DNA from: Vibrio sinaloensis
GTDB lineage: Bacteria; Pseudomonadota; Gammaproteobacteria; Enterobacterales; Vibrionaceae
Direction of reading: 5' to 3'
Length of the DNA stretch: 64,000 bases
NCBI RefSeq assembly: GCF_023195835.1
Contig: NZ_CP096199.1
Span: 2,418,001 to 2,482,000 of the forward strand
In this document: positions 1-64,000 of the stretch, one piece after another
Layout: every line of letters starts with the position of its first letter
Position numbering within the stretch: position 1 is the stretch's first letter
Made by a program: the position numbers and the translations under genes
The notes under the pieces: model-generated
What the model saw: the letters and a program-made list of their open reading frames with translations, nothing else
Told to the model about the DNA's origin: nothing
Databases searched by the model: none

Positions 1-127
1 GTTCTCGCTGTTGTTGGATGTCCGCGGCCACTGTATAGGGCGCGACGCCCGCGCTGCAAACCATCGTTGACAAGAGCACAATCGATGAAGGAAGGCGATG
101 CAGCGACTTGAGAAAAGTCAACGTCAT
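1..127 (-). CDS. slt: Probable soluble lytic murein transglycosylase, N-terminus only (partial)
   Basis: Only the first 42 codons are present; the gene runs off the left edge. The reverse strand reads ATG at 127 followed by a basic N-terminus (MTLTFLKSLHR), a hydrophobic stretch (IVLLSTMVC) and a likely signal-peptidase site near TVAA-D, so the product is exported. The mature start (DIQQQRE) resembles the beginning of the helical repeat region of Slt enzymes, which cleave peptidoglycan glycan strands with formation of 1,6-anhydroMurNAc. The slt name rests mainly on synteny: slt is divergent from ettA in vibrios (recalled). The signal peptide is directly visible; the enzyme assignment is an inference from so short a fragment. 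Confidence 0.55.
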   Translation of the reverse strand, partial: MTLTFLKSLHRLPSSIVLLSTMVCSAGVAPYTVAADIQQQRE

Positions 128-339
128 ATGAGTCTCATCCTGAGATAGCTAGTGGTTAAGATTAGGTATTAATGCTCATTGTAAACAGCGCTGTAAAGGG
201 CACAGATGTAAATAATAATAAATTCACATAACTGTGACATTTGGCGATCTTTGAGCAAGGTTTAGCTTAGTTATTCATCACTAATACGTTCACAATGCAA
301 AGGAGTTCGTTTCTGGAGTAACAAACCACGCCCAGTTAG

Positions 340-377
340 TATAAAATGTGGGTCTACGAAAATTGATTATTTAGGAA
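340..377 (+). promoter_or_regulatory. Putative ettA -10 region and ribosome binding site
   Basis: A good -10-like TATAAAAT lies at 340-347 and an AGGAA Shine-Dalgarno at 373-377, nine bases before the ettA ATG. I see no convincing -35 element. The 259-bp gap also has to carry the promoter of the divergent slt-like gene. Confidence 0.35.
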
Positions 378-386
378 CGATCGGCA

Positions 387-2054
387 ATGGCTGAATACGT
401 ATATACCATGTCGCGCGTGAGCAAAATTGTGCCACCAAAGCGACAAATTCTTAAAGACATCTCTCTAAGCTTCTTCCCTGGCGCAAAAATCGGTGTTTTG
501 GGTCTGAACGGTGCGGGTAAATCTACCCTACTGCGCATCATGGCGGGTATCGATACTGATATCGACGGTGAAGCGCGCCCACAACCTGGCCTTAATGTTG
601 GCTACCTTCCTCAAGAACCTGTTCTGGATGAATCGAAAACCGTGCGCGAAATCGTCGAAGAAGCGGTCTCTGATGTTGCCGGTGCAATGAAGCGTCTGGA
701 TGAAGTATACGCAGCATACGCAGAGCCCGATGCAGACTTCGATGCTCTGGCCAAAGAGCAAGGCGAGCTCGAAGCGCTGATTCAAGCCAAAGACGGCCAC
801 AACCTTGAAAACGCGTTAGAGCGTGCGGCCGATGCACTGCGTCTTCCAGAGTGGGATCAGAAAATCGAACACCTATCGGGTGGTGAACGTCGCCGTGTTG
901 CGATTTGTCGTCTGCTACTGTCTAAACCAGATATGTTGCTACTCGATGAGCCAACCAACCACTTGGATGCCGAATCTGTGGCTTGGCTAGAGCGCTTCTT
1001 GGTCGATTACAGCGGCACTGTTGTGGCCATCACCCACGACCGTTACTTCCTCGACAACGCTGCGGGTTGGATTCTAGAACTGGACCGTGGTGAAGGTATT
1101 CCTTGGCAAGGTAACTACACCTCGTGGCTAGAGCAAAAAGATGCGCGTCTGCAACAAGAAGCGTCTCAAGAGAAAGCGCGTCAAAAGACGATTGAGAAGG
1201 AGCTTGAGTGGGTTCGTCAAAACCCGAAAGGTCGTCAGTCGAAATCTAAAGCGCGTATGGCTCGTTTTGAAGAACTGCAAAGCGGTGATCGTCAGAAGCG
1301 TAACGAAACTAACGAACTCTTCATCCCGCCAGGTGAGCGTCTCGGTGACAAGGTTATCGAAGTGAACAACCTCACCAAGTCGTTTGACGGCCGTGTGCTG
1401 ATTGATGATCTATCGTTCAGCATTCCTAAAGGTGCCATCGTAGGTATCATTGGTGCCAACGGTGCAGGTAAATCTACCTTGTTCAAGATGCTTAGCGGCA
1501 CCGAACAACCAGACTCAGGCACCATTGAGCTAGGTGACACGGTGAAACTGGCATCGGTTGATCAGTTCCGTGACGCCATGGATGACTCGAAAACGGTTTA
1601 CCAAGAGATTTCTGAAGGTGCGGATATTATCAAGATCAACAACTTTGAGATCCCAGCTCGCGCCTACTGCTCACGCTTTAACTTCAAAGGCAGCGATCAG
1701 CAGAAGATCATTGGTGAGCTGTCTGGTGGTGAACGTAACCGTGTTCACCTAGCTAAACTGCTAAAAGCGGGCGGCAACGTGTTGCTACTCGATGAACCAA
1801 CCAACGACCTTGATGTTGAGACGCTACGTGCACTCGAGGAAGCTCTGCTTGAATTCCCAGGCTGTGCCATGGTTATCTCGCACGACCGTTGGTTCCTAGA
1901 CCGTATCGCGACTCACATCATCGATTATCGCGACGAAGGTCAGGTCAACTTCTACGAAGGTAACTATACTGAGTACATGGAGTGGCTGAAGAAGACCTTA
2001 GGCCCTGAAGCTGCAGAGCCGCATCGCATCAAGTACAAGCGTATCGCTAAGTAA
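387..2054 (+). CDS. ettA: Energy-dependent translational throttle protein EttA (ABC-F ATPase)
   Basis: 555 residues, the same length as E. coli EttA. It is a soluble ABC-F protein with two ATP-binding cassettes and no membrane domain. Walker A motifs GLNGAGKST (about residue 40) and GANGAGKST (about 357), signature motifs LSGGER in both halves, and Walker B LLLDEPTNHLD and LLLDEPTNDLD are all intact. The charged segment between the cassettes (about 240-310, with NPKGRQSKSKARM) is the P-site tRNA interaction motif typical of the family. EttA binds the ribosomal E site and gates entry into elongation according to the ADP/ATP ratio. The ATG has an AGGAA Shine-Dalgarno, and a terminator follows directly, so it is monocistronic. 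Confidence 0.96.
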   Translation: MAEYVYTMSRVSKIVPPKRQILKDISLSFFPGAKIGVLGLNGAGKSTLLRIMAGIDTDIDGEARPQPGLNVGYLPQEPVLDESKTVREIVEEAVSDVAGAMKRLDEVYAAYAEPDADFDALAKEQGELEALIQAKDGHNLENALERAADALRLPEWDQKIEHLSGGERRRVAICRLLLSKPDMLLLDEPTNHLDAESVAWLERFLVDYSGTVVAITHDRYFLDNAAGWILELDRGEGIPWQGNYTSWLEQKDARLQQEASQEKARQKTIEKELEWVRQNPKGRQSKSKARMARFEELQSGDRQKRNETNELFIPPGERLGDKVIEVNNLTKSFDGRVLIDDLSFSIPKGAIVGIIGANGAGKSTLFKMLSGTEQPDSGTIELGDTVKLASVDQFRDAMDDSKTVYQEISEGADIIKINNFEIPARAYCSRFNFKGSDQQKIIGELSGGERNRVHLAKLLKAGGNVLLLDEPTNDLDVETLRALEEALLEFPGCAMVISHDRWFLDRIATHIIDYRDEGQVNFYEGNYTEYMEWLKKTLGPEAAEPHRIKYKRIAK

Positions 2055-2073
2055 TCACGCTTGAAATTTGTGC

Positions 2074-2103
2074 AAAGGCCGCTACTATTAGCGGCCTTTA
2101 TTG
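2074..2103 (+). terminator. Rho-independent terminator of ettA
   Basis: AAAGGCCGCT and AGCGGCCTTT form a stem around a five-base loop, followed by a short T-rich run. It starts 20 bases after the ettA stop codon. Confidence 0.8.
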
Positions 2104-2211
2104 TCCTACACACAACCTGAGGTAGTGGCAATCGCGAAGAATGCGAACAAACGCGCACTGTGACCACTTTAGTTTTGTTACTCTTACGAGTTGAACCTAA
2201 GAGAGATAATT

Positions 2212-2583
2212 ATGATCGAACGTCGTCGTTTTTCGCGCATTATTTATCAAGCGAAAGCTGTGTTAACACAAGATTCACTGACTGTAGACGGACTAGTTTG
2301 GGACTTGTCTCTACACGGTATGCTGTTGATCAGTGAACAGTCTGACCTACTCGCGCAAGATAAACAGGTTGAGGTATCCTTCTCGCTTCCGGACAGTGAT
2401 GTCACGATTCAACTGGTAGGGAATATCGTTGGCTTAAATAACAATGTGATTCGTCTCAGCATTGATCACATTGATATTGAAAGCATCGGACACCTAAGGC
2501 GATTGGTTGAATTAAACGTAGGTGATGATGAGCTGCTGCATAGAGACATCGAACACTTATCAGATCTCGGTGAGTACACCTAA
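2212..2583 (+). CDS. PilZ domain protein (PlzA-like)
   Basis: Small single-domain PilZ protein of 123 residues. Both c-di-GMP-binding motifs are visible: RxxxR at the extreme N-terminus (MIERRRFSR, R5 and R9) and DxSxxG (DLSLHG) about 30 residues later. I choose the ATG at 2212, with an AGAGAG ribosome site just upstream, over an in-frame TTG at 2191, because PilZ proteins commonly begin with an ERRxxxR stretch. By position it corresponds to V. cholerae PlzA (VC0697, from memory). It probably relays c-di-GMP level to a partner. The next gene begins 13 bp downstream, so the two are likely cotranscribed. The domain is certain; its output is unknown. Confidence 0.85.
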   Translation: MIERRRFSRIIYQAKAVLTQDSLTVDGLVWDLSLHGMLLISEQSDLLAQDKQVEVSFSLPDSDVTIQLVGNIVGLNNNVIRLSIDHIDIESIGHLRRLVELNVGDDELLHRDIEHLSDLGEYT

Positions 2584-2596
2584 GCCAAATTAGTCT

Positions 2597-3571
2597 ATGT
2601 CGAACAAAATTACGATCTCTATCCCTGACCAAACAGGGGTACAACACTTTCATGTTTCAAGAAAATCCCTGGTCATTGGCCTTGGCATCACCAGTGTCAG
2701 TATCATCGCTGGGGCCGGTTATCTAGCTAACCATTGGTATCAACAACTTAGCGAGCTAGAAACGCAAAAAGCACATCTTGAGCAATTGTACGCGGAGCAA
2801 ATCGATACCGCGCATTCTCTATCACAAGAGCTCGAGGACAAGCGCAATCAACTCTCTATGCTTGGCAAGCGCGTCTATGATGTTGAATCAGTACTGGGTT
2901 TAGCAGATGAAAGTTTGCCCGATGACTACTCGCTTGAAAACCGGCTAGACGCCGCCGCGATTGACTCAGCGGTGCGCGCAACCATGTTTCGCCTGATCCC
3001 CAATGATGCGCCGCTCGATTACTTGCGCATCTCCTCATCCTATGGCCGACGCACCAACCCAATCACTGGCAAGCGTCATACCCACACGGGTATTGACCTC
3101 ACGTGTCAGCGTGGCGAGCCTATCTACGCTCCTGCCGATGGCGTGGTGGAAACCGTGCGTCCTAGCTCGAAAGGTTTTGGCAACTTCCTCACAGTACGTC
3201 ACTCATTCGGTTTTATGAGCTCTTATGCTCACTTAGCTAAGTTTAAAGTGCGCAGCGGTCAGTTTGTCAGCAAAGGTGAGCAGATTGCGACTTGTGGTAA
3301 CTCAGGTAACTCAACCGGACCGCATCTTCATTATGAAGTGCGCTTTTTAGGCCGCGCTTTAAACCCGCAATACACGATGGATTGGACACCAGAGAACTTC
3401 AATTATCTGTTTGAAAAAGAGAAGAAGGTAAAGTGGGCTCCGCTTGTGAAGCTGATTGATGATACGGTCAGACTGCAAGTCAATCTCACCAATCATCCGT
3501 ATCAGAGCCACTCGGTGAACACGGTCAAAAATGAGTCCGACGACAGCAGTGACTCCATTACAGTGCAATAA
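2597..3571 (+). CDS. M23-family (LytM) peptidoglycan endopeptidase, membrane anchored
   Basis: 324 residues. A short cytoplasmic N-terminus is followed by one transmembrane segment (about 25-46, LVIGLGITSVSIIAGAGYLA), then a coiled coil (about 50-95), then a LytM/M23 domain from about 150 to 265. Zinc-ligand motifs are present: HTHTGIDL (HxxxGxD) and GPHLHYE (HxH). The set looks catalytically intact, so it is probably a cell-wall hydrolase cleaving peptide cross-links, although some members of this architecture act as activators. It follows the PilZ gene with 13 bp spacing. The C-terminal tail is Ser/Asp-rich. The precise name is unknown. Confidence 0.85.
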   Translation: MSNKITISIPDQTGVQHFHVSRKSLVIGLGITSVSIIAGAGYLANHWYQQLSELETQKAHLEQLYAEQIDTAHSLSQELEDKRNQLSMLGKRVYDVESVLGLADESLPDDYSLENRLDAAAIDSAVRATMFRLIPNDAPLDYLRISSSYGRRTNPITGKRHTHTGIDLTCQRGEPIYAPADGVVETVRPSSKGFGNFLTVRHSFGFMSSYAHLAKFKVRSGQFVSKGEQIATCGNSGNSTGPHLHYEVRFLGRALNPQYTMDWTPENFNYLFEKEKKVKWAPLVKLIDDTVRLQVNLTNHPYQSHSVNTVKNESDDSSDSITVQ

Positions 3572-3603
3572 AAAACAGCGACCAGTGGTCGCTGTTTTTT
3601 TTG
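3571..3603. terminator. Bidirectional terminator between the M23 gene and tyrA
   Basis: AAAAAACAGCGACC and GGTCGCTGTTTTTT form a strong stem with A and T runs on both sides, suited to ending both the rightward M23 transcript and the leftward aroF-tyrA transcript. Confidence 0.85.
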
Positions 3604-3622
3604 CTGTTTTCTTTGGCTGTTA

Positions 3623-4750
3623 TTAGCCGCGATGAATGGAGTCATTGGCTTGTTTGAGTAGCTTTTGACTCTCATCCAAAAACTGCTGAGAATAATCGCC
3701 AAACCAAGCGCTGACTTGATTAAAGCTGGTCACAAAGGCTTGCTTGTCGTGGCTATCCAATATCTCTAATGCTTCGCCAAAACAGCGATGGAAACGCTTA
3801 ATCATCTCGATGTTGGCTTGCGACGATAGAATAATGTCACCGTAAAGGTTTGGATCTTGGGCAAACAGACGCCCAACCATCGCCAACTCTAAGCGGTAAA
3901 TAGGCGAGCTTAACTGCAGCAACTTATCGATATTTGGATTTTCCCGGCTCAAGTGAAGGCCGTAAGCAAACGAAGTAAAGTGACGCAGCGCCTGAATTAA
4001 AGTCATACCGTGATCATGTTCGCTGGCGTCAATCTGACACAAACTCGCTCCCCAAATAGAGAACTGCTTGAGTAACCACTGGTAGCTCTCTTCACCGCGA
4101 CCATCACAATAAACAATCACTTGCTTAGCCAAACTTGGTACGTCTGGGCCAAACATCGGGTGCAGACCGACCACTGGCCCCTGATGTACTTCAAGCATTG
4201 CCTGTAGCGGCCGAGACTTAATCGATGTTAAGTCACACAGAATACAATCTTTGGGCAACTTGCTTAGCTTGGTAATCACACCTTCCGTCAGGTGAATTGG
4301 CACAGTCACCACTACCATTCCCGCGTTTTCCAACAGCTCGTCTGCGTGGTCCCAATCTTTACTGCCCAGCACTTTGACATCATAACCAGAGAGCTTAAAC
4401 ATACGACCAAATAGGCCGCCTAGTTGGCCATTACCACCGACGATCACCACCGAGCGTAATTGTGGATTGAGGCATTTAAAGCCAGAATCTTTCTCGCTGG
4501 CATAAGACTCGCGCATGGTACGGCGCAGAATGTCTTCTATCAATTGTGGTGGCACGCCGATCTTTTCAGCCTCTTGACGACGCGAAGCCAACATCGCCGC
4601 CTCTCGGTCTGGGGCATAAATCGGTAATCCGTGCTCACTTTTTACCTCACCTACCTTCTCGACCAGCGCCAATCTTTGCGCCAACAAATCTAAAATCTGT
4701 TTATCTACTGCGTCAATCTGATCACGCAAGTGATTCAACTCTACGGCCAT
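3623..4750 (-). CDS. tyrA: Chorismate mutase / prephenate dehydrogenase (T-protein)
   Basis: Bifunctional 375-residue enzyme of tyrosine synthesis. Residues 1 to about 90 are an AroQ-type chorismate mutase ([19 protein letters not shown]). From about 100 the prephenate dehydrogenase domain begins with a Rossmann dinucleotide site, [18 protein letters not shown], and contains the conserved GLHPMFGPD segment. It converts chorismate to prephenate and then to 4-hydroxyphenylpyruvate. E. coli TyrA has 373 residues and the same layout. It lies 18 bp downstream of aroF on the same strand, the classic aroF-tyrA operon, and should share TyrR control and tyrosine feedback inhibition. Confidence 0.96.
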
Positions 4751-4768
4751 CGAAAATCCTTGTACTTA

Positions 4769-5845
4769 TTACTTAGCCTGTAAACGGTCTTCCAAGAAAG
4801 GGACCAGCTCTTGATGTGCGTGACGTAATAGTGCCTCAGTTGTGTCCCAATTGATACACGCATCGGTAATAGAAACGCCGTATTTCATCTCATTGAGAGG
4901 GATGTCTGATGATTGATTTCCTTCATTAATATGACTCTCAATCATTAAACCAATGATGGACTTATTGCCCTCGCGGATCTGATGGATGACATCTTCTGCC
5001 ACGAGAGGCTGACGACGGTAATCTTTACGTGAATTAGCATGGCTACAATCGATCATCAGTGAGGCATCTAAACCGTGCTTCGCCATGTCTTGTTCACACT
5101 CAGTCACCGACACAGAATCATAGTTAGTCTGTTTACCGCCACGTAAAATAACGTGACCATTAGGGTTACCTTGTGTGGTTAACAGCGCAACTTGCCCTTC
5201 TCGGTTAATCCCCATAAAGCGGTGGCTAGACGACGCGGCTTGCATCGCGTTGATCGCGGTCGCCAGGCTGCCGTCCGTTCCGTTTTTGAAGCCGATCGGC
5301 ATAGAAAGACCACTGGCCATTTCGCGGTGTGTTTGTGATTCTGTGGTACGCGCGCCAATCGCCGCCCAGCTAAAGGTGTCGGCCAAGTACTGAGGACTGA
5401 TAGGGTCCAACGCCTCTGTGGCTAAAGGAATCTCCATCTCAGCCAGTTCAACCAGAAGTTCACGTCCAACATGGAGGCCATGTTCAATATCGAACGAACC
5501 ATCAAGATGCGGATCATTGATCAATCCTTTCCAGCCAACCGTGGTTCGCGGCTTCTCAAAGTACACGCGCATCACGATGTAAAGTTGATCGCTGAGCTGC
5601 TCTGAGAGTGCTTTAAGACGTTTAGCGTATTCCTTTGCCGCATCGATATCGTGAATGGAACAAGGGCCACACACGACTAACAGACGATGGTCTTTTTTAT
5701 GGATGATATCGGCGATAGTCTGGCGAGATTGCTGGATAAAGCGACGAGCGTGATCACTCAAAGGCAACTTGGCTTTCAACTCATCAGGTGTGATCAGGAC
5801 CTGTTCATCACTAATATTAATGTTGCTCAATTCACTTTTCTGCAT
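4769..5845 (-). CDS. aroF: 3-deoxy-7-phosphoheptulonate (DAHP) synthase, tyrosine-sensitive type
   Basis: First enzyme of the shikimate pathway, condensing phosphoenolpyruvate and erythrose 4-phosphate. The protein follows E. coli AroF closely: VCGPCSIHD, MRVYFEKPRTTVGWKGLINDP, GARTTESQTHREMASGLSMP, GFKNGTDG and IGLMIESHINEGNQ. Position next to tyrA supports the tyrosine-regulated isozyme rather than AroG or AroH. I place the start at the ATG at 5845 (MQKSELSN), giving 358 residues. An upstream GTG at 5854 is itself part of the AGGTGAGAG Shine-Dalgarno of that ATG. Two TyrR-box-like sequences lie about 100 bp upstream. Confidence 0.94.
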   Translation of the reverse strand: MQKSELSNINISDEQVLITPDELKAKLPLSDHARRFIQQSRQTIADIIHKKDHRLLVVCGPCSIHDIDAAKEYAKRLKALSEQLSDQLYIVMRVYFEKPRTTVGWKGLINDPHLDGSFDIEHGLHVGRELLVELAEMEIPLATEALDPISPQYLADTFSWAAIGARTTESQTHREMASGLSMPIGFKNGTDGSLATAINAMQAASSSHRFMGINREGQVALLTTQGNPNGHVILRGGKQTNYDSVSVTECEQDMAKHGLDASLMIDCSHANSRKDYRRQPLVAEDVIHQIREGNKSIIGLMIESHINEGNQSSDIPLNEMKYGVSITDACINWDTTEALLRHAHQELVPFLEDRLQAK

Positions 5846-5941
5846 ATCTCTCACCTGTACATATATATTTACGACAACAAAGAACTCTATTGCCTCTAGT
5901 TAATAGACCATAAAATAACAGCCTAAAAAAAGATTTCAACA

Positions 5942-5980
5942 TGTAAACTTAAAAAAACACTGCGTAAATTAATTTTTACA
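5942..5980 (-). promoter_or_regulatory. Tandem TyrR-box-like sites upstream of aroF-tyrA
   Basis: TyrR boxes have the form TGTAAA-N6-TTTACA. Positions 5963-5980 read CGTAAA-TTAATT-TTTACA, one mismatch from the consensus. Positions 5942-5959 read TGTAAA-CTTAAA-AAAACA, a weaker second box. The centres are 21 bp apart, about two helical turns, as in strong/weak TyrR box pairs. The location upstream of aroF fits. This is a sequence match only. Confidence 0.6.
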
Positions 5981-6081
5981 CATGGAATTTTAAAGGCTTT
6001 ATCACCAAAAGCAGGTACTAGCCATGTTTTCCTAAGGCTTTCTTCACTAAAATAGAACCAAAGTTCGCGATTAAGATTATT

Positions 6082-7758
6082 ATGGACCTGATCCTCTCAT
6101 TACTGCAGCAAATGTGTGTCTATCTGGTGCTTGCGTACATGTTGAGCAAGACACCTATCTTTCTGCCTTTACTGAATATTTCCAACCGGATTAGCCATAA
6201 AGTCAGCGTCTATGTTCTGTTTTCCCTGTTTTGTATTATGGGCACCTACTTTGGTCTACAGATCAATGATGCAATCGCCAATACTCGGGCGATTGGTGCT
6301 GTCATGGGCGGGCTGTTTGGTGGTCCTGTCGTCGGCTTCTTTGTCGGCCTGACTGGCGGTCTACATAGATACACTTTAGGCGGTTTTACTGATGTAGCTT
6401 GCGCTATCTCTACCACGGCAGAGGGCCTGATTGGCGGGTTGCTGCACACGTATCTATTGCGTAAAGGCAAGTCAGCACAGCTTTTTAATCCGAGTGTGGT
6501 GTTCTCCATCACCCTAGTTGCAGAAATTGTTCAAATGGCGATCATCTTGATCGTCGCCAAACCCTTTGACCAGGCCTACGCATTGGTTTCTGCGATTGCC
6601 GCGCCAATGATCATCGCTAACTCGGTCGGCGCCGCCCTGTTTATGAGTATTCTTGATGATCGAAAAACCATCTTTGAAGAGTATTCGGCCACCTTTTCTC
6701 GTCGCGCTCTCAACATCGCCGAACGCTCAGTTGGTATTCTCGCCTCTGGGTTTAATAGCAATAATGCCGAGAAGATAGCACGCATTGTTTACGAAGAAAC
6801 CAATGTTGGCGCGGTCTCGATTACCGACGATGAGAAGATACTGGCATTTGTGGGCATCGGTGATGACCACCATAAACCCAACACGCTCATTTCGTCGCAA
6901 AGCACGCTGGATGCCATTAGCCAAAACGACATTATTTACCTCGATGGCAAAGAGAAGCCTTATCAATGTTCATTGAAGCCAGACTGTAAGCTAGGTAGCG
7001 CGCTGATCATTCCGTTGAGAGCGGGAGACAAGGTGATCGGAACTATCAAGCTGTATGAGCCAAAACGAAAACTGTTTTCCACTATTAACATGTCGATGGC
7101 AGAGGGGATTGCCCAACTGCTCTCGAGCCAAATCTTATTTGGCGACTATCAACAGAAGCAAACCCTGTTATCACAAGCAGAGATCAAGTTGCTGCATGCG
7201 CAAGTCAATCCGCATTTTCTGTTTAATGCTCTCAACACGATTAGTGCCGTGATTCGACGCGATCCACCCAAAGCACGCGATTTGATACAACATTTATCGC
7301 AATTTTTTCGCAGTAACTTGAAACAGAACATCGATGTAGTCACGCTCAAAGAGGAGCTTGCACACGTCAACGCCTATCTCACCATTGAAAAGGCGCGCTT
7401 TACCGACCGCTTGGAGGTCGGTATCGATATTGATGAGTTACTATTACAACGTAAAGTGCCTACCTTTACCTTGCAGCCCTTGGTCGAAAACGCCATTAAA
7501 CACGGAATATCTCATCTGTTAGAAGGGGGAGAGATTCGCATTTTCAGCCAGTCAGTACCGCAAGGCCATCAAGTCGTCGTGCAAGACAACGCGGGGAGCT
7601 ATCAAGCACCACCAAGCGATCACCTTGGTCTGGGGATGCAGATTGTGGATAAACGCTTAACCAACAAATTTGGTCGAATCGCCGCGCTCAAGGTCGAGGT
7701 AAAACCAAACCACTATACTCGAATGAGTTTTATCATTCCGAGTCAGCACAATGAATAA
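6082..7758 (+). CDS. btsS: LytS/YehU-family sensor histidine kinase, BtsS-type (pyruvate sensor)
   Basis: 558 residues. The N-terminal 200 residues form a multi-pass 5TM-LYT membrane domain with the conserved run AVMGGLFGGPVVGFFVGLTGG. A GAF-like domain follows (about 215-345), then a His_kinase domain with the phosphoacceptor motif HPHFLFNALNTI... (NPHFLFNALNTI, His378 by codon count) and an ATPase domain with LQPLVENAIKHG. Similarity to E. coli BtsS (YehU, 561 residues) runs the whole length, including CIMGT, DDHHKPN and CSLKPDCKLGS. BtsS senses extracellular pyruvate. The cognate regulator starts nine bases downstream. A CstA-family carrier, the expected target class, lies 4.5 kb away. Confidence 0.9.
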   Translation: MDLILSLLQQMCVYLVLAYMLSKTPIFLPLLNISNRISHKVSVYVLFSLFCIMGTYFGLQINDAIANTRAIGAVMGGLFGGPVVGFFVGLTGGLHRYTLGGFTDVACAISTTAEGLIGGLLHTYLLRKGKSAQLFNPSVVFSITLVAEIVQMAIILIVAKPFDQAYALVSAIAAPMIIANSVGAALFMSILDDRKTIFEEYSATFSRRALNIAERSVGILASGFNSNNAEKIARIVYEETNVGAVSITDDEKILAFVGIGDDHHKPNTLISSQSTLDAISQNDIIYLDGKEKPYQCSLKPDCKLGSALIIPLRAGDKVIGTIKLYEPKRKLFSTINMSMAEGIAQLLSSQILFGDYQQKQTLLSQAEIKLLHAQVNPHFLFNALNTISAVIRRDPPKARDLIQHLSQFFRSNLKQNIDVVTLKEELAHVNAYLTIEKARFTDRLEVGIDIDELLLQRKVPTFTLQPLVENAIKHGISHLLEGGEIRIFSQSVPQGHQVVVQDNAGSYQAPPSDHLGLGMQIVDKRLTNKFGRIAALKVEVKPNHYTRMSFIIPSQHNE

Positions 7759-7767
7759 GGGACAGTT

Positions 7768-8487
7768 ATGCTGCGTGCATTGGTCATAGATGACGAACTC
7801 TTTGCTCGAGAAGAACTCACCGATCTGTTGCAAGAAACTGGTCACATCCAGGTAATCGATCAAGCCAGCAATGCCATTGAAGGGTTGAAGAAAATCAATC
7901 AGCTCAAACCTGAGGTGGTTTTTTTGGATATTCAAATGCCACAAATCAGCGGAATTGAATTGCTGGCCATGCTCGACCCAGAAACCATGCCTAAGGTTGT
8001 GTTTGTCACCGCCTATGATGAGTTTGCAGTGCAGGCGTTCGAGGACAACGCCTTTGATTATCTGCTCAAACCGGTTGATATCGCTCGACTTGAGAAAACA
8101 GTCAACCGCCTGCTCAAATCGCAACAAGTGAGCCGTGAGCAGCTTGCCGCCATTACTCCCCCTTGTTTAGATCAAGTGCCCTGTATCGGCCTCAATCGGA
8201 TCATGATCATTCCTACCAAAGATGTGGAGTTCGCCTACAGCGATATCAGCGGTGTTCACGTGCAAACCCATGAACAAAAAGCCACCTCACAACTGACATT
8301 GAAAGTTCTCGAGGAGAAAACGCCATTGGTGCGATGTCATCGCCAGTTTTTAGTCAATATTAAGGCAATCAAAGAGATCAAGCTGTTGGAGAATGGTCTT
8401 GCGGAGATCATCACCGTGAGCAACCACCCACTGCCCGTGAGTCGGCGCTACCTTAAAGCGCTCAAAGAGATGCTTGGCTTTCATTGA
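7768..8487 (+). CDS. btsR: LytTR-family response regulator, BtsR-type
   Basis: 239 residues, the same length as E. coli BtsR (YehT). The receiver domain occupies residues 1 to about 120, with the phosphorylatable Asp54 in FLDIQMPQISG, a Thr in FVTAYDE and the LKPVD lysine. A LytTR DNA-binding domain fills about 135-239 (VRCHRQFLVNIKAIKEI, LPVSRRYLKALKE). LytTR domains bind short direct repeats at spacings near two helical turns, which fits the 20-bp repeat array in front of the CstA-family gene. It is coupled to btsS (nine-base gap, AAGGGA ribosome site) and ended by a terminator. Confidence 0.9.
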   Translation: MLRALVIDDELFAREELTDLLQETGHIQVIDQASNAIEGLKKINQLKPEVVFLDIQMPQISGIELLAMLDPETMPKVVFVTAYDEFAVQAFEDNAFDYLLKPVDIARLEKTVNRLLKSQQVSREQLAAITPPCLDQVPCIGLNRIMIIPTKDVEFAYSDISGVHVQTHEQKATSQLTLKVLEEKTPLVRCHRQFLVNIKAIKEIKLLENGLAEIITVSNHPLPVSRRYLKALKEMLGFH

Positions 8488-8503
8488 GCCTAAAAGTATC
8501 AAC

Positions 8504-8530
8504 AAAAAAGAGCCGCAATCGCGGCTCTTA
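8504..8530. terminator. Terminator between btsR and nagZ
   Basis: GAGCCGC and GCGGCTC form a stem with a four-base loop, preceded by an A run and followed by TTAGT. It is between convergent genes and can serve both. Confidence 0.75.
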
Positions 8531-8534
8531 GTCA

Positions 8535-9518
8535 TTAATCAATAATACGTTTCATCGCTTCAGAGGCTTGTCGCCACTGCTCACTGCGTTGCAGCTCTGA
8601 TAAGGTGAAGCTCTGCTTTTTCAGCAGCTGAGTCGCTTGCGGCGTTTCCATGATCGGCAGGTTGTCCAACACCTCGACCTGTCCTTGGCGGTTATTGCAC
8701 AATAGCAGCATGTCACACCCGGCGACTAACGCTTGATGTGAACGCTCCGCAGGGCCGCCCATCATCGCCGCACCTTCCATATTGAGATCATCAGAAAAGA
8801 CAATACCTTTAAAGCCAAGCTGCTGACGTAGCACCTGTTTTAACCAGTACTGTGAACCACTTGCCGGTTGGTCATCATAGTGAGAGAAAACGACATGTGC
8901 AGGCATCATCGCATCGAGGACGTCCGCTTCGATTTGCGCTTTGAAGATCGCCATATCCTGCTCGAAAATAGTATCGCGATAATCAAATGGCGTCTCTAAA
9001 TGGGAGTCGGCAATCACCCCTCCATGACCTGGGAAGTGTTTACCCGTGGTCGCCATTCCGACCGCTTTCATGCCTTTCATATAAGCTAAGCTGTGGCGCA
9101 GTATCGTCTCTTTGTCTTCACCAAAGGCGCGATCGCCTATCGCTTTACACTGATGGCCTTGGTCTAAAACCGGCGCAAAACTGAGATCAATATCGTGAGC
9201 GATCAACTCAGCGGCCATTAACCAACCCCCTTGCTGTGCAAGCGATTCGCTATTAGGCAACTGAGCATATCGCTGTGCAGCCGGAATTCTAGAGAAGCCT
9301 TCTCTGAATCTCTGTACTCGTCCCCCCTCTTGATCAACGCCGATCAGCACTGGTCGTTTGGCAGCATGACGAATGGCTTTGTTGAGCGCCAGTAGCTGAT
9401 CGCTATCATGGTAGTTTCGCGAAAATAGAATCACTCCACCTACGGTTGGGTGTTCAAGAATCTCTTTGTCTTCTGCGCTGAGCTCGCACCCCGCAACATC
9501 GACCCATAACGGTCCCAT
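8535..9518 (-). CDS. nagZ: Beta-N-acetylhexosaminidase NagZ (GH3)
   Basis: 327-residue cytoplasmic glycoside hydrolase family 3 enzyme. It shows the family signature KHFPGHG (about 160), [12 protein letters not shown] near the N-terminus and [11 protein letters not shown] containing the catalytic nucleophile Asp. NagZ removes GlcNAc from GlcNAc-1,6-anhydroMurNAc peptides during cell-wall recycling; its products feed AmpC induction in species with AmpR. The start has a GGAG ribosome site. The divergent neighbours anmK and murQ act on the anhydroMurNAc released here, so this is a recycling cluster. Confidence 0.95.
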
Positions 9519-9617
9519 AATTTCTCCACATCGCGCTGAATTTCGCTATGCTACCGAGGTTATTCGGATTATTCTCGGTTTACAATGAATAAACTTCACT
9601 GTTGGCGAAAATTGAGC

Positions 9618-10733
9618 ATGACCACAAACGCGTTATACATTGGCATTATGTCGGGCACGAGTCTGGATGGAATCGATACGGTACTGGTAGAGATCGACAA
9701 TGACCGAGTTCGTTTGCTCAACAGCCATGATCATCCCATTCCAGCATCGCTAAAACAGCGCATCTTAAACGTCTCACTCGGCCAACCCACCAGCTTGCCC
9801 GAGATTGGCGAGCTTGATCATCAACTCGGCAAACTCTATGCACAAGCAGTCAACGCTCTGCTGGTAAAAAGTGGGCGCAAAGCATCAGAAATTACGGCTA
9901 TCGGCAATCACGGCCAAACTGTATTCCACCAGCCCACAGGGCAAATACCGTTCACAATTCAACTTGGTGACGCCAATATTATTGCCGCGCTGACCCAGAT
10001 TGACACCGTCGCCGACTTTAGGCGCAAAGATATCGCCTTGGGCGGACAAGGTGCGCCACTGGTGCCCGCTTTTCACCAATCAATTTTTCAACCACAGCAC
10101 TCGAGTGTAGTGATACTCAACATTGGCGGTATCGCTAACCTATCGGTTCTGCGCCCAAATCAAGCTGTGGTCGGCTACGATACAGGCCCTGGCAACATGC
10201 TGATGGACGCTTGGTGTAATAAACACCTAGGCAAAGCGTTTGATAAAGGGGCCAAGCTTGCCCTTCAAGGGCAAGTCGACCAGGCGCTGTTGTCTGAATT
10301 GCTCAAAGAACCATACTTAGCCCTTACCGCCCCCAAAAGCACCGGACGGGAGCGCTTCAATCTGCCTTGGCTCGAGGCGATTGTCAGTCGTTTCAACGCA
10401 GGTGTGGCCGATGTTCAACGAACGCTATGTGAATACACGGCGCAAACCATCGCTAACGAAGTGGAGCCATTCCAACAAGGGGATAGGCCCGAGTTGCTCG
10501 TTTGCGGCGGTGGTGTTCATAACCCATTGTTAATGAAGCGGTTGACCGAGCTCTTACCGCAGTGGTGCGTGATGCCGACCGATGAAAAAGGGGTAGACAG
10601 CGACAACATGGAAGCGATGGCCTTTGCTTGGCTGGCCTATCGCCGCGTTCACTCTCTGCCAAGCAACCTGCCAGAAGTCACCGGCGCCGCCAAGCAGGCT
10701 TCTCTCGGTGTGATGTACTTTGCTGATAAATAA
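9618..10733 (+). CDS. anmK: Anhydro-N-acetylmuramic acid kinase
   Basis: 371 residues from the ATG at 9618 ([20 protein letters not shown]); an in-frame ATG at 9585 would add 11 residues with no family support. The ASKHA-fold kinase motifs are visible: [15 protein letters not shown] near the start, [35 protein letters not shown] and [11 protein letters not shown]. AnmK cleaves the anhydro bond and phosphorylates anhydroMurNAc, giving MurNAc-6-phosphate. The next gene, murQ, uses that product and starts eight bases after the stop, so the pair is an operon. The ribosome site before 9618 is weak, so the start is not certain. Confidence 0.94.
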
Positions 10734-10741
10734 GGACCATT

Positions 10742-11668
10742 ATGACTAATGATGCATTGATCGCTGCACTTTCACATTTAGTCTCTGAAGGGCGAAATCC
10801 AGAAACCATGGACATTGATTTGCTCTCTTCATTGGAGATAGTTGAACGTATCAACCAACAAGATCAACTGGTGCCTTTAGCCGTTGAGAAAGTACTGCCT
10901 GAGGTTGCAAAAGCGGTCGACAAGATCACCGCTGCATTCAAAATCGGCGGTCGACTTATCTATATGGGTGCCGGTACCAGTGGCCGCTTAGGGGTCCTTG
11001 ATGCCTCAGAGTGCCCACCAACCTTTGGGGTCTCAGATCAAATGGTCATTGGACTGATTGCCGGTGGCCCAGAGGCGATTTTGAAAGCAAAGGAAGGAGC
11101 AGAAGATTCGCTAACCTTAGGTGTTGACGATCTGAAAGCAGTTCAATTCAATAGCACCGATGTGGTGGTTGGGATTGCGGCCAGCGGCAGGACGCCGTAT
11201 GTAATAGGTGCGCTCGAATACGCCAACGAGATGGGAGCAACGACAGTCGCCCTCTCTTGTAACCCCGACTCCCCGATTGCTGAAATCGCCGACATTGCCA
11301 TTTCACCCTTAGTGGGGCCTGAGGCCTTAACCGGTTCGACACGATTGAAATCCGGCACTGCGCAAAAGTTGGTGCTGAACATGCTCACCACCGCCAGTAT
11401 GATTCGTCTGGGTAAAAGCTATCAAAACTTGATGGTCGATGTGAAAGCGACCAACAAAAAACTCATCGCCCGTGCGGCTCGAATTGTCATGCAGGCCACC
11501 GAGTGTGACATCAACAGCGCTACCCGCTTACTTGAGCAGACTGGCTATGATGTCAAATTAGCGATTTTGATGCAACTCACTGGCATGGACTTGGAAAGCG
11601 CAAAACATCAACTGGCCACTCAAGATGGCTTTTTACGTAAAGCCGTGCAGCAGCATCAAGGAGAGTAA
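10742..11668 (+). CDS. murQ: N-acetylmuramic acid 6-phosphate etherase
   Basis: 308 residues. A SIS sugar-phosphate domain carries the family motifs [21 protein letters not shown] (around residue 77) and [15 protein letters not shown] helical C-terminal portion includes KATNKKL and a UBA-like segment. MurQ removes the D-lactyl ether from MurNAc-6-phosphate to give GlcNAc-6-phosphate, which enters amino-sugar metabolism. Length and motifs match the family. It is translationally close-coupled to anmK. A weak hairpin follows. Confidence 0.96.
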
Positions 11669-11679
11669 CCCAGGCTTAA

Positions 11680-11703
11680 AGGGAGAGCTTACTGCCTCTC
11701 CCT
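11680..11703. terminator. Hairpin between murQ and the lipoprotein gene
   Basis: AGGGAGAG and CTCTCCCT form an eight-base-pair stem between convergent genes. The T tract is short on either strand, so termination strength is doubtful. Confidence 0.5.
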
Positions 11704-11711
11704 AAATCTCG

Positions 11712-12053
11712 CTAGTTTTGGTACTCACTCCAGCCACGCTGCCATTCCATTCGAAACTTTTGCGCTTCATCTGTGCCTTCACACACGCCTTGATAGTACT
11801 GACCCGACAAGCCCATTTGGTAAGCGAAATCTGGGTTGCAGTACTCGCCAATACCCTCTAAGTAACCTTGGTCGTAATCTGACTGCTTGGCACTTCCCAA
11901 GCTCGCGAGAGCTTTGGATGTCCGCGGCGTATGGCCAACGATGCCATCCTGATAGCCAATTTGATACCAGTCGCCCTCATTCGCCAACTGTTGTGGGCTA
12001 CTGGTACAAGCAGCCAACAATGCCGCCAACACAGCAATATAAAACTTTCTCAT
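11712..12053 (-). CDS. DUF2799-like small lipoprotein
   Basis: 113 residues. The N-terminus MRKFYIAVLAALLAAC is a lipoprotein signal peptide with lipobox LAAC; the mature protein would start at Cys16. The remainder holds two similar glycine/tyrosine segments (WYQIGYQDGIVG and DYDQGYLEGIGEYCN), typical of DUF2799 proteins, and further Cys residues. Function is unknown; outer-membrane anchoring is likely. The ATG has an AAGGA ribosome site. It is divergent from the CstA-family gene and shares its 200-bp control region with the five-repeat array. Confidence 0.75.
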   Translation of the reverse strand: MRKFYIAVLAALLAACTSSPQQLANEGDWYQIGYQDGIVGHTPRTSKALASLGSAKQSDYDQGYLEGIGEYCNPDFAYQMGLSGQYYQGVCEGTDEAQKFRMEWQRGWSEYQN

Positions 12054-12087
12054 TGTTTTTCCTTGCTTTTTCCGAAGAGGTTATCAA

Positions 12088-12175
12088 ACCACTATTCGGA
12101 CTTGATTACCACTGCACTTGAGTAAAAACCACTCAGTTTCTCAAGCAACCGCTCATATCCCTATACGACCACTCA
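12088..12175 (+). promoter_or_regulatory. Five direct repeats of ACC(A/G)CT at an exact 20-bp period: candidate BtsR operator
   Basis: Units begin at 12088 (ACCACTAT), 12108 (ACCACTGC), 12128 (ACCACTCA), 12148 (ACCGCTCA) and 12168 (ACCACTCA), each exactly 20 bp from the next. The last three match ACC(A/G)CTCA, which I recall as the E. coli BtsR half-site, found there as two direct copies about 13 bp apart. Units decay away from the CstA-family gene, so the gene-proximal ones are probably the stronger. The array ends about 80 bp before the ATG, a normal activator position. The repeats are directly visible; the protein that binds them is inferred. Confidence 0.75.
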
Positions 12176-12256
12176 TTGGATAAGCGAATGCTGATAGTCA
12201 TTATTCAGCATAGTATGCACAGTGAGCTTATTAAATTTTACAAAGGAACGAGTGCT

Positions 12257-13741
12257 ATGTTGTGGTTTTTAACCTGTGTTGCGGCCCTAATTGGCGGCTA
12301 CTTTATCTACGGGGCTTTTGTTGAAAAAGTCTTCGGCATTAACGAAAAACGTCAAACGCCGGCGCATACTAAAGCAGACGGCGTTGATTACGTCCCAATG
12401 TCAACCAAGAAGGTTTACCTAGTTCAACTCCTCAATATTGCCGGTGTTGGCCCTATCTTTGGTCCTATCATGGGCGCCCTATATGGCCCTGCTGCTATGC
12501 TGTGGATCGTCGTCGGTTGTATCTTTGCTGGTGCGGTACATGATTACTTCTCTGGCATGCTTTCGGTACGTAACGGCGGAGCCTCTGTTCCAACCATCAC
12601 AGGTCGCTACTTAGGTAATGGTGCAAAACACTTTATGAACATCTTTGCCATTGTCCTTCTGCTTCTTGTTGGTGTGGTTTTCGTGTCTGCTCCTGCTGGC
12701 ATGATCACGAACCTTATCAATGATCAAACCAGCCTAAACGTCAGCATGACGACTATGGTTATCGCCATTTTTGCCTACTATATCATTGCGACCATCGTGC
12801 CTGTCGATAAGATTATTGGTCGCTTCTACCCACTGTTTGGTGCGCTACTGATCTTCATGTCTGTCGGCCTAATGACCGCGGTGGCATTCTCAAGTGAACA
12901 CACAGTAATGGGCGATTTCCAAGTGAGCGACATGTTCACTAACCTTAACCCGAACGATATGCCGCTATGGCCTGCACTATTCATCACTATTGCATGTGGT
13001 GCAATTTCCGGCTTCCACGCTACCCAGTCTCCACTGATGGCGCGTTGTATGGAAAATGAAAAGAATGGCCGCTTTGTATTCTACGGTGCCATGATTGGCG
13101 AAGGTGTCATCGCGTTAATCTGGTGTGCGATTGCATTGTCATTCTTCGGTTCTCTCGATTCACTTGCAGAAGCGGTGAAGAATGGTGGTCCTGGTAACGT
13201 TGTCTACAGCGCCTCATTTGGCCTACTCGGCGTGTTCGGTGGCATCCTTGCTTTCCTAGGTGTCGTTATCCTACCGATCACTTCTGGTGACACAGCATTC
13301 CGCTCTAGCCGACTAATTCTGGCTGAGTACTTCAATGTCGACCAAAAAGCGCTACGGAATCGCCTACTGATGGCAGTTCCACTGTTCATTATTGGTGGTA
13401 TTCTGACTCAAGTTGATTTTGGTATTATCTGGCGCTACTTCGGTTTCGCAAACCAATCAACCGCAGTGATGATGTTATGGACAGCATCGGCTTACTTACT
13501 GCGCCACAATAAGCTACATTGGATCACCACAGTACCTGCGGTATTTATGACCACTGTGTGTGCGACTTTCATTCTCAACAACAGTACCTTAGGCTTTGGG
13601 CTACCGATTGAAGTTTCGACTACTGCAGGCATTCTATTTGCCCTAGCGGTTGCAGGTTACGTCATCAAAACCTCCAAAGGAAAAGGTGAGACTGATTTAG
13701 CTGATGAAGAAAAACCACAAGCTGTCACCGAAACAGCTTAA
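12257..13741 (+). CDS. CstA-family transporter, probable pyruvate/peptide carrier
   Basis: 494 residues from the ATG at 12257, which has an AAAGGA ribosome site nine bases upstream; a longer in-frame reading from 12176 lacks one and overlaps the promoter. It is a polytopic inner-membrane protein with CstA signatures: HTKADGVDYVPM, AGVGPIFGPIMGALYGP, AGAVHDYFSGMLSVRNGG and a FHATQSPLMARC segment. E. coli CstA and BtsT are about 700 residues, so this belongs to the shorter CstA subgroup. CstA-family carriers transport pyruvate and peptides. Given btsS-btsR nearby and the repeat array upstream, pyruvate uptake is the likely role. I recall a BtsS/BtsR-controlled carrier named BtsU in V. campbellii; identity needs checking. 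Confidence 0.85.
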   Translation: MLWFLTCVAALIGGYFIYGAFVEKVFGINEKRQTPAHTKADGVDYVPMSTKKVYLVQLLNIAGVGPIFGPIMGALYGPAAMLWIVVGCIFAGAVHDYFSGMLSVRNGGASVPTITGRYLGNGAKHFMNIFAIVLLLLVGVVFVSAPAGMITNLINDQTSLNVSMTTMVIAIFAYYIIATIVPVDKIIGRFYPLFGALLIFMSVGLMTAVAFSSEHTVMGDFQVSDMFTNLNPNDMPLWPALFITIACGAISGFHATQSPLMARCMENEKNGRFVFYGAMIGEGVIALIWCAIALSFFGSLDSLAEAVKNGGPGNVVYSASFGLLGVFGGILAFLGVVILPITSGDTAFRSSRLILAEYFNVDQKALRNRLLMAVPLFIIGGILTQVDFGIIWRYFGFANQSTAVMMLWTASAYLLRHNKLHWITTVPAVFMTTVCATFILNNSTLGFGLPIEVSTTAGILFALAVAGYVIKTSKGKGETDLADEEKPQAVTETA

Positions 13742-13757
13742 GTGCTTGCACTTTGTT

Positions 13758-13780
13758 AAAGGCTCCTCGTGAGCCTTTCA
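13758..13780 (+). terminator. Terminator of the CstA-family gene
   Basis: AAAGGCTC and GAGCCTTT flank a five-base loop, starting 16 bases past the stop codon and followed by a short T-rich stretch. Confidence 0.65.
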
Positions 13781-13802
13781 TTTCTTAGAACTATAAATAC
13801 AA

Positions 13803-13829
13803 AAAAGCCAGCGATAGACGCTGGCTTTG
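13803..13829 (-). terminator. Terminator of the ispH end of the operon
   Basis: AAAGCCAGCG and CGCTGGCTTT form a ten-base-pair stem with a T run on the minus strand (complement of AAAAAA at 13801-13806). It lies about 25 bp past the ispH stop. Confidence 0.8.
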
Positions 13830-13852
13830 TGCTTATATACCAATCACAACTC

Positions 13853-14818
13853 TTAATCGACCTGTTTAATTTGCAGCTCTTTAGGCACTTCGAAGAACAT
13901 GTTCTCTTCTCGACCTTGGATTTCTTCGACGCTTTTTGCGCCGACTAACTGCTTCACTCGCTCAAGGATTTGATTAACCAACTCCTCTGGCGCGGACGCG
14001 CCTGCGGTCACGCCCACTTTGGTTTTACCAGTGAACCACTCAGATTGAATATCCTCAGGGCAATCGGTGAGATAGCCAGGGGTTCCGAGTTTCTCCGCTA
14101 ACTCTTTTAATCGAGTCGAATTGGATGAGTTCTTTGACCCCACCACCACAACAACGTCAACATCCGCGGCCATATCACGCACGGCGTCCTGACGGTTTTG
14201 TGTCGCATAACAGATGTCATCTTTGCGCGGACCTTGAATATCTGGGAAAACGCGGCGTAGCTCATCAATCACGTCTGCAGTTTCATCGACCGATAACGTC
14301 GTTTGACTAACATAGTGCAAGTGACTTGGGTCTTTCACTTTCTCTTTTAGCTTAACCACATCCGCGGGGGTCTCAACCAGGTACATGCCGCCTTGTTCAC
14401 TTGCGTATTGGCCCATGGTGCCCTCGACTTCTGGATGCCCAGCATGGCCAATCAAGACCACTTCCATATGCTTGCGGCTTGCACGAGCAACCTCCATGTG
14501 AACTTTAGTCACCAAAGGACACGTGGCATCAAACACGGTGAGAGCGCGCTGTTTGGCTTCTTTACGCACCGCTTGCGACACTCCATGAGCGGAAAAAATC
14601 ACGATATTATCGTCAGGCACCTCATGCAGCTCCTCGACAAAAATCGCACCGCGCTGTTTGAGCCCTTCGACCACAAAACGGTTGTGGACCACTTCATGGC
14701 GAACATAAATAGGCGGCTGATAGAGTTCCAGTGCACGTTCGACAATGCTAATTGCACGATCAACGCCAGCACAAAAACCACGAGGATTGGCTAACAGGAT
14801 TTTCATTTCATTGCTCAT
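13853..14818 (-). CDS. ispH: 4-hydroxy-3-methylbut-2-enyl diphosphate reductase
   Basis: 321 residues. Last step of the MEP isoprenoid pathway, producing IPP and DMAPP. The three cluster-binding cysteines are visible in their motifs: [21 protein letters not shown] and CYATQNRQ. The catalytic [13 protein letters not shown] and [11 protein letters not shown] segments are also present. An in-frame ATG at 14806 ([10 protein letters not shown]) matches the E. coli start, so the first four residues are uncertain. It is the last gene of the ribF-ileS-lspA-fkpB-ispH cluster, as in E. coli. Confidence 0.95.
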
Positions 14819-14840
14819 AGAGTCATTATCTTATTGGTCG

Positions 14841-15272
14841 CTATTCTACTGACAAAATTTCAACTTCAAAAGTCACATCTTGCCCTGCAAGCGGATGATT
14901 AAAGTCAACCGTGACCGAGTCGCCCGCGATCTCAGTAATAATGCCAGGAATTTCCATTCCATCAGGTCCAGAGAACGCCATCACAGTGCCGACTTCAACT
15001 TCTGCATCACCGACAAACTTTGCGCGATCCATATAGTGGATATTATCTGGATTGGGCATCCCAAATGCGTCTTGCGCTTTGAGTTCAATCGCCTTGCTGT
15101 CTCCAGCACTCAGACCAAGTAGACATTGTTCAAAGTTTTCACTTAGGCTGCCATCGCCAATCACCAGCTTGGCAGGTTTTCCCATATTGTGTGTGCTGTC
15201 AGCAATCGAGCCGTCAGGCATTTTGATCGTAAAATGCAGCGTTACTGCAGAATCTTGGGCAATGGTGGTCAC
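14841..15272 (-). CDS. fkpB: FKBP-type peptidyl-prolyl cis-trans isomerase (SlpA type)
   Basis: 143 residues, one FKBP domain interrupted by an insert-in-flap (IF) segment as in SlyD and SlpA. There is no metal-binding His-rich tail, so it is SlpA/FkpB rather than SlyD. Recognisable parts are VTLHFTIKMPDGSIADSTHNMGKPAKLVIGDG (start of the domain) and VDFNHPLAGQDVTFEVEI (end), a hallmark of this group. It sits between lspA and ispH, its usual place. Likely role: cytoplasmic prolyl isomerase and chaperone. Confidence 0.92.
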   Translation of the reverse strand: MTTIAQDSAVTLHFTIKMPDGSIADSTHNMGKPAKLVIGDGSLSENFEQCLLGLSAGDSKAIELKAQDAFGMPNPDNIHYMDRAKFVGDAEVEVGTVMAFSGPDGMEIPGIITEIAGDSVTVDFNHPLAGQDVTFEVEILSVE

Positions 15273-15412
15273 GTCATGGCTTCCTTATTATTAATTGTAT
15301 CGACTGTTTATCACTGCTAGATACGAAGCAGCGTCGAACTTGGGCTTCAACATAAAGAAAAGCGCCACCTGAATCAACAGACAGCGCTTAGGGTTATTCG
15401 TGAAATCACTCT

Positions 15413-15922
15413 TTATGCCGCGCTGTGGTCTTTTTTCCGAAACCCATCGAAGATGATCATTGCGGCGCCAATGCAGATCGTCGTATCGGCGAGGTTGAAC
15501 GCTGGCCAGTGATATGTGCCCCAATAAAAATCCAGGTAGTCGACCACAAAGCCATGCACAATTCGGTCGAACACATTGCCAACCGCCCCACCTATAATCA
15601 TCGCATAAGCGATATTATTCCATTTCTCTTGGGCAGGCAGCTTGCTCATCCAATAGGTCAACATCGCGGTAACGGCAAAAGCAATCCCGGTAAACAACCA
15701 ACGCTGCCAACCCGCCTGATCACTCAAAAAGCTAAATGCGGCGCCATAGTTGTGGACGTATAACAAGTTGAAGAAGGGCAACACTTCAATTCGATTGGCC
15801 CAGCCATAGCCCATGTTATCCATCACCACTAATTTAATGGTGACATCTGCAACAAAAATCACCGCCGCTAGCCATAGCCAACGAACGCCAGATTGCTTAA
15901 GAGTTAATGCTTGTTCACTCAT
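15413..15922 (-). CDS. lspA: Lipoprotein signal peptidase (signal peptidase II)
   Basis: 169 residues with four transmembrane segments. The two catalytic aspartates are in [14 protein letters not shown] and [11 protein letters not shown], and the conserved [19 protein letters not shown] segment is present. It cleaves prolipoproteins after Lgt adds diacylglycerol; lgt is elsewhere in this window (26340-27161). The start lies just 15 bases after a strong terminator hairpin that follows ileS, and its TAGG ribosome site directly follows that hairpin's T run. Confidence 0.95.
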
Positions 15923-15931
15923 TTCTTTACC

Positions 15932-15962
15932 TAAAAACAGCCCCAGTAAATACTGGGGCTGT
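15932..15962 (-). terminator. Terminator-like hairpin between ileS and lspA
   Basis: A perfect 12-base-pair inverted repeat (ACAGCCCCAGTA / TACTGGGGCTGT) with a two-base centre, followed on the minus strand by TTTTT. It stands inside what is usually one operon, immediately before the lspA ribosome site. Confidence 0.8.
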
Positions 15963-15997
15963 TTAATTGATTAAAAGTTCAGTCGCTTTTTCGCTAA

Positions 15998-18844
15998 TTA
16001 TGCGAACTTACGCACTTCACCTTCACCATCAACGTTAGACACACAACGGCCACAGATCTTCTCATGACCTTCAATCGTGCCTACGTCTGGCGTATGGTGC
16101 CAACAACGGTCACATTTCTCGTTTTCCGTCGCTTTGACTTCAACAAACAGACCATCTACATCTGTCGCTTGTGCTGCGTCAGACTTGTCGCTGAGAGGTT
16201 TAACAACCGCCGCTGAAGTGAGGAGCGCGAAACGCAGCTCATCTTCTAGCTTGTTCAGTTTCGCCGCAAGTGCATCATCTGCATAAAGCGTTACTTCAGC
16301 TTGCAGGGAGCCACCGATGATTTTCTCTTTACGAGCATCTTCTAGCAGCTTGTTCACGCTACCACGAACTGATTGAACGTCCGACCAGAACTCATTGTTT
16401 AGCTCTTCACCTTCAGCAAGACCGAATAGACCTTCGAACCACTCGCCAGTGAATACGAACTTATCACGGCTCTCACCTGTAGGAAGGGAAGCTGGCATTT
16501 CGTTCCAAATTTCATCAGCAGTGAATGACATGATTGGCGCCATCCAACGAACTAATGCTTCTACGATGTAGTAAAGCGCTGTCTGACAGCTACGTTGCGC
16601 ATGACCGCCACGTTTCGCTGTGTATTGACGGTCTTTGATAACATCTAGGTAGAATGAGCCCATTTCGATAGAACAGAACTGCATTAGACGCTGAGTTACA
16701 GCATGGGTGTTGTACTCACCGTACGCTTTTACAATCTCTTCTTGCGCAGCTAGGGCGCGACCTACAGCCCAACGATCCAGTGCCACCATTTCTTCAGCAG
16801 GAACAAGATCCGTTGCTGGGTTGAAGCCGCTTAGGTTGGCTAGGAAGAAACGCGCTGTGTTACGGATACGACGGTACGCATCTGCAGAGCGTTTTAGGAT
16901 TTCATCAGAAACCGCCACTTCACCAGTGTAGTCTGTAGAAGCAACCCATAGACGAAGAATGTCAGCACCTAGCTTGTTAGTCACATCTTTTGGCGCAACC
17001 ACGTTACCGATAGATTTAGACATCTTACGGCCTTGACCATCCACCACGAAGCCGTGAGTGAGCACTTGCTTGTATGGTGCTTCATTTTTCATCGCAATCG
17101 ATGAAATCAGAGAAGATTGGAACCAACCACGGTGTTGGTCAGAACCTTCTAGGTATAGGTCTGCTGATGCACCGTTGTACTCCTCACGAGCATCAACTAC
17201 TGAGTAGTGAGTCACACCTGAGTCGAACCATACGTCTAGCGTATCCAGTACTTTTTCGTAGCTGTCAGCTTCTTCGCCTAGTAGGTCAGAGATTTCTAGA
17301 TCCCACCACGCTTGAATGCCTTTTTGCTCCACTAGCTGAGCGACTTTCTCAACAAGTTCGATACTGTTTGGATGCAGCTCAGCCGTCTCTTTGTGCACAA
17401 ACAGCGCAATTGGTACACCCCAAGTACGTTGACGAGAGATACACCACTCAGGACGACCTTCGATCATCCCTTCGATGCGGCTTTGACCCCACTCTGGCAT
17501 CCACTCAACACCTTTGATTGACTCTAGGGCTTTTGCACGTAAGCCCGCTTGGTCCATTGAGACGAACCATTGTGGTGTTGCACGGAAAATGATTGGCGTT
17601 TTGTGTCTCCAACAATGCGGGTAGCTGTGCTCGTAAGCGTGGTGATGCAGAAGTGCGCCTTTCTCTTTTAGCGTTTCAACGACAGCATCGTTGGCTTTAA
17701 ATACATGCTGACCAGCAAAAAGCTCTGTATCAGGCAGGTAAACACCGTTTGAGCCTACAGGGTTCGCAACTTCTAGGTTGTATTTGTTACCGACAGCAAA
17801 GTCTTCTTGACCGTGGCCAGGAGCGGTATGTACCACACCAGTACCTGATTCAGTGGTGACGTGGTCGCCAAGGATCGCAGGTACAGTGAAGTCGTAGAAC
17901 GGATGCTGGAACTGAGACAGTTCAAGATCGCTACCTTTAGCGAAACCAAGGTTGTGGAAGTGCTCGATACCGGCGCGATCCATCACGTCTTTTGCTAGTT
18001 CAGACGCAACGATAATACGTTCTTTGTTCTCACCTTCGACTTGGATAAGTACGTACTCGAGATCATCACGGAGACACACCGCGCGGTTTGCAGGCAGCGT
18101 CCATGGTGTGGTTGTCCAGATAACGATAGAGATATCGCCTTCACCTTCGTGACCTTCGTTGAGTGCGAACTTAGAAAGTAGCGCAGCTTCATCAGCGGCT
18201 TTAAAGCGAACGTCGATAGATGGCGATACTTTGTCTTTGTACTCGACTTCTGCTTCAGCAAGCGCTGAGCCACAATCTGTACACCAGTGAACAGGTTTAA
18301 AGCCTTTTAGTAGATGGCCGTTGTCGGCAATCTTACCAAGAGCACGAATGATGTTCGCTTCAGTGGCGAAGTCCATAGTGCGGTAAGGCTTGTCCCACTC
18401 ACCCATGATACCTAGGCGTTTGAAACTCTCTTTTTGACCTTCCACCTGGCCTGCCGCGTACTTACGACACTCTTCGCGGAATTCTGCCGCAGAGATTTTT
18501 TGGCCTGGCTTGCCTTTTTTCTTTTCTACCATTAGTTCAATTGGTAGGCCGTGACAGTCCCAGCCAGGAATGTACGGTGCATCAAAACCAGAAAGTGTTT
18601 TGGATTTAATAATAATGTCTTTAAGAATCTTATTTAGTGCGTGACCAATGTGAATGTCGCCATTCGCGTATGGAGGGCCATCATGTAGAACGAAAGATTT
18701 TTTGCCTTTCTTCGCTTCACGGATTGCTCCGTAAAGGTCTTCTTTGTACCAACGCTTAAGCATTTCTGGCTCACGATTTGCCAGATTGCCACGCATCGGA
18801 AACCCTGTTTCAGGAAGGTTCAGGGTATCTTTATACTCACTCAT
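15998..18844 (-). CDS. ileS: Isoleucyl-tRNA synthetase
   Basis: 948 residues, class I synthetase. HIGH motif is HIGHALNK (about residue 66) and KMSKS motif is [11 protein letters not shown] (about 605). The large editing domain contains [15 protein letters not shown]. The C-terminus has a zinc finger, [24 protein letters not shown]. All key residues are present and length matches the bacterial type. It charges tRNA-Ile and clears Val-tRNA-Ile. ribF precedes it by 55 bp. Confidence 0.97.
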
Positions 18845-18899
18845 CGATTCTTAATTCCGTTGTCTTGGGTGACAGTTAGACATTATGCCAAGCAGCGAA

Positions 18900-19844
18900 C
18901 TAAACCACTTGGGCTTTGTACTGACGCAGCCACACCCTTGCTGCCTCAGCATCCAATTCAATTTGTTGTTTCAGCGCGTCGAACGACTCAAATTTGTGTT
19001 CGTCACGAATCTTATCGAAAAGTACGATTTCTAACTGTTTGCCGTATAAATTGGCTTTAAAGTCGAACAAATGTACTTCGAGTTGTTGGCGTACCCCATT
19101 TACCGTGGGCCGATTACCAATATTCGCCACGCCGCCAATCGGTTGTTCAGCGAGACCGAGTACCTCAACGGTGTACACCCCAGAAACGGGTGATACACAC
19201 CGTTTCAGTGGAATGTTTGCGGTAGGAAAACCTATGGTACGACCCAGTTTTCGCCCATGAGACACTCGCCCGCTGATGCTGTAATCGCGCCCGAGCATTT
19301 GTGCCGCCGCCGCAAGCTTATCTTGCGCTAACGCTTCGCGAATAGCGGTGCTGCTGACGCGCAGTTGCTGAAGGCAAAAACTCTGTGTGCTAACCACATC
19401 AAAACCAAACTCTTTTCCGGCTTGCTGCAGCATGGCAAAGTTGCCTTTGCGCTGGTTGCCAAAGCAGAAATCGTCGCCAACAACCAGAAACTTAACACCC
19501 AAACGCTCAACCAACAAGTCACGAATAAATGACTGTGGTGACTGAGTCGCGAAGCGGTGGTTAAAGTTAATGCATAGTAAACGCTCGATATCTAATTTGC
19601 TCAGTTGCACGAACTTGTCACGTAGCCGAGTCAAACGCGCCGGCGCTTTGTCTTTAGCAAACAGCTCTAACGGTTGAGGTTCAAACGTCATCACCGTCGA
19701 AGGTAATCCTAAATCCTTTGCTCTTTCAGAAACTTGGCGCAAGACTTCTTGGTGCCCAAGGTGCACGCCATCGAAATTTCCGATCGTCAATACACACCCT
19801 TTATGGTGTGATTTGATGTTATGAATCCCTCGAATCAATTCCAT
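18900..19844 (-). CDS. ribF: Bifunctional riboflavin kinase / FMN adenylyltransferase
   Basis: 314 residues. The N-terminal FAD synthetase domain has the nucleotidyltransferase motif TIGNFDGVHLGHQ (about residue 20) and the second motif VSSTAIREAL (about 165). The C-terminal riboflavin kinase domain has GRTIGFPTANIPLK and GVANIGNRPTV. It produces FMN and FAD from riboflavin. First gene of the ribF-ileS-lspA-fkpB-ispH cluster; murJ lies 86 bp upstream on the same strand. Confidence 0.96.
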   Translation of the reverse strand: MELIRGIHNIKSHHKGCVLTIGNFDGVHLGHQEVLRQVSERAKDLGLPSTVMTFEPQPLELFAKDKAPARLTRLRDKFVQLSKLDIERLLCINFNHRFATQSPQSFIRDLLVERLGVKFLVVGDDFCFGNQRKGNFAMLQQAGKEFGFDVVSTQSFCLQQLRVSSTAIREALAQDKLAAAAQMLGRDYSISGRVSHGRKLGRTIGFPTANIPLKRCVSPVSGVYTVEVLGLAEQPIGGVANIGNRPTVNGVRQQLEVHLFDFKANLYGKQLEIVLFDKIRDEHKFESFDALKQQIELDAEAARVWLRQYKAQVV

Positions 19845-19930
19845 TGGAGACTGCTAAAAACCTATACTTTACGGGTAAAATTGCTAAAGGTGACGTTTAC
19901 CTAGCGTGAAACCGACGGATTATATACTAA

Positions 19931-21499
19931 TCAGCCTTGCTCTGTCGCTGCTTTTAGATCGTTTAGCCGCACACCAAACAGCAGTAAGCTCAGCAAATAA
20001 ACTGCCGCTCCCAAGCCAATCAATCCTGCCAACCACATCACGCGCTCGAGCAGGCTCCAATTTAGCCACACGTCCATCGTCTCAAGTTGTGACAAGATCG
20101 CTGCCACCATCAGTCCACCCGCCATCACTAACTTAGCAATAAATAATCCGGTACGACGGGTAAGTTGATAAACACCAGCACGATGCAAGCCTCTATATAG
20201 AAGTGACATATTGACCAAAGCAGATAGAGAAGTGGCTATGGCTAATCCAACATAACCGTATAACCAGGCAAAAATAGCATTGAATACCATATTGGTGACC
20301 ATGGCGATAACGCCATAGCGCACCGGGGTTTTGGTATCTTGGCGCGAGTAATACCCAGGCGCGAGCACTTTGATCAACATGAAGTTAAGCAAGCCAGAGG
20401 CGTAGGCAATCAATGACATCGAGGCAAAAGTCACATCTTGTGGGGTAAACTCACCGCGCATGAATAGCACCATCAACATCGGCTTGGCTAACACCATTAA
20501 ACCCAACATTGCCGGTACGCCTAACAGAGTCACCATTCGCACTCCCCAATCCATGGTCTGGGCAAAACCTTCACTGTGGGCATCGACATGCTTGCGCGAT
20601 AAAGCAGGCAGGATCACGGTTGCGATAGCAATACCAAACAGACCCAATGGAAACTCTAATAGTCGGTCGGAATAATACAGCCAACTGATGGAGCCAGTTT
20701 GTAGGAAGCTTGCAATAAAGGTATCAAAAAGTAGATTGATCTGACTAACGGACACGCCAAACAGAGCGGGAATCATCAAGGTGCGAATCTTAACGACGCC
20801 CGGGTCTCGCCATCCCCATTGAGGTTTGACCATCACCCCAGCTTTGATCAAAAACGGAATTTGGAAAAGAAATTGAACCAAACCACCTAAGAAGACGCCG
20901 ATAGCCAGTCCAATTTCAGGTTGGGTTAATTGTGGCGCTATATACCAGGCTGAGAGTATGATCATTACATTGAGGAACACAGGTGTAAAAGAGGACACCG
21001 CGAACCGGCCCATGGTATTTAGAATGGCCCCTGACAGCGCCACAAAAGTAATAAACCATAAGTAGGGAAAAGTGATCTTCAGCATCAAGCTGGCTAACTC
21101 AAACTTTTCTGCCGAAGGTCCGCCATTGAGCCAATCTAAGAACCAGCCAAAACCAAACAAGGCGGTCACCACACCAGAGCCCACAATGCCCAGCAAGGTA
21201 ACAATCGAAACTATCACACCCAGGGTACCGGCGGCGCGAGCAATCAGTTGGCGTGTTTTATCGAGGTCTTTGCTGGCGTGATACTCAGTTAATACAGGGA
21301 CAAAGGCTTGTGAGAAAGCACCTTCAGCAAACAGGCGACGTAAAAAATTAGGGATTTTGTTGGCAAAAAAGAATACATCTGCACTCGCTCCAGCCCCCAT
21401 TAAATTCGCCACAACCACATCTCGAACTAAACCTAACACTCGAGAGATCAGTGTCATGGCACTGACGATCATCCCTGACTTGAGCAGACGTTTACTCAC
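19931..21499 (-). CDS. murJ: Lipid II flippase MurJ
   Basis: 522 residues and about 14 transmembrane segments, MVF/MviN family. The start of the protein (SAMTLISRVLGLVRDVVVANLMGAG and NKIPNFLRRLFAEGAFSQAFVPVL) matches E. coli MurJ. I place the start at the GTG at 21499 because GAGGT sits six bases upstream; a TTG at 21517 would put the ribosome site inside the gene. It flips lipid II across the inner membrane. It is divergent from rpsT, as in E. coli. Confidence 0.95.
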   Translation of the reverse strand: MSKRLLKSGMIVSAMTLISRVLGLVRDVVVANLMGAGASADVFFFANKIPNFLRRLFAEGAFSQAFVPVLTEYHASKDLDKTRQLIARAAGTLGVIVSIVTLLGIVGSGVVTALFGFGWFLDWLNGGPSAEKFELASLMLKITFPYLWFITFVALSGAILNTMGRFAVSSFTPVFLNVMIILSAWYIAPQLTQPEIGLAIGVFLGGLVQFLFQIPFLIKAGVMVKPQWGWRDPGVVKIRTLMIPALFGVSVSQINLLFDTFIASFLQTGSISWLYYSDRLLEFPLGLFGIAIATVILPALSRKHVDAHSEGFAQTMDWGVRMVTLLGVPAMLGLMVLAKPMLMVLFMRGEFTPQDVTFASMSLIAYASGLLNFMLIKVLAPGYYSRQDTKTPVRYGVIAMVTNMVFNAIFAWLYGYVGLAIATSLSALVNMSLLYRGLHRAGVYQLTRRTGLFIAKLVMAGGLMVAAILSQLETMDVWLNWSLLERVMWLAGLIGLGAAVYLLSLLLFGVRLNDLKAATEQG

Positions 21500-21746
21500 A
21501 ATTACCTCTGAAATCAAAAATTTTGCTCTACTTTACATCAGGAATGTCATGAGCAGAGCAGATTAGTATTAGCATTGAAAAAAAAATACTGTTAGAATCC
21601 CCGCCATCTTAACCGTGAAGACCTTTCATTCCAAAATTTGTTTGGCTCGATGGGTTTTTGCACAAATCATTTGACATTTAAGCGCAAATGAGGGATATTC
21701 CTCGCCCTTAAATTGTCACCGAACTAAGTTTTTGGGAGTTAGACCC

Positions 21747-22007
21747 TTGGCAAATAGTAAATCTGCTAAGAAGCGCGCTATCCAAGCTGAGAAACGTCGC
21801 CAGCACAACGCTAGCCGTCGTTCTATGATGCGCACTTACATGAAGAAAACTGTTGCTGCTATCGAAGCAGGCGACAAAGCTGCTGCAACTGAAGCATTTG
21901 CTGCAGTTACACCAATCCTAGACCGCATGGCGACTAAAGGCCTTATTCACAAGAATAAAGCAGCTCGTCACAAGTCTCGCTTCGCTGCTGCAATCAAAGC
22001 TCTATAA
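21747..22007 (+). CDS. rpsT: 30S ribosomal protein S20
   Basis: 86 residues: [24 protein letters not shown] near the N-terminus and [19 protein letters not shown] at the C-terminus are diagnostic of bS20. The start is TTG at 21747, with GGGAG upstream; there is no ATG in a suitable place. E. coli rpsT also uses a TTG start, which is tied to its translational autoregulation, so this rare start is probably conserved for that purpose. A strong terminator follows. Confidence 0.97.
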
Positions 22008-22032
22008 TAGAACTGTGATTTCCCAGTGAAAG

Positions 22033-22059
22033 AAAAAACCGGCCTTGGCCGGTTTTTTT
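22033..22059 (+). terminator. Terminator of rpsT
   Basis: AAAAAACCGGCC and GGCCGGTTTTTT form a near-perfect stem with a two-base loop centre and a T run, 25 bp after the rpsT stop. Confidence 0.9.
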
Positions 22060-22065
22060 ATATCT

Positions 22066-22105
22066 GTTTTATTTTGAGGTTGAACGACTCACCTCAAAAT
22101 AAAAC
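22066..22105. terminator. 15-bp perfect inverted repeat, probable hlyU terminator
   Basis: GTTTTATTTTGAGGT and ACCTCAAAATAAAAC are perfect reverse complements separated by ten bases. It follows hlyU on the minus strand and lies only seven bases beyond the rpsT terminator. The GC portion is short, so it may be a weak terminator or a protein-binding site. Confidence 0.6.
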
Positions 22106-22114
22106 ATATGGCGC

Positions 22115-22408
22115 TTAAGCACAGTAAAGTGTGTGTAGCAATTGAATCATTGCTTTTACCTCTTGACTACTCAAGGTGTAAAAAACGGTTTGTGCTTCTT
22201 TGCGCGTATTGACCAAGCCATCTCTTCTCAACCATGCAAGATGTTGAGATAGCGCCGATTGGCTCAGCTCTAACTTATTGCACAGTTCCCCTACCGATAA
22301 CTCTTGATTGTGCAGCAAACACAAAATTTGTAAGCGACGCTCATTCGCCATCGCCTTTAGTAGCACTACCGCCTGAGCAGAGTTTTTTTCCATCTCTTGT
22401 AGGTTCAT
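22115..22408 (-). CDS. hlyU: ArsR-family transcriptional regulator HlyU
   Basis: 97 residues, winged-helix ArsR/SmtB fold. It closely matches V. cholerae HlyU: ANERRLQILCLL, LELSQSALSQHLAWLRRDGLV and EAQTVFYTLS. HlyU lacks the metal-binding motif of SmtB and acts as an anti-repressor or activator of hemolysin and RTX toxin genes by displacing H-NS. Cysteines at 30, 43 and 96 are seen; 30 and 96 correspond, by an eight-residue offset, to the V. cholerae Cys38 and Cys104 that have been linked to redox sensing (recalled). No toxin gene is adjacent. Confidence 0.92.
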   Translation of the reverse strand: MNLQEMEKNSAQAVVLLKAMANERRLQILCLLHNQELSVGELCNKLELSQSALSQHLAWLRRDGLVNTRKEAQTVFYTLSSQEVKAMIQLLHTLYCA

Positions 22409-22583
22409 CGGCCACTACCCCTTGATACCACAACATCGTCTACAACAACTGGCCATACAATATGCGCATTGATGACCAAACTTTATTCAATCCACTTAAT
22501 CTTTAATTTTTTATGCAGTGAATTATTTTGAATATTAATCGAAATGTAACAATTAATCTATTTGTTCGTTTGAAAAATAACCG

Positions 22584-23474
22584 CTAATTAAAGAGGCTTG
22601 TGAAGTCTGCATCACAAACGTTTTTCACTGCAGGGTGTTGAATCATCCGCTCAGCAAAAATCACGTAATACTCTTCTTTCAGTTCATCAATATGACCAAT
22701 CAATTGCAGTGACAAATCCTGCTCGACTTCAGATAGGTAAAGAGTCGGCGCTAAAAAGATGACATCTTGGTGATAGCGGGCGAACGCCTTCATCAGAGCG
22801 ACATCGTCGAACTCGCCCAAAATATTCGGCTGTAGGCCTTGGCGATCAAACCACTGCAGTACTTTACGACCCATCGCTGTTCGACTGCCTGGGATCAACA
22901 ACTTACGCTGCTCAAGGATTGCGGGAAAAGTGACGTCAGTGACATTGCCGGTGCAGAAAAAACTCATGTTCGACTCACCCAGCTTCTTGCTATATAAACC
23001 TGGGCTCTGACTTGAGTCCACTGGGCAATCAGACAAAATCATATCTAACTTATGTTGTGACAACTGTTCAAGCAGCATTTCGTGGGTCGACTCAAAACAG
23101 CGTAGATGCAGACCATCATCTTCGGGTACTGTGGTCAATAGGATCTTACTAACTAAGCGCTTCGACAATGCATCGGCGACCCCAACATCAAACAGAATGT
23201 TCGAACGCTGGCTATAATTGACAATATCCAGCATTTCGTAACTTAAACCAAACATTCGGTCGGCATACTTAAACACCAGTTGACCCAGCTCAGTGGGCTC
23301 GACACTGCGTCCGTTGCGCTTGGTCAGTTTACCATCCATGCGCTCTTCGAGAGCTTTGATTTGGCCGGTAACAGTTTGCGGAGTTAAAAACAGAGCATCA
23401 GCCGCCTTGGTGACTGACCCTTGTTTGCACACCATCCAAAAGTAATAGAGGTGATTATAATTTAGATGCGACAT
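22584..23474 (-). CDS. nhaR: LysR-family transcriptional activator NhaR
   Basis: 296 residues. The N-terminal winged helix ([40 protein letters not shown]) is the NhaR form of the LysR DNA-binding domain, followed by a substrate-binding-like effector domain. NhaR responds to Na+ and Li+ and, in E. coli, activates nhaA; it also affects osmC and pgaABCD there. Here nhaA is not adjacent. The divergent neighbour is nptA, a Na+-dependent phosphate carrier, and the shared intergenic DNA contains a LysR-type motif. Confidence 0.92.
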
Positions 23475-23608
23475 GGGGATAGTAGCTCGAATGATAGAGA
23501 ACCTAGGTTATAGCAGATGGCTCTGATGACAACAACACTTCGTCAAAACCATAGGTAATAAACATTTAAGTAAGTTTTAACGAAGTTTGATTTTTATTTA
23601 TGACACTT

Positions 23609-23627
23609 GATTGTCATATTCACAATC
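23609..23627. promoter_or_regulatory. LysR-type (T-N11-A) palindrome, candidate NhaR site
   Basis: GATTGTCATATTCACAATC is a six-base-pair perfect inverted repeat around seven bases and contains T-N11-A, the general LysR recognition pattern. It lies 135 bp upstream of nhaR and 257 bp upstream of nptA. Confidence 0.45.
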
Positions 23628-23791
23628 AAAGAGCGGCAACTTTACGACATTTTTTCGACTTTTATCACATCCCTCCCACTCGCAGCCACCTGACAATATC
23701 TATTTTAAAATCAACATCTTAATCCGATTGTAAATCTATCAGTACACTCGTATTGCTCATTCTCGAGTAAAAAAAACCGGGTTACACACAA

Positions 23792-23813
23792 CTGTAATAT
23801 TACTGAAATATTT
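23792..23813 (+). promoter_or_regulatory. Pho-box-like 11-bp direct repeat before nptA
   Basis: Two 11-bp units, CTGTAATATTA and CTGAAATATTT, follow the Pho-box layout (seven-base CTGTCAT-like element plus four A/T bases). Each unit deviates from CTGTCAT by one or two bases. The site is about 40 bp upstream of the proposed -10, farther than usual for PhoB. Confidence 0.3.
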
Positions 23814-23883
23814 CCTCTCTACCATCAGCCTCAGATTCAACAACCGACCTCTATATACTTACACAGGTCCACGGAGAAAAATT

Positions 23884-25029
23884 ATGAACCAAGCTACTAC
23901 AACAGCGGCGCCGATTTCGAGCACGACTCGTTGGTTGCGCTGGGCTAACTTGGCATTCATGTTATATCTGCTACTACTAGCAGTTTCTATGGTAGGCAGC
24001 GGCTTCAAATGGGCAACAGGCGACCAAGCGAAAGTTTTGTTTGAGTTTGCTTCACACCCAGTTGCTGGTTTAATGATTGGTCTAGTCGCCACTGCGTTAA
24101 TCCAGTCGTCAAGTACTGTCACTTCAATTATCGTGGGCCTTGTTGCCGGCGGTCTTCCGGTAGAAACGGCCATTCCTATGGTGATGGGCGCCAACATTGG
24201 TACCACAGTAACCAATACACTGGTTAGCCTTGGTCACGTTCGTTGTAAGGAAGAGTTCAAGCGCGCCTTTGCAAGTGCCACCATTCATGACTTCTTCAAC
24301 CTACTTGCGGTCGCTATCTTCCTGCCGCTAGAAATGATGTTTGGTATTCTAGACAAAATTTCTCATTGGTTAGTATCACCTTTCCTTGCGACAGGCGATA
24401 TGAGCATCAAAGGCTTGAACTTCATCAAACCTATCACTAAGCCTGTTGTTAGCGCAGTAAAAGAGCCGCTCAGCACATTTGGTGACACGGTTGGCGGCGT
24501 ATTGCTTATCGCTCTAGGTATTGCGACTATCTTCGTTGCCATCACTGTGATGGGTAAACTTATGAAGAGCCTAATGGTTGGCCGTGCTCGCGAGATTTTG
24601 AAGAACGCCATTGGTCGTGGTCCTATCCACGGCATCATGTCTGGTTCTATCGTGACCGTACTTGTTCAGTCTTCTTCTACGACAACAAGTCTTATGGTTC
24701 CGCTAGTAGGTTCAGGCGTTCTAAAAGTACGTGATGTTTACCCATTCACCCTAGGTGCAAACATCGGTACCTGTATTACTGCCCTACTCGCAGCAACCGC
24801 AGTATCTGGAGAGTTTGCCGTATTCGCACTACAAATCGCACTTGTACACCTAGTGTTCAACATCATGGCGACGGTATTCATCTACGGCATCCCGTTCCTA
24901 CGTGAGATTCCAGTTAAAGGCGCTGACCTTATCTCTGATATGGCGGTGAAGAACAAAGCTGTTGTAGCAGGATACCTACTAGCCGTGTTTGTCGTATTGC
25001 CAGGTACTATCCTAGCGCTCACTGCTTAA
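23884..25029 (+). CDS. nptA: Sodium-dependent inorganic phosphate transporter NptA
   Basis: 381 residues, polytopic inner-membrane protein of the Na+/Pi cotransporter (SLC34-like) family. The two inverted repeats each contain the diagnostic QSSS motif: ALIQSSSTVTSIIVG (about residue 75) and VLVQSSSTTTSLMVPL (about 262), each followed by a GANIGT segment. It couples phosphate uptake to the sodium gradient, fitting a marine organism. V. cholerae NptA has a similar length and is in the same place beside hlyU-nhaR. The ATG has a GGAG ribosome site. A terminator follows. Confidence 0.93.
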   Translation: MNQATTTAAPISSTTRWLRWANLAFMLYLLLLAVSMVGSGFKWATGDQAKVLFEFASHPVAGLMIGLVATALIQSSSTVTSIIVGLVAGGLPVETAIPMVMGANIGTTVTNTLVSLGHVRCKEEFKRAFASATIHDFFNLLAVAIFLPLEMMFGILDKISHWLVSPFLATGDMSIKGLNFIKPITKPVVSAVKEPLSTFGDTVGGVLLIALGIATIFVAITVMGKLMKSLMVGRAREILKNAIGRGPIHGIMSGSIVTVLVQSSSTTTSLMVPLVGSGVLKVRDVYPFTLGANIGTCITALLAATAVSGEFAVFALQIALVHLVFNIMATVFIYGIPFLREIPVKGADLISDMAVKNKAVVAGYLLAVFVVLPGTILALTA

Positions 25030-25051
25030 TACTAAAACCATCGCTTATGTG

Positions 25052-25082
25052 AAGCCCGCTACTTAGGTAGCGGGCTTTTTGT
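25052..25082 (+). terminator. Terminator of nptA
   Basis: AAGCCCGCTA and TAGCGGGCTTTTTG form a strong stem with a T run, 22 bp after the stop. The heptamer array begins seven bases later. Confidence 0.9.
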
Positions 25083-25088
25083 ATATCA

Positions 25089-25250
25089 AGTGGCGAGTGG
25101 CGAGTGGCGAGTGGCGAGTGGCGAGTGGCGAGTGGCGAGTGGCGAGTGGCGAGTGGCGAGTGGCGAGTGGCGAGTGGCGAGTGGCGAGTGGCGAGTGGCG
25201 AGTGGCGAGTGGCGAGTGGCGAGTGGCGAGTGGCGAGTGGCGAGTGGCGA
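25089..25250. repeat. Heptanucleotide tandem array (AGTGGCG)x23
   Basis: Twenty-three uninterrupted, identical copies of AGTGGCG run from 25089 to 25249, with one extra A. Seven is not a multiple of three and no frame meets a stop codon, so spurious open frames of about 63-84 codons appear on both strands, with heptapeptide periodicity; I do not regard them as genes. The array lies between the nptA terminator and thyA. Confidence 0.97.
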
Positions 25251-25432
25251 AAAATTTTGAATACCAGTGACACTGAGTCAATGATTTTCTATTAATTTCA
25301 TACTATTAAAGTTAAAAACACGTCTTTCCCTGCAACTTTCGATTCTGGTATTGCGCACACATATCAAAAGGGGAAGTCCACATAAGCTCAGCGTTCTCGC
25401 ATCTCGAAGGGCGCAGCCTGTTGCTACTTGCA
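25251..25432. other. Gene-free stretch between the heptamer array and the thyA terminator
   Basis: I see no start-plus-ribosome-site combination or strong hairpin here. It completes the 449-bp nptA-thyA gap together with the array. Confidence 0.5.
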
Positions 25433-25460
25433 CAAAAAAGCCGCCCTCTCTAAGGCGGCT
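25433..25460 (-). terminator. Terminator of lgt-thyA
   Basis: AGCCGCC and GGCGGCT enclose an eight-base loop; the minus strand continues into TTTTTTG. It lies just past the thyA stop. Confidence 0.85.
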
Positions 25461-25478
25461 GTTCATTTCTATTGTCGA

Positions 25479-26330
25479 TTAAACCGAAAACGGATACTGA
25501 ATCGCGTCGTGGTGCTGGTATCCCTCTACCCAGAAGTCATCCAGTGTCACCCAGGTTTCCAAATCTTCTAATGACTTAATCTCAGGATTGATGTGGAACG
25601 TTGGCGCTTTAAGAGGCTCACGTTTAAGTTGAACATCTCGCATCAGCTCAAGTTGATCTTCATAGATATGTGCATTGACAATCTTGTGGTACGCCTGACC
25701 AGGCTTCTTGCCGGTAATTTGCGCCATAATCGCCAAGAACACATACACTTGAACCATATTAAAGTTTAGTCCTAACGGCACATCACAAGAGCGTTGGGTG
25801 CTGTTTAGGTACAGTGTGTCGTCTAGCAGCGAAAAGTGGTGGCTGTACATGCAAGGTCTTAAGCATCCCATGTGAAACTCACCAGGGTTGTAGAAGTTTA
25901 AGATCTCACCACGGTCATCAACGCCGCGGGTCAAATCGTCGACAATCTTACGTAGCTGATCGATATGACCACCATCCGGCTTGGCCCAAGCTCGACCTTG
26001 AACGCCATACACCCGCCCCATATCGTCTTCGCCCTTGCGGTATGGGTTGTTCAACCAAGCCTGATTGAGGTTGGCATTGGCATCCCAAGTTTTTGTACCT
26101 AACTTGCGAAAATCTTCAGCATTGTCGTAGCCACGAATATACCCAAGCAACTCAGCGACCGCGGCTTTCCAAAAGCTTTTGCGCGTGGTGACCAATGGAA
26201 ACTGGTTGTGGGCCACATCATAGATAAGATCCGCATTGATAACCGTCAGGCAACGCTTGCCAGTTCGTTCGTTCTCAACCCACTTACCTTGATCAACGAT
26301 ACGCTGACAGAGATCTAAATACTGTTTCAC
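25479..26330 (-). CDS. thyA: Thymidylate synthase
   Basis: 283 residues. It converts dUMP to dTMP with methylene-tetrahydrofolate. Motifs include the catalytic cysteine in [12 protein letters not shown], the nucleotide site [13 protein letters not shown], and [10 protein letters not shown]. It belongs to the longer Vibrio-type ThyA; E. coli ThyA is 264 residues. The catalytic neighbourhood [10 protein letters not shown] differs from the E. coli LAPCHAFFQ type, so it is a distinct subfamily with the Cys retained. lgt is nine bases upstream, as in many gammaproteobacteria. Confidence 0.94.
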
Positions 26331-26339
26331 ACCAATTCC

Positions 26340-27161
26340 TTACTTCGCTTGTTGGGGTAACTCGTCTTTGTAATGGCCGCGCTTATACGCCCAAACCATC
26401 ATCAAAATACCAACGATCACCATAGGCAACGACAGAATTTGTCCCATTGAGATAAACCCGCCAAATAGGCCTAAGTGAGCATCGGGCTCGCGCACGTATT
26501 CTACAAGGAAACGGAAGGTTCCGTAACCCGCGAGGAACAATCCCGACACAGAGCCAAGCGGACGTGGCTTTTTAATAAACCAGTTCAAGATGAAGAAGAG
26601 AACAATGCCCTCGAGCACCATTTCATACAACTGTGAAGGGTGACGAGGCAGCGGCCCACCATTTGGGAACACAAATGCCCAAGGCACATCTGTCACCCTG
26701 CCCCATAGCTCGCTGTTCATAAAGTTACCCAGACGCCCCATGCCTAAACCAAATGGCACTAATGGTGCGATAAAATCGGCCACGCCAAAAAAGGTTCTGC
26801 CGTTCTTCTTTGCATACCAGAACATCGCGCTGATCACACCCAGCAGGCCACCGTGGAAAGACATTCCCCCCGTCCAAACTTTAAACAGGTATAACGGGTC
26901 CTGCAGGAATAGCTCGAAGTTATAAAACAAAACGTAGCCGACTCGGCCACCAATCACCACGCCTAAGAAACCAGCGAACAACAGATCAGAGACTTGTTCT
27001 CGCGTCCAACCACTCCCTGGTTGATCGGCGCGTCGGTTCGCCAGCCATAAGGCAAAAGCGAAACCCACTAAATACATTAATCCATACCAACGAATGGACA
27101 GTGGACCCAATGAAATCAAGACCGGGTCGATGTTAGGAAAGGTTAAATATCCTTGAGACAT
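26340..27161 (-). CDS. lgt: Prolipoprotein diacylglyceryl transferase
   Basis: 273 residues and about seven transmembrane segments. The Lgt signature [18 protein letters not shown] is present (about 140), as is the N-terminal [12 protein letters not shown] with its essential Tyr/His-type residues and RHPSQLYE. It transfers diacylglycerol from phosphatidylglycerol to the lipobox Cys of prolipoproteins, the first step before LspA. It is coupled to thyA. Confidence 0.96.
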
Positions 27162-27218
27162 AGGATGACTACTCTTATATAAATTTTGATAATGTTGAGA
27201 TGTATAGATGAGAGTGCG

Positions 27219-28010
27219 TTACAGCAACATAGTTCCAGCCACGAAAATTAAAAACAGGGCGAATATTTTTTTCAAGGTAGGGGTTGGTAAGGATGTCGCC
27301 AATCTCGCCCCAATACGTGTAGTGAGCATTGAAGTAGACGCAATCGCGATCAGTGCAGGTAGGTACACATAACCGACACTGTACGCCGGTAACGATTCAA
27401 CTTTGTAGCCATGCAGAATAAAGCCCAACATCCCTGCGATAGCAATCATACAACCACACACCGACGACGACCCGACCGCTTTACGCATCTCAATGCCATG
27501 ACGATTCAAAAATGGTACCGAGAGCGAACCACCGCCGATTCCGGCCAAACTCGAGACAACACCGATGCCGGTGCCGTAGACCATAGTGGCCCCACTACTT
27601 GGCATCTGCTTTGAAGTGGTACCTCGAATCGAAAACAACATTTGAATCGCCAGCAATAGTACAATCACACCAAACACCTTAGGTAAGTATTGCGACGGAA
27701 TCCATTCAGCCAGATTAGCGCCCAAAAAGCCACCGATGACCACACCCGGCATCAGCCACTTAACCACAAACATGTCGACATTGCCCAGTTTAAAATGATT
27801 GAGTGCAGAAGAGCCTGAAGTCGCGATAATCGAGGCCAAGGAGGTTGCCAATGCAATCTGCATACTGATTTCAGCATCAATGCCAGCCATCGGCAGCAAA
27901 AATAGCAATGCAGGCACCACAATCAAGCCACCACCAATGCCGAGTAAGCCAGCCATCACCCCAACAAAAGCGCCGAGCAACATAAATGAAAATAGTAATT
28001 CTAACGACAC
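27219..28010 (-). CDS. TauE/SafE (TSUP) family membrane permease
   Basis: 263 residues and about eight transmembrane segments with two glycine-rich repeats, GLLGIGGGLIVVPALLFLLP and SSLAGIGGGSLSVPFLNRHG, typical of the TSUP family. These proteins are associated with export or import of sulfite, sulfoacetate and related anions. The substrate cannot be told from sequence. The start is GTG at 28010 with AAGG just upstream; it follows ptsP by eight bases and is probably cotranscribed. Confidence 0.85.
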   Translation of the reverse strand: MSLELLFSFMLLGAFVGVMAGLLGIGGGLIVVPALLFLLPMAGIDAEISMQIALATSLASIIATSGSSALNHFKLGNVDMFVVKWLMPGVVIGGFLGANLAEWIPSQYLPKVFGVIVLLLAIQMLFSIRGTTSKQMPSSGATMVYGTGIGVVSSLAGIGGGSLSVPFLNRHGIEMRKAVGSSSVCGCMIAIAGMLGFILHGYKVESLPAYSVGYVYLPALIAIASTSMLTTRIGARLATSLPTPTLKKIFALFLIFVAGTMLL

Positions 28011-28018
28011 ATTAAACC

Positions 28019-30265
28019 TTATTTGTTACCCGCGCGAATAAAGCCGGCAAAGCCTTTCTGTTCGAAAAAGCCTTGCATCATAGTATAAATGTTATGTCCA
28101 TAGGGTTGCATCAAGGCTCTGTCAGCAAGTTGTTGTAACTCATTAACTTCGGTATGACGCAGCAGGTATTTCACTTTGGCGACGTTCGAGGTGTTCATAC
28201 TCAGGCTGCGATAGCCAAGCCCAACCATCAACAGCGCACCAATCGGATCGCCTGCGAGTTCACCACAAATACAAACCGGCAGCCCTAGTTGCTGGCAAGT
28301 TTGATGGATATGACGCAAGGCCATAATCACAGAGGGATGCATCGATTCGTACACGTCGGCCACCCGCGCATTATTGCGATCCACGGCGAGTAGATACTGA
28401 GTAAGGTCATTGGTACCGATAGAGACAAAGTCGACCTTTTCGGCAATCAAAGGCAAAAGATAGATCATCGAAGGGACTTCTATCATTACCCCAATCTCAG
28501 GCATCTTGACCCTATCATTAAGCTCTGACACTTCTTGATAAGCACGCTCAATCAAGTTGATCGCATCGTCTAACTCCTGAGCACCCGAAACCATAGGCAG
28601 CAAAATACTTAAGTTTTGATGAGTGGCACTGGCGCGCATCATCGCCCGTATCTGCATCAGGAAAATATCCGGGTGATCGAGGGTAAAACGAATGCCACGC
28701 CATCCCAAGAAAGGGTTGTCCTCTTCAATCGGTAAGTAAGGCAGTGCCTTGTCCCCTCCAACGTCTAAGGTTCTCATCACCACCCGTTTCTCTGGGTAAC
28801 TGTTGAGTACCGCTTGATACTGCTGAGTCTGCTCTTCTTCCGAGGGAAAACGGTGCTGGAGCAAAAACGAAATTTCGGTTCGATACAAGCCGACCCCATC
28901 TACACCCTGATTAATCGCAATGTTGGCGTCGGCGCTCAGTCCTGCGTTAAGCATGACCTCGATCCGCTCACCATCTTTGGTAAAGGCGGGCTCTTCAATG
29001 CGTTGATTGACCATGTTGGCCAACTCTCGCTCTTCGTTGGCTAAGGCTCGATATTCACGCAGTAACTGGCGACTCGGTGAAACCAAGATTTTGCCGCTGT
29101 AACCATCAACAATACCTTGTTTTCCGTTGATCGCTTTTAAATTGAGACTCACGCCCATAACCGCAGGAATACCTAGCGCTCTAGATAGAATCGCCGCATG
29201 CGAGTTAGCCGCCCCTTCAAGCGAAATCACCGCCAGCAATTTCTCTTTGGGCACCGAAGCAAGAAGCGATGCTGTCAGCTCTCGAACCACTAGAATCACG
29301 GGTTTTTCGAGTACTTGACGGTCTTGCGCTGTATTGTGCAAAAAGAACAATAGACGCTGGCCGAGCTCGCGAATATCTTGAGCCCGCTCTCGCAGATACA
29401 CATCGGACATGCGCGCAAAACGGTTAGAGTAAGACTCAACCACTTGACGTAAAGCCCAGTCTGCGCGATCGCCTTTTTGAATTTGTGCTTTGAGATCCTT
29501 GCGCAACATAGGGTCGTTGAGCAAGTGGGTGAAAAGATCAAAGATCGCCAACGCGTCTTTGTTTATTTCACTGTCGAGCTTTTTACGCATACGACGAAAA
29601 TCGTTTAGCGCCTCTTCGATGGCCAGCAACAGCCACTCTTGCTCGAGTTCAATATCCAGGGTTGACGCAGGGTAGACATTGGCAAGATCCGGCTGGGTAT
29701 CGTCCCACCAAAACTCACCGATCGCGACCCCTGAAGAGGCGGGGACGCCCTTTATGGCTTGCTGCTTTTTCTCGAGACGCCAATGGCCTTGTGTTTGTGC
29801 GTGAGCAATAATGACGGCGAGCTGAGCCGCCAACGTCACCAGAAAAGACTCTTCCATTTCATCAAACAGACGCGGTGTTTTTTGTTGAACAACCAACACG
29901 CCCAATACCTGTTTGCGATAAATGATCGGCGTACCGAGAAAGCTTTGATAGATCTCTTCGCCAAGTTCTGAGAAGTACTTAAAATTAGGATGCTTTGACG
30001 CTTCAGCTAAGTTGAGAGGTTCGGCGCTGCGCTTCACCAAACCGACCAGACCTTCATTGAAGCGGATATGGATCTTATCGCCTTTGAAACGTAGCCCTTG
30101 AGTCGCCATTAACTCAAGGCGCTGCATCTCTTCATTGGCAAGATAGACAGTACAACATTCAGTACTCATCGCACTGCATGTTTGTTTTACCAAAATATCC
30201 AAAGCCTGATGAACTTCATCAACTTTAGACACTTGTTCAACTATTTCCCTTAGTTGAGAAAGCAT
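28019..30265 (-). CDS. ptsP: Phosphoenolpyruvate-protein phosphotransferase PtsP (enzyme I-Ntr)
   Basis: 748 residues, identical in length to E. coli PtsP. An N-terminal GAF domain (about 15-155) precedes the enzyme I parts: the phosphohistidine domain with GAANSHAAILSRALGIPAV (about 350) and the PEP-binding barrel with LYRTEISFLL, DVGGDKALPYL and the active-site Cys in CICGELAGDP. It starts the nitrogen PTS phosphorelay (PtsP to NPr to EIIA-Ntr). The GAF domain can sense glutamine and 2-oxoglutarate in E. coli. It begins two bases after rppH, with a GAGGAT ribosome site inside the rppH end. Confidence 0.96.
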   Translation of the reverse strand: MLSQLREIVEQVSKVDEVHQALDILVKQTCSAMSTECCTVYLANEEMQRLELMATQGLRFKGDKIHIRFNEGLVGLVKRSAEPLNLAEASKHPNFKYFSELGEEIYQSFLGTPIIYRKQVLGVLVVQQKTPRLFDEMEESFLVTLAAQLAVIIAHAQTQGHWRLEKKQQAIKGVPASSGVAIGEFWWDDTQPDLANVYPASTLDIELEQEWLLLAIEEALNDFRRMRKKLDSEINKDALAIFDLFTHLLNDPMLRKDLKAQIQKGDRADWALRQVVESYSNRFARMSDVYLRERAQDIRELGQRLLFFLHNTAQDRQVLEKPVILVVRELTASLLASVPKEKLLAVISLEGAANSHAAILSRALGIPAVMGVSLNLKAINGKQGIVDGYSGKILVSPSRQLLREYRALANEERELANMVNQRIEEPAFTKDGERIEVMLNAGLSADANIAINQGVDGVGLYRTEISFLLQHRFPSEEEQTQQYQAVLNSYPEKRVVMRTLDVGGDKALPYLPIEEDNPFLGWRGIRFTLDHPDIFLMQIRAMMRASATHQNLSILLPMVSGAQELDDAINLIERAYQEVSELNDRVKMPEIGVMIEVPSMIYLLPLIAEKVDFVSIGTNDLTQYLLAVDRNNARVADVYESMHPSVIMALRHIHQTCQQLGLPVCICGELAGDPIGALLMVGLGYRSLSMNTSNVAKVKYLLRHTEVNELQQLADRALMQPYGHNIYTMMQGFFEQKGFAGFIRAGNK

Positions 30266-30267
30266 GT

Positions 30268-30786
30268 CTATCCTCTTCGGTGCTTACGTTTGCCTTTTGT
30301 TCTGCGCTCTTTGAACGGCATTGCCATTGATGCAAACTCTTTCATGGCTCGACGATACACATCACGCTTGAAAGAAACCACTTGTCTGACTGGATACCAA
30401 TAACTCACCCAACGCCAACCATCAAATTCAGGGGAACTACCACGCTGCATGTTGATGCGCGATTCGTCGCAATCAAGACGCAATAGAAACCATTTCTGTT
30501 TTTGGCCGATACAAACCGGTTTTGAATCCCAACGAACTAAGCGCTTTGGCAGTTTATACCTTAACCAATGGCGACTCGTCGCGACGATTTTCACGTCTTT
30601 TTTAGTGAGACCTACCTCTTCGTACAACTCCCGATACATCGCTTGCTCCGGGGTTTCACCATCATCAATTCCACCTTGTGGGAATTGCCAAGAGTGTTGT
30701 CCGTATCGTTTTGCCCAGAAGACCTGACCATGGCTGTTACAGATTACAATACCGACATTTAAGCGGTAACCGTCGCCATCTATCAC
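30268..30786 (-). CDS. rppH: RNA pyrophosphohydrolase
   Basis: 172 residues with a Nudix fold. The Nudix box [22 protein letters not shown] is complete (about residues 38-59). It removes pyrophosphate from triphosphorylated 5' ends and starts RNase E-dependent mRNA decay. The basic C-terminal tail ([12 protein letters not shown]) probably helps RNA binding. rppH-ptsP linkage and the divergent mutH are conserved with E. coli. Confidence 0.95.
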
Positions 30787-31403
30787 TGGCCAACCTCTAA
30801 TAAATTCTTAATTACAGTGATTTTTCCACATATCCCCAATATGAGCAAACTAACTCGTGCGACGGATACAGAAAATATGATACCGGACAGACGAACTGAA
30901 TAACTTTTAGCCAAACCTTAGGTTACTCACACATAGATGAGACATGGGCCACATTTATTCACCTTTTCTGTGAATAACTATGTGAAAAATCATCGGGCAA
31001 GTGATCAAATCCATCATTATCGCCTTCTATATATAACATTCACGATTCACCCAAAAATATTAAATTATTAATAATCATATACTTAATTACCAATAATGAT
31101 TATCAAAAGACAACATTAAGATCAAAATCACTCAACCACACAGATCGGTCAAAGATCCACCACACCATCACTTATCCACACTCGATTAGCTAAAACGCCA
31201 TCAAACTAGAAAAAATCAACCTTTTTTTCGCTCAAAAAGACTGTTTATTCATACATGATGATAAATATCTGCCAAATTAGCTCCCTCTCCTGTGGATAAG
31301 TAGTTCGTTGACGATCTTTTATCCAACATGATCAATCCATGTCCAGTCGATATTTGCTGCCGTTCAGTTACAATAGGCCCGGAGATAGGATGAATCACAG
31401 ATC
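30787..31403. other. 617-bp AT-rich rppH-mutH intergenic region with DnaA boxes and GATC sites
   Basis: No gene is evident. Three perfect DnaA boxes (TTATNCACA) lie at 30969-30977 (minus), 31172-31180 (plus) and 31291-31299 (minus). One-mismatch boxes lie at 30822-30830, 30955-30963 and 31245-31253. Seven GATC sites fall between 31003 and 31403, about four times the chance rate. The middle, 31050-31110, is very AT-rich. A Fur-like ATAAT-g-ATTAT motif is at 31092-31104. Confidence 0.7.
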
Positions 31404-32069
31404 ATGAAAAGCGAACCACAGTCAGAACAAGAGCTACTCGATCGAGCAATTCATATTGCTGGTATCAGTTTCCAAGAGTTGGCCGATGAAGCCGGCATTC
31501 CAGTACCCGCCGATTTACGCCGTGATAAAGGCTGGGTAGGACAATTACTTGAATGGCACCTAGGCGCAACGGCAGGAAGTAAGCCACAACAAGACTTCGA
31601 GCAGCTTGGCATCGAACTAAAAACCATCCCTATCAGCTACACTGGCAAGCCGCTGGAAACCACCTTTGTTTGTGTCGCTCCCTTGATTGGAGTTCACGGA
31701 CTCACTTGGGAAACCAGTCATGTGCGCAATAAGCTGTCACGGGTTTTGTGGGTGCCGGTAGAGGGCGAGCGCGAAATCCCTTTAGCTGAACGACGAGTCG
31801 GATCGCCGCTTATCTGGTCGCCAGATCAAGACCAAGAGGCTCAGCTTAAAGCGGACTGGGAAGAGTTGATGGAAATGATCGTTCTAGGCCGTGTTGAACA
31901 GATCAACGCACGACATGGAGAAGTGTTGCAACTTAGGCCGAAAGCCGCCAATGGACGAGTGTTGACGGAAGCTTACGGCTCCAGCGGAAAACCCATAAAA
32001 ACGCAGCCTCGAGGTTTCTATCTCAGAACTCAGTTCACAGCACAGATATTAGAACACAACTTCATTTAA
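31404..32069 (+). CDS. mutH: DNA mismatch repair endonuclease MutH
   Basis: 221 residues. Catalytic residues follow the restriction-endonuclease-like pattern D-(X)n-Ex[12 protein letters not shown], with Asp, Glu and Lys in the expected spacing. The [20 protein letters not shown] and RAVG-type regions match E. coli MutH. It nicks the unmethylated strand at hemimethylated GATC after MutS/MutL activation. Its own upstream region is dense in GATC and DnaA boxes. The last four bases overlap the convergent next gene. Confidence 0.95.
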
Positions 32070-32377
32070 TGGGTCGTGACCGGCAACTCCAGATCCTGAT
32101 ACCTAGGCCCATCATTGGCACCACATTCATCGTAGGCGTTATGTAGCCTCAAATAGGCGCGTTCTACCCCCAAGCGATGTAACTCCTCTTTAACTTGATC
32201 CAAAGAATCGAAATGAACAGGCTCATCATCAACACGTATTGGCTCGAGTTTGTGCTTGTACTCAACGGCCAACAGATATTGCGACAAGTCAGAGCAACTG
32301 ATCACAAAAACCTTAGGGGGCTGGTAACTCTCTTTATGATGACCATGAATCCACTTGTCTAACTGACTTTTTTGCAT
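32066..32377 (-). CDS. Small conserved protein, DUF6482-like
   Basis: 103 residues with no signal peptide or membrane segment. The central part ([53 protein letters not shown]) resembles DUF6482 proteins, whose function is unknown; the assignment is from memory. It ends with a four-base overlap with mutH, so the two converge. The start has a GGAGGTG-type ribosome site (complement of CACCTCC). Confidence 0.65.
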
Positions 32378-32506
32378 AGTTCACCTCCACTATTGAGTAT
32401 TAGACAACAACCGCCATTTTGCGAATTTGTTGCTTAATGCTCTTTTCTTATCCTACTTAAATCCCCTATAGTGAGATCACTTGAACCGTTACGACAAGGA
32501 AGATCG

Positions 32507-33541
32507 ATGCAATACAACAAGTTACCTCACTCAACTTTAGAAGTAAGTAAGATCTGTCTTGGCACCATGACCTTTGGTGAACAAAACACAGAGCAACAAG
32601 CCTTCAGTCAACTCGACTATGCTCTTGAACGTGGTGTCAATTTCATCGACACCGCGGAGATGTATCCAGTTCCACCTAAAGCACAAACCCAAGGCCTCAC
32701 TGAGCAGTACATTGGTAACTGGCTAACCAAATCGGGGAAGCGCGAAAAAGTGGTACTCGCGACCAAAGTCGCCGGCCCACGCAATGTGCCCTACATTCGT
32801 GACAACATGAGTCTAGATCGACGCAATATTCATTTGGCAATCGATGATAGCTTAAAACGACTGCAAACCGACTATGTCGACCTGTACCAACTGCACTGGC
32901 CGCAGCGTCAAACTAACTGCTTTGGTCAGCTCAATTATCCGTACCCAGATGAGCAACAAGAGGTGACATTGATTGAGACGCTAGAGGCGCTATCGGATCT
33001 TATCAAGGCAGGCAAGGTTCGTTATATCGGTGTGTCCAATGAAACACCTTGGGGCGTCATGTCACTGCTACGTCTGGCCGAGAAACACGACCTGCCGCGC
33101 ATTGTCTCAATTCAAAACCCTTACAACCTGCTCAATCGCAGCTTTGAAGTTGGGCTGTCGGAAATCAGTCATTATGAAGGGGTACAACTGCTTGCTTATT
33201 CGCCGCTGGCATTTGGCTGCCTAAGTGGTAAATATCTCAATGGAGCGCGACCTGAAGGCGCTAGATGTTCACTGTTCGAACGCTTTGTGCGCTACTTTAC
33301 GCCTCAAGGTGAGCAAGCGACGAAAGCGTATGTCCAGCTGGCTCAAGAGCATGGACTGGACCCTGCTCAAATGGCATTAGCGTTTGTGAATCAGCGTCCG
33401 TTTGTCGCCGCCAACATTATTGGAGCGACAAATCTGGATCAGCTCAAAGCGAATATTGATAGTTTAGATGTCGTATTAACCGATGAGTTGCTTCAAGGTA
33501 TTCAAGAGATTGGGACGACGTACTCCAATCCTTGTCCATAG
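32507..33541 (+). CDS. tas: Aldo/keto reductase Tas
   Basis: 344 residues; E. coli Tas has 346. TIM-barrel NADP-dependent oxidoreductase with the AKR motifs ICLGTMTFGEQN, GVNFIDTAEMYP (catalytic Asp/Tyr), ATKVAGPRN (Lys) and YQLHWPQR (His). I choose the ATG at 32507 with AAGGA upstream rather than an in-frame upstream codon. Tas was found in E. coli as a suppressor of tyrosine auxotrophy under starvation; the physiological substrate is unclear. Confidence 0.93.
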   Translation: MQYNKLPHSTLEVSKICLGTMTFGEQNTEQQAFSQLDYALERGVNFIDTAEMYPVPPKAQTQGLTEQYIGNWLTKSGKREKVVLATKVAGPRNVPYIRDNMSLDRRNIHLAIDDSLKRLQTDYVDLYQLHWPQRQTNCFGQLNYPYPDEQQEVTLIETLEALSDLIKAGKVRYIGVSNETPWGVMSLLRLAEKHDLPRIVSIQNPYNLLNRSFEVGLSEISHYEGVQLLAYSPLAFGCLSGKYLNGARPEGARCSLFERFVRYFTPQGEQATKAYVQLAQEHGLDPAQMALAFVNQRPFVAANIIGATNLDQLKANIDSLDVVLTDELLQGIQEIGTTYSNPCP

Positions 33542-33560
33542 TCTTTCATTACACAAATAG

Positions 33561-33587
33561 CGGGGCAGGTGAAGCGACCTGCCCCTC
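33561..33587. terminator. Hairpin between tas and the DUF1127 gene
   Basis: GGGGCAGGT and ACCTGCCCC form a nine-base-pair stem between convergent genes. T tracts are poor on both sides. Confidence 0.5.
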
Positions 33588-33591
33588 TCGA

Positions 33592-33843
33592 TTACGTCGG
33601 TATTCGCGCACTTAACACTCGACGCAGATGACGCACACGACGCTCAGCTTTGACGCTGTCAGGCTCTGAAATACCCATTGGTCGACCATCTTGTTCAAGA
33701 CCAATGTCTCTTAGTAAGTGGGTGTTGTGCCATGGAATGTGATACCCACTACGGCGCACTTTACGTTGCCATTCGCGGCTTTCTCGGCGTAAGTCTGCTT
33801 TAACGAGTAGTGTGGCGAGTTTTAAATATACAGAATGACTCAT
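33592..33843 (-). CDS. DUF1127 family small protein
   Basis: 83 residues, strongly basic. The C-terminal half has the DUF1127 signature region (WHNTHLLRDIGLEQDGRP). The start is the ATG at 33843 (MSHSVYLKLA), preceded by GGAG; upstream in-frame codons lack a ribosome site. DUF1127 proteins are small; some act as RNA-binding or phosphate/carbon-metabolism regulators in alphaproteobacteria, but no function is assigned in vibrios. A 39-residue ORF lies 115 bp upstream on the same strand. Confidence 0.8.
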   Translation of the reverse strand: MSHSVYLKLATLLVKADLRRESREWQRKVRRSGYHIPWHNTHLLRDIGLEQDGRPMGISEPDSVKAERRVRHLRRVLSARIPT

Positions 33844-33958
33844 GAGTGTTCTCCAGTTAAGTCGAGGCTGGAAAAACAACGAATCTAAAGGTGTAAATAA
33901 GACATCATTTATTCGCTGCTTTTCCGCAGCCAATAAAAAATGATTGGGTACGGACTAA

Positions 33959-34078
33959 TTACATGTGTTTGTTTAGCTTACGATCAGACACGGCGGTCGC
34001 GGCGGCAATAGTCGCCGAAGCCATGATGCAACGATCATCAGAAGCGCAAACAGTGGTTTGAACGGTGAAATGGTTCAT
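33959..34078 (-). CDS. Predicted 39-residue small protein with perfect Shine-Dalgarno
   Basis: The reverse strand has AGGAGG at 34085-34090, six bases, then ATG at 34078 and 39 codons to TAA. The peptide begins MNHFTVQTTVCASDDRC, has a central alanine-rich MASATIAAATA and ends DRKLNKHM. Two cysteines are five residues apart. It has no signal peptide or clear transmembrane helix. A promoter-like pair (TTGAAT, 16 bp, TAGAAT) lies upstream at 34145-34172. It is upstream of the DUF1127 gene, possibly on one transcript. I do not recognise the family. Confidence 0.65.
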   Translation of the reverse strand: MNHFTVQTTVCASDDRCIMASATIAAATAVSDRKLNKHM

Positions 34079-34144
34079 TGTGCGCCTCCTAGCTAATGTA
34101 ATTAATCCAAAGTTGAGTAGGTATGAGCCTGAGCTCATGGTTAA

Positions 34145-34172
34145 ATTCTAACCGCAGTAGCGAGCAATTCAA
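34145..34172 (-). promoter_or_regulatory. Putative sigma-70 promoter of the 39-residue ORF
   Basis: On the minus strand, TTGAAT (34172-34167) and TAGAAT (34150-34145) are spaced by 16 bp. A short inverted repeat, ATGAGC-CTGA-GCTCAT, lies in the following leader at 34124-34139. Confidence 0.4.
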
Positions 34173-34292
34173 CCGCTTTGTCGCGAAATAACGCAAAACA
34201 ACGGGATCCTCTTTGAACATTGCGTTCACTGCAATAGAAATAAGATATTCATCCTAGTTATAAGTTATTGCTAGTGGATTATGTTTGAAAAC

Positions 34293-34326
34293 AAAAAGCC
34301 ACAACCGAAAGGCTGTGGCTTTTTTA
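34293..34326. terminator. Terminator of vpsR
   Basis: AGCCACA and TGTGGCT enclose a ten-base loop, with A and T runs on either side. It lies 18 bp past the vpsR stop. Confidence 0.8.
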
Positions 34327-34343
34327 GCTGATAAAACAGTAAA

Positions 34344-35678
34344 TTACACAGGGATGTCTGAAATCAGGTTGTGCTTGTTTAACAAACGATACATAGTTGC
34401 ACGCGATACACCCAGTTCTTTGGCAGCCATCGAAACTTGCCCAGAGTGCGACTCGAGTACCAGAAGCAGCGCATCCCGCTCACTGCGCTCACGAATGCTT
34501 TTTAAACTGCGTCGATTGTCGCTGCGTTTAGGTAAATCTAAATGACACTCATCGAGCATGACGGTATCTGACATTAATACCACGCGCTTAATCTGGTTCA
34601 TCAGCTCACGAACGTTACCTGGCCAGTGATAGCGTGTCAGCGCTCGGCTAGCTTCTTCAGTAAAGCTGCGCGCCTGTGCGTTGTACTCCTTAGAGTACTC
34701 TTGCAAAAAGTGTCGGGCCAGAATGGCCACATCACCAGCACGTTCTTTCAAGCTTGGGACACTAATACGCAGCACATTGATGTAGTGGTATAGCTCCTCA
34801 TTGAAATCGCCGTCGATGAGCGCTTTTTCAATATCCGCAGAGTTCGCCGCCAACACTCGAACATCCACCTCTTTGCGTCCATTTACGGTATCTACCATTC
34901 CCTCTTGCAGGAAACGCAGCAAGTTGTACTGCTGCGACCTCGGTAAGGTCAAAATATCATTAAGTAAAATGGTGCCACCATCGGCTTTCTCAAGGATGGA
35001 TGGTTCACTGTGATCTTCACGGTTAATGCCAAACAGATCGCTTTCAATCCGCCGCTCAGACATGGCGCGGCAGTTAACCGAAATAAACTCGTTATTCGCT
35101 CGAGCAGAAGTGCGATGGACGGCGCGCGCCACCGTCTCTTTGCCAGTACCACTTTCGCCGTAAATCAGAATACTGACATCGGTTGGACCAATACGCTTGA
35201 TTTGGTCACGTAGCCGTTTGACTGGTATGGAGTCTCCAATCAGCCCCATATCACTCTGGTTGCCGTAATGTGGCCACACTTTCTTCTCAAGCTTGAGCAT
35301 ACCTAGCTGATGACCAATAGTGCTAAGTAGCTGAGCATCTGGGATAGGTGCGGTAAAAAAGTCGATACAGAAGTTCACGATAAACTGACAAATGGTATCC
35401 GAGCTCAGCTGCGATTCTCGGATAAAAGCGAGCCAACGCACTTGTTTGTGCTTGCTCACTAGGTTAGCAATACCGTTGAGGCTGAATTCATCGTGGCTTA
35501 AATCGACAATACCGATACAGGGCCCGGTTTCAGTAAAAAGGGCATCTGCTTTACGTAAATCGCCACATTGAGTACATCGCCAACCGACTTGTTCAAGTAC
35601 AGACAACCATGGTTCGTAGGTTCCCCCTACGACAACCAAAGAACCGGGAACGGAATCCATTCGGAATTGACTACCCAT
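34344..35678 (-). CDS. vpsR: Biofilm/polysaccharide regulator VpsR (atypical bEBP)
   Basis: 444 residues, the V. cholerae VpsR length. A receiver-like domain (1 to about 130) keeps Asp59 (IGIVDLSHDEF). The AAA+ domain has Walker A GESGTGKE at 174-181 but the Walker B region is GGTILLND (234-241) rather than the usual GGTLFLDE. The loop where sigma-54 activators carry GAFTGA reads SDLFGINREDHSEP, so that motif is missing. A Fis-type helix-turn-helix ends the protein (VSMAAKELGVSRATMYRLL). In V. cholerae VpsR binds c-di-GMP and works with sigma-70 RNA polymerase at vps promoters. Confidence 0.94.
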   Translation of the reverse strand: MGSQFRMDSVPGSLVVVGGTYEPWLSVLEQVGWRCTQCGDLRKADALFTETGPCIGIVDLSHDEFSLNGIANLVSKHKQVRWLAFIRESQLSSDTICQFIVNFCIDFFTAPIPDAQLLSTIGHQLGMLKLEKKVWPHYGNQSDMGLIGDSIPVKRLRDQIKRIGPTDVSILIYGESGTGKETVARAVHRTSARANNEFISVNCRAMSERRIESDLFGINREDHSEPSILEKADGGTILLNDILTLPRSQQYNLLRFLQEGMVDTVNGRKEVDVRVLAANSADIEKALIDGDFNEELYHYINVLRISVPSLKERAGDVAILARHFLQEYSKEYNAQARSFTEEASRALTRYHWPGNVRELMNQIKRVVLMSDTVMLDECHLDLPKRSDNRRSLKSIRERSERDALLLVLESHSGQVSMAAKELGVSRATMYRLLNKHNLISDIPV

Positions 35679-36006
35679 GAAGCTTGTTCCTTATTATTGA
35701 TAATATAAATAGTTCCCACAGAAAGGCACGATCTCCGTGATGTGGTTACCTTATAGAGACTAAGCCAAAGAGTCTGTCTCAATAATAAGACTAGTGACGT
35801 AAATGCCTTTTTTCCAACTATTGGGGGAAAGACGACAAAACTTTTTGCGGCGGATATCGCAGTTTAAAAACGATACCAAACAGGATCCGATATCCTTATT
35901 TCAGCACAAGTCACTAAATGCGGTTTAGCAACTACGTTGGGGGTTATTGTCGCCATAAAAAAAGCCATCCGAAGATGGCTATTTTCTATACCGATTTAGT
36001 GTCAGC
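35679..36006. other. vpsR upstream region (328 bp)
   Basis: No gene is seen. It holds the lysS terminator at its right end and presumably the vpsR promoter. No clear operator was recognised. Confidence 0.5.
35956..35986 (-). terminator. Terminator of prfB-lysS
   Basis: AGCCATC-CGAA-GATGGCT, with a seven-base T run on the minus strand, 20 bp past the lysS stop. Confidence 0.85.
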
Positions 36007-37539
36007 TTACGCTTGTGGACGCATCGCAGGGAATAGGATTACGTCACGAATCGTGTGGGTGTTGGTGAACAACATCGCTAGACGGTCGATACCGATGCCT
36101 TGACCCGCTGTTGGCGGTAGGCCGTGCTCAAGTGCTGTGATGTAGTCAGCATCGTAGTACATGGCTTCATCATCACCAGCGTCTTTCGCATCAACCTGCG
36201 CTTTAAAGCGCGCGTCTTGGTCTTCTGCATCGTTAAGCTCCGAGAAGCCGTTTGCCACTTCACGACCACCGATGAAGAACTCGAAACGGTCAGTGAAGAA
36301 TGGGTTGTCATCGCTACGACGCGCCAATGGCGAGATATCTGCTGGGTAGCCAGTGATGAAGGTTGGTTGAATCAGTTGTGGTTCAGCCGTTTCACCGAAG
36401 ATCTCTTCCAATAGCTGGCCACAGGTCCAGAATGGTTCCACTTCAACATGCACTGACTTGGCAATCGCAACCATCTTGTCACGGTCAGTCAGGTCTGCTT
36501 CTGTTAGCGCTTGAATTTGAGCATGATCTGGGTTGTAGTGTTTGATCGCTTCAAACATGCTCATACGCGCGTACTTACCACCAAACTCAACAGTTTCCTC
36601 ACCGTAAGGCATAGAGGTTGAACCCAACACGTCCATCGCTACCGTGCTCAGCATCTCTTCCGTCAGATCCATCAGATCTTTGTAGTCTGCATACGCTTGG
36701 TAGAACTCCATCATAGTGAATTCTGGGTTATGGCGTGGTGATAGACCTTCGTTACGGAAGTTACGGTTGATCTCGAACACGCGATCAAAGCCACCAACAA
36801 CAAGACGTTTTAGGTAAAGCTCTGGTGCAACACGCAGGTACATGTCGATGTCGAGCGCATTGTGATGGGTGATAAATGGACGAGCCGTCGCACCACCAGG
36901 GATCACGTGCATCATAGGCGTTTCCACTTCAAGGTAGCCTTTTGAGCTCATGAAGTTACGAATTGAAGACACCAGCTTAGAGCGAATGATAAAGGCCTGA
37001 CGTGAATCTTCATTCACGATCAAATCTACATAACGCTGACGGTAACGCATCTCTTGGTCAGTCAGACCGTGGAACTTCTCAGGAAGAGGACGCAGCGCTT
37101 TGGTCAGCAACTCATACTCTTCCATGTTCACGTAAAGATCGCCTTTACCAGACTTGTGCAGCGCACCTTTCACACCGATGATGTCACCGATATCAAGACC
37201 TTGATATTTCTCTTTCAGCTGCTTTTGAACCTCTTTCGCAGCGTAGGCTTGAATTCGGCCAGACGTTTCTTGAATAACAAGGAAAGGGCCACGCTTGGCC
37301 ATAATGCGACCCGCGATCGCTACAACGTGGTTAAGCGCTTCTAGCTCTTCCTTGGTCTTTTCACCGAACTCTTTTTGCAGGTCGCCCGCTAATGCGTCAC
37401 GACGGAAGTCGTTTGGGTGGCCGTTTGCTTTGCAGCTCTTGCGAATTTCGTCTAGTTTCGCGCGACGCTCTGCAATGAGCTTGTTTTCTTCAGGCGAAAT
37501 GCCTTCTTGTGCGTTGTCGTTTTGAACAGCATCAGTCAT
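36007..37539 (-). CDS. lysS: Lysyl-tRNA synthetase (class II)
   Basis: 510 residues. An N-terminal OB-fold anticodon-binding domain (about 60-160) precedes the class II catalytic core. Motif 1 is [13 protein letters not shown] ([15 protein letters not shown]), motif 2 [29 protein letters not shown], and motif 3 ends [13 protein letters not shown]. The prfB-lysS order is conserved with E. coli; the gap is 41 bp. The ATG has AGGAT upstream. Confidence 0.97.
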
Positions 37540-37580
37540 TTTCGATGTATCCTGTTTCGATTTGAGTGTCGGTGAAAAGC

Positions 37581-38679
37581 TTAAAGACCTGACTTCAGGC
37601 TAGCTTCAATAAATTTGTCTAAGTCGCCGTCAAGCACCGCTTGCGTATTGCGGTTTTCAACGCCAGTACGTAAGTCTTTGATTCGTGAGTCGTCCAGCAC
37701 GTAAGATCGGATCTGGCTTCCCCAACCGATGTCAGATTTGGCATCTTCGTTGGCTTGCTTCTCGGCATTCTGTTTTTGAATCTCAAGTTCAAACAGTTTT
37801 GCACGCAGCTGCTTCATCGCTTGATCTTTGTTTTTATGCTGAGAGCGATCATTCTGACATTGCACCACAGTATTGGTTGGCACGTGGGTAATACGCACCG
37901 CAGACTCTGTGGTGTTGACGTGCTGACCACCAGCGCCAGATGCGCGGTATACGTCGATACGTAGGTCAGATGGGTTAATGTCGATCTGAATGTTGTCATC
38001 AATCTCTGGATAGATAAACGCAGAAGCAAACGAGGTATGACGACGACCACTGGAATCAAACGGTGACTTACGCACTAAACGATGCACGCCAGTCTCGGTA
38101 CGTAACCAGCCGTAAGCGTACTCACCTGAGATCTTAACCGTTGCACCTTTAAGACCGGCGACTTCGCCTTCAGACACTTCAATCACTTCGGTCTTAAAGC
38201 CTTTCGCTTCAGCCCAGCGCAAGTACATACGCAGCATCATTGAGGTCCAGTCTTGGGCTTCGGTACCACCAGAGCCTGACTGCAAGTCGATGTAACAATC
38301 TGAAGCGTCATGATCGCCAGAGAACATACGACGAAACTCAAGTTGTTCCAATTTTGCTTCTAGCTCAGCTAGCTCAGGCTCAATCTCGTCAAAAGTTTCC
38401 TGATCTTCTTCTTCAACAGCAAGCTCGAGAAGACCTTCTACATCTTCAACACCTTGCTCTAGCTGATCAATAGTTTCCACAACCGCTTCCAACGAAGAAC
38501 GCTCTTTACCCAGCGCTTGAGCACGCTCAGGTTCGTTCCATACATCCGGTTGTTCAAGTTCTGCGTTAACTTCTTCTAGACGCTCTTGTTTGGCGTCATA
38601 GTCAAAGGTACCCCCTCAGGACATTGGTGCGCTCAGACACGTCCTTAAGGCGGTTTTTAATAGGATTGATTTCAAACAT
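37581..38679 (-). CDS. prfB: Peptide chain release factor 2, with programmed +1 frameshift
   Basis: Two frames make one 365-residue protein. Frame one starts at the ATG at 38679 ([14 protein letters not shown]) and reaches an in-frame TGA at 38604-38602. The slip site CTTTGAC is at 38607-38601, preceded by an AGGGGG Shine-Dalgarno-like element at 38616-38611, exactly the E. coli prfB recoding signal. After the shift, translation continues [11 protein letters not shown] to 37581. The GGQ motif (GAGGQHVN) is intact. RF2 reads UGA and UAA; poor termination at its own UGA raises its synthesis, a feedback loop. Confidence 0.97.
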
Positions 38680-38780
38680 GTTTGCTCAACATTTATGAGT
38701 AGAATTTAACCGCAGAATTGTACTGAAAAGTGTGACGAAGATACAGGGATTTTTTATTGACGTTGCAAAACGCAAGCGAC

Positions 38781-38822
38781 AAAAAAATCCCCTGTCACGC
38801 CTTACGTAACAGGGGATTATTC
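38781..38822 (-). terminator. Terminator of brnQ
   Basis: AATCCCCTGT and ACAGGGGATT form a ten-base-pair stem around 13 bases, with a seven-T run on the minus strand. Confidence 0.85.
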
Positions 38823-38840
38823 TCAACCTTAAACAACTGA

Positions 38841-40154
38841 TTACGCGTTGTCTTGCGCTAGCTCAGGTTGCTCAACTTTGCCGACAAAGAACATGGCTAC
38901 AATCGCGACTGCAGTTGGCAACAACCAGCCCATACCGATATCAAATAGTGGCAACATAGATAGCGCAGAGACATCAATGCCTGCTACTTTTGCTGCATCA
39001 ATGATGGCAAAAAGTAAAGATACCAAGATCACCACACGGTATGCCGCTTGCGGGTTTGGCATTTTGCTGCGTAGGAAAGTCAGTGCGACCAAAGCAATGG
39101 CGACAGGGTACAGAGCGAACAATACCGGAACAGAAAGCGCGATAAGCTGCGATAGACCGACATTAGCCACGACCGCACAAGCGATGCCGTTGATCACAAC
39201 CCAAGCTTTGTACGACAGCGGTGTCAGCGAGCTAAAGTAGTCAGAACAGGCTGAAATCAGACCAATTGCCGTCGTTAGACACGCCAGTAGCACAATCACT
39301 GACAACACAATTTGTCCATATGGACCAAACAGCGACTGAACATAAAGGCTCAACACCACACCACCGTTATCGGCACCAGCGGCTACCGCAGCGCTCGTCG
39401 CACCTAGGTAGAATAGCGAAATGTAAACAAACGCCAAACCTGCAGCCGCAATACACGCAGCACTAATCAGGTACTTAGCCGTGGCTTTTTGCTCGGTAAT
39501 GCCTTTTTGGCGTAGCGCATCAACGATCAATACCCCAAACATCAGTGAGCCGAAGGTATCCATGGTGTTGTAGCCTTCAAGGAAGCCTTTTTGCAAGGGA
39601 TGAGTCAAGTACTCACCTTGAGCTGCGATCATTTCGCCTTGAGGATCGATGAACACTGCCGCAGCAAGCACAATAAGACCAATAAACAGGACTGGCGTCA
39701 GCACCTTACCAATCACATCAATCAGCTTCCCTTGCGACCACGCAAAGAACATAGCGACAGCAAAGAACATGATAGAGAAGATCGTAAGATGAGACTGAGC
39801 GGCCTCAATAAAGAATGGCTTCACCGCCATCTCGTAGGCGACTAGGCCAGTACGAGGCGCTGCAAAAGCGGGACCAATAATGATAAAAATCAGCACCGCC
39901 ATAAGCATGGCCGCGCGTTTAGGCAGATCTTTGGTCAAGTGCTCCCAAGTGCCTCCAGCCACAGCAATAGCAACAATGGTGATGAGAGGAAGACCTACCG
40001 CTGTGATTAAGAAACCTGTCATCGCAGGAAAGAGATTGTCACCCGCTAACTGACCAGCGAGTGGTGGGAAAATGATGTTACCTGCACCCAAAAAGAATGC
40101 GAAAAGCATAAAGCCTACCGCAATAATATCTGTTAGTTTTAAAGTCTGATTCAC
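38841..40154 (-). CDS. brnQ: Branched-chain amino acid:Na+ (LIVCS) transporter
   Basis: 437 residues and 12 predicted transmembrane segments. The N-terminus (FMLFAFFLGAGNIIFPPLAGQLAG) is the BrnQ/LIVCS signature. It is a symporter for leucine, isoleucine and valine. The start is GTG at 40154 with AAAGGG upstream. It has its own terminator and stands alone between prfB and the divergent trmN6. Confidence 0.93.
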   Translation of the reverse strand: MNQTLKLTDIIAVGFMLFAFFLGAGNIIFPPLAGQLAGDNLFPAMTGFLITAVGLPLITIVAIAVAGGTWEHLTKDLPKRAAMLMAVLIFIIIGPAFAAPRTGLVAYEMAVKPFFIEAAQSHLTIFSIMFFAVAMFFAWSQGKLIDVIGKVLTPVLFIGLIVLAAAVFIDPQGEMIAAQGEYLTHPLQKGFLEGYNTMDTFGSLMFGVLIVDALRQKGITEQKATAKYLISAACIAAAGLAFVYISLFYLGATSAAVAAGADNGGVVLSLYVQSLFGPYGQIVLSVIVLLACLTTAIGLISACSDYFSSLTPLSYKAWVVINGIACAVVANVGLSQLIALSVPVLFALYPVAIALVALTFLRSKMPNPQAAYRVVILVSLLFAIIDAAKVAGIDVSALSMLPLFDIGMGWLLPTAVAIVAMFFVGKVEQPELAQDNA

Positions 40155-40465
40155 TGTCGACCCTTTACTTATGTTTAATTGATGTTGTGTTGCATGAGTG
40201 TTGCGACATGGCGCACACTCTTAAAATTAGGCGCGCATAATGACGAAATCCTCATCAAGTCGCAACCCAAAGGCCAAAAACACCATATAAATTTATAAAT
40301 CAAACCAATATGCAGCACAAATAACTAAATTAAACAAAATATCCAGTTCATAACGCCTTGCTGTTAATCTCACAAATTGACAACAGACAGCACATTTAAC
40401 CAAACATAGAGTTAACAACAGATCAATTAACTCAATATTTAAACGATTACCGACAAACGTAGCAG
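40155..40465. other. brnQ-trmN6 divergent intergenic region (311 bp)
   Basis: AT-rich. I see no gene, terminator or recognisable operator; it must hold the two divergent promoters. Confidence 0.5.
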
Positions 40466-41173
40466 ATGAAAAAGACCAAAGACTTTCAGTTTAAACAATT
40501 TAGCATTTCAGGTGGCTACACAGGCATGCCTGTCAGTACCGATGGAGTGATGCTCGGCGCATGGGCTAAACTCGATCAGTGTTCACAGGTACTCGACATC
40601 GGCACCGGAACCGGTCTGCTCAGCCTGATGATTGCACAGCGCTATCCCATACTAGAGGTCGATGCTATTGATATCGACCAACACGCGATCAGCGCCGCGA
40701 AGCAGAATTTCGCCGCTTCGCCTTGGGCAGAGCGGCTCAAGCTTTTGAATGGCGACGTTCTCACCTATGCTTTCAACCAAAGCTATTGCGCGATTATCTG
40801 CAACCCGCCCTACTTCAATAGTGGCGAAAAGGCGCAAAACCAAACTCGAGCCATCGCGAGGCATTCCGACCAACTGAATCATCAGGCGCTTCTCAATCGA
40901 TGCTGGCAACTGCTCAAGCACAATGGAAAAGCGAGTTTTGTTTTGCCTCTGATGGAAGGTAACCACTTTATTCAACTGGCCCTAGAGATGGGCTGGCATT
41001 TAAGCCGTCGCTGCGAAGTCAAACCTAGTGAGGCTAAGCCCGTCAATCGGCTATTGATTGAACTGAGTAAGCAACCAACTACAGTGGAGAATAACCTGAT
41101 ACAAATTGCCGACACACAAGGCTACAGCACAGATTTTGTACAACTGACTCAAGCCTTTTATCTTAAGATGTAG
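40466..41173 (+). CDS. trmN6: tRNA1(Val) (adenine(37)-N6)-methyltransferase
   Basis: 235 residues, class I SAM-dependent methyltransferase. The SAM loop is VLDIGTGTGLLSLMIAQR (about residue 39) and the amino-methylating motif NPPY is in IICNPPYFNSG (about 113). It matches E. coli YfiC/TrmN6, which modifies A37 of tRNA-Val1. srmB is 88 bp downstream on the same strand; in E. coli yfiC and srmB are divergent neighbours. Confidence 0.92.
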   Translation: MKKTKDFQFKQFSISGGYTGMPVSTDGVMLGAWAKLDQCSQVLDIGTGTGLLSLMIAQRYPILEVDAIDIDQHAISAAKQNFAASPWAERLKLLNGDVLTYAFNQSYCAIICNPPYFNSGEKAQNQTRAIARHSDQLNHQALLNRCWQLLKHNGKASFVLPLMEGNHFIQLALEMGWHLSRRCEVKPSEAKPVNRLLIELSKQPTTVENNLIQIADTQGYSTDFVQLTQAFYLKM

Positions 41174-41261
41174 AAAATAAGGTGTGATCCTTGTCACCGA
41201 ACACTCTATAATACGACCCCTTATTTATTGCTCACCCCAACAGGCTTGTGGAGACATCATA

Positions 41262-42497
41262 GTGATCAAAAATTTTGCCGACTTAGAGTTAGACCCTAAC
41301 CTACTCCTCGCGATAGAAGAAATGGGGTTTAGCCGCCCGACGCAAGTTCAGGCGCAGGCAATCCCACAAGCGTTGGAAGGCCGAGACATCTTGGCATCAG
41401 CACCAACCGGAACCGGAAAAACCGCAGCGTTTGTTCTGCCAGCATTACAATTTTTGCAAGATTTCCCACGTCGTAAACCCGGGCCTGCTCGCGTGCTTAT
41501 CCTCACGCCAACCCGTGAACTTGCCATGCAAGTGGCCGATCAAGCTCGTGCACTTGCTAAGCACACTAAGCTGAATATCTTCACCATTACTGGCGGTGTT
41601 CAATACCAAGAGCACGCTGATATTTTGGCCACGACACAAGACATCGTAGTGGCAACGCCAGGGCGTTTGATGGAGTACATTGAAGCAGAACGTTTTGATT
41701 GCCGCGCTATCGAATGGCTAATTCTGGATGAGGCAGACCGCATGTTGGACATGGGCTTTGGCCCAACGGTGGATCGTCTCTCGTCTGAGTGTCGCTGGCG
41801 CAAACAAACGCTGTTATTCTCGGCCACACTGGAAGGCAAAGGCGTAGAAGGGTTCACGGCAGATCTTCTTAACCAGCCTGCCGAAATCGATGCAGAGCCT
41901 TCTCGTCGTGAGCGTAAGAAAATTGCCCAGTGGTACCATCGTGCCGACGATATGAACCACAAACTAGAGCTATTGAAAAAGATCCTTACTGAACAGGCCG
42001 AGCGCTCAATTGTATTTCTCAAAACCCGCGAGCGTTTGGCTGAGCTTCGCGCAGAGCTAGAAAAAGCCCAAATTCCTTGCTCGTGGATTCAGGGTGAAAT
42101 GCCACAAGATCGTCGTAACAACGCCATTAGCCGCTTCCGTGACGGTACTGTCAACGTGCTGCTGGCAACCGATGTCGCTGCCCGCGGAATTGATCTTCCG
42201 GATGTGAGTCATGTGATCAACTACGACATGCCACGCAGCGCCGACGTGTATTTACACCGCATCGGACGTACAGCTCGAGCTGGTAAAAAAGGTAACGCGA
42301 TTTCTTTAGTCGAAGCGCACGATCAACCTATGATGGATCGAGTGGCACGCTACACTAAGGAAGAGGTGAAAGAGCGCTTTATCAAAGAGCTTCGCCCGAA
42401 ACACAAAAAACCGGTATTTAAGAAAAAGAAAAAAGACGACAAGAAAAAGACCGTCGCTAAAGGTAAAAAGAAAACTTCAGCGAAAAAGAAGAAATAG
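41262..42497 (+). CDS. srmB: DEAD-box ATP-dependent RNA helicase SrmB
   Basis: 411 residues from the GTG at 41262 (GGAG eight bases upstream). The longer reading from 41184 has no ribosome site and lacks family support. Helicase motifs are complete: Q motif region GFSRPTQVQAQAIP, motif I APTGTGKT, Ia PTRELA, II DEAD (LILDEADRMLDMGF), III SAT, V RGIDLPDVSHVINYD and VI HRIGRTARAG. SrmB assists early 50S subunit assembly. The C-terminal 40 residues are lysine-rich. The stop codon directly abuts a heptamer repeat. Confidence 0.93.
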   Translation: MIKNFADLELDPNLLLAIEEMGFSRPTQVQAQAIPQALEGRDILASAPTGTGKTAAFVLPALQFLQDFPRRKPGPARVLILTPTRELAMQVADQARALAKHTKLNIFTITGGVQYQEHADILATTQDIVVATPGRLMEYIEAERFDCRAIEWLILDEADRMLDMGFGPTVDRLSSECRWRKQTLLFSATLEGKGVEGFTADLLNQPAEIDAEPSRRERKKIAQWYHRADDMNHKLELLKKILTEQAERSIVFLKTRERLAELRAELEKAQIPCSWIQGEMPQDRRNNAISRFRDGTVNVLLATDVAARGIDLPDVSHVINYDMPRSADVYLHRIGRTARAGKKGNAISLVEAHDQPMMDRVARYTKEEVKERFIKELRPKHKKPVFKKKKKDDKKKTVAKGKKKTSAKKKK

Positions 42498-42543
42498 CGA
42501 GTTTCGAGTTTCGAGTTTCGAGTTTCGAGTTTCGAGTTTCGAG
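42498..42543. repeat. Heptanucleotide tandem array (CGAGTTT)x6
   Basis: Six perfect copies of CGAGTTT plus a partial CGAG begin at the base after the srmB TAG. The unit shares CGAGT with the array at 25089 (CGAGTGG in the same phase). Confidence 0.95.
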
Positions 42544-42553
42544 ATAAGTTTTT

Positions 42554-42587
42554 AAGGGTTGGTACCTAGTATCAACCCTTTTATTTT
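42554..42587 (+). terminator. Terminator of srmB
   Basis: AAGGGTTG and CAACCCTT enclose 11 bases and are followed by TTATTTT. It lies just beyond the heptamer array. Confidence 0.75.
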
Positions 42588-42670
42588 CAATAAATTATAT
42601 TGTCATCCTCGTATATGGAATGACAGCTTCACCGCCACTCAAAGGACGAAGTCCGCTCTCGACTCTAAAA

Positions 42671-42697
42671 AAATACCGCCGATACTGGCGGTATTTT
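42671..42697. terminator. Hairpin terminator between srmB and prfC
   Basis: AAATACCGCC and GGCGGTATTT surround six bases; the minus strand ends in a seven-T run, so it suits prfC transcripts, at a distance of 230 bp from the prfC stop. Confidence 0.75.
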
Positions 42698-42737
42698 CAT
42701 AACTAAATCTTCAGCAAACTCACCTAAAACACAGATG

Positions 42738-42926
42738 ATACTCAAAATAGTTGGAGCTGTAGCAAGGCAACGAACGAATCCGCCCTAATTAAGTCACCAA
42801 TAGTATCTTCAAAGCGTTTGAGGCTAGAACAAGGCGACAAGTAAACTCAACCTTGGGAGCGTAGTACGCTACGTGACTAAGGTGAGTTTACGCCGTCAAC
42901 GAAGTTATCGCCTCAAAGGCGAAGAA
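42738..42926. repeat. Palindromic intergenic repeat element plus a truncated relative
   Basis: Positions 42805-42925 form one large imperfect palindrome: TTTGAGGC pairs with GCCTCAAA, GTAAACTCA with TGAGTTTAC, and the centre AGCGTA-G-TACGCT (42858-42870) is perfect. Positions 42738-42790 resemble its left arm (CTCAAA, GCT, CAAGGC in the same order and spacing), so a partial second copy precedes it. It carries no ORF. The arrangement is that of a dispersed noncoding element; I recall similar sequences in Vibrio genomes. Confidence 0.75.
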
Positions 42927-42928
42927 GA

Positions 42929-44518
42929 TTAGTGTTCGCGGGTCGCGCGGAACTCTACATCTGGAAAACGCTCTTTCGCCAGATTCAAGTTAACCATAGT
43001 TGGCGCAATGTAAGTCAGGTTATCCCCACCATCAAGCGCTAGGTTTGCTTGGTTCTTACGTTGGAACTCATCCAACTTCTTACCATCTTCACACTCTACC
43101 CAGCGGGCGGTGGCGACGTTAACACTCTCGTAGATAGCTTCTACGTTATATTCCGCTTTCAGACGAGCAACAACCACGTCAAACTGAAGCACACCAACAG
43201 CGCCGACGATAAGGTCGTTGTTTTGTAGAGGACGGAAAACCTGTACTGCCCCCTCTTCAGAAAGCTGAACGAGACCTTTCAGCAACTGCTTCTGCTTCAA
43301 TGGATCTTTAAGGCGAATACGGCGGAACAGCTCAGGGGCAAAGTTGGGAATACCTGAGAACTTCAACGCTTCACCTTGGGTAAAGGTGTCACCAATCTGA
43401 ATGGTCCCGTGATTGTGCAGACCAATGATGTCGCCAGCGTAGGCATTTTCTGCACGAGAGCGGTCACCCGCCATAAAGGTCACCGCATCAGAAATGTTGA
43501 CCTGCTTACCCAAGCGGACATGATTCATCTTCATGCCTTGCTTGTAAGTGCCCGATACTATGCGCATAAAGGCAATACGGTCACGGTGTTTTGGATCCAT
43601 ATTGGCCTGAATCTTAAACACAAAGCCGGTGAAGTTTTCTTCATTCGCCGCCACTTCACGTTCGTTAGCCTGACGTGGCATTGGCGCTGGCGCCCACTCG
43701 GTCAATCCATCAAGCATATGGTCAACACCAAAGTTACCCAGTGCGGTACCAAAATAGACCGGCGTCAGTTCACCGGCCAAGAATAGTTCTTGGTCAAACT
43801 CTGGGCAGGCACCAATCACCAGCTCGAGCTCTTCACGCAGTTGCTCTGCCAGTTCAGTCCCTACCGCTTCATCAAGCTCTGGGTTATCCAAACCTTTAAT
43901 AATGCGTGAGTCTTGAATCGTGTGGCCTTGACCTGTGTTGTAAAGGATCGTCTCATCACGGTGAATGTGATACACACCTTTAAACTCCTTACCACAACCA
44001 ATTGGCCATGAAATAGGTGCGCAAGACATATTCAACTCGCTTTCCACCTCATCCAGCAGCTCCATTGGATCACGAATGTCGCGGTCGAGTTTGTTCATAA
44101 AGGTGACGATCGGCGTATCACGCAGTCGAGTGACTTCCATTAACTTACGGGTACGATCCTCAACACCTTTCGCGGCATCGATCACCATCAGACATGAGTC
44201 AACCGCCGTCAGTGTACGGTAGGTATCTTCCGAGAAGTCTTCGTGTCCTGGTGTATCCAGTAGGTTCACCAAACACTCATTGTACGGAAACTGCATCACC
44301 GAGGTCGTGACCGAAATGCCACGCTCTTTTTCCATTTCCATCCAGTCAGACTTGGCGTGTTGCGCTGAACCTCGACCTTTCACTGTTCCCGCCGTCTGGA
44401 TCGCGCGTCCGAACAGTAGTACTTTTTCAGTAATCGTGGTTTTACCCGCATCAGGGTGCGAGATAATAGCGAAAGTACGACGTTTAGACACTTCGCTAAC
44501 AAAAGGAGTATTTGACAT
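42929..44518 (-). CDS. prfC: Peptide chain release factor 3
   Basis: 529 residues, the E. coli RF3 length, GTPase of the translation factor superfamily. G1 is [10 protein letters not shown]3 DTPGHEDF, and G4 NKLDRD. The RF3-type features [20 protein letters not shown] and [22 protein letters not shown] are clear. It recycles RF1 and RF2 after peptide release. The stop is just outside the palindromic repeat. Divergent from the GGDEF-EAL gene. Confidence 0.96.
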
Positions 44519-44734
44519 GAAAGGGGCTTCTTCTGTCTTTGGGCTAGAGAAGACAAGCGCTTGACGCTAGCTCTAGCGATTCGGTTCAAATTTGCGCGGT
44601 ATTTTCGCTTATATTCTCCTCAGGGGCAACTTCATCCATCAGATTGGCTGAAATAGGTCAGTTTTTTAGCTACAGATTAATTTATCAATAAAAATGGGCT
44701 ATAACTAAAGAAGTAGAGGGAGCTGTTCGAAACG

Positions 44735-46786
44735 ATGAAACAAAGCAAAAAAGTCAACTCATTAGCTTTTCGGCAAGCGAAAACGGTATTTCTAGTTTCG
44801 GTGATTCTAGGGCTCTGTTTTAGCCTGTACCATATTTTGGTGGACCTTCATCAGGAACAGAAACGCATCCAAGAACACTACCAATTTAAGCTGCTGCAGA
44901 ATTACTCTAATGCCAGCCAAGCCGCTTACCATCTCAACCAACTACTTGCCGAGCAGGTAGCGTCGACCCTGATGATGGACAAAGCGATTTACAAGGTTGA
45001 AATCGTGGATGATTTTGGTGATACCCTCACCGCAAAACAGCGCAGTATTTCTACCCAAGGCAATATCATTGAAGCGCTCTCGTCGTATTTGACCCCAACC
45101 ACACCGACGTTCACAACAGAGCTACATCAGCCCAACTCCCATGTTGTAGTGGGCAATTTGACCTTTTCAGTTAACGGCGCGCATATCGCGCAAAACTTCA
45201 TAAGCCGAACCAGCCGTATTTTGCTGTTTGATTTGCTACGTAACATCATTCTGACCACCATATTGCTGTTGTTCTTCTACCGAAAATTGTCCAAGCCGCT
45301 GGTTACCCTGATTGATTGGGTGCGCTCATTGCAAGGCCCCAGCAAAGACGTGCCTCCTCCGACACAATACCGAGACGATGAGCTAGGGCAATTGGCGAAG
45401 ACCTTCCATACCTTGTGGCAGGAGCGCGAAGCCGCGGAGGGTAAACTCAATCAGTTAGCGTATTACGACTCGTTGACCGGACTCGCCAACCGCAGTCTGT
45501 TGCTGCAACTGCTGGGTAAAGCCATCGAAGACAGTCGCAGCACCCATCAGAGTGGCGCGCTGTTTTATCTCGACCTTGACCGCTTTAAAACCATCAATGA
45601 CTCACTTGGTCACACCATTGGCGACAACCTGATCAAAGCGATTTCTATGCGCATCGAAGCATGGATAAAAACCGACTTCACCGCGGCCCGCATTGGCGGC
45701 GACGAGTTCGCGCTATTGTTGCCTAATGTCGATGCCGACAAAGCACAAGAGTTGGCCAAGCAATTATTGGCGCTGATTTCTAACCCCTACTCTATCGATG
45801 ACCATCAGCTCTACTGTACGGTGAGTGTCGGTATTGCGCTGTTCCCTTCGGCTGGTGTCACTAATATTGATGTGCTGCGCCAAGCCGATACCGCTCTATA
45901 CCGAGCAAAAGTCGCCGGGCGGAACAAATATATGTTCTATGAGCCTGAAATGCAGGCGCAAGTGGAGTCGTTCTTAGAGATAGAGAAAGGGCTGCATGAA
46001 GCGCTTAATAAAGGCCAATTAGAGCTTTATTATCAACCACAGGTCGATTCAAACCATCGCATCATCGGCGTAGAAGCCTTGATTCGTTGGAACCACCCAA
46101 CCAAAGGGGTGCTTCCTCCGGGAGTCTTTATGCCGATTGCCGAGGAGACGGGGCAGATATTGCAAATAGGTAACTGGATCATTGAGCAAGCTTGCTACCA
46201 ATATGCGAATTGGCAAAAAGAGGGCGTGTTACCTGAGAGTTTTCGCCGACTTGCGATCAACATCAGTCCGTTGCAGTTTTCACAAAGTTCTTTTGTCGAG
46301 CATATTGTTGATTCTTTGGCTCAAGCAGGCATTGATGGGCACGATATTGAACTGGAGATCACCGAGAACCTGCTACTGGAAAATGTCGACGCTGCGGTAG
46401 AAAAAATGGCGGAGTTGAAACAGCATAAATTGAAAACATCGATTGATGACTTTGGTACCGGGTATTCGTCGCTGCGCTACCTCAAACATCTGTCGGTGGA
46501 CGTACTCAAGATAGATCGCTCGTTTGTGACACAACTGCATATGGATGAAAGCGATCAGGCGATTGTTGATACCATTATCATGACCGCGCAGCGTCTCAAC
46601 CTTGAGGTCATCGCGGAGGGGGTCGAAGACGCCAACGAGTTACAAGCCCTCAAGCAATTGGGATGTGAGCAGTTCCAAGGCTATCTTTTTGACAAGCCCC
46701 TACCAGCGTCCGAGCTAGTCGAGCGCTTTAAACAGAACTTTTACGATATCCCCGCTCCCACCATAATGAAAGCAGCGCAAAAATAG
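44735..46786 (+). CDS. Membrane-bound GGDEF-EAL c-di-GMP protein
   Basis: 683 residues. One transmembrane helix near 15-35, a periplasmic region to about 155, a second helix about 163-182, a HAMP-like linker, then GGDEF and EAL domains. The cyclase motif is an intact GGDEF (321-325). The I-site position reads IKTD rather than RxxD, so product inhibition is probably lost. The EAL domain is intact: EALIRW (Glu447), and DDFGTGYSSLRYL and KIDRSFV later on. It could synthesise or degrade c-di-GMP; proteins with both motifs intact often favour phosphodiesterase activity. It corresponds by position to V. cholerae VC0658 (recalled). Confidence 0.9.
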   Translation: MKQSKKVNSLAFRQAKTVFLVSVILGLCFSLYHILVDLHQEQKRIQEHYQFKLLQNYSNASQAAYHLNQLLAEQVASTLMMDKAIYKVEIVDDFGDTLTAKQRSISTQGNIIEALSSYLTPTTPTFTTELHQPNSHVVVGNLTFSVNGAHIAQNFISRTSRILLFDLLRNIILTTILLLFFYRKLSKPLVTLIDWVRSLQGPSKDVPPPTQYRDDELGQLAKTFHTLWQEREAAEGKLNQLAYYDSLTGLANRSLLLQLLGKAIEDSRSTHQSGALFYLDLDRFKTINDSLGHTIGDNLIKAISMRIEAWIKTDFTAARIGGDEFALLLPNVDADKAQELAKQLLALISNPYSIDDHQLYCTVSVGIALFPSAGVTNIDVLRQADTALYRAKVAGRNKYMFYEPEMQAQVESFLEIEKGLHEALNKGQLELYYQPQVDSNHRIIGVEALIRWNHPTKGVLPPGVFMPIAEETGQILQIGNWIIEQACYQYANWQKEGVLPESFRRLAINISPLQFSQSSFVEHIVDSLAQAGIDGHDIELEITENLLLENVDAAVEKMAELKQHKLKTSIDDFGTGYSSLRYLKHLSVDVLKIDRSFVTQLHMDESDQAIVDTIIMTAQRLNLEVIAEGVEDANELQALKQLGCEQFQGYLFDKPLPASELVERFKQNFYDIPAPTIMKAAQK

Positions 46787-46790
46787 TGAC

Positions 46791-47234
46791 TCAGTAGAAA
46801 AACAGATAGCTCATGATGATCGCATCTTCTTTGCCGCTCGCCGTTGGGTAGTAATTTCGGCGGCGATCCACTTCATTGAAACCAACGGCTTGGTAAAGAT
46901 GATATGCCGCGACGTTGCTTTCTCTCACTTCAAGCCAAGCACTCTCAGCTTGGGATTGTTCACAAAGCTCTAAAAATCCATTGAGCAGCTGTTTACCCAA
47001 ACCTCGGCCCTGCAGAGCGGGGGCAACGGCAATGTTGAGTAGCGTGACTTCACCGACAATGTTTTGCGCGTAGAAATAGCCAACCACTTTGTCATTGTCG
47101 AGTAGTACGTGATGGCAAGCGCCACGTGAGTCTAAATCGCGAATCATACTCTCGGCCCAAGGATGGCTGTGAGCCTGAGTTTCAATCGCCCACACTTGCT
47201 CAAGATGAGCCTCTGCTAGAGGAAGAATTTTCAT
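46791..47234 (-). CDS. rimI: Ribosomal protein S18-alanine N-acetyltransferase
   Basis: 147 residues, GNAT fold. The acetyl-CoA site is QGRGLGKQLL (motif A, R/Q-x-x-G-x-G/A), with ESNVAAYHLYQAVGFNEVDRRRNYYP at the C-terminal region, typical of RimI. The start is the ATG at 47234, overlapping the holD stop as ATGA, so translation is coupled. It acetylates the N-terminus of S18. holD-rimI order is as in E. coli. Confidence 0.92.
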   Translation of the reverse strand: MKILPLAEAHLEQVWAIETQAHSHPWAESMIRDLDSRGACHHVLLDNDKVVGYFYAQNIVGEVTLLNIAVAPALQGRGLGKQLLNGFLELCEQSQAESAWLEVRESNVAAYHLYQAVGFNEVDRRRNYYPTASGKEDAIIMSYLFFY

Positions 47235-47632
47235 TTTTGGTAAGTACAAATTTGCTGCCACAAGGCGCGGCGATGCTGCTGGTTTCCGTCGATCAAATCA
47301 AGAGCCGGTGAGGTTAACACGTTAGCATTGAACTCAATATCGGCTTCACAGCCAGCAAACCATACCCATTCAAGCTGATGGTCAGTTAAACTCGACAGTT
47401 GTGCAGGGAGGATGTGCCGAGCATCAGACAAGTTGAGCTTAATGCTGCCCAAAACGCGTTCGAATAACTTGGCTTCTGCGCCGCTAGGACACTGTGGCGC
47501 CACCAGTAACAAACGACAGCTTGGCTCTAAAGACAAACCGGGCGCTTGATAACCAGCCAATCTCTGCGGGTGTTGCAGTTGATAGTAATCAACACCCATT
47601 TCATGGAGAAACTGTAGCGATTGTGATTGCAT
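47231..47632 (-). CDS. holD: DNA polymerase III psi subunit
   Basis: 133 residues. Low overall conservation is usual for psi, but the C-terminal RRALWQQICTY matches the E. coli ALWQQICTY motif, and the N-terminal LHEMGVDYYQLQHP corresponds to its chi-binding/clamp-loader region. Psi bridges the clamp loader to chi and SSB. Its gene overlaps rimI by four bases. A MITE-like palindrome lies 40 bp upstream. Confidence 0.88.
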   Translation of the reverse strand: MQSQSLQFLHEMGVDYYQLQHPQRLAGYQAPGLSLEPSCRLLLVAPQCPSGAEAKLFERVLGSIKLNLSDARHILPAQLSSLTDHQLEWVWFAGCEADIEFNANVLTSPALDLIDGNQQHRRALWQQICTYQK

Positions 47633-47671
47633 ACCATTTGCCGTTAGTGAGAAGGCGTCGATACTAGCATA

Positions 47672-47834
47672 ATACCAAACGGGATAAATAGGTGTTCAGA
47701 TAATTGCGCAGGAAAAATCGCTGAGAGCAAGGCATAGATTGCAGCTAGCTAGTTAACCTACCTACAAAATCTATAACGACGCTATCAGCGATTTTAACCA
47801 GCAAGAATGACCAGATATTTGTGCTCTTTGGTAT
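47672..47834. repeat. MITE-like palindromic element with 8-bp terminal inverted repeats
   Basis: The 163-bp segment begins ATACCAAA (47672-47679) and ends TTTGGTAT (47827-47834), perfect inverted repeats. Internally AAAATCGCTGA (47714-47724) pairs with TCAGCGATTTT (47785-47795), and the centres coincide within two bases. Between them ATAGATT pairs with AATCTAT. No ORF of note is contained. I recall close relatives dispersed in Vibrio genomes. Confidence 0.75.
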
Positions 47835-47850
47835 CAAACCCAATCGAGTA

Positions 47851-47880
47851 GAAAACAAAACCGCCACCTAGAGGTGGCGG
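47851..47880 (-). terminator. Terminator of glmM
   Basis: CCGCCACC-TAGA-GGTGGCGG, with TTTTGTTTTC following on the minus strand, 11 bp past the glmM stop. Confidence 0.85.
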
Positions 47881-47891
47881 ATGCATAGCTG

Positions 47892-49232
47892 TTAGCAGTT
47901 GTCTTTCACTGCCTGAGCGATTTTCAGCGCTGAAGCTTGAACCAGTTCGGCTTCTTCACCTTCTACCATCACGCGGATCAAAGGTTCAGTGCCCGACTTA
48001 CGCAGTAGCACCCTGCCCTTGTCGCTAAGTTCACTTTCTACCTCAGCCACAGCGGCTTTAACGGCTTCAGCTTCCAGCGGGTCTGAGTCACCAGAGAAGC
48101 GCACATTCTCTAACACTTGAGGGTAGAGGCTCATCCCCTGTGACAGTTCGTTGAGTGATAGTTTGCTGCCCACAACCGACGCCAACACCTGCAGTGCGGC
48201 GACAATCGCATCCCCTGTGGTCACTTTATCCAATAGGATCACGTGCCCCGAGTTTTCAGCGCCTATTTTCCAACCATTTTCGAGTAGTTTTTCCATGACG
48301 TAACGATCGCCGACTGCGGCGCGAACAAAAGGAATGCCTAGCTGCTTAAGGCCGTTTTCCATGCCGAGGTTAGTCATCAGCGTTCCGACTACGCCTCCTT
48401 TCAACTCTCCGCGACGCAGCGCATCGCGGGCAATGATGTACGCAATTTGGTCGCCGTCTACTTTGTTACCAAGATGGTCAACCATAATGATACGGTCGCC
48501 GTCACCATCAAAGGCTAAACCGAGCGCTGCTTGCTCCTCAACCACCCGCTGTTGCAACGCGCGAACATCGGTCGCACCCACTTGGTCATTGATGTTGGTA
48601 CCACTTGGTTCAACGCCCATTGCGATAACATCCGCGCCTAGCTCACTAAATACCGCAGGAGCAATGTGATAAGTTGCGCCGTGTGCACAATCCACCACAA
48701 TTTTCATTCCCGCTAAGCTCAGCTCTGATGGGAAAGTACTTTTACAAAATTCAATATAGCGGCCCGCAGCATCATTCAGTCGACTTGCCTTACCCAATAG
48801 CGCAGACTCAACACACTCGATATCCTTGTCGAGCTCAGCTTCAATCGCTAACTCAATCTCGTCTGGTAACTTGGTTCCCTCTGATGAGAAGAACTTAATG
48901 CCGTTATCATAATAAGGGTTATGCGAGGCTGAGATAACAATACCTGCCTCAGCGCGGAAGGTTTGGGTCAGGTATGCGACCGCAGGCGTTGGCATAGGTC
49001 CAGTAAACGTCGCTTTAAGTCCAGCCGCCGCCAGCCCAGCTTCCAGCGCAGATTCCAACATGTAACCTGAGATGCGCGTATCTTTACCAATAATGACTTT
49101 CTTTGTACCTTGCTTAGCCAATACACGCCCAGCAGCCCAACCTAGCTTGAGTACAAAATCAGGTGTGATAGGGTATTGCCCCACTTTTCCTCGTACACCA
49201 TCTGTACCGAAATAACGTCTTTTCGTCGACAT
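47892..49232 (-). CDS. glmM: Phosphoglucosamine mutase
   Basis: 446 residues, alpha-D-phosphohexomutase family. The phosphoserine loop is [19 protein letters not shown] (about residue 100), the metal site [13 protein letters not shown], the sugar loop GAENSGH, and the phosphate loop [15 protein letters not shown]. It interconverts glucosamine-6-phosphate and glucosamine-1-phosphate for UDP-GlcNAc. ftsH-folP-glmM is the E. coli order as well. Confidence 0.96.
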
Positions 49233-49258
49233 AGTGATTCCTTTATCTTTTTCTTATC

Positions 49259-50089
49259 TCAACGGTGGTTACGCACCATTAAGACCACTTTCATGGCATC
49301 TAGCGTTTGTTCAAAATCGTGAACACGAATAATTTGCGCCCCTTTCATTGCAGCAATGGTCGCGCAGCTTACACTGGCTGCCACACACTCTGCTGGCGCT
49401 TTATCTATTAATTTGAAAATCATGGACTTACGAGACATGCCCGCCAAAATCGGCAGTCCAAACTGATGGAACTGCTCTAGGTTGGCCAGCATCTGGTAGT
49501 TATGCTCTAAGGTTTTACCAAAGCCAAACCCTGGGTCAAGAATCAGCTTGTCACGACCAATGCCGGCCGCCTCACACTCAGCCATTCGCTGGGTAAGAAA
49601 CGCCCCCACCTCAAGGATCAAGTCATCATAGTGTGGGTTAGCCTGCATCGTTCTAGGTTGGCCTTGCATATGCATTAAGCAGACCGGCAATCCAGACTCA
49701 GCCGCCACTTGCAAAGCGCCAGGCTCTTGCAACGCTCGAACATCATTAATGATATCAGCGCCAGCCTCGGCGGCTTGACGCATCACCTCAGCTTTACTGG
49801 TATCTACCGAAATCCACACATCCGACTCACGTCGAATCGCTTCGATCACCGGGATCACGCGCTGCAACTCTTGATCGAGTTCCACATCCGGAGCGCCCGG
49901 TCGGGTCGACTCTCCACCAATATCAATGATCGCTACCCCCGCATCGATCATATTCTTCGCTTGGTGCAAAGCATCATCCAGACGGTTGAACTTCCCGCCA
50001 TCAGAGAAGGAGTCGGGGGTGACATTGAGGATTCCCATCACTTGGGGCTGGGAGAGATCTAGGGTTTTATTGTTGGCTTTAATTTTCAT
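49259..50089 (-). CDS. folP: Dihydropteroate synthase
   Basis: 276 residues from the ATG at 50089 (MKIKANNKTLDL); a GTG at 50098 could add three residues. TIM barrel with the pterin-site signatures MGILNVTPDSFSDGG and DIGGESTRPGA, plus DPGFGFGKT and GMSRKS. It joins p-aminobenzoate to dihydropterin pyrophosphate and is the sulfonamide target. No ribosome site is visible, and a terminator hairpin ends about ten bases before the start. Confidence 0.95.
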   Translation of the reverse strand: MKIKANNKTLDLSQPQVMGILNVTPDSFSDGGKFNRLDDALHQAKNMIDAGVAIIDIGGESTRPGAPDVELDQELQRVIPVIEAIRRESDVWISVDTSKAEVMRQAAEAGADIINDVRALQEPGALQVAAESGLPVCLMHMQGQPRTMQANPHYDDLILEVGAFLTQRMAECEAAGIGRDKLILDPGFGFGKTLEHNYQMLANLEQFHQFGLPILAGMSRKSMIFKLIDKAPAECVAASVSCATIAAMKGAQIIRVHDFEQTLDAMKVVLMVRNHR

Positions 50090-50094
50090 CTTAA

Positions 50095-50124
50095 ACACAA
50101 AAACCCCGAGAGATCTCGGGGTTT
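50095..50124 (-). terminator. Terminator-like hairpin between ftsH and folP
   Basis: AAACCCCGAGA and TCTCGGGGTTT, with a two-base centre, followed on the minus strand by TTTTTG. It lies directly before the folP start, in a gene order normally transcribed as a unit. Confidence 0.8.
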
Positions 50125-50139
50125 GATTATTTTCAGCTA

Positions 50140-52095
50140 TTACTCAGAGTCTTTTTTCTCTGTCGGCTCGATGCTAGCGTCCTCTTGAACAGTGTCGCTT
50201 TCGCTTTGTTGCTCACTCGTCGCTTCGTCAGGTTTGGCTTCGTTTTTCGCTTCAGACTTATTGCTTGGGTTGTCGCCCCAGCCTGCTGGTTCACGAATAT
50301 CCGCCTTACGCTCCATCAGGTCATCAATCTGACCAGCATCGATGGTTTCGTATTTCATCAGCGCATCTTTCATCGCGTGCATGATATCCATGTTGTCTTC
50401 AAGGATCTGTTTTGCACGCTCGTAGTTGCGGTCAATAATACTGCGAACTTCATCGTCAATCAGTTTAGCCGTATCGTCGGACATATGCTTCGTTTGGGTA
50501 ACGCTGCGGCCCAAGAACACTTCGCCTTCGTCTTCGGCGTAGAGAAGTGGCCCCAGTTTTTCAGAGAAACCCCACTGAGTCACCATCTTGCGCGCGATAT
50601 CTGTCGCACGTTCGATATCGTTTGACGCACCCGTTGATACTTTTTCAGCACCGTAAATCAGCTCTTCTGCCAAACGACCACCATATAAGCTGGAAATCAT
50701 CGACTCTAGATGCTGACGAGACATACTGACGCGATCTTGTTCAGGCAGGTACATAGTCACACCAAGAGCTCGGCCACGTGGGATGATCGACACCTTGTAT
50801 ACTGGATCGTGTTCAGGAACCAGACGACCAACAATAGCGTGACCCGCTTCGTGGTAAGCTGTTGATTCTTTAGTCTCTTCTGACATAACCATAGAGCGAC
50901 GTTCAGCACCCATCATGATCTTGTCTTTCGCCAGTTCAAACTCAACCATTGACACATTACGCTTGTTACCACGCGCAGCAAATAGTGCCGCTTCGTTAAC
51001 AAGGTTCGCAAGGTCTGCACCAGAGAAGCCCGGTGTACCACGTGCGATTAGCGATGGTTCTACGTCTCCGGCTAGCGGCACTTTACGCATGTGAACTTTA
51101 AGGATCTGCTCACGACCACGCACATCTGGTAGACCAACCACAACCTGACGGTCGAAACGACCAGGGCGAAGAAGCGCTGGGTCAAGAACGTCTGGGCGGT
51201 TGGTCGCAGCGATAACGATAATGCCTTCGTTGCCTTCGAAACCATCCATTTCAACCAGCATTTGGTTAAGTGTTTGCTCACGTTCATCGTGACCACCACC
51301 TACACCCGCGCCACGTTGACGGCCCACCGCATCGATTTCGTCGATAAAGATAATACAAGGCGCGGCCTTTTTCGCTTGTTCAAACATGTCACGTACACGA
51401 GATGCACCGACACCAACGAACATTTCTACGAAGTCAGAACCAGAGATAGTAAAGAAAGGAACCTTTGCTTCGCCGGCGATGGCTTTAGCCAATAAGGTTT
51501 TACCTGTACCAGGAGGACCAACCATCAGCACACCCGTTGGGATTTTCCCCCCCAACTTTTGGAAGCGGCTTGGGTCGCGCAGGTAATCGACCAGCTCTTT
51601 CACGTCTTCTTTGGCTTCGTCACAGCCAGCGACGTCTGCAAAAGTGGTTTTGATTTGCTCTTCGCTCATCATGCGAGCTTTGCTCTTACCGAAAGACATT
51701 GCGCCTTTACCGCCGCCGCCTTGCATTTGACGCATGAAGAAAATCCATACACCAATCAGTAAGATCATTGGGAACCAAGAGATAAAGATGGTACCGAGTA
51801 GGCTCTGCTCTTCTGGCGGCGTACCTTGTACCTTCACGTTTTGGTTGATGAGGTCATCAAGGAGCTTTTGGTCGTAGACTGGCATGTAAGTAACATAACG
51901 TGCGCCACCGCCACGACGAGTGAAGGTAATTTCACCGTCTTTAAAAGTTGCTTCTTGAATCTGGCCTTGGCCAACTTCCTGTACAAACGTGGTGTAATCC
52001 ACTGCTCTGCCATTGCTCTCTCCAGGGCCAAAGCTCTGGAAAACCGACATCAATACGACGGCGATAACAAGCCACAGAATTAAATTTTTTGCCAT
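50140..52095 (-). CDS. ftsH: ATP-dependent zinc metalloprotease FtsH
   Basis: 651 residues from the ATG at 52095 ([24 protein letters not shown], the E. coli start). Two transmembrane segments (about 5-23 and 98-118) flank a periplasmic domain. The AAA domain has Walker A GPPGTGKT, Walker B FIDEID and the [24 protein letters not shown]. The protease site is HEAGH. It degrades LpxC, sigma-32 and damaged membrane proteins in other enterics. The C-terminal 45 residues are acidic and low in complexity. Confidence 0.97.
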
Positions 52096-52203
52096 GTCAC
52101 TCAAGGTGTCAGCCTCTCGATAACTAATTGTAATTAAAGGTAGGGTACTACAGTTTATAACCTGTAGCTATAGTGTTAACTTGCCTATCAAAGCGCAAAA
52201 TAG

Positions 52204-52833
52204 TTAACCTTTGTAACCAGTGGCTACGATGAAGACTTCTCGTGAGCGGGCTCGCGAAGAGTCAGGTTTTCTTACTTTTACGACTTTAAACTCGTTTCGG
52301 ACTTCTTTGACGAACTGATCAAACCCTTCGCCCTGAAAAACCTTGACCACAAAGCTACCATTTGGGGCTAGAACTTGTCGACACATATCTAAGGCCAGTT
52401 CCACTAAATACATGGCTCTTGGCTGATCGACCGAGTTATTGCCGGCAATGTTCGGCGCCATGTCAGACATAACGACGTCCACCATGGAAGGTTGAATACG
52501 CTCAAGTAATGCGTCTAACACCGATTCTTCACGGAAGTCACCTTGAAGGAAACTCACACCAGCGATAGGGTCCATCGGGAGTAGGTCACACGCAATAATC
52601 TGACCGTCCTCTCCTACTATCTTAGCAGCATATTGAGACCAGCCCCCAGGTGCAGCGCCTAAGTCGACCACAGTCATGCCTGGTTTTAGTAGTTTATCTT
52701 TGGTTTGGATCTCTTCGATTTTGAAGTATGCGCGCGAGCGATAGCCTTTCTTACGGGCTTCGTTGGCGTATTTGTCATCAAAATGTTCTTTCAACCAACG
52801 GCCTGAGCTGGCTGAGTGTTTCTGTTTACTCAT
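52204..52833 (-). CDS. rlmE: 23S rRNA (uridine(2552)-2'-O)-methyltransferase
   Basis: 209 residues, as in E. coli RlmE (FtsJ/RrmJ). I take the ATG at 52833 ([14 protein letters not shown]), preceded by AGGAA. SAM motif [16 protein letters not shown] and the catalytic set K-D-K-E are recognisable in [20 protein letters not shown] and [11 protein letters not shown]. It methylates U2552 in the ribosomal A loop. rlmE-ftsH linkage and the divergent yhbY are conserved. Confidence 0.96.
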
Positions 52834-52946
52834 TCGTTTCCTAGCAGAGAGAGGGAGCAACTAACCCAATAAATTATAGTCTTCAGGGTTAGATGGCGTT
52901 AAAATGGTACTTTTCAACCCTAATAGTAAACAAAATTGGCCGCGTA

Positions 52947-53243
52947 ATGAACCTAAGCACCAAACAAAAGCAGCATCTAAAAGGCCTAGCGCACAGTATA
53001 AAACCTGTTGTGCTCATGGGCGCAAACGGACTTACTGAAGCTGTTCTAGCGGAAATCGAAATTGCACTTGATCACCATGAGCTGATCAAAGTGAAAGTCG
53101 CCTCTGAAGAGCGCGAAACAAAAAACCTAATTATCGACGCTATTGTGCGTGAAACTCGCGCAGAGAAAGTACAAGTGATCGGTAAAACACTGGTTCTGTT
53201 CCGTCAGTCAGACGAGCGAAAAATCGAATTGCCTCGCAAGTAA
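52947..53243 (+). CDS. yhbY: CRM-domain ribosome assembly RNA-binding protein YhbY
   Basis: 98 residues from the ATG at 52947 (MNLSTKQKQHLKGLAHSIKPVV). A single CRM domain with the motif VLMGANGLTEAVLAEIE (GxxG-type loop) and FRQSDERKIELP at the end. YhbY associates with pre-50S particles in E. coli. An upstream in-frame extension to 52893 lacks support. Strong terminator follows. Confidence 0.92.
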   Translation: MNLSTKQKQHLKGLAHSIKPVVLMGANGLTEAVLAEIEIALDHHELIKVKVASEERETKNLIIDAIVRETRAEKVQVIGKTLVLFRQSDERKIELPRK

Positions 53244-53262
53244 TTGTACTGCAATGCGCAAT

Positions 53263-53290
53263 AAAAAAGGTCGCCCAGGCGACCTTTTTT
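53263..53290. terminator. Bidirectional terminator between yhbY and greA
   Basis: AAAAAAGGTCGC and GCGACCTTTTTT form a symmetric stem, suitable for both convergent genes. Confidence 0.9.
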
Positions 53291-53307
53291 AATATTAAGC
53301 GTTTGAC

Positions 53308-53781
53308 TTAAATGTACTCAACGCGGTCGATTTCGAAGTCACGATCACCACCCGGTGTCGAGATAACCACTTCGTCACCTTCCATTTTGCCGATCAAGCC
53401 ACGTGCAATCGGTGAGCTAACAGAAATCAAACCCGCTTTGATGTCGGCTTCGTCATCACCGACAATTTGGTACGTTTTCTCTTCGTCGGTATCACAGTCG
53501 ATCAATGTCACTGTCGAGCCAAAGATGATCTTGCCCGTATTGTCCATTTTGGTCACATCAATTACTTGCGCTACCGAGAGCTTGTATTCGATGTCGCGGA
53601 TTTGCGCTTCACAAATCCCCTGCTCTTCACGAGCCGCATGGTACTCCGCATTCTCTTTTAAATCACCCAGCTCACGAGCTTCGGCAATCGCTTCAGAAAT
53701 TTTCGGGCGAAGTTTTAATAGTCGATCAAGTTCTGCACGCAGTTTTTGCTCACCGCGCAATGTCATAGGGACTTTTTCCAT
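53308..53781 (-). CDS. greA: Transcription elongation factor GreA
   Basis: 157 residues from the ATG at 53781 ([14 protein letters not shown]). An adjacent ATG at 53784 may serve instead; GAGG is six or three bases away respectively. The N-terminal coiled coil carries the catalytic acidic tip [15 protein letters not shown], and the C-terminal FKBP-like domain ends [13 protein letters not shown]. GreA stimulates transcript cleavage by backtracked RNA polymerase. It is divergent from ompU across a 560-bp gap. Confidence 0.96.
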
Positions 53782-53784
53782 CAT

Positions 53785-54340
53785 ATACCTCATTCCAAAG
53801 CTTTCTTTGGACAAAACAAAACTACCCAACCACGAGGATTAGGTAGTGTTTAATTCAATCATTTTCAATGTTGTCATTAAACTTAACACTGAAATCATCT
53901 GAAATCCATGCTTATCATTGTTTATCCCGACTAAATCAAAAAGTTCGCTACTCAGGGCCATTTCACCTCACCAACACCCATTCGCCATTTCGATAGAAAC
54001 ACATTTGACAATCAAAAAAAAACTAAAACAACCAGTATTTACACACCGCTCACTAAGCAAGAAAATTTATTTAAAATCATACAATTGACATTTATTTTTA
54101 AAAATAAAACAGCGTTCAATAAGGCAATTTATATCATTTTACTACCGGTGGTGGGAACTTTAGCGGTACAACATTGCTCATCAATTGGCCGCTCAATGAA
54201 TCGTTGACCCAATACCTGAATCAAATCAATAAGATTCATCGTCATGAGTATGATTCATTAGCTCAATCGGTAGAGCATGACGCCGATTAAGTCATCGCTC
54301 GCAAACCACTATTTATGGACAGTAAATTAGGACTAACAAG
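53785..54340. other. greA-ompU intergenic region
   Basis: AT-rich, especially 54000-54150, as expected for ToxR/H-NS-controlled porin promoters. Candidate promoter parts are TTGACA at 54086 and TATATCAT at 54130-54137. A tRNA-half-like sequence occupies 54252-54295. Several copies of GATTCAT and its complement ATGAATC (54196-54202, 54233-54239, 54252-54258) could fold the leader. No gene is evident. Confidence 0.5.
54252..54295 (+). other. tRNA 5'-half-like segment in the ompU upstream region
   Basis: GATTCAT is followed by TA, a GCTC/GAGC D-stem (54261-54264, 54273-54276) with loop AATCGGTA, a single A, and an ATGAC/GTCAT stem (54277-54281, 54291-54295) with a nine-base loop. The TAGCTCAATCGGTAGAGCA run is nearly the tRNA D-arm consensus. 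The T arm and the 3' acceptor strand are missing, so it is not a working tRNA. Confidence 0.5.
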
Positions 54341-55393
54341 ATGAACAAAACTCTGATTGCTCTAGCAGTTTCAGCTGCAGCACTAGCTACAGGCGCACAA
54401 GCGGCAGAAGGTATTCAAGCTGGCGGTATCGAAGGCAGCACTGTATACAGCTCAAACGGCAACTCTCTAGAGATCGGTGGTCGTGCTGAAGCACGCATGT
54501 CTCTAAAAGATGGCAAAGCAGAAGACAGAACTCGTGTACGTTTAAACTTCCTAGGTAAGACTCAAATCACTGACAGCTTATACGGTGTGGGCTTCTACGA
54601 AGGTGAGTTCCAAGCTAACGACAGTGGTACAGCTGGCACCAAAGATGACATCGACCACCGTTACACATACGCGGGTATCGGCGGCAACTTCGGCGAAATC
54701 ACTTACGGTAAAAACGACGGTGCACTGGGCGTTCTGACTGACTTTACTGATATCATGTCTTACCATGGTAACACTGCAGCATACAAAATTGCTGTTGCCG
54801 ACCGCACAGACAACATGCTCTCTTACAAAGGCCAATTTGCTGACCTAGGTGTTAAAGCAAGCTACCGCTTCGCGGACCGCGTTGAAGATAAAGTAAACGG
54901 TGGCTACACTGACAACAAAACTGATGGTTACTCGCTATCAGGTATCTACGCAATCGGCGATTCTGGCGTGAAGCTTGGTGCAGGTTACGCAGACCAGAAC
55001 ACTGGCGCAACTGACTCTGAAAATCAGTACATCTTAGCCGCTTCTTTCTCAATCAACGACTTCTACTTTGCTGGTACATTCACTGACGGCCAAGAAAAAG
55101 AGTCAGGTTCTAAAACAGACAAGACTGGTTACGAGTTTGCAGCCGCATACACGCTTGAAAAAACTGCGTTCACTATGACCTACAACAAGCTAGAAGAAAA
55201 AGACGCTGGCTTTAAGTACGATGCAGCGAACAATGTTGCGGTTGATGCGACTTACTACTTCAAGCCTAACTTCCGTACTTACATTTCATACAACTTCAAC
55301 CTACTTGACGCAAACGACAAGAAAGGTTCAGGTGTTGTCGGTAAAGCAGGCGCAGAAGACGAGCTAGCTCTAGGTCTACGTTACGACTTCTAA
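54341..55393 (+). CDS. ompU: OmpU-type outer-membrane porin
   Basis: 350 residues. Signal peptide MNKTLIALAVSAAALATGAQA cleaves at AQA-A; the mature protein is a 16-strand beta-barrel trimer porin with alternating strands and a terminal aromatic (GLRYDF). General porin of vibrios; ToxR activates it in V. cholerae and it contributes to bile and peptide resistance. The C-terminal YDF is the form that can trigger DegS and the sigma-E response when misfolded. The AT-rich upstream region is long. A terminator follows. Confidence 0.92.
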   Translation: MNKTLIALAVSAAALATGAQAAEGIQAGGIEGSTVYSSNGNSLEIGGRAEARMSLKDGKAEDRTRVRLNFLGKTQITDSLYGVGFYEGEFQANDSGTAGTKDDIDHRYTYAGIGGNFGEITYGKNDGALGVLTDFTDIMSYHGNTAAYKIAVADRTDNMLSYKGQFADLGVKASYRFADRVEDKVNGGYTDNKTDGYSLSGIYAIGDSGVKLGAGYADQNTGATDSENQYILAASFSINDFYFAGTFTDGQEKESGSKTDKTGYEFAAAYTLEKTAFTMTYNKLEEKDAGFKYDAANNVAVDATYYFKPNFRTYISYNFNLLDANDKKGSGVVGKAGAEDELALGLRYDF

Positions 55394-55421
55394 TTTCCTG
55401 ACCCAAAGTCATGAATCTAAG

Positions 55422-55450
55422 ACGCCTGCTCTCTAGCAGGCGTTTTTTTT
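55422..55450 (+). terminator. Terminator of ompU
   Basis: ACGCCTGCT-CTCT-AGCAGGCGT followed by eight Ts, 28 bp after the stop. Confidence 0.92.
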
Positions 55451-55493
55451 ACTCGCTATACTGAATGCACGCCCCGCTACCGACTGCTTGTTC

Positions 55494-56924
55494 ATGTTAC
55501 GTTATTGCTATCTATTCATCACCACGCTGCTCTGCTCTTCATTCTCTTTTGCTGCACAGATCAGCCAATCAGCAGAGGTTTTGCCGTTAGGTAGCCGCGT
55601 CTCTACTCGGGTTGAGAGCCTTGAGCAATCGAGTATCTATCAACAAACAGACAATCAACAGCAACTATTCCCTCCCGCCAGCACACTGAAACTGGTGACG
55701 GCCTTGGCCGCCAAGTTAGAGCTTGGCGATCAGTTTCGCTTTTATACCCAACTAGAGCAGTCCAACCAGGATGTGGTAATCCGTTTTGGCGGCGACCCTA
55801 CCTTGACCAGTAATGAATTAAAAGCGCTATTGAGCCAGCTAAAACAAGCGGGTATCGACACCATCGAAGGCGATTTATGGCTGGAAAACAGCGCCTTTAC
55901 CGGCTACGACCGCGCTGTGGGCTGGCCCTGGGATATTCTTGGGGTTTGCTATAGTGCACCGGCTTCGGCCATCGCGCTCGATGGCAATTGTGTGCAAGCC
56001 TCTATCTATACCGAACAAGACGGCCAGACCCGTGTTTATGTGCCAGAGCATCAACCTATTTATGTCACCACAAGCGCGCAAGCCGTTTCCAAAATGGAGC
56101 GCGAAAGTACACAATGTGACTTAGAGTTGCTCTCATCACCTGACAACCACTATCGACTGCAAGGCTGTTTGCAAAATCGCAGCAAGCCTTTACCGTTAAA
56201 ATTTGCCATTCAAGATCCGGCGCTATATACCCAGCGAATGGTGAGCGCTTTTCTCAGTCAATTGCAAATAACCCTCAAGGGCGAGATAAAAGTTGGCCAC
56301 AACCCAAGTAAAACCCGACTACTGGCGACGCACCAGTCCGCACCTTTACCCGATTTGCTCGCCACTATGTTACAAAAATCAGACAACCTGATTGCCGACA
56401 ATTTAACCAAAGCGCTCGGTTCCGCTTTCTATATCCAGCCGGGCAGTTTTGGTAACGGCACCAAAGCGCTTAAGCAGATCATTTTTGCTCATACTGGAGT
56501 AAACCTAGAGTCTGTGCCGCTGGCCGACGGCAGTGGTCTCTCGCGTAACAATCGTTTTAGCAGTGAGGAGATGGCTAAGGTGCTGCGCTATATATGGCAA
56601 CATGATGAGCAACTCAATCTGATCGCCTTAATGCCAAAATCTGGTACCAATGGCACGCTCAAGTACCGACGTAGTATGCGTAAAGCGCCGATTAAGGGCG
56701 AGCTGATCGCCAAGAGTGGCTCTGTCTATGGCACTTACAATATGGCCGGATTTGGGTTAGATAAACAGGGCCAACCCAGCACCCTGTTTGTCCAGTTCGT
56801 TGCCGACTACCATCCGCCGAAACCCAGCAGCGATGCGCCAAAACGCATCGCGCCTATTACTCAATTTGAAACCCTATTTTATCAAGAGGTGGTCAAATTT
56901 AGTCAGGCTATCCCCAAAAAGTAA
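55494..56924 (+). CDS. dacB: D-alanyl-D-alanine carboxypeptidase/endopeptidase (PBP4)
   Basis: 476 residues from the ATG at 55494, with a signal peptide (MLRYCYLFITTLLCSSFSFA). Class C-type low-mass penicillin-binding protein. The three active-site motifs are SxxK in PASTLKLVTA, SDN in KSDNLIADNL, and KSGS in IAKSGSVYG. Length and the insert between motifs 1 and 2 fit PBP4. It trims and opens peptide cross-links in the periplasm. No clear ribosome site is seen, so the start is less certain; the TTG six bases upstream is the alternative. Confidence 0.93.
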   Translation: MLRYCYLFITTLLCSSFSFAAQISQSAEVLPLGSRVSTRVESLEQSSIYQQTDNQQQLFPPASTLKLVTALAAKLELGDQFRFYTQLEQSNQDVVIRFGGDPTLTSNELKALLSQLKQAGIDTIEGDLWLENSAFTGYDRAVGWPWDILGVCYSAPASAIALDGNCVQASIYTEQDGQTRVYVPEHQPIYVTTSAQAVSKMERESTQCDLELLSSPDNHYRLQGCLQNRSKPLPLKFAIQDPALYTQRMVSAFLSQLQITLKGEIKVGHNPSKTRLLATHQSAPLPDLLATMLQKSDNLIADNLTKALGSAFYIQPGSFGNGTKALKQIIFAHTGVNLESVPLADGSGLSRNNRFSSEEMAKVLRYIWQHDEQLNLIALMPKSGTNGTLKYRRSMRKAPIKGELIAKSGSVYGTYNMAGFGLDKQGQPSTLFVQFVADYHPPKPSSDAPKRIAPITQFETLFYQEVVKFSQAIPKK

Positions 56925-57748
56925 TTGACCACAGTGAAGTAGATCCACATTCCGCTGATATCAACAATCGACGCTAACACTGGACTCACCAGTACCGCAG
57001 GGTCGAGTTTGAACACTCGAGCTAAAATAGGCAGCAAACCTCCTAGCGTGGTGGACATAGTCACTTGGATAAACAGGGCAACCGCTATCGCCAGCGCAAT
57101 CGTGTTGAGGCTAAAGCCGCCAGCACTGCTAGCGTCACTGAACATCAAGATACGACCTATCATCACCAAAGAGATGGCAAAAGCGAGGCATATCGCCACG
57201 CGACTCTCTTTCCACAGTACCGCCAACCACTGACGTTTGCGCAGTTCCCCAGTGGCTAACGCGCGGATCACCAAGGTTGCTGCTTGCGTGCCGGTATTGC
57301 CACCTGCTGCTGCAATCACTGGCATGTACACCGCAAGTAACACCAGCTGACTCAAGGTATCTTCATATTGCGCAATGATTAAGCCTGACACTATCCCGAG
57401 CAGCGCTAAAGCGATAATCCAACCGATGCGCTGCTTAACGTGCTCAACGACGGAAGTGTCAAGGTATCCGCTTGGTGTCTCCACTTCTGAGAGGATAAAC
57501 CCCAGCTGATGCGCATAGTGGCGCGCCAACTTATCGTGCCCTTGGCTTTCCAACGCCGAGATTAGGTGTTGCACATAACCGACCGAGCAGTGATGAAGGA
57601 TAGCAACGGCTTCTTCCACCGGCATCACCGTTAACAGGTGAACCTGCTGCGCTTGCTCATACTGCAAAAAAGCGTTACGAGCGGCGCCGATTTCTGCTTG
57701 AGAAAAGTTAGGGCTGTTTTCAATGTATGTATTGCTCATTACCGTCAT
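56903..57748 (-). CDS. MgtE-family divalent cation transporter lacking CBS domains
   Basis: 281 residues from the ATG at 57748 (GGGAG upstream). Residues 1-115 are a reduced, helical cytoplasmic region; the C-terminal part is the MgtE membrane domain with five segments, including the pore signature YMPVIAAAGGNTGTQAATLVIRALATGE. Full-length MgtE is about 450 residues and has paired CBS domains that sense Mg2+; these are missing. Mg2+ or Co2+ transport is therefore likely without protein-level gating. The gene's end overlaps dacB by 22 bp on the opposite strand. A leader of about 275 nt precedes it. Confidence 0.8.
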   Translation of the reverse strand: MTVMSNTYIENSPNFSQAEIGAARNAFLQYEQAQQVHLLTVMPVEEAVAILHHCSVGYVQHLISALESQGHDKLARHYAHQLGFILSEVETPSGYLDTSVVEHVKQRIGWIIALALLGIVSGLIIAQYEDTLSQLVLLAVYMPVIAAAGGNTGTQAATLVIRALATGELRKRQWLAVLWKESRVAICLAFAISLVMIGRILMFSDASSAGGFSLNTIALAIAVALFIQVTMSTTLGGLLPILARVFKLDPAVLVSPVLASIVDISGMWIYFTVVNYFLGIA

Positions 57749-58120
57749 GGCGAATCTCCCGATTGGCAATTGGTAACGACCATCAAACACAGTGATGCCA
57801 ACAAACGGCAGACATCATCCACGTTAAAAGACGCGAATAAGCTGTGCTGATTCTAGAACTTGAAGGAGAAAAACGTGAGGATGCAATTCAATGAAAGGAT
57901 ACTCTACCACTTAGGTAGAGACATGAGACGACAATACCGAAGCGGACTATTTTTCCCCTACCATACTAGGAGGATGGTCGATATTGTTCATAAAAGTCTC
58001 CGAATAAACTGCCTAACTGGCAGCGCGGCGATGATAGCAAATATGGCTGGAGAAAACAGTGGGCTTGTGTCAGAAGTTTGTCTGTTTCTCACCGATTAAG
58101 AAATAACGAGTCAGAAAGCA
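57749..58120 (-). promoter_or_regulatory. Long leader of the MgtE-type gene: promoter, leader ORF, hairpins
   Basis: On the minus strand an extended -10 (TGCTATCAT, 58039-58031) gives a start near 58024 and a leader of about 275 nt. It contains a 14-codon ORF (57991-57947), then a stable hairpin CTCTACC/GGTAGAG (57902-57908 with 57914-57920). No M-box or mgtA-type riboswitch consensus was recognised. The ORF on the opposite strand here (57860-58099) has rare codons and is not called. Confidence 0.45.
57947..57991 (-). CDS. Putative 14-residue leader peptide before the MgtE-type gene
   Basis: GGAG at 58001-57998 lies six bases before an ATG; the peptide is MNNIDHPPSMVGEK and ends in TAG. Early Asp and Pro-Pro codons recall MgtL-type leader peptides that respond to Mg2+ by ribosome pausing or destabilisation. 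The ribosome site is good; function is inferred. Confidence 0.45.
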   Translation of the reverse strand: MNNIDHPPSMVGEK

Positions 58121-58146
58121 ATAAAAAAGCGCCTGAGCGGCGCTTT
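58121..58146 (-). terminator. Terminator of tyrS
   Basis: AGCGCC and GGCGCT surround five bases, with six Ts following on the minus strand. Confidence 0.8.
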
Positions 58147-58165
58147 TCAAACTAGTGAGCTATCA

Positions 58166-59353
58166 CTACTTAATCGTGATGCGAGCAAATTTGCGCTTAC
58201 CTACTTGGAAGACATAAGTGCCCGCCTCTGGTGCGAATTTAGAGTCAGCCACTTTCTCGCCATCAATCTTGGCCGCGCCCTGCTTAACCATACGCATCGC
58301 TTCAGAAGTCGACGCACATAGAGCCGCCTCTTTCAGCAGGTTGCTGACCGGAAGACCAGCGTCAAACTCAAACTCTGGCATTTCGTCAGGAATTTGGTTT
58401 TTGGCGAAACGGTTTACAAACTCCTGCTCTGCTGCATCGGCGTCCGCTTGACTGTGGAAGCGAGCAATGATCTCTTTCGCCAGTGCCACTTTTACATCAC
58501 GCGGGTTTTTGCCCGATGCTACGTCAGCTTTCAATTGAGCGACTTCTTCCAGCGGACGGAAAGATAGCAGATCGTAGTAGTTCCACATCAGATCGTCAGA
58601 GATAGACATGATTTTGCCGAACATCTCGCTTGGCGCTTCGCTGATACCAATGTAGTTGTTGGCCGACTTAGACATCTTCTTCTCGCCGTCCAAACCAACA
58701 AGTAGTGGCATCATTAGCACTACCTGAGGTTTTTGACCATTGGCTTTTTGCAGTTCACGTCCCATCAATAGGTTGAATTTTTGGTCGGTACCGCCTAGCT
58801 CAACATCGGTCTCCATTGCCACTGAGTCATAACCTTGTAGGAGTGGATACATAAACTCATGGATCGCAATTGGCTGACCGCCTGCATAGCGCTTCTTAAA
58901 GTCATCACGTTCGAGCATACGCGCTACCGTTTGGTTCGCCGCTAAACGGATCATACCTTCAGCACCGAGCTCCGATAACCATTCAGAGTTAAACTGAATC
59001 TTGGTCTTAGCTGGATCTAAGATCTTGAACACTTGCTCTTTATACGTTTCTGCATTGCGCAGGACATCTTCACGGCTTAAAGGAGGACGAGTGCTATTTT
59101 TACCTGTTGGGTCACCGACCATTGCGGTAAAGTCGCCGATCAAGAAGGTAACGTCGTGACCAAGCTCCTGAAATGCACGTAACTTGTTAAAAATAACCGT
59201 GTGACCTAAGTGAATATCTGGCGCCGTAGGATCCGCACCCAATTTAATGCGTAGAGGACGTCCCTCTTTCAACTTGGCAATCAGTTCTTCTTCTGGAATC
59301 AGTTCGTCAACACCGCGCTTAATCTCGGCTAGTGCCGCTTCAATGCTCGCCAT
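58166..59353 (-). CDS. tyrS: Tyrosyl-tRNA synthetase (TyrRZ/TyrS type 2)
   Basis: 395 residues, class I. HIGH motif is HLGHT (about residue 48) and the KMSKS motif KKMSKS (about 230). A C-terminal S4 RNA-binding domain ([21 protein letters not shown]) binds tRNA-Tyr. Length and the C-terminal S4 match the second bacterial type rather than E. coli-like TyrS (424 residues). The ATG has GGGAGTG upstream. Confidence 0.94.
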
Positions 59354-59481
59354 TCTTGTTCACTCCCACAGATTTGGCAAAAATTTGTTAGTTTGCCATC
59401 TTACTTGAATAGCGATGCTTTTTGAAACCAGTTAGACTAAACAGCTATGCTTTTTTACTGATTTTTTAGAACGGACATAAG

Positions 59482-60768
59482 ATGTTGTCTCTTTTCGCTC
59501 GTCTGCCTTGGATTCATCGAGCCCTTATTGCGTTTTTCAGTGCCTTCATCGTGGTGGCGCTGTTTCTGCCCACTCCCCAAGATCTGCGCCAAGACGAGAG
59601 TTACTACCAGGTTGGCACCGCTTACCCCCTTGCAATTGACCTTGATGCCATCATTGCGCCGCAAACCACCACCCCATTTGCGACTTTACGTTGGGAAAAG
59701 CATAGTATCGGCTCTGGAGATAGCATGGCGCTGCTGTTCCAGCGAGCGGGACTCTCTTCTCGGCTTCTGTATCAACTGACCTCAACCAGCAAAGAGATCG
59801 AACGCCAGCTGACTCGGGTCAGACCTGGCGATACGTTTTTACTCGGCTTTGATACCGACAACCAACTGGTGCAAATCAAACGCCAACTCAGCCCTTATGA
59901 AACCTTTCTGATCACCAAGTCAAACGATGGCTATGTCTCCTCTTTGGACAAGAAAGAGGTCAATTATCAGTACAACTACGCCGAGGCGACCATCAGTTCT
60001 AACTTCTGGAACGCGGCGGTAGCTGCCGGGTTAACCCCAAATCAAATCATGGAGCTAGCGGGGATTTTTGGTTGGGATATCGACTTTGCTCTCGACATCC
60101 GCAGCGGTGACAGCTTCAAAATTCTCTATCAAGAGAAAGTGGTCGAAGGCGAAGTGGTGGATCGCGGAAAAATCATCGCCGCTGTGTTCAGTAACCAAGG
60201 CGATACCTTTAAAGCCATTCTCGATGACAAGACCGGCAACTACTTTGACGAAACCGGCCGTGCGATGAAGAAAGCCTTCTTACGCTCACCACTAGACTTT
60301 CGCCGTGTCAGCTCCAACTTTAACCCAACCCGCCGCCATCCGGTCACCGGAAAAGTGCGTGCCCATCGCGGTACAGACTATGCTGCGCCGGTCGGTACAC
60401 CCATATGGGCAGCCGGTGATGGCATAGTGCAGAAGTCGAGTTACAACCAGTTCAACGGCAACTATGTCTTTATCAAACATAGCAATACCTACATCACTAA
60501 ATACTTGCACCTGACTAAACGTATGGTCAAAACTGGACAGCGAGTCAAACAAGGTCAGACGATAGGTACGCTGGGTGGAACAGGTCGAGTGACGGGTCCT
60601 CACCTGCACTACGAATTCTTAGTCAACGGCGTGCATAAAAATCCGCGCACCGTGAAATTGCCTCAATCGAAGTCGTTAACGGGTAAAGCCAAAACCACCT
60701 TTATCGCCAACGCTAAGTTGAGACTATCAAAACTGGAGCGCTATGGAGAGCTGCTCGCAACCCCATAA
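59482..60768 (+). CDS. M23-family peptidoglycan DD-endopeptidase (ShyC/MepM-like)
   Basis: 428 residues. One N-terminal transmembrane anchor (about 12-30), an OapA/LysM-like domain (about 60-160), a second domain (about 165-265), then an M23 catalytic domain (about 285-385) with zinc ligands HRGTDYAAP and GPHLHYEF. It probably cleaves D-Ala-mDAP cross-links to allow wall growth. By position next to tyrS it corresponds to V. cholerae VC0630, which I recall as ShyC; the name needs confirming. A strong terminator follows. Confidence 0.88.
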   Translation: MLSLFARLPWIHRALIAFFSAFIVVALFLPTPQDLRQDESYYQVGTAYPLAIDLDAIIAPQTTTPFATLRWEKHSIGSGDSMALLFQRAGLSSRLLYQLTSTSKEIERQLTRVRPGDTFLLGFDTDNQLVQIKRQLSPYETFLITKSNDGYVSSLDKKEVNYQYNYAEATISSNFWNAAVAAGLTPNQIMELAGIFGWDIDFALDIRSGDSFKILYQEKVVEGEVVDRGKIIAAVFSNQGDTFKAILDDKTGNYFDETGRAMKKAFLRSPLDFRRVSSNFNPTRRHPVTGKVRAHRGTDYAAPVGTPIWAAGDGIVQKSSYNQFNGNYVFIKHSNTYITKYLHLTKRMVKTGQRVKQGQTIGTLGGTGRVTGPHLHYEFLVNGVHKNPRTVKLPQSKSLTGKAKTTFIANAKLRLSKLERYGELLATP

Positions 60769-60770
60769 AC

Positions 60771-60805
60771 AAAAGCCCCGCACACAAGTGCGGGGCTCAT
60801 TTTTA
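60771..60805. terminator. Terminator between the M23 gene and the RND permease gene
   Basis: AGCCCCGCAC-ACAA-GTGCGGGGCT with flanking A and T runs; serves convergent genes. Confidence 0.9.
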
Positions 60806-60824
60806 CTTTGATTCTAGTAATTCG

Positions 60825-63800
60825 CTACTCAGCTTCTATGACCTGATTAGCTTGCTCTTCGACTTTGTGTACTCGACCTAGCATCAGCAAACAAGGTGTT
60901 AACACCAAAGTGAGTACCGTCGCAAAGGCGAGCCCCCCCGCAACCGCAGTGGCAAGCTGTGACCACCACTGAGTGCTCGGCGCTCCAAACTCGATTTTTT
61001 GATTGATTAGGTCAATGTTCATTTCCAGTACCATCGGCAACAGGCCGAGTATGGTGGTGACCGTAGTTAACAACACCGGGCGTAAACGTTGCACTCCGGT
61101 GCGAAGAATCGCTTCTCGCTTATCCATGCCGCGACGTAACAACTGATTGTAGGTATCAATCAATACAATGTTGTTATTGACCACGATCCCCGCTAAGGCA
61201 ATCACACCAATCCCTGACATAATGATGCCAAATGGCTTTTGGAACACCAGCAGACCAACAAACACCCCAACCGTAGAAAACAGCACCGCACTCAAGATCA
61301 AAAAGGCTTGATAGAAGCTATTAAACTGGGTGATCAGGATCAACGCCATCACCACGAGTGCCACTAAGAAGGCATTTTGTAGAAACGCCGATGAGTTCTC
61401 TTGCTCTTCGTTTTGGCCACGAATTTTAAACTCAACGCCAGAAGGTAAGCCTAACTCCGCCACGGCTTGCTCAATTTTTGGCAGCTCCAACGCGAGGTTA
61501 TAGCCTTCTTTCATATCGGCCATAATATTGATCACGCGATGGCCATCAATACGACGAATCGTGTCTTGCTTGTGTTCCGGTACAATAGTGGCGAAATTGG
61601 TGATCGGCACTAAGCCTGCTGGCGTTTTGACTCTCAATTGGTCAAATCGGCCGATATCCCGCTTGTCCTCGGGGTAGCGAACAAGAATATCGACCTCTTC
61701 ATTCGAATCGTCCGGTAAGTAGTCACCAATCTTGAGACCGTTAGTCACGAACTGAACCGTATTGCCAACCAGAGTGGCGTCGGCAGCAAAGCGTGAAGCA
61801 TCATCGCGGCGAATATCAATCTGCCAATCGATCCCCTCTTTACTTGAGGTATCACTCAAGTTGGTGAAAGCCGGATAATTATCGGCCCAATGCCTTACCA
61901 GTTTGGCAGACTGATCTAACTGGTCTGGAATACGCGCCGACATTTCAATCACTAAGTCGTGTTCCACCGGCGGCCCAGCATCTGGGAATTTGTACTCTAT
62001 CTCCACCCCAGCGTAGCTATCGGTTTGCTGCTTAAGCTCTTCAATGATGGCTTTAACCGGACGGCGATACTGCCAATCGACTGGAGTAATTTGAATTTGA
62101 CCTATTTCGTCATCACCACCGGTGCGCGTATAAACACTTTCAAACTCATCATGACCAAGCATCACCGCTTCAATATCACGCATAATGATGTCTTTCTCAT
62201 CAAGAGATAAATCACCATAAGAGCGTACTTTAACGGTAAAGAAAGGCGGATCAACTTCGGGGAAGAACTCGGCGCCCAGTCCTGCCTTGGCATAGGTAAA
62301 ACCGACGCCAATCGCGAGCAAAATCGCACTCAACAAGATCTTAAGTGGGTGACGCAGCGCGATATCTAAAGTATGGAAATAGAGCTTGGTAATGCCGGTC
62401 GCCTTGCTAAAGTCTCCGTCATGTAGCGCCACCATCTTCTCACGCTGCTGGCGAGTCACATGTTGTGGACGCCCGATCAAGCTACCCAGCACCGGCACAA
62501 ACAATAGCGCCATTGCCAAAGAGGCGGCTAAGGTGGCAATAAGGGTTAACGGCAGATACTTCATGAATTCGCCGGTCACATCGGGCCAGAATAACAGCGG
62601 CGCAAAGGCGGCCAGCGTAGTAGCGGTTGACGCAGTAATTGGCCACGCCATTCGTTTCGCCGCATCACGGTAAGCTTGCTGTCTAGAGGTCCCCTCTTGC
62701 ATCCGTCGGTCGGCAAACTCAGTCACAACGATAGCGCCATCCACCAGCATCCCCACCGCCATGATCAGCGAAAACAGCACCACAATATTGACCGTTAGGC
62801 CAAATACCGACAGAACCAACAGACCGGTGAGGAAAGAGCCAGGAATCGATACGCCAACCAAAAATGCCGTGCGAACGCCTAATATCGCGATGATCACGAT
62901 CACTACTAAGATGATGGCCGACAAGATGTTGTTTTGCAGATCATTGAGCATCATCTTGACGTCTTTCGACTGGTCCCAGGTGTATTTCACCAGAAGGTTG
63001 TTCGGCCAATCATCACGTTGCTGAGCTTGCGCCAAAACCTCTTTGACTAAGGTGACCGTATCGATAATGTTCTCGCCAGCACGCTTCTTGACATCCAGAA
63101 CCACCGCGGATTTACCATCGAGACGGGCATAGCTTTCGGGATCGCGAAACGCGCGTTTTACCGTTGCCACATCACCAAAGGTAATCACTTGCTTGCCATC
63201 AACTTTAACCGGGAGTTCGAGGACATCTTTCAGTGAGTCAAACACCGAGGGCACTTTGACCGAAAAACGGCCATAACCGGTATCGACAAAACCGGCCGCG
63301 ACGACGCGGTTGTTCAGCGCGATCAGGTTGTAAATATCGCCCTGATCCAGGCCGTAGCTTTCCATAAGTAACGGATCAACGATGATCTCGACAATATCTT
63401 CTCGATCGCCTGCGATGTCGACTTCCAAAATTTGACGAAAGCTTTCGAGCTTATCGCTGAGCTGACGCGCTATTTGAACTATGGTTCGCTCTGGCACGGT
63501 GCCGTATAAAACAATCGACAATGCCGGCTCTTCGGAGGCAAGCGTCACTTCGTTCACAGTCGGCTCATCACTGTCGCTCGGTAGCTTGGGCTTGGCCAGA
63601 TCCACGGCATCACGAACATCGGCCATGGCTTTATCAAGGTCTACACCGACACTAAATTCGAGCATTACCGACGCGTGTCCTTCCGCAGCGGTAGAGGTCA
63701 TCTCTTTGACCCCTTCAATCGAACGTAACTCCTGCTCAATTGGACGCACTAACAATCGCTCTGCATCGGTAGGAGAAATGCCTTGGTGACCCACCGAGAC

Positions 63801-63941
63801 ATAAATGATTGGGATAGTGATGTCGGGGCTCGACTCTTTGGGGATGGTGAGGTAGGTCCCCACACCAGCAAAGAGAATGAACACCAGTAACACCATCATG
63901 GTTCGAGTGCGAGACAACGCCGCATCAATCAAGCTAAACAT
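60825..63941 (-). CDS. RND-family efflux permease
   Basis: 1038 residues from the ATG at 63941 (MFSLIDAALSRTRT), preceded by AGGAGAG; 12 transmembrane segments and two large periplasmic loops, HAE-type. In TM4 the proton-relay pair DD of AcrB is D401-G402 (GMLVDGAIVV), and the TM10 lysine position is Asn (VVNNNIVLID), so the relay differs. It is the inner-membrane pump of a tripartite system with the adaptor upstream. V. cholerae VexIJK lies in this position (recalled). Substrate unknown. Confidence 0.88.
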   Translation of the reverse strand: MFSLIDAALSRTRTMMVLLVFILFAGVGTYLTIPKESSPDITIPIIYVSVGHQGISPTDAERLLVRPIEQELRSIEGVKEMTSTAAEGHASVMLEFSVGVDLDKAMADVRDAVDLAKPKLPSDSDEPTVNEVTLASEEPALSIVLYGTVPERTIVQIARQLSDKLESFRQILEVDIAGDREDIVEIIVDPLLMESYGLDQGDIYNLIALNNRVVAAGFVDTGYGRFSVKVPSVFDSLKDVLELPVKVDGKQVITFGDVATVKRAFRDPESYARLDGKSAVVLDVKKRAGENIIDTVTLVKEVLAQAQQRDDWPNNLLVKYTWDQSKDVKMMLNDLQNNILSAIILVVIVIIAILGVRTAFLVGVSIPGSFLTGLLVLSVFGLTVNIVVLFSLIMAVGMLVDGAIVVTEFADRRMQEGTSRQQAYRDAAKRMAWPITASTATTLAAFAPLLFWPDVTGEFMKYLPLTLIATLAASLAMALLFVPVLGSLIGRPQHVTRQQREKMVALHDGDFSKATGITKLYFHTLDIALRHPLKILLSAILLAIGVGFTYAKAGLGAEFFPEVDPPFFTVKVRSYGDLSLDEKDIIMRDIEAVMLGHDEFESVYTRTGGDDEIGQIQITPVDWQYRRPVKAIIEELKQQTDSYAGVEIEYKFPDAGPPVEHDLVIEMSARIPDQLDQSAKLVRHWADNYPAFTNLSDTSSKEGIDWQIDIRRDDASRFAADATLVGNTVQFVTNGLKIGDYLPDDSNEEVDILVRYPEDKRDIGRFDQLRVKTPAGLVPITNFATIVPEHKQDTIRRIDGHRVINIMADMKEGYNLALELPKIEQAVAELGLPSGVEFKIRGQNEEQENSSAFLQNAFLVALVVMALILITQFNSFYQAFLILSAVLFSTVGVFVGLLVFQKPFGIIMSGIGVIALAGIVVNNNIVLIDTYNQLLRRGMDKREAILRTGVQRLRPVLLTTVTTILGLLPMVLEMNIDLINQKIEFGAPSTQWWSQLATAVAGGLAFATVLTLVLTPCLLMLGRVHKVEEQANQVIEAE

Positions 63942-63951
63942 GGTCGCTCTC

Positions 63952-64000
63952 CTATTGCTGCGCTTGAGCAATCACCGGGTCACCGTCTCGCACAAAACCT
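63952..64000 (-). CDS. RND periplasmic adaptor (membrane fusion protein), C-terminus only (partial)
   Basis: The reverse strand reads GFVRDGDPVIAQAQQ then TAG at 63954-63952, a typical end of a HlyD/AcrA-type adaptor (G-x-VRDGDxV). It ends 10 bases before the permease start, so the two form an operon. The rest of the gene lies outside the window. Confidence 0.7.
   Translation of the reverse strand, partial: GFVRDGDPVIAQAQQ

Follow-up and report, generated by a model that had tools for sequence, protein, structure and literature searches.

The five direct repeats that precede a CstA-family transporter gene in Vibrio sinaloensis very probably constitute a multi-unit operator for the LytTR response regulator BtsR, as judged by comparison of promoters within the genus and beyond it. 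The array is one member of a widespread operator whose units vary in number and stand in phase with the promoter, and the initial annotation, which had drawn attention to the five repeats, understated what it observed. The best reading of the array is a BtsR operator of variable length in register with the -35 slot, to which BtsR would bind, perhaps cooperatively, and from which it would activate transcription of the transporter gene.

Five phased repeats upstream of the transporter gene

The window, by which is meant the whole stretch of 64,000 nucleotides that was analysed, contains five exact ACC(A/G)CT units on the plus strand, and a motif scan places the start of each unit exactly 20 bp from that of the next (Table 1); the coordinates and the spacing without deviation that had been claimed for them were thus borne out in full. 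The consensus core recognised by BtsR is ACC(G/A)CT(C/T)A, in direct orientation. The 6-mer part of this core is common to all five units, and the full 8-mer ACC(A/G)CT(C/T)A is present in three, namely the three proximal ones. The units had also been described as graded from weak to strong, and this description held in part: the proximal units are indeed the stronger, but the matrix scores (6.6, 6.2, 14.1, 12.3 and 14.1, from distal to proximal) form no smooth gradient, there being instead a step after the three strong proximal units.

In the 64 kb window, the 6-mer ACC(A/G)CT was found 96 times on both strands, against an expected 53.8 occurrences, and by arithmetic from the expected count the chance of five in-phase 6-mers is approximately 1e-12 per window. 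Across the window genome, which comprises 4.17 Mb on 2 contigs, the exact three-unit pattern matches 3 times, every one within this array.

Table 1. Array units, predicted promoter elements and neighbouring genes, with positions in the window
Feature	Coordinates	Strand	Remarks
Unit 5 (most distal), ACCACTAT	12088..12095	+	weak, core only; matrix score 6.6
Unit 4, ACCACTGC	12108..12115	+	weak, core only; matrix score 6.2
Unit 3, ACCACTCA	12128..12135	+	full consensus; matrix score 14.1
Unit 2, ACCGCTCA	12148..12155	+	full consensus; matrix score 12.3
Unit 1 (promoter-proximal), ACCACTCA	12168..12175	+	full consensus; matrix score 14.1
Predicted -35 slot, ATGCTG	12188..12193	+	20 bp after unit 1 start; poor TTGACA match; 17 bp from -10
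Predicted -10 element, TAGTAT	12211..12216	+	at +43 from unit 1
CstA-family transporter, BtsU-type, 494 aa	12257..13741	+	PF02554 E=2.4e-59
btsR, LytTR response regulator	7768..8487	+	NF008677 (NCBI BtsR equivalog) 364.1 bits, cut-off 246
btsS, LytS-type histidine kinase	6082..7758	+	PF07694 E=1.8e-61, PF06580
Divergent DUF2799 gene	11712..12053	-	PF10973; start 35 bp from distal unit

The PF02554 match confirms the CstA-family gene that had been placed downstream of the array. Its start at 12257 is backed by orthologs, the mechanical list of open reading frames beginning instead at a TTG at 12176, and its product is 99% identical to the transporter of Vibrio sp. JPW-9-11-11, the nearest named relative found. 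The btsS-btsR pair, which had been located 4 kb away, was likewise verified: the btsR gene ends 3.6 kb from the array, and its product scores well above the cut-off of the BtsR equivalog (Table 1).

On its other side the array faces the divergent DUF2799 gene, and the distance of only 35 bp between the distal unit and the start of this gene in the window would suit an arrangement of two back-to-back operators, the distal half of the array serving DUF2799. Such a division is improbable, however, as all five window units lie on the plus strand, and as in E. coli the array adjoins btsT, with tsr or a gene for a 4-hydroxyphenylacetate reductase flanking it on the opposite side.

Conservation of the array across the genus

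An ortholog of the transporter is present in 207 of the 216 genomes of the genus, each species being represented by one genome. The 206 promoter stretches that were retrieved, together with the window, gave 207 loci, none of which was dropped. The 450 bp upstream of each gene were searched by a matrix-plus-chain method, in which gaps of 17-24 bp were permitted and any gap other than 20 bp cost 1 bit; the matrix was trained on the loci that it scored, and shuffled sequences were scored with the identical matrix. Counting exact cores alone was dropped, because it undercounts the units, many of which deviate by a single change (GCC, ATT, GTT).

Of the phase and copy number whose conservation in related vibrios the initial annotation had named as a check on its reading, the phase is conserved at nearly all loci and the copy number varies. 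Between 3 and 10 units lie upstream of the orthologous transporter gene in 197 of the 207, and 615 of the 695 gaps measure 20 bp, the others being 21 bp (76), 22 bp (3) and 19 bp (1). One unit was counted at 8 loci, two at 2, three at 64, four at 48, five at 56, six at 7, seven at 8, eight at 4, nine at 4 and ten at 6. Among the named loci, ten units are present in V. harveyi, V. jasicida and V. owensii (L048, L052 and L053); V. rotiferianus (L046) also has ten when one mismatch is allowed, and 8 by the matrix. The similar standing of three, four and five units, at 64, 48 and 56 loci, reveals no preference for even numbers and argues against a strictly pairwise use of the units.

These arrays are not reproduced by shuffled sequence. 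Of 1,035 dinucleotide shuffles of the 207 upstream regions, 14 yielded two units and none more than two, and the real score exceeded the shuffle maximum at 199 of the 207 loci. The exact three-unit pattern matches 137 of the 216 genomes, and the reversed pattern matches none of the 216. In the 2.4 Mb of strand sequence surrounding 80 named loci, chains of three or more units (each unit scoring at least 6) number 76, all of them upstream of the transporter gene and none elsewhere. Among the matches listed, a single three-unit match lies off the transporter gene (G062, C2:1133367), which by estimate is about the level of chance across the genus. A separate case is G087, in which a 26-base string containing two ACCACT cores 20 bp apart is present in approximately 40 copies on both contigs, with 43 two-unit matches in total; this string probably belongs to a dispersed repeat that has nothing to do with the operator.

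The precision of the phase changes along the array. The proximal gap, between units 1 and 2, is 20 bp in all 197 arrays of at least three units, and gap 2 is 20 bp in 187 of 197; 21-bp steps become commoner from gap 3 outward (35 of 133 at gap 3 and 20 of 85 at gap 4). Together with the weakness of the distal units, these outer steps would be expected of a homotypic cluster in which BtsR occupies each unit independently, without contact between neighbours, so that extra units would only raise the filling of the proximal site through local concentration and a strict phase would matter near the promoter only. Yet sites without contact would not need a fixed spacing far from the promoter, and over up to ten units no gap falls outside 19-22 bp, even though 17-24 bp was permitted. 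Independent occupation is thus a tenable reading, but on balance a rather doubtful one. The genus presents in-phase direct repeats of variable number at gaps of 19-22 bp, as would a cooperative head-to-tail array, and the case for cooperative binding of BtsR to these units, taken as a hypothesis, is close to evenly balanced.

Co-occurrence of the array with BtsR

A BtsR ortholog (best E of 7.6e-91 or lower) was found in 203 of the 216 genus genomes, and the best match in the other 13 is 9.3e-34 or weaker. Five of these 13 genomes have nonetheless kept the transporter (G032, G067, G088, G112 and G122, whose loci are L323, L329, L328, L146 and L337, respectively), and the array is absent from all five, none of them exceeding one unit. 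Of the five promoters without an array, four can be aligned with one another, at 65-89% identity, and the fifth cannot, which indicates approximately two independent losses rather than five. All 202 genomes that possess both BtsR and the transporter show two or more phased units, or slots that can be recognised. At least three units are present in 197 of them, and two units in L216 and L338; of the remainder, which scored as single units, L151 and L154 have three slots when inspected by eye, the middle one being ACCAGT, and L159 has its array approximately 470 bp upstream, beyond the 450 bp that were scanned.

The presence and absence of the array therefore follow those of BtsR, in support of the earlier reading, in which the repeats are an operator for BtsR in front of a CstA-family gene, and at the level of sequence the membership of the array in the BtsR system is well supported. 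The window genome does contain two LytTR matches, the second of which, on the second contig, is a receiver-type regulator beside a kinase-like ORF (named by eye), and this regulator might conceivably bind the array in place of BtsR. That it does so is scarcely credible, however, given that, among genomes that have kept the transporter, the array is absent from precisely those that lack BtsR, and that the same units are present in the btsT promoter of E. coli.

In one Vibrio group (L323, L328, L329 and L337), which has neither BtsR nor the array, the transporter has been kept and the promoters share other sequence, with 65-89% identity; another regulator may have taken over in this group.

Register of the array with the promoter

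A simple promoter scan identified no consensus sigma-70 promoter, as would be expected of a promoter that depends on an activator. When the 197 loci are aligned at the proximal unit, conserved columns are found at fixed distances downstream of it: +20 is A in 86%, +21 is T in 73% and +22 is G in 96% of loci, and a -10-like element is apparent in the T at +43, the A at +44 and the T at +48, each in 97%. By a crude scan, the best -10 match begins at +43 in 127 of the 197 loci and at +41 in 46. The array thus holds a fixed register with the putative promoter, and the -35 slot and -10 element predicted in the window occupy these same columns (Table 1).

Six Photobacterium loci have a longer leader, and in these a TAnnAT box was placed by eye at +42, one base closer to the array. 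The leader of these loci (L092, L093, L098, L103, L104 and L107) is longer by approximately 60 bases and includes a shared stretch, also found by eye, of TTTTGCG followed by GAGGGTGT, which is possibly a leader RNA element.

Turnover and constraint among the distal units

On a gene tree of 81 loci, the number of units has changed at least 27 times; in 100 label shuffles, the changes averaged 43.5 and never numbered fewer than 39. One clean 20-bp block within the array separates L258 from L262, a pair that corresponds to V. fortis (L090) and Vibrio sp. D404a (L094), and another such block separates L212 from L210. A bulk tally of gaps between relatives of unequal unit number (200 pairs, 71 loci) has no peak at 20 bp, the commonest in-array gaps being of 1 bp (49) and 6 bp (23), as against 8 of 20 bp; gain or loss of a whole unit is therefore demonstrated for the two single pairs only. 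Intergenic length shows a weak trend with unit number (r=0.27, n=68), and r is 0.36 in the lipobox subset (n=37).

The full consensus is present at ranks 1, 2 and 3 in 128, 125 and 156 of 197 arrays, respectively, and falls at rank 4 to 35 of 133 and at rank 5 to 23 of 85; at ranks 6 to 10 the corresponding counts are 17 of 29, 9 of 22, 6 of 14, 0 of 10 and 0 of 6. Both this fall beyond the third unit and the frequent changes on the gene tree raise the possibility that only the three proximal units work, and that units from the fourth outward are relics of unit duplication in neutral drift. Relics would not, however, be expected to retain their cores above their own spacers. In ungapped pairs, identity of core and spacer is 0.90 vs 0.61 at rank 4, 0.81 vs 0.54 at rank 5 and 0.71-0.79 vs 0.57-0.62 at ranks 6-8, as taken from 323 ordered, non-independent pairs of 98 loci, in which a phase shared after unit turnover could also raise core identity. 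A version of this comparison with gapped alignments was replaced by the ungapped one, as alignment bias was possible. Since the distal cores exceed their own spacers in identity, the distal units are probably under selection, albeit weaker than that on the three proximal units, and the relic reading is unlikely.

Relation to known operators

The array resembles the BtsR operator at btsT of E. coli in its core, its direct orientation, its CstA-family target and its BtsS-BtsR partner. The operator of E. coli BtsR (YehT) at btsT (yjiY) has reportedly been described as two repeats. The known pair at that promoter is 21 bp apart, whereas the window array has five units with four gaps all of 20 bp, and relatives have up to ten units; the E. 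coli form is thus not the one found in the window.

According to published accounts, BtsS and BtsR control btsT, reportedly as their single target, and in yehT mutants of Salmonella the transcript most strongly lost is cstA1 (log2 about -6.4 and -7.3). BtsR motifs have been reported in most species tested, V. harveyi among them, in an article whose covered text gives no number of repeats (PMC5552118). LytTR operators more generally are described as direct-repeat pairs with spacers of 10-13 bp, and three-repeat operators have been published for RcoM1, with repeats of 8 bp and spacers of 12-13 bp, and for CoxC, for which all three repeats are needed for efficient binding. These operators are similar to the window array in combining LytTR domains with evenly spaced direct repeats, but RcoM1 and CoxC are one-component CO regulators with three repeats and a different motif, and CoxC represses.

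Three further regulators offer comparisons. YpdB (PyrR), a LytTR response regulator related to BtsR and likewise acting on direct repeats, binds as monomers to two such repeats at yhjX, its phosphomimetic form doing so in order and cooperatively; unlike in the window, its site consists of two repeats, with a different motif and target. ArcA is also a response regulator on a variable number of direct repeats, its sites containing 2-5 repeats of differing strength with footprints that suggest cooperativity, but it belongs to the OmpR/PhoB family and has an 11-bp period and many targets, whereas the window array has a LytTR regulator, a 20-bp period and apparently one target. BldC similarly forms multimers, arranged head to tail, at sites that vary in their number of direct repeats, but it is a MerR-like protein of solved structure, and its 9-bp sites follow one another at intervals of about one helical turn. 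Among the titles, openings of abstracts and passages of the literature that were covered, none was found to describe a LytTR operator of more than three repeats. Within this literature, therefore, the statement that no five-site LytTR operator had been described was upheld, with the qualification that three-repeat ones (RcoM1, CoxC) are already published.

A proposed mechanism

In the mechanism proposed for the BtsR operator, BtsS would sense external pyruvate and give rise to phosphorylated BtsR, which would bind the units side by side, in a single orientation and along almost the same face of the DNA. Since a poor -35 element follows the proximal unit at exactly one period (20 bp), BtsR bound there would be placed so as to retain RNA polymerase at a promoter that is weak by itself, and would thereby induce the pyruvate transporter BtsU. 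The conserved working core would consist of the three proximal units, and the extra distal units, gained and lost in evolution, would raise occupancy and perhaps also steepness.

A stronger form of this mechanism can be entertained, in which BtsR forms a head-to-tail chain over up to ten units, the -35 slot receives RNA polymerase as though it were the "next unit", the length of the array acts as a free evolutionary dial for the threshold and gain of a one-target regulator, and the textbook two-site operator of E. coli is itself a three-unit member. Taken jointly, these propositions are tentative, and their all holding together is more doubtful than probable.

The promoters of the genus constitute a natural series with one gene and one regulator, distinguished chiefly by how many phased sites they contain (2 to 10); such a series allows a test of the general question of how, in bacteria, threshold and steepness depend on the number of sites. 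The array also bears on the manner in which LytTR regulators align along DNA.

Phased units in E. coli and other enterobacteria

The family to which G549 belongs was searched in 119 genomes, each from a different genus; a CstA/BtsT-type match was obtained in 70, and the best 30 of these 70 were taken with their flanks for unit counting. At a lax threshold, at least three units were counted in 29 of the 30 btsT promoters (three in 24, four in 4 and five in 1) and two in the remaining one; when only units scoring at least 6 were counted, 28 of the 30 had at least three. Between the last unit and the start of the match, the distance is 116-280 bp at 29 of the 30 loci, L379 being situated at a contig end. 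In 600 shuffles of the 400 bp upstream, three units arose in 1 and two units in 5, and the best shuffle score was 12.6, as compared with a lowest real score of 15.5. Upstream of the second site, the sequence that matches it best is at an offset of 20 in 26 of the 30 loci and of 21 in 2. Because these promoters mix gaps of 20 bp (51), 21 bp (12) and 22 bp (2), the 21-bp pair is a variant rather than a defining feature of BtsR operators.

In the btsT promoter of E. coli, the order of elements is GCCGCTCA, 20 bp, ACCGCTTA, 21 bp, ACCACTCA, and a third BtsR unit is thus probable 20 bp upstream of the known pair. This unit is GCCGCTCA in L113 (706-713) and in L380, and ACCGCTCA in L381-L383. L380-L383 are four further E. 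coli strains, chosen among 14 listed of 5,333 matching genomes, and in three of the four the third unit has the full consensus. The YehT oligonucleotide for yjiY in PMC4847170 is the same stretch of the E. coli promoter, and the core ACC(G/A)CT(C/T)A agrees with it. These observations suggest that the current picture of the E. coli operator lacks a conserved third site, and that its two-site switch may be a short version of a longer, adjustable one.

Elsewhere in the order, other families have either a pair of units at 21 bp with btsR beside it (L115, L117-L119) or three units at 20 bp (L127-L131). An order-wide two-unit pattern matches 88 of 394 genomes; some of these matches were not counted as operators, being simple 7-bp repeats or having no CstA gene nearby, and 6 of the 30 loci retrieved are of this kind (L114, L120, L122-L124 and L141). 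The reversed control of this pattern is frequent in a few genomes, with 60 matches in G000 and 22 in G341.

Three enterobacterial loci (L132, L133 and L134) have a three-unit array before a CstA paralogue that is approximately 35% identical to the window protein over the N-terminus, and in these genomes the operator seems to be attached to a different transporter. The gene at the array in G322 is approximately 49% identical to E. coli BtsT. Finally, a unit pair and the sequence preceding it are present twice on the minus strand of L128, at 1335 and 1481, apparently by partial duplication of the operator region.
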